Source of the DNA: a virus
Length of the DNA: 20,755 nt
Direction: 5' to 3' (one strand)
Virus record (IMG/VR): IMGVR_UViG_3300027801_000200
Location: 1 to 20,755 of that record
The notes under the pieces: generated by a model
What the model was told of the DNA's origin: nothing
The model's input: the letters and a program-made list of their open reading frames with translations, nothing else
Database searches by the model: none
In this document: piece by piece, positions 1-20,755 of the stretch
How positions within the stretch are numbered: the stretch's first letter is position 1
How the letters are laid out: each line of letters begins with the position of its first letter
Translations under genes and position numbers: made by a program

Positions 1-1243
1 TTACAGATGCTCCTATCTTACCTTCATATGCTAATTGTCTTGCTTTACCAAGATTTATATTCTTACCTAACATTGCACCTAATTCTAATTCCTTAGTAAT
101 AGATGATTCGAAATCTAATAGAGAATCTGTAACACCGGTCATTGTAGCCATATTAACACCAAGTTTCCCTGCTGCAACTGCGGCTATTCCTATATTCTTT
201 CCTCCATCTGAACCATATTCTGCGAATGCTTTTGCAGAACCAGCAACATCTGCCATTACTTGAGATGGCATTAATCCATTTGCGATAGCTAATTGTTTTG
301 TAGATTCTGCTAAGTTTTGTGCCGTTTCTACACTACCACCGTTTAATCTTGCAAAGTTACCAGTTAATGCGGCCGCTTCAGTTCCACTAATACCCATGTT
401 CGTTGCCATGAGGTTAGTGTTAAGTTGAGTTTGAAATGATAAATCACTTAACCCACCAAATTCAGCCGATAATCCTTTAGCAGTATCAAGTGCTTGTGGA
501 AATATGGTTGATAATAAAGATACCTGGGATGTTGCTCCAGTTAAACCACCAACAAAACCACCCATTTCACGAGTTGTCTTACCAAGTACACCCGCTACTT
601 TTCCAATTCCAATAATTATAGAGCCTACTATTGCTGATGTACTTTGAAATACATCCTCAAGTGTTTTTAGAAACCCACCCGATATATTATTAAGTGTATC
701 AAATGCAGAAATTTGATTAGATAGAGTTTCCTTTTCCTTTTTAGACATTTTAGCAATATCTTGTGCAAATCCTAATTGCCTTTCCATACTTGCAACTATT
801 TCCGAGTCTTTACCCAAAATAGCTGCAGCTATATCTATTTGTTCTTTTAGTGATTCGGTTTTTGCCAATACTTGCTCTACATCATCTGAATTTAATTCTG
901 ATAAACTTCGTGTGTCTTCAAGTATAGTTGAAATTGCACTTTGTTGTGCTTCATTTAAGCTACCCATTGATTTAGTAGCAGTTACAGATTCCATCTGTGC
1001 TGTACTAAAATCTTTAAAATGAGATGCGATTGATTGTGTTCCTTTTTCTAATTCACCTATGAACTTTTGATTACCATTGTTAATCTCCTTAAGTCCACTT
1101 GCAAGTTTTTTAATTTTTTCGTTTTGTTTATTTAATGACACAGTATAGTCATTACCAGATTTTTCTTGTTGATCAAGTAATTTCTGATATCGTATTTGAG
1201 CTTTTTCAATAGCTTGTAAAGCTTTTAATCTATCTGCTGCCAT
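1..1243 (-). CDS. Tail tape measure protein, N-terminal part (runs off the window)
   Basis: The ATG at 1243-1241 opens a frame that stays open for 414 codons to the window edge, so the C-terminus is missing. An AAGGA stretch lies 9-13 nt upstream. Residues 1-60 are charged and helical (MAADRLKALQAIEKAQIRYQ), typical of a coiled-coil start. Around residues 200-218 there is a Gly/Ile/Val-rich hydrophobic segment (IVGSIIIGIGKVAGVLG), followed by a Gly/Ala/Ser/Thr-rich stretch. This mix of long helices and hydrophobic segments is characteristic of tape measure proteins, which set tail length inside the tube and help DNA entry. It follows sheath, tube and tail chaperone genes, the usual tail order. 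I see no catalytic motif. The call rests on composition and gene order rather than on a diagnostic motif. Confidence 0.78.
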   Translation of the reverse strand, partial: MAADRLKALQAIEKAQIRYQKLLDQQEKSGNDYTVSLNKQNEKIKKLASGLKEINNGNQKFIGELEKGTQSIASHFKDFSTAQMESVTATKSMGSLNEAQQSAISTILEDTRSLSELNSDDVEQVLAKTESLKEQIDIAAAILGKDSEIVASMERQLGFAQDIAKMSKKEKETLSNQISAFDTLNNISGGFLKTLEDVFQSTSAIVGSIIIGIGKVAGVLGKTTREMGGFVGGLTGATSQVSLLSTIFPQALDTAKGLSAEFGGLSDLSFQTQLNTNLMATNMGISGTEAAALTGNFARLNGGSVETAQNLAESTKQLAIANGLMPSQVMADVAGSAKAFAEYGSDGGKNIGIAAVAAGKLGVNMATMTGVTDSLLDFESSITKELELGAMLGKNINLGKARQLAYEGKIGASV

Positions 1244-1252
1244 TTATAATCC

Positions 1253-1471
1253 TTATCTTACTTTATGTGTATAACCCTTAAGTTGACTTCTTAATTTTTC
1301 AGATTCCTTATTAACTCTATCCATTTGTTTTTGTATTTCAGGTGGGAATCCTTTTTGTTTAGCTTTCTTTAAAGCAATATTTGTTGAGTTTGTTTTCAAT
1401 CCATCAAAAAATGCATCAGAAAACTTTTTAGCTGCTCCAAACAATCCTTCGTTGATTTCTTTTTTAGCCAT
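1253..1471 (-). CDS. Small basic protein of unknown function upstream of the tape measure gene
   Basis: This 72-residue ORF starts at ATG 1471-1469 behind an AGGAT ribosome-binding-like site and ends 9 nt before the tape measure start, so the two are probably co-transcribed and translationally linked. The protein is rich in Lys and Glu and looks helical, with a possible amphipathic segment around residues 10-25 (FGAAKKFSDAFFDGLKTN) and a charged helix around residues 45-65. I do not recognise the family. It opens its own transcription unit, after a terminator at 1512-1544 and a promoter-like motif at 1497-1508. Its position between the tail chaperone and the tape measure suggests a role in tail assembly, but this is inference from context only. 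Confidence 0.7.
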   Translation of the reverse strand: MAKKEINEGLFGAAKKFSDAFFDGLKTNSTNIALKKAKQKGFPPEIQKQMDRVNKESEKLRSQLKGYTHKVR

Positions 1472-1496
1472 GTTGTTAATCCTATATATTTGTTCT

Positions 1497-1508
1497 TATA
1501 TAAATATA
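1497..1508 (-). promoter_or_regulatory. TATTTATA promoter-like motif before the 72-aa gene and tape measure gene
   Basis: The coding strand reads TATATTTATATA, 26-37 nt upstream of the ATG at 1471 and 4 nt beyond the U-tract of the terminator at 1512-1544. The opposite strand contains an exact TATAAATA, the T4 late-promoter consensus. Position right after a terminator argues for a promoter serving the downstream gene. Confidence 0.5.
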
Positions 1509-1511
1509 CGA

Positions 1512-1544
1512 CAAAAAAAAAGTGAAGAATTTTACTTCTTCACT
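1512..1544 (-). terminator. Rho-independent terminator overlapping the end of the chaperone extension ORF
   Basis: On the minus strand a perfect 9-bp stem (AGTGAAGAA paired with TTCTTCACT, bases 1536-1544 and 1521-1529) with a 6-nt loop is followed by a run of nine Ts. The last codons of the ORF ending at 1532 form one arm and its TAA stop lies in the loop, so translation to the stop would cover the hairpin until the ribosome releases. Confidence 0.88.
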
Positions 1545-1765
1545 CTTACATTTGGACTTCGTCCTCCCTTTTTCTTGGAAGACTTATCGTGTTCTTCTTT
1601 TTCTTTTTTCTTGGCATCTAATAACTTCTTGAAATAGAAGTTTCTCCAATGAATTGGCATGAAGTAAACTTCTGACCAAGTAAATCCATTACCATAGTTA
1701 ACCATTTCCCAAATCTGAGAATGTAGTTGTGCAGAGTAGTTACTCGGAAGGGTAAAAAAACCCAA
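1532..1765 (-). CDS. Frameshift-expressed C-terminal extension of the tail assembly chaperone
   Basis: This reading frame overlaps the 3' end of the 254-aa chaperone gene in the +1 (equivalently -2) frame. It is open from 1780 to 1535 and has no ATG near its beginning. The only early start would be a TTG at 1765, with no Shine-Dalgarno sequence at proper spacing. Residues around IWEMVNYGNGFTWSEVYFMP form a hydrophobic and aromatic block with WSEV and MP, followed by a basic Lys-rich tail. That layout resembles the second-frame domains of frameshifted tail chaperones such as lambda gpGT and P2 gpE', which bind the tape measure protein. Slippage at the T7 run (1754-1760) would fuse 73 residues to the first 250 of the upstream protein, giving about 323 residues (+1) or 324 (-2). 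Independent initiation at TTG or at an internal ATG (residue 21) cannot be excluded. Confidence 0.7.
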   Translation of the reverse strand: MGFFTLPSNYSAQLHSQIWEMVNYGNGFTWSEVYFMPIHWRNFYFKKLLDAKKKEKEEHDKSSKKKGGRSPNVRVKK

Positions 1766-2504
1766 CCCCGAAGGGGATATCTAGTGCCTCCTGTTCACCA
1801 GTAATATCAGATACAAAATTGAATTTCAATTCTAAATCTGGAGTGAATGTTTGAACATACTTTCTAAGAGCTCTGGAATCTCTTGCAAGTAAACTGTTCT
1901 TTACATAATTATTAATAAATCCTCTATCTTCATTACCATCTACCTCTTGTATCATATATCGTAAACGAGTTGATACATCTTGAGATATATTATCACCTTT
2001 AGTTAATCTATTAAGTGCTTGTACTTCAGCATTAATATCAATTTCATCCTTATGTGTTAATAATCTAAATATGATTTTTTTCTTACCAAGTGGCAAATCA
2101 AATTCATATCTGTTTTCTGAATTTAGTGCATCTACATCAATTTCTTTAATCTGTACTGCTGAAAGGTCTATGTTTACTTTTTGTGTTTCTCCAGTAAATG
2201 GGTCATTCACTTCTACATGATAATCTTTTCCATATCCTAAGATACGAGTTGCTAAAAGAATTGCATTCTTATCACCAATGAATATATCATTAACATTTAC
2301 ACCAGTACCAACAACAACTGATTCAAATAATTTATCAAGTACAACACCTTTTTTTATTAAATTTTGTGAGGCTAATATATCTTCTTCTTTAGCCGTCATA
2401 TACTTTATTTCAATTGAACCCTTTGATAAAGGACTAGATTCAGGATAAAGTTTACCCTGTGATGGAAGATCTATTACTTCCGTTGGAAAATCGAATTTTG
2501 CCAT
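1740..2504 (-). CDS. T4 gp26-type baseplate/tail assembly chaperone (zero-frame product)
   Basis: The 254-residue protein has the features of the T4_baseplate (gp26-like) family. The N-terminal stretch FPTEVIDLPSQGKLYPESSP is followed by IEIKYMTAKEEDILAS (residues about 30-50), a pattern I recognise from T4-like marine phages. The rest is an alpha/beta body with a Thr-His-Lys-Asp-Glu motif (LLTHKDEIDI) near residue 150. Proteins at this position, next to the tape measure gene, act as chaperones that keep the tape measure soluble while the baseplate hub and tube assemble. No Shine-Dalgarno sequence is obvious upstream of the ATG at 2504. The last codons, GGG TTT TTT TAC, run through a T7 tract where the frame can pass to the ORF ending at 1532. 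Family assignment is from memory of motifs; the exact gp26 equivalence is less certain than the chaperone role. Confidence 0.8.
   Translation of the reverse strand: MAKFDFPTEVIDLPSQGKLYPESSPLSKGSIEIKYMTAKEEDILASQNLIKKGVVLDKLFESVVVGTGVNVNDIFIGDKNAILLATRILGYGKDYHVEVNDPFTGETQKVNIDLSAVQIKEIDVDALNSENRYEFDLPLGKKKIIFRLLTHKDEIDINAEVQALNRLTKGDNISQDVSTRLRYMIQEVDGNEDRGFINNYVKNSLLARDSRALRKYVQTFTPDLELKFNFVSDITGEQEALDIPFGVGFFYPSE
1754..1776 (-). promoter_or_regulatory. Putative programmed ribosomal frameshift site with UUCG hairpin
   Basis: The coding strand carries a small hairpin, CCC closing a UUCG tetraloop with GGG (1775-1766), then TTGGG and a run of seven Ts (1760-1754). Zero-frame codons are GGG TTT TTT TAC. 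A P-site tRNA-Phe on TTT can re-pair one base forward (+1) or two bases back (-2) with perfect TTT pairing. Either shift enters the frame of the ORF ending at 1532. The two frames overlap for only about 39 nt (1780 to 1742), and the T7 run lies inside that window. Confidence 0.65.
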
Positions 2505-2524
2505 AACTTTGTTTATTTTGTTCG

Positions 2525-2536
2525 TATATAAATATA
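2525..2536 (-). promoter_or_regulatory. TATTTATA promoter-like motif before the tail chaperone gene
   Basis: The coding strand reads TATATTTATATA followed by CGAAC, 21-32 nt upstream of the ATG at 2504. It lies about 18 nt beyond the U-tract of the terminator at 2555-2586. The reverse strand holds TATAAATA. The flanking GTTATA...TATACGA resembles the copy upstream of the sheath gene. Confidence 0.5.
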
Positions 2537-2554
2537 TAACTTTTGAAAAATGAG

Positions 2555-2586
2555 AAAAAAAAAGGTTCTCACAAAGAGAACCTTTT
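2555..2586 (-). terminator. Rho-independent terminator after the tail tube gene
   Basis: On the minus strand an 11-bp perfect stem (AAAAGGTTCTC at 2586-2576 paired with GAGAACCTTTT at 2570-2560) with a 5-nt loop runs directly into nine Ts (2563-2555). It lies 24 nt after the tail tube stop codon. Strong termination here would uncouple the highly needed tube protein from the chaperone and tape measure genes downstream. Confidence 0.92.
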
Positions 2587-2610
2587 CAGTAAATATATTT
2601 TTAATTCTTA

Positions 2611-3099
2611 TTAGAATTCTAAGATAGCGTAATCATAAGATAATGTCAATGTGATTTCTGCTGGGTCATTTGAACTCCAATCTAAATCATTAAACACTGC
2701 ATTGTTGATAAATGCACCTTTAAGAGTCCATTGTTCAATCTTATCACCAACTGGTCCTAATAGATATATTTGTACATCTTTCTTATAGAAATCTGCATAT
2801 CCATCTCTACCTGTAATAGATTCATGTGATGTTCTCACCCATTCCATTACTGATTGAGCTCCACTTGGAACGATTGGGTCAAATAATGTAATTTCTACAT
2901 CTTGCCATTCTCCCTTACCTTTTAATTTACGTTTAACGTTAATGTGGTCTAGGGTAATAGTTTCAAACTGAATTGAAGGTCTATTTGCTGTTTTTATTAA
3001 ATATGAAGGGATACCATCGATTTCCATGATGAATCTATTCTTCATCTTTGGTTCGAAATTGGTATAAAACATATCGTTAAATTCTAATACTTCTGCCAT
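2611..3099 (-). CDS. Tail tube protein (T4 gp19-like)
   Basis: At 162 residues this matches the length of T4 gp19 (163). The N-terminus FYTNFEPKMKNRFIMEIDGI, followed by SYLIKTANRPS, is the typical start of T4-like tube monomers. The middle has the expected beta-strands, WQDVEITLFDPIVPSGAQSV, and the end, ITLTLSYDYAILEF, is the closing strand of the family. The protein polymerises around the tape measure to form the inner tube inside the sheath. The ATG at 3099 has a good AAGGAG site 9 nt upstream. It follows the sheath gene by 54 nt, the conserved gp18-gp19 order, and is followed by a strong terminator, consistent with a high-copy structural gene with its own mRNA end. Confidence 0.95.
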   Translation of the reverse strand: MAEVLEFNDMFYTNFEPKMKNRFIMEIDGIPSYLIKTANRPSIQFETITLDHINVKRKLKGKGEWQDVEITLFDPIVPSGAQSVMEWVRTSHESITGRDGYADFYKKDVQIYLLGPVGDKIEQWTLKGAFINNAVFNDLDWSSNDPAEITLTLSYDYAILEF

Positions 3100-3120
3100 G
3101 TTGTTTATCTCCTTTTATAT

Positions 3121-3131
3121 TAATAAATATA
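3121..3131 (-). promoter_or_regulatory. Variant TATTTATT promoter-like motif before the tail tube gene
   Basis: The coding strand reads TATATTTATTA, 22-32 nt upstream of the ATG at 3099, in the gap after the sheath stop codon. It differs by one base from the exact motif seen upstream of other genes. An AAGGAG ribosome-binding site follows it. Confidence 0.4.
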
Positions 3132-3153
3132 AGGTTTTTTTATTTTTAATTAA

Positions 3154-5520
3154 TTATGCCGTAAAAGATGCCCCAGTCGGTAAGATGTTGAAATCTAACA
3201 CGATGAATTCGGCAGTTTTAGTTGGTTGTAAGAAAATCTGTCCAGCCAATATGTTTCTGTCGATTACATCTGGTGTGTTATTACTCTCATCCATTACCAC
3301 CCTAAATGCATACAATCCTTGTCTTTGTTGTATTCCTTCTAAATAAGGATTCACAGTATTTAAGAATTTACCTCTTGTTGTAGAAGTATTTTGTTCAAAT
3401 ACTAAGTATCTTGATGTAGAAGCTATATACTTCTTAACTTTAATCATCAATCTTCTAACATTGATTCTATCAAGTGCCGATGCTTTATCTTGAAGTGTCT
3501 TTTGTCCAAATGCTACGATACCTTCTCCAGGGAACTGAGCGATTGGATTAATTTTTCCTTCATATAATTCATCTCTTTCAGCGTGTGTTAATCTGTTTAG
3601 TACAGATATAGCACCTACTATACCACCTCTATTTAAACCTGCTGGTGCAAACCATTCGGCTGCAACTGCATCGTTAGAAGCATATATCCCAGGCATCAAT
3701 ACTGATGGTGGAACTGAAATAAGTTTATTTGTTCTTGAATCAATTGTTTTAACCCATGGGTAGTATGTACCTACGTAGTTAGAATCAATTGCTGCACCTT
3801 GTTCGATTGCTTGTGATATAGTATCAGAAGTTGTTTGTGATGTTCCACTATTATAAGTTACACCCACAACGTCTCCGATGAAGAATGCATCTTCTCTAGC
3901 TTCACACATATCAACAACTTTATCAAATACATAAGAATGATGTCTTCTTACGATTCCAGGTACAGATACTAAATTAATATCAAAATCATCTGGGTTAGAT
4001 ACTGAGTTGATTGCTTTTACATATGCAACAGAACCAACAGAGGTTGAAGTGGATAAATCAAATCCTTGTGAGTTTCCACTACCAAAGTTTGCAGATGAAC
4101 CAGCCAACGCGATTTCAGTAGTTGGAGATATACCATCGAATCCATTTTGGAATCCAACAACAAATTGTCTTTTGTTTATATCTTTTGATAAAGAACCAGT
4201 CAATTCATATCCAAAGGCTTTAGTACCACCTTTTATAGTTACAGTTCCATCAAAAGCAAATACAGTATTACTACCTTGTGTTGCTGATGCAGGAATTACA
4301 GATAAGTAATTGTTATTATCTATCTTAACTTGTACAGTTTCTAAATCAATACCACTATAAGCAACTGCTTTAGAAGCGTTGTTTACATCAGAACCAGTAG
4401 AGAATATTACTGCAGGTACATCAGATTCAGATAAACTACCACCCATATAAATTGGATTGTAATATTTAGCGTGTGCAAATGGTCCAGCAACAAGAGGGAA
4501 TGAACCTTCAGCTGAAGTTTCAACTCTTATATACTTAGAACGATTTGGATAATCACCATTTTCTGTTTGTTTACCGTTTGCATCAATTACTAAGTTTCTA
4601 TCACCAATTACTTTTTTGATGTAGTTAGGAGATGCAGGGTCTAAGTTAACATTGTTATATGTTTCTAATACAGTTTTTCTTTTATCAGTATCTTTATACT
4701 CTCTAATAGCTACTGCGAAAGTTGCGTAATCAGTAGAGTTGTTAGAACCAGCTGGTTTAACGTTAAAGATAGATACTTTATATTCTTTATTATAGTTAGA
4801 ACCATCACCAAGAGTATGTATCTTGAATAGGTTATGTCTTTCTCCTGAAATCAATTGAGATTGAATCCATGGAGTTGAAGCGTTTTTAATATCTTGAGTA
4901 ATGTCTTGATTAGCTAATTCAACTACTTCAAGTCCATCAAATCCTGCAGTAACTTGAGTTGCTGCTTCACTTTCAAAATAATTATATACATAAGAACTTT
5001 TAATACCTCTTGGGTTTGTTCCGAATACATCACCTAAATCATTTCCCTTAGTAGGGTCAATAGATGAAGATATTACAGAAGAACCACTTACTGTGATATT
5101 AAATTCCGATGAACTTACTGGTCCTTGTGTTAAAGTAGAACTAGCTAAACCACCTACTCCTAAGTGGGTTTCAAATAATGTTCCTATTACAGTTCCATGT
5201 TTTGTTGAATCTGAGCTACTAATTGCTATAGCTACAGGTACTGTTTGTGTGTAACCACCTGTTTGACCGACACGAACAATAGTTACTGTTCCTGCTTCTC
5301 TTAGGTAGTTTTGTACGGTATATCCTGTATAGTAAGAACCATCAGGTGTACCGAAAATCTGTTCGAATTCCGATTGGGTGTTTACAACGGTTGGTACGAA
5401 GGCTGGGCCCTTTTTGAAAGGTCCTATTACAGCTGCTCCTATTTCTCCAATACCTTGTGATAAGAAAGAAAGGTCATTTTCTCTCGTAAATACTCCAGGT
5501 GATACAATTTTTTCTGCCAT
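3154..5520 (-). CDS. Contractile tail sheath protein (T4 gp18-like)
   Basis: The 788-residue protein has both conserved ends of the T4-type sheath family. The N-terminus contains VSPGVFTRENDLSFLSQG, then AAVIGPFKKGPAFVPTVV and FEQIFGTPDG (residues about 8-60). The C-terminal domain contains RGGIVGAISVLNRLT, QFPGEGIVAFGQKTL and INVRRLMIKVKKYI (residues about 625-700), and ends in strands that interlock sheath subunits. Sheath hexamers stack around the tube and contract to drive it into the host. It is longer than T4 gp18 (659 residues). The extra length lies in the variable middle, rich in Ser, Gly and Thr, which in this family forms surface domains. The ATG at 5520 has an AAGGAG site 10 nt upstream. 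Tail tube follows immediately, as expected. Confidence 0.96.
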   Translation of the reverse strand: MAEKIVSPGVFTRENDLSFLSQGIGEIGAAVIGPFKKGPAFVPTVVNTQSEFEQIFGTPDGSYYTGYTVQNYLREAGTVTIVRVGQTGGYTQTVPVAIAISSSDSTKHGTVIGTLFETHLGVGGLASSTLTQGPVSSSEFNITVSGSSVISSSIDPTKGNDLGDVFGTNPRGIKSSYVYNYFESEAATQVTAGFDGLEVVELANQDITQDIKNASTPWIQSQLISGERHNLFKIHTLGDGSNYNKEYKVSIFNVKPAGSNNSTDYATFAVAIREYKDTDKRKTVLETYNNVNLDPASPNYIKKVIGDRNLVIDANGKQTENGDYPNRSKYIRVETSAEGSFPLVAGPFAHAKYYNPIYMGGSLSESDVPAVIFSTGSDVNNASKAVAYSGIDLETVQVKIDNNNYLSVIPASATQGSNTVFAFDGTVTIKGGTKAFGYELTGSLSKDINKRQFVVGFQNGFDGISPTTEIALAGSSANFGSGNSQGFDLSTSTSVGSVAYVKAINSVSNPDDFDINLVSVPGIVRRHHSYVFDKVVDMCEAREDAFFIGDVVGVTYNSGTSQTTSDTISQAIEQGAAIDSNYVGTYYPWVKTIDSRTNKLISVPPSVLMPGIYASNDAVAAEWFAPAGLNRGGIVGAISVLNRLTHAERDELYEGKINPIAQFPGEGIVAFGQKTLQDKASALDRINVRRLMIKVKKYIASTSRYLVFEQNTSTTRGKFLNTVNPYLEGIQQRQGLYAFRVVMDESNNTPDVIDRNILAGQIFLQPTKTAEFIVLDFNILPTGASFTA

Positions 5521-5560
5521 TTTATTTTACTCCTTAGTTAATGTGTTGAATATTCATACT

Positions 5561-5579
5561 CGTATATAAGTATAAATAA
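5561..5579 (-). promoter_or_regulatory. TATTTATA promoter-like motif before the tail sheath gene
   Basis: The coding strand reads TTATTTATACTTATATACG, about 41-59 nt upstream of the ATG at 5520. It combines the TATTTATA motif (5571-5578) with TATACTTATATACG, a 14-base sequence that recurs exactly at 19720-19733. It is farther from its start codon than most other copies. Confidence 0.5.
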
Positions 5580-5597
5580 CTTTTTCTAAAATATGAT

Positions 5598-5906
5598 TTA
5601 TACTTCAGATGTTGTTAAAATTTCTTCTTTTTTTTCTTTTTCTTCTGTTGGAGTGAATATGTTAGTAGCTGGATCATAATTACCATCACCATATTTGCCA
5701 TTCAATCCCTTAAACATTGTTTGTTCTTTTTCGACTAAACCTGAATGTTGAGATATTAAATCTTTTTCAACTTGTTCGAGTTCATCTAGTCTTCTTTTCT
5801 TTTCTATTTGAAGTTGTCCTAATCTTGTAAAAAGATTTGCAACATCTTGTCTTAGTTGTTGTACTTCTTGTACTTCTTCTTTTGTAAACTTAATTGTTTT
5901 CGCCAT
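5598..5906 (-). CDS. Small coiled-coil virion-associated protein of unknown function
   Basis: The 102-residue protein has a long helical region, residues about 8-65, dominated by Glu, Gln, Lys and Leu with heptad-like spacing (EEVQEVQQLRQDVANLF, LGQLQIEKKRRLDELEQVEK). Then comes a short YGDGNYDPATNIFTPT element and an acidic Lys/Glu tail. I recall similar small proteins ending in a KYGxGxxDxxTGxFTP-like motif in T4-like aquatic phages, without an assigned role. It stands between the Hint-domain protein and the sheath, with its own upstream promoter-like motif and no clear Shine-Dalgarno sequence. A structural or assembly-chaperone role is possible, but no residue pattern proves it. Confidence 0.75.
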   Translation of the reverse strand: MAKTIKFTKEEVQEVQQLRQDVANLFTRLGQLQIEKKRRLDELEQVEKDLISQHSGLVEKEQTMFKGLNGKYGDGNYDPATNIFTPTEEKEKKEEILTTSEV

Positions 5907-5936
5907 TTTGATATATTTTTGTTTTTGTCAAGTGTA

Positions 5937-5948
5937 TATATAAATATA
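5937..5948 (-). promoter_or_regulatory. TATTTATA promoter-like motif before the small coiled-coil gene
   Basis: The coding strand reads TATATTTATATA, 31-42 nt upstream of the ATG at 5906. The other strand contains exact TATAAATA. It falls in the 71-nt gap after the Hint-domain protein gene. Confidence 0.5.
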
Positions 5949-5964
5949 TAGTTTTTTAATAAAC

Positions 5965-5982
5965 GTTAAATTATTATTTAAC
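5965..5982 (-). repeat. AT-rich inverted repeat spanning the Hint-protein stop codon
   Basis: GTTAAAT and ATTTAAC form a perfect 7-bp stem with a 4-nt loop, and the TAA stop at 5978-5980 is inside one arm. The bases that follow on the coding strand (GTTTATTAAAAAAC) lack a clean U-tract. It may be a weak terminator or an mRNA 3' structure, but in such AT-rich DNA it could be chance. Confidence 0.3.
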
Positions 5983-7288
5983 TAACCGTAAATGTTAAAG
6001 TTGCAGAGTATGCACTTACCAAACCATTTGTTGAATATTGTCTTACTCTTGCATATCGTGTACCCGTTCCTATATCAAAAGTACCACTATCTGTTGTTGT
6101 TACAACTGAAGTTGCTGACCATAGTGTTTGACTAACTAATGTTGATGAGAAATCTGAATTATTATCTATCTGTACATCATATACATCATTTGTACCATCT
6201 CCTGACCAAGAAAGTGTAAGAGTACCATTCGTCCAAGCTAATGAAGTTGGTACAGCACCTGCAGTTTCATCAGTATGTGAATTACCACCTTTATTGTGAG
6301 TTATATATCCATTAACTAAATAAGTATCATTTGTTTCAACATCAATAGATACTATCTCTGATGTTTGATTTATAATATCAATAGATATTACATCAATTTC
6401 AGTAATAACACCAGAAACTTCTTTAATTAATTTATCGTTTGTAGTAATGTTAAACATTTCTTTGAATCTATATTCTCCATCATTACCATCTTTAACTAAC
6501 ATTGGGTGTTCTGCAGTTGCAGTTATTTCACCATCATTAATATCATAATGTCTACCTGAAAAAGAATATACTAAATTTACAACTTCCACATCTTGTGCAG
6601 TTGTTGTTAATGAATCGGTTGACCAATCTAAGAAACCACTTTCTTCAGTTCCTAATCCTCCAATTGAAAATCCTCTCAATACATCTCCTTCTTCTAAATC
6701 ACCAACTTCTACAATAGTACCATCTGATAATGTTACAGGTGAATCTATTGTTAAACATAATGCGGTTGAGTTACCATCATATGAATCTACAGCATAAACA
6801 GTTTTTGTTCTAGCTGAATTGTAATTTGTGGCATGATCATTAAAACCATCTGCAAAAGTTCCACTAAGTGTATGTGATTGTGCACCTAATAAAGTTGTTT
6901 GGTCACTTGCTCCTTGTGGATTTACTCCACCAACTGTAATTACAGCGGATACATCTTGATTTGCAGCAATACTTAAAAAACCAGCAGTAGATGCTGAAGA
7001 GTTGTAAGTAGGAGTAACTGACCATGTGAAATTTTGATATCTAGATGAAATTGATCCAAACTTAGAACCAGCTACGGTAAAACCAAGTGTATAAGTTTCA
7101 TTTGTAGCTTCAACTGCATAAGTATATCCATCAATTGAACCAACGGTATCGATTCCATAATCATCTAATTTTACAATAGTTCCTGCTGAACTATTTATTG
7201 CGTTTAATGATACATTTGCACCTTGTGTAATACCGGTTGCTCCTGCTAAATTATTTAAACTAAGTGTATCTCCTGAGACTCTTGCCAT
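5978..7288 (-). CDS. Tail structural protein with internal Hint (intein-like) domain and C-terminal Fn3-like domain
   Basis: The 436-residue protein has three parts. Residues 1-177 are a Ser/Thr/Gly-rich beta region like phage surface proteins. Residues 178-332 (bases 6757-6293) are a Hint domain. It begins with Cys178 in CLTIDSPVTLSDGTIVEVGD (block A) and carries TAEH at 258-261 in ATAEHPMLV (block B). It ends with VNGYITHN, His331-Asn332 (block G). At about 155 residues it is mini-intein sized, with no room for a homing endonuclease. The residue after Asn332 is Lys, not Cys, Ser or Thr, so canonical splicing is not expected; a cleaving bacterial intein-like activity is more plausible. Residues 347-435 (WTNGTLTLSW, YDVQIDNNSDF, YARVRQYS) resemble a fibronectin type III domain. 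An AGGAAAG site lies 8 nt before the ATG. The upstream neighbour is the glycosyltransferase. Confidence 0.85.
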   Translation of the reverse strand: MARVSGDTLSLNNLAGATGITQGANVSLNAINSSAGTIVKLDDYGIDTVGSIDGYTYAVEATNETYTLGFTVAGSKFGSISSRYQNFTWSVTPTYNSSASTAGFLSIAANQDVSAVITVGGVNPQGASDQTTLLGAQSHTLSGTFADGFNDHATNYNSARTKTVYAVDSYDGNSTALCLTIDSPVTLSDGTIVEVGDLEEGDVLRGFSIGGLGTEESGFLDWSTDSLTTTAQDVEVVNLVYSFSGRHYDINDGEITATAEHPMLVKDGNDGEYRFKEMFNITTNDKLIKEVSGVITEIDVISIDIINQTSEIVSIDVETNDTYLVNGYITHNKGGNSHTDETAGAVPTSLAWTNGTLTLSWSGDGTNDVYDVQIDNNSDFSSTLVSQTLWSATSVVTTTDSGTFDIGTGTRYARVRQYSTNGLVSAYSATLTFTVS

Positions 7289-7300
7289 TGTATATCTTTC

Positions 7301-8299
7301 CTATATATTATAAATATAAACTAATTCGGTTATCCACCCATCCTTATCTGTGAAATTTTCTTTCATAAATGATTTTAAAGATAAAAACCATTGATTTTTT
7401 TCTTCGTAAGGAGTATTGATTAACTGAGTATAAATATCACTAAATTCTTTTTTAGATGAAGCTCTGTAAGGATATTTAAAATCTTTACACCAAGTTTTGT
7501 GTAAAATTGGTAATTTACCATAATCTACTGCCTCAAATATACCATATCCAAATGGTTCATTATTAAAACATGAATGAGATATACCCCAATCCATATTATA
7601 GAATACATCTCTATATTCGGATTTATAATGATACATTTTCATTTTACGAGTATCCATTTTTAATCCATTTTTCCAAAGAGTATTAAACTCACTTGAATTA
7701 GTAAATACATATGATGGTAACCCATCCAAGTAACGAGGATTCTTTCTACCCTCGGTTCTTGCTGCAAATCCTATTCTCTTAGAATCAGTTAATGGTAAGT
7801 TTTGTTTAAATTCGTAAAAATTAGGTATATTTTTATTTTTTATCAATATATCAAATAAACCGACCCATATAGAATGAGTTGATATATCATTTATTTCAGT
7901 TTCCCACTTTGAATCCATATATGGGTGTTGTACAAATGAACTATCATTTCCCATTGATGATTTTAATATATGATCTACTGAATTATGTAATATGTTTGAA
8001 TGTATTTTGTGTTTGTTCTCTTCTATTACCTTCATTGGAGTATAATGTCCATGTAATATGTTGATTCTTCTTGCACCATTACACAATTCTTCAAATTTAT
8101 CAATATCATCACCGTGCCAATGGGCTTCTATTGGAAATTCGTAATCTTCATGTCCTTTTGGTTTGTTTCTATGTAAAAGAAGTATAGGTTTTACATCTAA
8201 TTTGGGTGCAATTAACTCTAACCATAAATTTACCCAAGTATCAGTACCAGCATTTACCCAAGGTCCTCCACCAGTAGTATAATATACATCATACATCAT
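7301..8299 (-). CDS. GT-B-fold glycosyltransferase (GT4-like)
   Basis: The 332-residue protein fits a GT-B glycosyltransferase of about the usual length. The N-terminus holds a Gly-rich loop, YTTGGGPWVNAGTDTWV (residues 7-23), of the type that contacts the nucleotide-sugar in GT4-like enzymes. The C-terminal half has RIGFAARTEGRKNP (175-188) and the EX7E signature EPFGYGIFE (Glu248 to Glu256), followed by AVDYGKLPILHK. These bind donor phosphate and sugar in retaining GT-B enzymes. There is no signal peptide or membrane segment, so it should act in the cytoplasm. The start, ATG ATG, lies 3 nt after the stop of the 455-aa fibre gene, with no evident promoter, so the two are likely co-expressed. 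The substrate is unknown. Placement among fibres suggests virion-protein glycosylation, but modification of host surface glycans is equally compatible. Confidence 0.8.
   Translation of the reverse strand: MMYDVYYTTGGGPWVNAGTDTWVNLWLELIAPKLDVKPILLLHRNKPKGHEDYEFPIEAHWHGDDIDKFEELCNGARRINILHGHYTPMKVIEENKHKIHSNILHNSVDHILKSSMGNDSSFVQHPYMDSKWETEINDISTHSIWVGLFDILIKNKNIPNFYEFKQNLPLTDSKRIGFAARTEGRKNPRYLDGLPSYVFTNSSEFNTLWKNGLKMDTRKMKMYHYKSEYRDVFYNMDWGISHSCFNNEPFGYGIFEAVDYGKLPILHKTWCKDFKYPYRASSKKEFSDIYTQLINTPYEEKNQWFLSLKSFMKENFTDKDGWITELVYIYNI
7309..7318 (-). promoter_or_regulatory. TATTTATA promoter-like motif embedded in the end of the glycosyltransferase gene
   Basis: The coding strand reads TATATTTATA, 21-30 nt upstream of the ATG at 7288. 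It lies inside the last codons of the glycosyltransferase and encodes part of its YIYNI C-terminus. The fixed distance to the next start, despite the coding overlap, argues that the motif is functional. Confidence 0.5.
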
Positions 8300-8302
8300 A
8301 AA

Positions 8303-9670
8303 TTACTTTTTAATAATTACTTTTCCTGCAAAAGTTGTAGAAAATACAACAGTTACTTGATTTACTGAGTTTGTTGTTATTGAATTTGGTATTTCTTGTT
8401 GAGATGTAACTGTATTCCAACATTGTACTATTGGATATTGTTCGTTTAGATTATGAGATATTACATAAGAAGTTGCACCAGTTATAGTTTGTTTATATGT
8501 GGTTAAATCTGTTACTTGAGATGATCCACTTATAATTCCACTTGGAACATCTGTAAAATTATCATAATCTAAGTAATATATTCCATCTTCACCATCTAAT
8601 AGATTTGCATCAGATGCAGTTCCTTGTACAACGTGTCCACCCTTAGCTACAACGATTCTTCCACTTTCAGTACTTGCAAATGTTACGGTTACTGTATTTG
8701 TATTGGTTGTTATGATTGAACTTGGTAAAAAGTAACTATCGTTATCATCATATACACTAACTATTACATTTTTTGTACCAAAGTTGTGAGTTACTGCTTT
8801 AGAAGTTGCATTAGTAAACGTATCTGTTACGGTTGCAACTTGGTCTACTGATAATCCTGTTAAACTACTACCATCTCCTTGAAACGAACCACTAAATGAA
8901 CCACTAACGGTCATACTACTTAAAGTACTACCATTTATTTGTCCTGAACCACTTATTACAGAATCTCCTAATTTTGATAAAAATGTTGATGTTAATTGTG
9001 AAGAACCAGATACAATACTTGTTCCACCAGTTATTTGAGCTAATGTTATTGAATTACCAAGTGGAGTTGATATACCAGCAATGGTTATTGTAGAATTAGT
9101 AAGTGAAGCGTTAGCTAAATTTTCAATGGTATTATTATCACCATCAATTGATTTGTTTGTGAGAGTTTGTGTACTACTTAAATCTACTATTGCTATTTCA
9201 GAACCACTTATACCGGCCGTCCATACATCGTTTGTAGAATTCCATAGTAATGAACCACTTACGGTAGAACTACCAGTTGCGTCCTTTATATAGATACCAC
9301 CTGTTGTGGATGAACCACCATAGTTAAGTTCTATGATATTATCACCTATATTAAGTGATGTGGTGTCAATAGTTGTTGTAGTACCCTCTACTGAGAGGTC
9401 ACCTGATATTATTACGTTGTTTGAAAATGTTTTGTTACCTGCAATGGTTTCATTGCCAGTTAGGTTAACGTATCTAGAGTCATATGATGAAGTAAAAAAG
9501 TCAAAAGAATCTTGTGTTGCTAGTTCAAGAATAGATGGTGTACCACTATCCTTTTCAAAATACAACTTTCCATCATACGTATTAATGGCCAATTCACCGA
9601 GAGCGATGTTGGATGTTGTTGGTACTCTACCTGGTACCGATGTTCTTTTAAGTTTAACTACCTGGGCCAT
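8303..9670 (-). CDS. Fibre-like tail protein with Mtd-type N-terminus and two repeated beta domains
   Basis: The 455-residue protein begins KLKRTSVPGRVPTTSNIALG and then ELAINTYDGKLYFEK (residues 6-40). This is a widespread phage-fibre N-terminal module thought to mount the fibre on the virion. Residues 92-160 form the GTTTTIDTTSLNIGDNIIEL module, which is also in the truncated gene at 19802. GDGSSLTG is at 265-272 and SGSxQ motifs at about 221, 240 and 381. Two copies of a beta module (residues about 279-350 and 393-455) share a V-x-HN start, a central VxVYD/VQCWN strand, an IP or LP turn, and a final VTVxF...G(R/K)(I/V)V strand. This looks receptor- or glycan-binding, but that is inference. 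There is no S74 chaperone at its end. The glycosyltransferase follows after 3 nt. Confidence 0.8.
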   Translation of the reverse strand: MAQVVKLKRTSVPGRVPTTSNIALGELAINTYDGKLYFEKDSGTPSILELATQDSFDFFTSSYDSRYVNLTGNETIAGNKTFSNNVIISGDLSVEGTTTTIDTTSLNIGDNIIELNYGGSSTTGGIYIKDATGSSTVSGSLLWNSTNDVWTAGISGSEIAIVDLSSTQTLTNKSIDGDNNTIENLANASLTNSTITIAGISTPLGNSITLAQITGGTSIVSGSSQLTSTFLSKLGDSVISGSGQINGSTLSSMTVSGSFSGSFQGDGSSLTGLSVDQVATVTDTFTNATSKAVTHNFGTKNVIVSVYDDNDSYFLPSSIITTNTNTVTVTFASTESGRIVVAKGGHVVQGTASDANLLDGEDGIYYLDYDNFTDVPSGIISGSSQVTDLTTYKQTITGATSYVISHNLNEQYPIVQCWNTVTSQQEIPNSITTNSVNQVTVVFSTTFAGKVIIKK

Positions 9671-9734
9671 ATATATGACAATCTTTTTCTAATTAATAAA
9701 ATTACAATACTTCTCACAGAATACATGACCTTTA

Positions 9735-9742
9735 TATAAAGA
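9735..9742 (-). promoter_or_regulatory. Weak TATTTATA-like site before the 455-aa fibre gene
   Basis: The coding strand reads TCTTTATA within a longer AT tract, 65-72 nt upstream of the ATG at 9670, one mismatch from the motif seen elsewhere. It is the only near-match I found in the 149-nt gap between 9820 and 9670, which otherwise shows no terminator or other clear signal. Confidence 0.25.
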
Positions 9743-9819
9743 TATATATGTATTTTACAAGTTTATTATCAAATTTCCTAACTATACTGAATAACCTTAT
9801 ATAAGATTAACCGATATTG

Positions 9820-12800
9820 TTAAGATATTTTACTTTTCAATTCCTCTATTTGTATTTGTTGTTCTTTAATAGCTTCTATAAGTAATCCAGTAAGTTTGGC
9901 GTAATCTACACCCTTAAATCCATTATCTCTATCAATTACCAACTGAGGAAGTACTTTTTCTACATCTTGTGCAATTACACCAACATTTGGTAATGTTTGT
10001 TGTAATATATCAGCGTTTGAATTCCAATCCCAAGTTACACCTTTTAATTGTTGTACTTTTTCTATTGGGTTTGAAATTAATTCAATGTTATCTTTTAATC
10101 TTTCATCTGAAGATGCATATGCTACAATATCTCCACCTACGTTCAATGCTCCACTTATACCAACTCCACCAGTCACTATAACTGCTCCGGTTGTTTTAGT
10201 TGTAGAAGCGGTTGTGTTAGAGAATGTTTTAGCTCCACTTAATGTTTGTGTTCCACTTAAGTGTGCCGTATTTGTTGATAAGTATGCATCTGCGATAACA
10301 CTACCTTGCCATACACCACTTGAAATTGTTCCAACTTCTGTGATATCTAAAGCATTTATATCAGCTTTTGTTTGGTCAGCAGTTGCAGAAGTTTCAATAC
10401 CATCTAATTTAGTATTATCGGCTGAAGTAAAGTTTATCTGTGTTAATCCACCATCTCCTACTGAATATGTAGTGTTGGTATTAGTAGTATATGAAGGTAA
10501 ACCAAATGAACCATCGTGTTTTAGGAAATGTCCTGCAGTTCCTGCTGATGGAACGAAATTACTATTTCCAGTTCCAACAAGAGTTCTTATTTGAGCTGCT
10601 GTTTGGTCAGCGGTTGCTGATGCTTCAATAGCATCTAATTTAGATTTTAGAGTAGTTGTAAAGTTTTGTTGTGTTAAACCACCCGCACCAACAGTAGCTA
10701 ATTGAGAAGTTAATGCAACTGTTCCTGTTGTATCTGGTAATGTTATTGTTCTATCAGCTGTTACACTTCCTGCAAGTAATGTTACTTCATATGCATCTGC
10801 CGCGTTTCCTTCAAATATCACACCGTTACTTGTTGATACAGTTGCTACATTATTTGTAGTTGTTGTACCGGTTACGGTTATACTACCAGGGAATGTGATT
10901 GTATCAGATGAATCACCGATTGTAGCGGCACCACCTAAAGAAGCGTTTAATGCAGATTTAACATCGGCCGTTGTTGTAGTATTTGTGTTGGCCGTCATAT
11001 CATCTGCAACTAAATCAATAGTTCCATCTCCATCTACATATGTAGCAGATATTCTTGTTTCGGTGTTTCCACTAAACATAGCACCTACTATATCTTGTAC
11101 TGCTTCAGTTGATAACTGAGTATTTGTATCCGTATTAGTAGTATATGAAGGTAAACCAAATGAACCATCGTGTTTTAAGAAATGTCCTACTGTTCCAGCT
11201 ACTGGTACGAAATTACTATTTCCAGTTCCTACTAAACTTCTTATTTCAGCTGCTGATTGGTCAGCGGTTGCTGAGGTTTCAATTCCACTTAATTTAGTGT
11301 TTAAAGCTGAAGTGAAGTTAACATCCGATTGTGTTGCTACTACGAAATCAATATCACCAGTTGTATCTTGATAAGTTACAGTTATTCCTGTCTCAGTTCC
11401 ACCTAACATTCCACCAACGAAATCTTCAACTTGTTCTTGTGATAGTTGAGTGTTTGTATCCGTATTAGTAGTGTATGAAGGTAAACCAAAAGTACCATCG
11501 TGTTTTAGGAAATGTCCTACTGTACCAGCTACCGGTACAAAGTTACTATTTCCAGTTCCTACTAAAGTTCTTATTTCAGCTGCTGATTGGTCAGCCGTTG
11601 CTGATGCTTCAATAGCATCTAATTTAGATTTTAGAGTAGTTGTAAAGTTTTGTTGTGTTAAACCACCCGCACCAACTGAGTACGTTGTGTTTGTATCCGT
11701 AGAAGCAATTGTACCTCCAGCAGAAATAGTAACATTTGTACCAGCGGTTAAAGCAGCAACTACATTAGTTGAATCCGTTACATCTGCTGATGCTTCGATT
11801 GCATTTAGTTTTGAATGGTCAGCATCTGTAAATGTATTTGAATCTGTACCAGCTTCAACGGCTGCTACAATTTCTGCATTTGATTGATCTGCCGTAGCAC
11901 TTGCTTCAATTGCATTTAGTTTTGAATGGTCAGCATCTGTAAAGTCATTGGTAGTTAATCCACCATCACCAACTGAATATGTTGTATTGGTATTGGTAGT
12001 ATATGAAGGTATTCCGAATGTTCCGTCATGTTTTAAGAAATGTCCTGCTGTTCCTGCTGATGGAACGAAATTACTATTTCCAGTTCCTACTAAAGTTCTA
12101 ATCTCTGCTGCTGTTTGGTCAGCCGTTGCAGAAGTTTCAATACCATCTAATTTAGTATTATCTGCCGATGTAAAGTTAATTTGAGTTAATCCCCCATCAC
12201 CAACAGTAGCTAATTGAGAAGTTAATGCAACTGTTCCTGTTGTATCTGGTAATGTATAAACTCTATCAGCAGTTAATCCACCGGCCTTTAATGTTCCTTC
12301 GAAATCATCAGCAACTGTTCCTTCAAATATAATTCCATTAGAAGTACTAAGTGTTTCAATGTTTTCTGTTGTTGTTGTTCCAGTTACTACTAAATTACCA
12401 GCAACTGTAATTGTATCAGATGAATCACCGAATGTTGCAGTTCCACCTAAAGAAGCGTTTAATGCAGATTTAACATTTGCTGTATCCGTTACATCTGCTG
12501 ATGCTTCGATTGCATCTAATTTAGATTTTAGAGTAGTTGTAAAGTTTTGTTGTGTTAAACCACCAGCTCCTACTGAGTACGTTGTATTTGTATCCGTATA
12601 ATTTCCACTATGTAAATTAGTAGCACCTTGGTCTGTTGTCCAATCAATATGTTCGTTTCCTACAAAACCAGTTGTACTATCATGTGTTATTTGTACTGAA
12701 CCACTAACAGTTCCACCAGGTAATGAAGTTAATACATTTGCTGCATCTGTTACATCTGCTGATGCTTCAATAGCATCTAATTTCGATTTTAGAGTAGTTG

Positions 12801-14571
12801 TAAAGTTTTGTTGTGTTAAACCACCCGCACCAACTGAATAAGTCGTGTTTGTATCCGTAGAAGCAATTGTACCTCCAGCAGAAATAGTAACATTTGTACC
12901 AGCGGTTAAAGCAGCAACTACATTAGTTGAATCCGTTACGTCTGCTGATGCTTCGATTGCATCTAATTTAGTATTATCGGCTGATGTAAAGTTAATTTGT
13001 GATAACTCTCCATCTTGAATAGAATATGTTGTATTCGTATTTGTTGTATAAGAAGGTAAACCAAATGTACCATCGTGTTTTAAGAAATGTCCTGCTGTTC
13101 CTCCAGCAATTCCTAAATTTGTTCTTGCAGTTCCAGCATTTGATAAATCAGATAAGTTACTTGCTTTTGCTAATTTTGTTCCTACTGTTGTTGTTAATGC
13201 AACTACATCAGAATCTCCGTTTGCAATACTTGCAGAAATTTCTAATAATGTATCATAAGCTGCAGGTGCTCCACCTAGTAAATCAGATACTTCTCTTTGT
13301 ACATAAGCAGTTGTTGCTATTTTAGTAGAGTTATCATTATCAGCTTGTGTTGGTGCAACTGGATTACCAGTTAATGTTGGTGAAGCTAAATTAGCTTTTA
13401 AATCCAATGCAGTTTGACCAGCAGTTGAAACTGGTTTTAAAGCATCTGTTGTATTATCTACATTACCTAATCCAATATCACCCTTTGTTAATTCTCTTGT
13501 TGCAACAGTTCCGTTTGCATCTGTTACAAGTCCACTCGTGTTCGTTGTTATATTAATATCTAAATCTGATATTATAGTTGCCCCTGTCAATGCAGTTGTA
13601 TCGATATCTACAGCATCACCAGCTAAGTTAGTTGGTAAGGTATAATTTACTGTTCCTGCAGCATCAACTCCGATTGTAGTTCTAACACCACCAGCAGTTG
13701 TATCATCTAAAATAGTTTGTGCGAATGTTGAAGCAACTTGGTCTGAACCTGATACTACTCCTGCTGGAAGAGAAGTTAATACATTTGCTGCATCTGTTAC
13801 ATCGGCACCTGCTTCAACTCCTGTGGTTGCACCAACTGTTAAACTTGCTGCTGTTCCACTAATATTTGTACCAACTAATGCTGATGGTGTTCCTAAAGCT
13901 GGTGTTACCAATGTTGGTGAACTTGATAATACTACATTTCCTGTTCCTGTTTTAGTTGTTACTCCTGTTCCACCTTGATTAACAGCTATCGTAGTTCCTT
14001 GCCAAGTACCAGTTCCAATTGTTCCAACTGATGTAATTTGTGTTTGAGCTGCATCTACACTTAAACTGTGAGTTGTACCTTCACCACTTGTTGCGGCGGT
14101 TGAAGTTATTCCAGTTCCACCAGTAATTGTTCCTACATAATCACCAGTTGTGTCGGTTGTTAATACTACTGAATTTGCTTGTATGGTTGCAACTCCCCCA
14201 GCTGCTATTACTACATCTCCACTTATATTTCCAAATACACTATCTTCTAAATTAGAAAAAGTTACTTTCTTTTCTGTTCCAGCATCACTTATAACTAAAT
14301 TATCTCCTTGTGCAATCGTAGCTCCACCAAGAGAAGATAGTGCATCTATATTAATTGCCGATACTCCAGTTAAACTTGAACCATCTCCTACAAATGAACC
14401 AGTAAATGATCCAGAATAATTTACCGCTGGTTGAATAGATTGGTCAACTCCACTTGAATTTAAGGTTTTTGTTTCAAGAGTACCGTTTTCTACGGTTAAG
14501 CTTATTAAATTTCCATTCTCATCAGATGGAAATTGAAGTGAGCCTGAAATTTTGGGGTTATGTATAATCAT
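9820..14571 (-). CDS. Giant repetitive tail fibre protein with C-terminal S74-type intramolecular chaperone
   Basis: The 1583-residue fibre starts MIIHNPKISGSLQFPSDENG with GDGSSLTG at residues 62-69. It contains tail-fibre blocks such as GTGTWQGTTIAVNQGGTG and ASPTLTGNPVAPTQADN. The centre repeats two modules. One is ADQxAAEIRTLVGTGNSNFV followed by AGHFLKHDG and PSYTTNT (four full copies and one partial). The other is GAGGLTQQNFTTTLKSKLDA (four copies). A VTGTTTT module occurs twice. Residues about 1486-1583 match the peptidase S74 domain: SSDERLKDNI, then WDWNS, GVIAQDVEKVLPQLV and a final helix. Such domains trimerise and fold the fibre, then cleave themselves off. Ser1488 and Lys1493 have the Ser-x4-Lys spacing of the reported catalytic dyad. 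The mature fibre would therefore be about 1490 residues. Receptor specificity cannot be read from sequence. Confidence 0.9.
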   Translation of the reverse strand: MIIHNPKISGSLQFPSDENGNLISLTVENGTLETKTLNSSGVDQSIQPAVNYSGSFTGSFVGDGSSLTGVSAINIDALSSLGGATIAQGDNLVISDAGTEKKVTFSNLEDSVFGNISGDVVIAAGGVATIQANSVVLTTDTTGDYVGTITGGTGITSTAATSGEGTTHSLSVDAAQTQITSVGTIGTGTWQGTTIAVNQGGTGVTTKTGTGNVVLSSSPTLVTPALGTPSALVGTNISGTAASLTVGATTGVEAGADVTDAANVLTSLPAGVVSGSDQVASTFAQTILDDTTAGGVRTTIGVDAAGTVNYTLPTNLAGDAVDIDTTALTGATIISDLDINITTNTSGLVTDANGTVATRELTKGDIGLGNVDNTTDALKPVSTAGQTALDLKANLASPTLTGNPVAPTQADNDNSTKIATTAYVQREVSDLLGGAPAAYDTLLEISASIANGDSDVVALTTTVGTKLAKASNLSDLSNAGTARTNLGIAGGTAGHFLKHDGTFGLPSYTTNTNTTYSIQDGELSQINFTSADNTKLDAIEASADVTDSTNVVAALTAGTNVTISAGGTIASTDTNTTYSVGAGGLTQQNFTTTLKSKLDAIEASADVTDAANVLTSLPGGTVSGSVQITHDSTTGFVGNEHIDWTTDQGATNLHSGNYTDTNTTYSVGAGGLTQQNFTTTLKSKLDAIEASADVTDTANVKSALNASLGGTATFGDSSDTITVAGNLVVTGTTTTENIETLSTSNGIIFEGTVADDFEGTLKAGGLTADRVYTLPDTTGTVALTSQLATVGDGGLTQINFTSADNTKLDGIETSATADQTAAEIRTLVGTGNSNFVPSAGTAGHFLKHDGTFGIPSYTTNTNTTYSVGDGGLTTNDFTDADHSKLNAIEASATADQSNAEIVAAVEAGTDSNTFTDADHSKLNAIEASADVTDSTNVVAALTAGTNVTISAGGTIASTDTNTTYSVGAGGLTQQNFTTTLKSKLDAIEASATADQSAAEIRTLVGTGNSNFVPVAGTVGHFLKHDGTFGLPSYTTNTDTNTQLSQEQVEDFVGGMLGGTETGITVTYQDTTGDIDFVVATQSDVNFTSALNTKLSGIETSATADQSAAEIRSLVGTGNSNFVPVAGTVGHFLKHDGSFGLPSYTTNTDTNTQLSTEAVQDIVGAMFSGNTETRISATYVDGDGTIDLVADDMTANTNTTTTADVKSALNASLGGAATIGDSSDTITFPGSITVTGTTTTNNVATVSTSNGVIFEGNAADAYEVTLLAGSVTADRTITLPDTTGTVALTSQLATVGAGGLTQQNFTTTLKSKLDAIEASATADQTAAQIRTLVGTGNSNFVPSAGTAGHFLKHDGSFGLPSYTTNTNTTYSVGDGGLTQINFTSADNTKLDGIETSATADQTKADINALDITEVGTISSGVWQGSVIADAYLSTNTAHLSGTQTLSGAKTFSNTTASTTKTTGAVIVTGGVGISGALNVGGDIVAYASSDERLKDNIELISNPIEKVQQLKGVTWDWNSNADILQQTLPNVGVIAQDVEKVLPQLVIDRDNGFKGVDYAKLTGLLIEAIKEQQIQIEELKSKIS
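10484..12132 (-). repeat. 137-bp fibre-module direct repeats (four copies)
   Basis: Copies at 10484-10620, 11138-11274, 11468-11604 and 11996-12132 are all exactly 137 bp and start with GTAGTATATGAAGG or a close variant. They encode the AAEIRTLVGTGNSNFVP...HFLKHDG...PSYTTNT module. A partial fifth copy begins near 13043 and diverges after about 13106. Spacing between copies varies because other modules are interleaved. Confidence 0.85.
11600..12962 (-). repeat. 205-bp near-identical direct repeat pair
   Basis: Segments 11600-11804 and 12758-12962 have the same length and differ at only about five positions by direct comparison. They encode a LTQQNFTTTLKSKLDAIEAS module together with the VVAALTAGTNVTISAGGTIA stretch. 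Such near-identity suggests recent duplication or gene conversion within the fibre gene. Confidence 0.85.
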
Positions 14572-14601
14572 CTTTTTTTTATTCCTATTTTATTTACTTA
14601 T

Positions 14602-14609
14602 TATAAATA
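14602..14609 (-). promoter_or_regulatory. TATTTATA promoter-like motif before the 1583-aa fibre gene
   Basis: The coding strand reads TATTTATA (in CATATTTATAATAAG), 31-38 nt upstream of the ATG at 14571, in the 49-nt gap after the 217-aa gene. An AGGA sequence follows about 12 nt before the start codon. Confidence 0.5.
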
Positions 14610-14620
14610 TGTTTTTTTAA

Positions 14621-15274
14621 TTAAAAAGTTTCTCCATCAACAGTTCCTATAACAGTAGCTGCAGCTGTTCCAGTTACATCTCCACTTAAGGATACTTGAG
14701 CCGAACCACTAAATACTGCTCTGTCATTAATTGAGTTTAAAACTGTTGCACTAAGTCCTGCAATATTTTCAACATCTACCGAACCACTAACTATCTGACC
14801 ACCTCTTGCAACAACCGCGTATCCACTTTGTATAGTTGGAAAAGTTGCTCTTACATTATCATCATCAATTATCTGTAATGTTGCAGGAATCATTTGAAAA
14901 TCATTTGCATCATATACTTGAACAATTGCATTTGGAGTAGATAAGTTATGTTCTACACTCCATGTATCAGCATTTGTAAAAGATTGTTTTACAGTTGCAT
15001 TTTGAGATACTGAAATACCTGTTAAAGCAGAACCATCACCTTGAAAAGCTGAAGCTGAAACTATACCTACTATACTTACTGAACCACTTAGAGTACCTTC
15101 ATGATCAAGTGTAACAATTTCTTTAATATTATCACCCTCACCAGCAGAACCACTTTTACGAAGGAAAACTTTTCCATCGTGAACGTTCATTGCTAACTCA
15201 CCAATTGATAAATCAGATGTAGTTGGTTTATTACCAGCAGCAATATTTCTTTTTAATTTAATTATTTGAGCCAT
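14621..15274 (-). CDS. Short fibre-like protein with Mtd-type N-terminus and one beta module
   Basis: The 217-residue protein starts IIKLKRNIAAGNKPTTSDLS and ELAMNVHDGKVFLRK, a homologue of the N-terminus of the 455-aa fibre. GDGSALTG is at 79-86. One copy of the shared beta module follows (residues about 92-164: WSVEHNL, AIVQVYDANDFQMIP, VRATF, GYAVVARGG), with SGSAQV near 189-194. It ends TVDGETF, resembling the SIDGGTF end of the protein at 19802. It has no S74 domain. The ATG has an AGGAT site 9 nt upstream, and the start lies only 16 nt after the 1450-aa fibre stop with no promoter-like motif between, so it probably shares that transcript. It may be an adaptor or small fibre subunit, which is inference. 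Confidence 0.8.
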   Translation of the reverse strand: MAQIIKLKRNIAAGNKPTTSDLSIGELAMNVHDGKVFLRKSGSAGEGDNIKEIVTLDHEGTLSGSVSIVGIVSASAFQGDGSALTGISVSQNATVKQSFTNADTWSVEHNLSTPNAIVQVYDANDFQMIPATLQIIDDDNVRATFPTIQSGYAVVARGGQIVSGSVDVENIAGLSATVLNSINDRAVFSGSAQVSLSGDVTGTAAATVIGTVDGETF

Positions 15275-15290
15275 AGTTGTGTATCCTATA

Positions 15291-18200
15291 TTATTTTTCT
15301 ATTTTTCTTTTCAATTCATCAACTTCTTTCGATAAATCCTTAATACCCTCAATTAATAATGAAACCAATTTATCATATTTAACTGCTTTATATCCATCTT
15401 CACGAGTTTGTACTAATTCTGGTAAGATTTTTTCAATTTCTTGAGCAATTACACCATAATCTTTACCTTTATAAATATGTTGTTTTTCAGTATTCCAATC
15501 AAAAGAATACCCTCCAATTTTATTTATTTTTTCAAGTGGGCTGGTAATTGGTAAAATATTGTTTTTTAACTCTCTATCTGATGATGAAAATGCAATAATA
15601 TCATCGGTTGCTTTTATAGTTCCAGTTACATGAATATCATCTGATATATTAAATCGTGTATTTGCATGATTCCAAGTAATTGATTCATTAGCTCCTGCTA
15701 TTTCGATACCTGCACCATCGGCGGTTGCTGAATCTGTTGAACCACTTGCAACTGTTATTAATTTATCTTCTATCTTAAGGTCTGAAACATTTATTGCAAC
15801 AGAATCACCAAGTACAGTTAAGTTTCCACTAATTACAACATTACTTAATGAAGCACTTGCGAAAGTTACATCTGAAGTTGTTGTTATTCCTTGATTAGAA
15901 GCTCCTAAGTATCCCCATTGTGTTGCTGAGATTGTGTTTGTACCAATAGCTGCTATTTGAGTAGCCTCACCACTTGTTAATGCAACTCCTTGTACACTTC
16001 CAACAGTTAATGAATCAACATTACCACTTAAATCACCACCTGCTGCTATTTGAACAGAACCACTAAAGATTCCTCCTTTAATATTTGCAGTTATATTATT
16101 TGTAGTTCTTATTAAATCAATATTTGCAGTATCACCGAACGTTAATACATTTTCATGAGTATCACCTTCTAAAGTATCTATTCTATCATCAAGTGATGTA
16201 CTTACAGCAGAGAATCCAGTAACTGAATTTATTTGTACTTGAGATGAACCACTTACTGTTCCTGCTGGAAGTACTAATTCAACTCCTTCTTGGAAGTGTA
16301 CTGAACCAGTATCTAATGATAAACTTCTATTTGTATCAATAGTACCACCACCACTTAAACCTTTACCACTGCCAAGAGTAATTGATGAGTGGTCAATATG
16401 TTCGTTTGCTACAAAGTTTGTAGTTGAATCATGGTCTACTTGAGAAGAACCACTAATTACACCACCTTTTAAGTTTGCAGTTAATGTATCTCCAGTTAAA
16501 ATCATATCAACATTAGTTGTATCAGATACTGCTAAATTTGTTCCACTTGAAATATCAATTGTTCCAGTTAAGAATGAACCACTTACAGATTCAATTGCAG
16601 TTAATCTTTGGTCTTGTACTCCTTGTTCAGTTGATATAGAACCTGTTTCAGTTGATAAGAAACCTAATCTTGAATCTTGTACTGCAGTTGCAGTAATTGC
16701 AGATGCACTATAAGAGTTTAATGATTCGTTAGATACTGTTGAGTTTGCTAATTGAGCTGAACTACTAACAGTACCAGTTGGTAAATGGTCAATTACTTGT
16801 TGAGAACCTGAAACTGTTCCTGAAGGTGCACCAGCTGCTGAAACTCCATTTACAAAGTGAGCTGAACCAGTATCAATTGCAATAACTATATTACCAGTAT
16901 TACCATATGCACCAGCATCACTTGTTCCTTCTTCTGTGTGTATTAAACCTGTCGTAGTTGGTGATATTGTTGTTGTAGAGTTTACTGCTGTAATATCTCC
17001 AGCACCTGCGGCAACTAAAGCATCATTTACAGCTTTTGTTGTTGGTACAGAGTTAGGGTCATCTGCAATAGAAGCAGATACTGCATAAAATGCTGATGTT
17101 CCTAGTGTTCTTTTCTTAAATAATCCTCCTACGTTAAATAATGCATCGTAATCAGATGAACCACCCGATGCAACACTTGAAAGTGTTAATGTAGTGAATG
17201 TTGGTGAGTCACCAGTTTGTAAACCAGTATCAACATCAGTATTTGCTCCATTAATTGTAGCTCGTACAGTACCTTGTGTTGGTGAACTAAATGTAGAACC
17301 ACTAATTATTCCTCTCTTATCTAAAGAAGAACTAAATCTTGTTTCTGAATAGTATAAATTAGTACCTTCTGTTAAATCACTTGTAGTTGATGTTCCTAAG
17401 AAAGAACCACTATGTACATTATCTGCATCAGTTTTTAATTTTACCAATGCATCTGTATATCCAACCTTTGATGTGTTGGCTATAATAGCAGATGCTTGTC
17501 CACCAGTTATAGTTGTTGGTATTCCTGTAATACTTGAATAAGTTACTTGAGATGAACCACTAATTACTGTTTCAGCATCTAATTTTGTTTTTACTCTTGC
17601 ATCTGTATAATAAAGGTTTGTATTTTCGGATAAGTTTGCGGTAGTTGATGTTCCTAAGAATGAACCACTATGTACCGCATCTGCATCTAATTTTGTTTTT
17701 ACATTACTATCGAAATTAGTTATTGTATTTGCATTTACTTGTACAGAACCTGATATTAATCCTACATTATCTATTTGTTTTCTTACATCAGCTATCCAAC
17801 CAGTTGTTTGGTCAGCATCTACTTGAGATGAACCACTAACTATTCCATTACCAATTGATTCATATCTTGAATCTAAATCACCAGTAACTTGAGATGAACC
17901 ACTAATTACTGTTTCGGCATCTAATTTTGTTTTTACTCTAGCATCTGTATAATAAAGGTTACCAGCTTCGGTAACTTGGTCGGTATCAATACCTGTTAGT
18001 TCCCCACCTTCTCCTTTAAATCCTACTGATGAACTTACTTTTGCATCTAATACGAAGGAAGTTGTATTGTGATCCCATTGTAATGATTTACCAGCACCAT
18101 CTATCTCGATACCAGCACCATCAGCAGCTGCTGAATCGGCTGAACCACTTGCAACCGTTATTAATTTATCTTCAATTCGTAATTCTGTTGTTGAGATTTC

Positions 18201-19643
18201 TGTTGCATCTCCTAAAACAGTTAAATCTCCTGTCACCGTAACATTACCAGTAAACGAACCAGTATTAAATGTTACATCTGATGTTGTTGATAAATTTTGA
18301 TTTATATTATCAAGTTGAGTTTTGTTTGAATGTGAATGAGATACATTACTTAGTAAATCTAATCTACTATCTATTGATGTAGAAAGTGGCCCTTCTATTG
18401 TATCTAATCGAGTATCAACTGAAGATGAAAATGTGGTAAAAGTTTCGTTTGATGATGAAAGAATTGTACTTCCACCTAATATTTGTATTGAACCACTTAC
18501 TACACCTCCTTTTAAGTTTGCGGATATACTACCATCATTGATAATTATATCAACTTGATTAGTATCAGTTGATGCAGAAACTATATCGTTATTTATTCCA
18601 CTAAGTGATGAATAATTTACTTGAGATGAACCACTAACTATTCCGTTACCAATTGATTCGTAAGTGGAATTTAGAGAAGAGGTTATTACTTCTACTTGGT
18701 CTAATCTACTATCTAAAGATGATGTTACTGTTTCTAAAATTACACTTTTTGCTTCTTCTATATCTAATCTACTATCAAGTGAAGAAGTTACTGTTTCTAA
18801 AATTACACTTTTTGCTTCTTCTATATCTAATCTACTATCGTGAGATGCTGATGTTAGTTCTAAGTTATCTAATCTACCATCTTGTGAACCAGTATCAGTT
18901 TCTAATTGACCAACTCTACTATCAAGTGATGAAGTAGTTGATTCTAAGTTATCTAATCTATTATCTTGTGAACCAGTATCAGTTTCTAATTGACCAATTC
19001 TACTATCTAAAGATGATGTTACTGTTTCTAAAATTACACTTTTTGCTTCTTCAACATCTAATCTACTATCTAAAGATGATGTTACTGTTTCTAAAATTAC
19101 ACTTTTTACTTCTTCTATATCTAATCTACTATCTACTGATTGTGAGTAATTAGTAAAATTTGTTACTGAGGATGAAAGTATTGTACTACCAGGAAGTGAT
19201 ATAGATTCAATTGAAGCACTTACTACTCTTATATCTAAATATCTTTTTGATGGAGTACCTAAAGTAAATACTGCATCTGCAGTTGGGAGGAACGAACCAC
19301 TAAATGATGAATTAATACTAACATTATCGGATGAATTATCTCCATCTCCTAAGAAAATATTACCGGCCAATACAATGTTTCCACCGATGGTTGCATCTCC
19401 TGTTGTTTCTATACTCGATGCATAGATATCTCCACTTGCCGATATATGTGAACCTGTAATATCTGACAATAAATGAAGTGAACCACTATTTGATTCATTT
19501 AGTTTTACAAGTATCTTAGAGCTCGTGTTTGAGCCACTACCATCACCAATAACAATAGTTTCAAGTGATGTATTATAGAACAATTCAGATTCCTGAAGTG
19601 ATGTGAATGAAGTTCCTCTTCTTAATTTTAGTATTGCAGCCAT
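15291..19643 (-). CDS. Long tail fibre with coiled-coil shaft and C-terminal S74-type intramolecular chaperone
   Basis: The 1450-residue fibre begins AAILKLRRGTSFTSLQESEL. Residues 171-326 are a coiled coil of nine units ending in SxD or SQD (units such as SRLDIEEAKSVILETVTSSL), 21 or 14 residues long. The rest is beta-rich fibre sequence with about a dozen SGSxQV motifs, three NLYYTDARVKTKLDAETVIS-type blocks, and two copies of an IEDKLITVASGS...GAGIEI module. Residues about 1351-1450 are an S74-type domain: SSSDRELKNNI, FDWNTE, YGVIAQEIEKILPELV, then a helical end. This domain drives trimerisation and is normally removed by autocleavage at its Ser-Asp. Ser-x4-Lys spacing is present (Ser1355, Lys1360). 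The Shine-Dalgarno sequence is weak (AGGAA, spaced about 11 nt). A promoter-like motif at 19668-19678 sits after the terminator at 19751-19780. Confidence 0.9.
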   Translation of the reverse strand: MAAILKLRRGTSFTSLQESELFYNTSLETIVIGDGSGSNTSSKILVKLNESNSGSLHLLSDITGSHISASGDIYASSIETTGDATIGGNIVLAGNIFLGDGDNSSDNVSINSSFSGSFLPTADAVFTLGTPSKRYLDIRVVSASIESISLPGSTILSSSVTNFTNYSQSVDSRLDIEEVKSVILETVTSSLDSRLDVEEAKSVILETVTSSLDSRIGQLETDTGSQDNRLDNLESTTSSLDSRVGQLETDTGSQDGRLDNLELTSASHDSRLDIEEAKSVILETVTSSLDSRLDIEEAKSVILETVTSSLDSRLDQVEVITSSLNSTYESIGNGIVSGSSQVNYSSLSGINNDIVSASTDTNQVDIIINDGSISANLKGGVVSGSIQILGGSTILSSSNETFTTFSSSVDTRLDTIEGPLSTSIDSRLDLLSNVSHSHSNKTQLDNINQNLSTTSDVTFNTGSFTGNVTVTGDLTVLGDATEISTTELRIEDKLITVASGSADSAAADGAGIEIDGAGKSLQWDHNTTSFVLDAKVSSSVGFKGEGGELTGIDTDQVTEAGNLYYTDARVKTKLDAETVISGSSQVTGDLDSRYESIGNGIVSGSSQVDADQTTGWIADVRKQIDNVGLISGSVQVNANTITNFDSNVKTKLDADAVHSGSFLGTSTTANLSENTNLYYTDARVKTKLDAETVISGSSQVTYSSITGIPTTITGGQASAIIANTSKVGYTDALVKLKTDADNVHSGSFLGTSTTSDLTEGTNLYYSETRFSSSLDKRGIISGSTFSSPTQGTVRATINGANTDVDTGLQTGDSPTFTTLTLSSVASGGSSDYDALFNVGGLFKKRTLGTSAFYAVSASIADDPNSVPTTKAVNDALVAAGAGDITAVNSTTTISPTTTGLIHTEEGTSDAGAYGNTGNIVIAIDTGSAHFVNGVSAAGAPSGTVSGSQQVIDHLPTGTVSSSAQLANSTVSNESLNSYSASAITATAVQDSRLGFLSTETGSISTEQGVQDQRLTAIESVSGSFLTGTIDISSGTNLAVSDTTNVDMILTGDTLTANLKGGVISGSSQVDHDSTTNFVANEHIDHSSITLGSGKGLSGGGTIDTNRSLSLDTGSVHFQEGVELVLPAGTVSGSSQVQINSVTGFSAVSTSLDDRIDTLEGDTHENVLTFGDTANIDLIRTTNNITANIKGGIFSGSVQIAAGGDLSGNVDSLTVGSVQGVALTSGEATQIAAIGTNTISATQWGYLGASNQGITTTSDVTFASASLSNVVISGNLTVLGDSVAINVSDLKIEDKLITVASGSTDSATADGAGIEIAGANESITWNHANTRFNISDDIHVTGTIKATDDIIAFSSSDRELKNNILPITSPLEKINKIGGYSFDWNTEKQHIYKGKDYGVIAQEIEKILPELVQTREDGYKAVKYDKLVSLLIEGIKDLSKEVDELKRKIEK
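18666..19136 (-). repeat. Tandem coiled-coil repeat of 63- and 42-bp units in the fibre gene
   Basis: Four 63-bp units (21 aa, core RLDIEEAKSVILETVTSSLD) and five 42-bp units (14 aa, such as SRIGQLETDTGSQD) alternate in blocks. In protein order the lengths are 21, 21, 14, 14, 14, 14, 21, 21, 14. All are multiples of seven residues, so every unit keeps the heptad register. Confidence 0.9.
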
Positions 19644-19667
19644 TTATCTGATAATTCCTGTTTGTTG

Positions 19668-19678
19668 TATATAAATAT
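19668..19678 (-). promoter_or_regulatory. TATTTATA promoter-like motif before the 1450-aa fibre gene
   Basis: The coding strand reads ATATTTATATA, 25-35 nt upstream of the ATG at 19643. It contains the exact TATTTATA seen at six other gene starts. It lies downstream of the terminator at 19751-19780 and of the site at 19720-19733. Confidence 0.5.
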
Positions 19679-19719
19679 CACTCCTTTATAAAATTGGAGT
19701 TTTCTGTGACTTTATCCCA

Positions 19720-19733
19720 CGTATATAAGTATA
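19720..19733 (-). promoter_or_regulatory. Second regulatory-like motif, identical to one upstream of the sheath gene
   Basis: The coding strand reads TATACTTATATACG, identical over 14 bases to 5561-5574 upstream of the tail sheath gene. It lies about 17 nt beyond the U-tract of the terminator at 19751-19780 and 77 nt before the fibre start. It may be a second promoter or upstream element. Confidence 0.35.
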
Positions 19734-19750
19734 GAAAAAATAAAAGTATA

Positions 19751-19780
19751 AAAAAATCCCCCAACTTTCGAGGGGGGATT
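19751..19780 (-). terminator. Rho-independent terminator after the truncated fibre gene, possibly bidirectional
   Basis: On the minus strand, AATCCCCC (19780-19773) pairs with GGGGGATT (19762-19755) around a 10-nt loop and continues into a T-rich tract. On the plus strand the same stem is followed by CG and six Ts, so weak termination in that direction is also possible. It lies 22 nt after the stop codon at 19802. Confidence 0.9.
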
Positions 19781-19801
19781 CGTTTTTTAAGTATATTCCG
19801 A

Positions 19802-20755
19802 TTAGAATGTACCACCATCTATTGAGTTACTCGCAACAAATGAAGAACCATTCCATTGAATTACATCACCAGCAGTTGAAGCATCAACAGCTTGTAACTT
19901 TTCGTTAGCATCAGTATATAAGAAAGCTCCGTTTGCACCGGCGGCTAAACCAGTTACAGTAATATCACCACTAAACGTTGCATCAGTACCATCATCTGAA
20001 AGTACAGAATCAACTAATAATCCACTAGCGTTTGCTTTTAGAACTGTATTAGAAGTAGGAGAAGCGTTTAATGTTGCAATTTCCTTTTCACTTCCAAGTT
20101 TTCCAGCCATCCAATAATCAGTTGAAGCATCCCATAGTAATGAACCACTTGTTGTAGAACCACCATCTATATCACTAACTAAAAGTCCAGCATCTCCCGT
20201 ACCTCCAGCGTAATTAAGTTCAATAATTCTATCACCGATGTTTACCGTTGTAGAATCAATAGTTGTAGTTGTACCTTCAACACTTAGATTACCAGTTACA
20301 GTTACATTACCAGTTAAAGTTGGATTTGTTACAATACCAACAGTTATAGTTTGTCCTGATACAGAAGTTTCAATTTCATTGGATGTACCAACAATACTTA
20401 AATCTTGTGTTTTAAGAGCAATTGAACCGTTTCCAGAAGAACCACTAATATCAAGAGTACTTGCAACACCTGTTAATGATGAACCATCACCAACAAATGA
20501 ACCTGTTATAGTTGAAGTTCCTGCAACATCACCAATGGATGCTCCACTTATTCTACCACTTCCAAAATCAGTTGCCTGATTAGAAAGAGATGAAACAACT
20601 TGTGATGAACCACTTATTACTCCACCTGTTAGGTTAGCTGATATTGTATCACCAGTTAGTATCATATCAACGTTAGTTGTATCTGATACCGCTAAGTTAG
20701 TATTAGCAGAGATATCAATTGCACTCAATAATGCAATAGAACCCAATCCTAAAGT
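19802..20755 (-). CDS. Fibre-like protein, 3' part (5' end outside the window)
   Basis: The frame is open to the window edge, and codons upstream of the in-frame TTG at 20746 (Thr-Leu-Gly) continue the pattern, so the true start lies beyond base 20755. About 317 residues are visible. They contain LAVSDTTNVDMILTGD with VISGSSQV, nearly identical to a block in the 1450-aa fibre, then GSFVGDGSSLTG. The next module, GNLSVEGTTTTIDSTTVNIG with DRIIELNY and SGSLLWDASTDYWMAG, is shared with the 455-aa fibre. The end is GDVIQWNGSSFVASNSIDGG followed by Thr-Phe. There is no S74 domain at the C-terminus. It is followed by a strong terminator. It is a fibre or fibre-adaptor protein, but its N-terminus and full length are unknown. 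Confidence 0.8.
   Translation of the reverse strand, partial: TLGLGSIALLSAIDISANTNLAVSDTTNVDMILTGDTISANLTGGVISGSSQVVSSLSNQATDFGSGRISGASIGDVAGTSTITGSFVGDGSSLTGVASTLDISGSSGNGSIALKTQDLSIVGTSNEIETSVSGQTITVGIVTNPTLTGNVTVTGNLSVEGTTTTIDSTTVNIGDRIIELNYAGGTGDAGLLVSDIDGGSTTSGSLLWDASTDYWMAGKLGSEKEIATLNASPTSNTVLKANASGLLVDSVLSDDGTDATFSGDITVTGLAAGANGAFLYTDANEKLQAVDASTAGDVIQWNGSSFVASNSIDGGTF

Follow-up and report, generated by a model that had tools for sequence, protein, structure and literature searches.

The window, the whole stretch of 20,755 nucleotides of viral DNA analysed here, carries a gp26-type gene whose product is a tail chaperone predicted in two forms, and the long form was attributed to a +1 frameshift on a phenylalanine slip site. 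On the sequence evidence, a probability of approximately 0.85 was assigned to this reading. Most ribosomes would terminate at 1742-1740 and release the short form of 254 aa. A minority, with tRNA-Phe on UUU in the P site, would slip +1 onto UUU (UUC in some relatives), bypass the stop and append a helical tail of about 75 aa from the +1 frame. Refolding of a small hairpin in the wake of the ribosome would probably favour the forward slip. The roles of the two forms were assigned by analogy with lambda G/GT, in which case the short form would wrap the tape measure protein, and recruitment of the tube protein would fall to the tail. We infer the occurrence and rate of the frameshifting, the role of the hairpin and the binding partners.

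The coordinates of the features are summarized in Table 1. The gp26-type gene was located between an upstream tail tube gene and a tape-measure-like gene. Its frame-0 product matched PF12322 (E 4e-9, 36.9 bits against a Pfam cut-off of 24.5) and PHROG 150, which is annotated as baseplate hub (E 2e-12). A tape measure is annotated at the corresponding place in Flavobacterium phage immuto, and a long ORF lay within 600 nt downstream of the tail ORF in 85/95 representatives. No family match was obtained for the intervening 72-aa ORF in Pfam and PHROG searches. The PF12322 match and the conserved frame and slip site support the original prediction, in which the gene was described as a gp26-like, T4-type tail chaperone likely extended by +1 or -2 frameshifting.

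Table 1. Positions of the chaperone gene, its frameshift elements and neighbouring genes in the window.
Feature	Positions	Strand	Basis or remark
Start of long gene, probable tape measure	2..1243	minus	Position and length; runs off the window
Small ORF, 72 aa, between chaperone and tape-measure-like gene	1253..1471	minus	ORF list
+1-frame extension, putative tail domain FFTLPSNYS...RVKK, 75 aa	1532..1759	minus	Conservation, purifying selection, predicted helices; stop 1534-1532
Frame-0 ORF, gp26 type, predicted short chaperone form, 254 aa	1740..2504	minus	PF12322, PHROG 150; stop TAA 1742-1740
T7 slip site (putative), frame 0 TTT TTT T(AC)	1754..1760	minus	Sequence; Phe re-pairing in relatives
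Upstream hairpin CCCCTTCGGGG, candidate stimulator	1765..1778	minus	5 bp, pairing inward from A1778-T1765; loop CTTC 1773-1770
gp19-type tail tube gene, directly preceding the gp26-type gene	2611..3099	minus	PF06841, E 3e-11
Tail sheath gene	3154..5520	minus	PF17482 and PF04984; PHROG 23

Several other features of the window were observed. The motif TATATTTATATAnGAACAAA precedes two window genes on the minus strand (1490-1506 and 2518-2534), and TATTTATA was found at most 60 nt upstream of 61/76 gp26-like starts in relatives. The TATATTTATATAnGAACAAA/TATTTATA motif may function as a late promoter; in sequence, the TATTTATA-type motif is the T4 late TATAAATA in reverse complement. A Peptidase_S74 intramolecular chaperone domain forms the end of each of two long, repetitive, fibre-like proteins (9820-14571 and 15291-19643, minus strand). 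A 436-aa ORF (5978-7288, minus strand) contained a stretch that looked Hint/intein-like by eye (CLTIDSPVTLSDG...YITHNKGG), and no Pfam match was found for it at E 0.001.

The frame-0 reading on the minus strand ends ATC CCC TTC GGG GTT GGG TTT TTT TAC CCT TCC GAG TAA. The second frame was open from 1780 to its stop with an offset of +1 (equal to -2), never -1, and the two frames overlapped by 38 coding bases and the stop. Within the window's own genes, a +1 frame open for at least 219 nt was found at 0/4959 positions, and hence chance was excluded as the source of the open second frame. Starts in this frame were limited to a TTG at 1765, which precedes the slip site, and an ATG within the conserved domain. 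The hairpin ended 4 nt before the T-run. The ORF analysis thus confirmed three elements of the original prediction, namely a second frame overlapping the end of the gp26-type gene, its lack of a good start, and seven Ts preceded by a hairpin within the overlap.

The conservation of this arrangement was evaluated in 187 loci that reach the gene end, the window included, which were collected from IMG/VR, cultured phages and uncultured phage genomes via protein searches. The +1 frame was open for at least 90 nt beyond the stop in 179/187 loci; among those with a shorter frame, the contig end truncates L008, L072, L106, L168 and L170. The second frame and the overlap, whose conservation had been proposed as a check, were kept. 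The +1 frame was also kept in 11 further contigs from bacterial or archaeal genome bins, in several cases of Bacteroidota. IMG/VR scans with the SP-15, RM378 and GXN1 proteins yielded almost no new loci. SP-15 and GXN1 were left out of the tail profile, which nevertheless found their +1 ORFs in genome-wide searches (E 1.5e-3 and 1.1e-4). Single-base codon differences in the tail ORF were synonymous in 73% of cases against 21% expected, and third positions were the most variable. From this pattern of substitution, the tail ORF is under purifying selection.

A tail ORF translated as a separate gene, from its own start or by reinitiation, was considered very improbable. In immuto and SP-15, truncated ORFs inside the tail region have been annotated as genes, as would be expected of such a gene, but the conserved tail residues precede any start codon. 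No conserved start codon was found for the tail ORF among 95 representatives; the first ATG lay at codon 17 or later in most of them and was absent in 15/95. In 21/95, a +1-frame stop stands 2 nt before the T-run, so that the frame can be entered only at the run. A fixed +1 frame would also be unneeded for a separate gene. The original prediction had named homologues with a clean ATG as evidence against frameshifting, and these were found in L099 and L104 only. In both, the tail ORF has become a separate gene in the third frame and starts at an ATG directly behind the gp26-like stop, the slip site has changed and the +1 frame has been lost. Hence, these two loci support a link between the slip site and the +1 frame and do not refute frameshifting. 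Two distant members, L085 and L191, carry the extension in the -1 frame with the heptamer U UUU UUC.

The original prediction allowed a shift of +1 or -2 and excluded -1. The exclusion of -1 stood, and natural variants decided for +1. T7 was the commonest slip site among relatives. The Phe-Phe slip site was kept, and T7 itself was broken in part of the family: the longest T-run was only 3 or 4 in 44/160 unique sequences keeping the +1 frame. The variants include TTC TTT TGG, TTC TTT TAC, TTT CTT TGG and TTT CTA TGG. In 159/160 unique sequences, a Phe codon would permit re-pairing following a +1 slip, and the sole exception was L104, the locus described above. Either of the two codons may be the one that slips: TTC TTT T requires the second codon and TTT CTA requires the first. 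The A-site codon was TAC in the window and mostly TGG or TAC in relatives; UGG and UAC are non-stop and not obviously slow, a point against +1 slippage.

A -2 ribosomal frameshift on the T7 run would give ...GFFFTLPSN, and the necessary re-pairing of tRNA-Phe is feasible where the T-run reaches at least 6, as it does in 115 unique sequences. It is impossible in the 44/160 short-run sequences, including L014 (TTC TTT T), which was placed by the gp26 tree within a supported set of 29 sequences whose other 28 members, the window among them, have T7. In CTT variants a Leu tRNA might wobble-re-pair after -2, and the TTC TTT variants have no such escape. If the RNA polymerase lost one U of U7 with the help of the hairpin, in the manner of the Roseiflexus insertion sequence, the right frame would likewise be restored, and the hairpin upstream of the T-run reproduces the Roseiflexus layout (PMC5009743). 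Such transcriptional slippage depends on a conserved homopolymeric run, whereas the short T-runs were found in relatives that keep the frame; moreover, the Roseiflexus stem is adjacent to its run and a gap of 3-4 nt separates stem and run at most T7 sites. The slip type changed 10 times on the gp26 tree with the +1 frame kept. The broken T-runs, the Phe re-pairing and the placement of L014 favour +1 P-site slippage, and only a slight chance was left to the -2 shift and, equally, to transcriptional slippage.

The hairpin was examined against synonymous-codon shuffles. In 95 representatives, the 27 nt before the run folded more stably than the shuffles (mean z -0.90), and windows further upstream gave mostly near-zero z. 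A stem score of at least 12 was reached in 69% of sequences versus 35% of shuffles, with the commonest stem end 3-4 nt before the run, and these hairpin statistics are inflated by kinship among the sequences. The stem sequence varied by clade (for example CGCATCC/GGATGCG in L083, GACATT/AATGTC in L053), and some clades had no stem (L150, L170, L181 and L084). Wobble-wobble covariation of the stem was 65% versus 54%, and the tree-aware count of stem pairs was 5.6 same versus 0.1 opposite (median p 0.03); some control pairs also reached low p, which leaves the covariation short of decisive. The comparisons with shuffles indicate that the hairpin is under selection on average, although it is non-universal. 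The predicted position of the hairpin upstream of the slip site was correct and selection was seen family-wide on average, but the window's own copy was individually not significant (p 0.11). A second folding signal beyond synonymous shuffles was observed in relatives between +36 and +63, counted from where the T-run starts (mean z -0.75); the stretch from +9 to +36 is dual-coded, which makes the synonymous-shuffle folding test unreadable there.

In vitro, +1 shifting by 70S ribosomes is stimulated by a stable hairpin adjoining the E site (PMC6321510), and the hairpin of the window family, where it occurs, lies in the corresponding position. In these synthetic stimulators, an engineered 12-bp stem refolds next to the E site, whereas the stems of the window family are natural, mostly 5-8 bp, and candidates for such a function. 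The anti-Shine-Dalgarno is hidden in Bacteroidia ribosomes (PMC9976891), and an SD-like 4-mer was found at 7/76 gp26-like starts; together, these would fit a hairpin that replaces the Shine-Dalgarno duplex, a reading that depends on hosts known for the cultured phages only. No AGGAGG-like sequence was found before the run in the window, where a G-rich stretch occurs. Bacteroidia prfB genes retain SD-like +1 sites (PMC8710568), and hence a hidden anti-Shine-Dalgarno alone does not force the hairpin solution.

The structure of the short form was predicted with an AlphaFold pLDDT of 91. Its best solved match was the HK97 tail assembly chaperone 2ob9 (Z 5.7 over 78 residues, next 2.7), and the Foldseek probability was only 0.35. 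The tail domain was predicted to form three helices (pLDDT 78); the two domains were folded separately. Sequence searches of Pfam, PHROG and PDB found nothing significant for the tail domain. The viral models that resembled it in structure were weak matches (E 0.2 and up), one being a 'tape measure chaperone' of phage Moogle.

T4 gp26 and gp51 both score as PF12322 members in Pfam, like the window gene, and no direct link between the window family and either protein was found by hmmsearch or hhalign. As predicted for the window family, T4 combines a short form with a longer form, gp51, that carries an extra C-terminal tail. A gp51 tail profile aligned in register with the +1 tail at an hhalign probability of 3.7%, which is weak and above all 60 shuffled controls. 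T4 uses two genes, whereas a single gp26-family gene was found in Mel-JY01, immuto, SP-15, RM378 and GXN1, and the window family has one gene with a +1 overlap. A second weak gp26-family match in SP-15 (E 8e-4, with an internal stop) was taken as chance. In T4, moreover, genes 26 and 51 occupy other places in the gene order, on opposite strands. The +1 frameshifting appears to do the job of the two T4 genes.

Frameshifting in other tail chaperones takes several directions. The lambda G/GT and P2 E/E' chaperones shift -1 and the window family would shift +1; the tail chaperone shift of phage Mu is -2. A place between the tail tube and tape-measure-like genes and a startless second ORF overlapping in another frame, as in the lambda G/GT type, are also found in the window family, and the -1 slippery heptamer typical of that type, although not universal in it, occurs only in the distant L085 and L191. 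The tail chaperone of the haloarchaeal myovirus HSTV-2, an archaeal virus, very likely shifts +1 (PMC5009743), as proposed for the window family. The original prediction had listed the Listeria PSA tail chaperone as a +1 case, which was incorrect; the +1 shifts of PSA occur in the capsid and tail-shaft genes (PMC5009743). The prfB (RF2) site CUU_UGA resembles the site proposed for the window family in its P-site +1 slip, and the immuto-type CUU_UGG differs from CUU_UGA in the last base only. However, the A site of prfB holds a stop codon and a Shine-Dalgarno-like element lies approximately 3 nt upstream, whereas the A-site codon of the window family is a sense codon.

T4-like chaperone genes were reportedly identified by Vladimirov, Gautam and Davidson (2022), and the mechanism proposed there was reportedly not frameshifting. 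Parts of the present finding may therefore be known already. Where that work is cited in PMC10885494, the T4-like chaperones appear as a short gene and a longer fused gene, and in a citing passage of PMC12846349 it is credited with -1 signals of the poly-T kind in T4-like phages. In a major review, Atkins et al. (2016) describe the G-T frameshift as conserved among long-tailed phages 'except T4' (PMC5009743). A +1 shift in the gp26 family, its slip-site variation and its upstream hairpin were not found in the literature searched, in which the 2022 study was known via citations.

Frameshifting, and in the rarer +1 direction, appears to be used by many phages whose gp26 gene is of the T4 type. 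A broader reading is tentative and rather doubtful as a whole: a natural +1 shift would be stimulated by an upstream hairpin replacing the Shine-Dalgarno duplex, in phages of hosts with a hidden anti-Shine-Dalgarno (probably mainly Bacteroidota), and a single chaperone family would produce its two isoforms by four different routes (+1 shift, -1 shift, split gene, and two genes in T4). If true, the finding would correct the annotation of many phages in which the tail domain has been missed or truncated, and it would provide a large natural collection of +1 shift sites that lack an A-site stop. Furthermore, upstream hairpins as natural +1 stimulators would become directly testable.

Follow-up and report, generated by a model that had tools for sequence, protein, structure and literature searches.

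The window, a 20,755-nucleotide stretch of a viral IMG/VR record (IMGVR_UViG_3300027801_000200), includes a gene of the tail module whose virion protein contains an integral, apparently non-mobile Hint domain of a recurring phage type with Lys in the +1 slot, here called an HNK Hint. We put at about even the chance that this protein processes itself through Cys178 and Asn332 with Lys333 as the acceptor, a reading drawn from sequence, a predicted structure, and analogy with published systems. The gene (5978..7288, minus strand) specifies 436 residues, and its translation, family alignment, and AF2 model divide the product into an N-terminal domain, the Hint domain, a Lys-Gly-Gly linker, and an Fn3-like domain. 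The beta-rich N-terminal virion domain (residues 1–177, 6758..7288) forms the upstream flank of the Hint domain (residues 178–332, 6293..6757). A flexible Gly-Gly-Asn-rich linker (residues 334–341, 6266..6289), with a pLDDT under 50, leads to the C-terminal domain (residues 342–436, 5981..6265). The catalytic motifs are likewise on the minus strand. The block A nucleophile Cys178 is residue 1 of the Hint (6755..6757), the block B TxxH motif is Thr258-Ala-Glu-His261 (6506..6517), block G is His331-Asn332 (6293..6298), and Lys333 occupies the +1 position (6290..6292). Cys178 to Asn332 make up 155 residues, covering exactly 6293–6757. The first-pass annotation had listed these residues and a spacing of about 155, and each lies in the translation where it had been placed.

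The 436-residue protein matches the intein N-terminal profile TIGR01445 with an E value of 3.4e-4 (21.5 bits, below the curated cut-off of 24.5) and PF14890 with an E value of 0.07 (13.4 bits, below the curated cut-off of 35.8). Among PDB sequences, the MjaKlbA intein is matched with E=0.009 by the single query and with E=7e-4 by the family profile, which also matches the Tetrahymena BIL2 with E=1.2e-3. Curated profile cut-offs are a detection convention, and the fold is the stronger test. The AF2 model of the Hint protein, built from 60 homologs with a pLDDT of 83, aligns with BUBL1 BIL2 (6y75) over 141 residues with a Z score of 19.8 and an rmsd of 1.9 Å in VIA-align. The Ssp DnaB inteins (Z 18.5), the Clostridium BIL 2lwy (17.8), and Hedgehog (17.6) follow, and dozens of inteins and Hedgehog match with Z of about 12–18. 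BIL2 is also top-ranked by Foldseek. Residues 178–332, for which sequence alone is borderline, are thus by their predicted structure a real Hint domain, as the first-pass annotation had held. The fold, the block A nucleophile, TxxH, and the block F and G motifs place the domain in the HINT superfamily, the fold match identifying the superfamily rather than a particular member. The N-terminal domain model (pLDDT 80.6, pTM 0.77) gives Ig-like Foldseek matches in the PDB, all weak. The C-terminal part was expected to be Fn3-like; the model is indeed beta-rich, and the sequence matches to Fn3-type receptors and titin are weak (E 0.07–0.6), so that an Fn3-like fold is weakly indicated.

The 146 homologous loci in IMG/VR reduce to 104 distinct proteins. 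Leu177 (the −1 residue), Cys178, His331, Asn332, and Lys333 are invariant in all 104, while their codons vary: Lys333 is encoded by AAA in 97 members and AAG in 7, His331 by CAC or CAT, and Asn332 by AAT or AAC. Hence, selection acts on the protein. In the family alignment His261 is invariant and Thr258 is conserved in at least 90%, and Cys178 is the sole cysteine of the whole protein in 81 of the 104 members. A 60-row alignment has a mean column identity of 53%, and beyond Asn332 only four of its columns are invariant, namely Lys333 and three in the Fn3-like domain. Because the peptide NGYITHNK biased the initial scan, the counts were repeated with queries lacking it. The N-terminal domain alone retrieved 74 loci, all of which carry the Hint and have Lys at +1; no Hint-less allele was found among these loci, which come from one collection. 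A Hint-only alignment query, trimmed before the C-terminal end, again found matches exclusively in the same protein. No full-length relative was found in the phage collection.

The surroundings of the gene are equally stable. Directly upstream is a 332-residue ORF of unknown function (7301..8299, minus strand; 58/60 relatives), and directly downstream a 102-residue ORF (5598..5906, minus strand; 59/60), followed by the tail sheath gene (3154..5520, minus strand; phrog_23, E=3e-70), which is present in all 60 relatives. The tail tube gene (2611–3099) and a T4-type baseplate protein gene (1740–2504) have clear Pfam/PHROGs matches. The order of 332-residue ORF, Hint protein, 102-residue ORF, sheath, and tube is conserved in 58–60 of 60 relatives. 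Judged by these Pfam/PHROGs matches, the window is a piece of the structural region of a tailed phage, and the downstream sheath gene assigns the Hint gene to the tail module, in agreement with the tail structural context proposed earlier. With the gene fixed in this module, the loci and alignments show no sign of mobility of the window Hint. Elsewhere in the window, two very long, repetitive fibre-like genes lie on the minus strand (9820–14571 and 15291–19643), and their C-termini (SSDERLKDN... and SSDRELKNN...) resemble S74 self-cleaving chaperones by eye.

Neither the invariance of the +1 Lys nor its recurrence in unrelated phage proteins had been seen in the first-pass annotation. Some genomes with a window-type gene hold further Hint proteins, among them tandem arrays of three Hints, the last of which ends in VHNK-stop. 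A query taken from this last Hint and cut before His-Asn retrieved Hints in several other architectures. Lys is at +1 in 17/17 of the array-terminal virion-type Hints found with it, a comparable intein within the same set has Ser, and a second query, also cut before His-Asn, gave Lys in 22/22. After reduction to 70% non-redundancy, 34 of 39 array-terminal virion-type Hints have Lys, three have Ala, and two have Thr, and the Lys-ended ones share a median identity of 30%. In contrast, none of 12 inteins from phage enzymes or portals has Lys at this position, which is Cys, Ser, or Thr (Fisher p 4e-8, kinship ignored). The HNK Hint is hosted by tail-hub J proteins, at the N-terminal (L294) or C-terminal (L300) side, by collagen-like fibres (L302), by DUF4815 and phrog_358/877 tail proteins (L293, L261), and by Pro-rich proteins (L257); in a J-like fibre (L263) it immediately precedes the S74 chaperone domain. 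Several proteins end in HNK-stop, and in these the Lys is kept although no downstream domain is present to choose it. With separate queries, one Hint protein of phage NCTB was found to end in HNKVD-stop and that of the huge phage LR756508 in HNKH-stop. No relatives of these two Hints were found in viral contigs, the single cellular match in genome contigs is a bacterial Hint without His-Asn, and a Hint alignment including the distant phages was too divergent as a scan query. A control search for bacterial Hints gave few comparable ends, with Cys, Ser, Ser, Thr, Asp, and Asp at +1. At +1, internal Hints of the tandem arrays carry Ala, Arg, Asn, or Phe, which, together with the Ala and Thr in 5/39, argues that some relatives manage the chemistry without Lys. 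In a quick tree, a strongly supported branch separates some Lys Hints from others, so that the Lys is ancient or arose two or more times; on this tree, whose long branches make it unreliable, the +1 Lys needs 7 changes against a shuffled mean of 17.5, at least two being forced by starred branches.

Several other Hint layouts were noted during these searches. The triple-Hint proteins (L231:3725–6019, plus strand; L233:3957–6329, minus strand; L250, L253, and similar) have a common N-terminal domain and three Hints in a row. The inner His-Asn is followed by the Cys of the next Hint within about 2–13 residues (HN-AP-C, HN-R...PC), the last Hint ends in HNK-stop, and the whole looks like a Hint relay or a polyprotein as judged from its layout. 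Six C-terminal phage Hints without a +1 Lys (L082, L084, L085, L230, L232, and L244) all have a Lys elsewhere in a tail of 7–29 residues, for example HNAPVDQKH, HNAVMVAKK, HNTDMTAQAEKT, and HNAKGGAPPG. L281–L291 join an HNK Hint through a Gly-rich linker to a second, C-terminal, Cys-led Hint-like half without His-Asn. The Achromobacter phage JWF has a tail-fibre-cluster protein with a Hint lacking His-Asn (L306:2077–3528, plus strand); two genes downstream of it, an anaerobic sulfatase-maturating enzyme is annotated. The huge phage LR756508 carries both a portal-like gene with several inteins having Ser and Thr at +1 (L245, 142500–149500) and the virion-type Hint ending in HNKH-stop.

The limits of the unit can be read in the L261 protein, for which seven Hint-less homologs were found, from Rhizobium phage RHph_I1_18 (44% identical), Stenotrophomonas phage Moby, and five more. 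The +1 residue of an intein is part of the host protein. All seven homologs have the motif Asp-Pro-[IVL]-Ala-Gln, and the L261 junction reads Gly-Ser-Gly-Asp-[Cys...His-Asn-Lys]-Pro-Ile-Ala-Gln. This comparison indicates that the inserted unit ends after Lys and that Lys belongs to the Hint unit. As it concerns one Hint-bearing protein, with the Asp in a Gly/Asp-rich linker, the evidence is supporting, not conclusive. Together with the recurrence in other hosts, it suggests that the +1 Lys is a property of the Hint unit and not of the window protein.

Class 1 protein splicing requires Cys, Ser, or Thr at +1. Class 1 inteins such as Ssp DnaB (1mi8) share the Hint fold and blocks A, B, F, and G with the window Hint, but they are sporadic and mobile and have one of these three residues, like the phage enzyme and portal inteins checked, at the position where all 104 family members have Lys. 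Class 2 and class 3 inteins lack Cys or Ser at Hint residue 1, which here is the invariant Cys178. The Hog domain of Hedgehog is C-terminal and has no His-Asn end, whereas the window Hint has 104 residues after His331-Asn332. The tail or tail-cluster proteins of phage NCTB and of Erwinia/Dickeya jumbo phages also carry Hints, and the HNKVD-stop end of one NCTB protein is a further likeness; however, these Hints are C-terminal, and in the others the +1 residue is Ala or Thr and a Lys follows later in a tail of 7–10 residues. Cultured phages with a tail Hint include Dickeya phage AD1 and the Erwinia pEa_SNUABM phages. A-type BILs (for example 2lwy from Clostridium thermocellum), which autocleave and to some extent splice in the absence of a nucleophilic +1 side chain, have Cys1, TxxH, a terminal His-Asn, and no Cys, Ser, or Thr at +1, as does the window Hint. 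They are known from bacterial proteins that are not conserved, in hypervariable regions (PMC7765530), whereas the phage Hint has an invariant +1 Lys and is part of a conserved structural gene with fixed neighbours. The best fold match, which likewise lies between independently folded domains, is BIL2 of Tetrahymena thermophila BUBL1 (6y75, 6tmm), in which, as we propose for the window protein, a Lys amine is the reported acceptor, there forming an isopeptide. BUBL1 is a ciliate protein with ubiquitin-like flanks, whereas the phage tail protein has beta-rich and Fn3-like ones, only weak Ig-like Foldseek matches being found for its N-terminal domain; BIL2 is not known to use an invariant +1 Lys as its acceptor.

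We propose that, after folding, an N–S acyl shift would pass the Leu177 carbonyl to Cys178, and that the Lys333 amine would then accept the N-terminal domain from Cys178. The accepting group could be the alpha amine, freed by cyclisation of Asn332, or the epsilon amine. The former corresponds to the proposal for A-type BILs, which have His-Asn and no +1 nucleophile, that a Cys thioester forms, Asn cyclises, and the freed amine attacks the thioester (PMC4031507); the latter corresponds to the splicing with a Lys epsilon-amine isopeptide reported for BUBL BIL2 (PMC8616854). The Hint would be freed by Asn332 cyclisation and then lost. Processing would connect the N-terminal domain to Lys-Gly-Gly-Fn3, the new linkage being either a peptide or an isopeptide, and in a side reaction some chains would simply be cleaved.

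Self-processing at one junction at least is very probable, in view of the full catalytic set, the absence of Cys, Ser, and Thr at +1, and the conservation of the protein in the tail module; the first-pass annotation had been sound in proposing it. Its further idea, cleavage owing to the lack of a +1 nucleophile, fits less well, since the position is not simply devoid of a nucleophile: it holds an invariant Lys, which accompanies the Hint from protein to protein. By analogy, acyl transfer to Lys333 explains more than such cleavage, and BUBL BIL2 provides a published isopeptide precedent (PMC8616854). That Lys333 is functional in some way is likely, and that it serves as an acyl acceptor in any form has slightly less than an even chance; it could alternatively be an active-site residue that affects polarity or tunes Asn cyclisation. 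The HNK-stop proteins speak against an acceptor, as transfer in them would add no more than a single Lys to the upstream part, which is of little use. These proteins retain both Asn and Lys, suggesting that the unit works as a whole, and the main purpose in these proteins may be the release of the upstream virion domain from the Hint.

Next to the Lys-acceptor proposal, the strongest rival is an uncoupled cleavage, in which the Cys178 thioester is hydrolysed and Asn332 cyclises independently, giving three pieces without Lys as acceptor. A His-Asn end without Cys, Ser, or Thr at +1 is the layout of A-type BILs, in which cleavage dominates (PMC4031507, PMC7664689), and the solved BIL 2lwy resembles the AF2 model closely. 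We nonetheless regard this rival as somewhat unlikely, because it leaves the invariant +1 Lys unexplained across unrelated proteins whose Hints are about 30% identical at the median, and because the host gene is a fixed part of the tail module rather than a hypervariable protein. Transfer might instead occur between chains, the Cys178 thioester being attacked by an amine of a neighbouring chain, either another Lys333 or another protein, to yield covalent staples or anchoring. Hedgehog and BUBL do transfer to outside acceptors, BIL2 has been termed a 'single-ubiquitin-dispensing-platform' that conjugates to other substrates (PMC8616854), and the fibre, hub, and tail proteins hosting related Hints are usually multimeric. 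Such cross-linking is nevertheless quite improbable, as Asn332 would be dispensable for it and yet is invariant, and no acceptor has been identified.

Two further readings would deny the Hint a processing role or make it mobile. An inert Hint that has lost catalysis and acts as a spacer or interaction domain has a parallel in phage tail Hints without His-Asn, such as that of JWF, but is very improbable for the window protein, whose catalytic residues are all invariant within an otherwise diverging domain. We give least credence to an ordinary mobile intein with scarless splicing. Its fold and motifs are alike, but its strict form is contradicted by the Lys in place of Cys, Ser, or Thr, the 74 loci found with the N-terminal flank include no empty allele, and the relatives found with the Hint-only query are all in the same protein, between whose domains the Hint sits. 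A broader version of the Lys-acceptor proposal is unlikely on present sequences and analogies: that HNK Hints form a distinct mechanistic class, found widely among phage virion proteins, that uses the epsilon amine of the +1 Lys in place of Cys, Ser, or Thr and links the upstream domain by an isopeptide bond to the downstream part, or else to an adjacent chain, without ATP or enzymes.

In a search of open-licence PMC papers, we found no description of phage virion Hint domains or of a +1 Lys. The recurrence of the Lys-ended Hint points to a mechanism, not yet described, by which phages may cleave, ligate, or cross-link their virion proteins. Small, self-contained parts for forming isopeptide bonds would be a potential use. 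For phage biology, the finding would imply that virions naturally use a Lys-based (isopeptide) chemistry to splice or cross-link proteins, or else that Lys has a new role in self-cleavage. It hints at a maturation step of tail hubs and fibres that virion proteomics without a branched-peptide search would miss.
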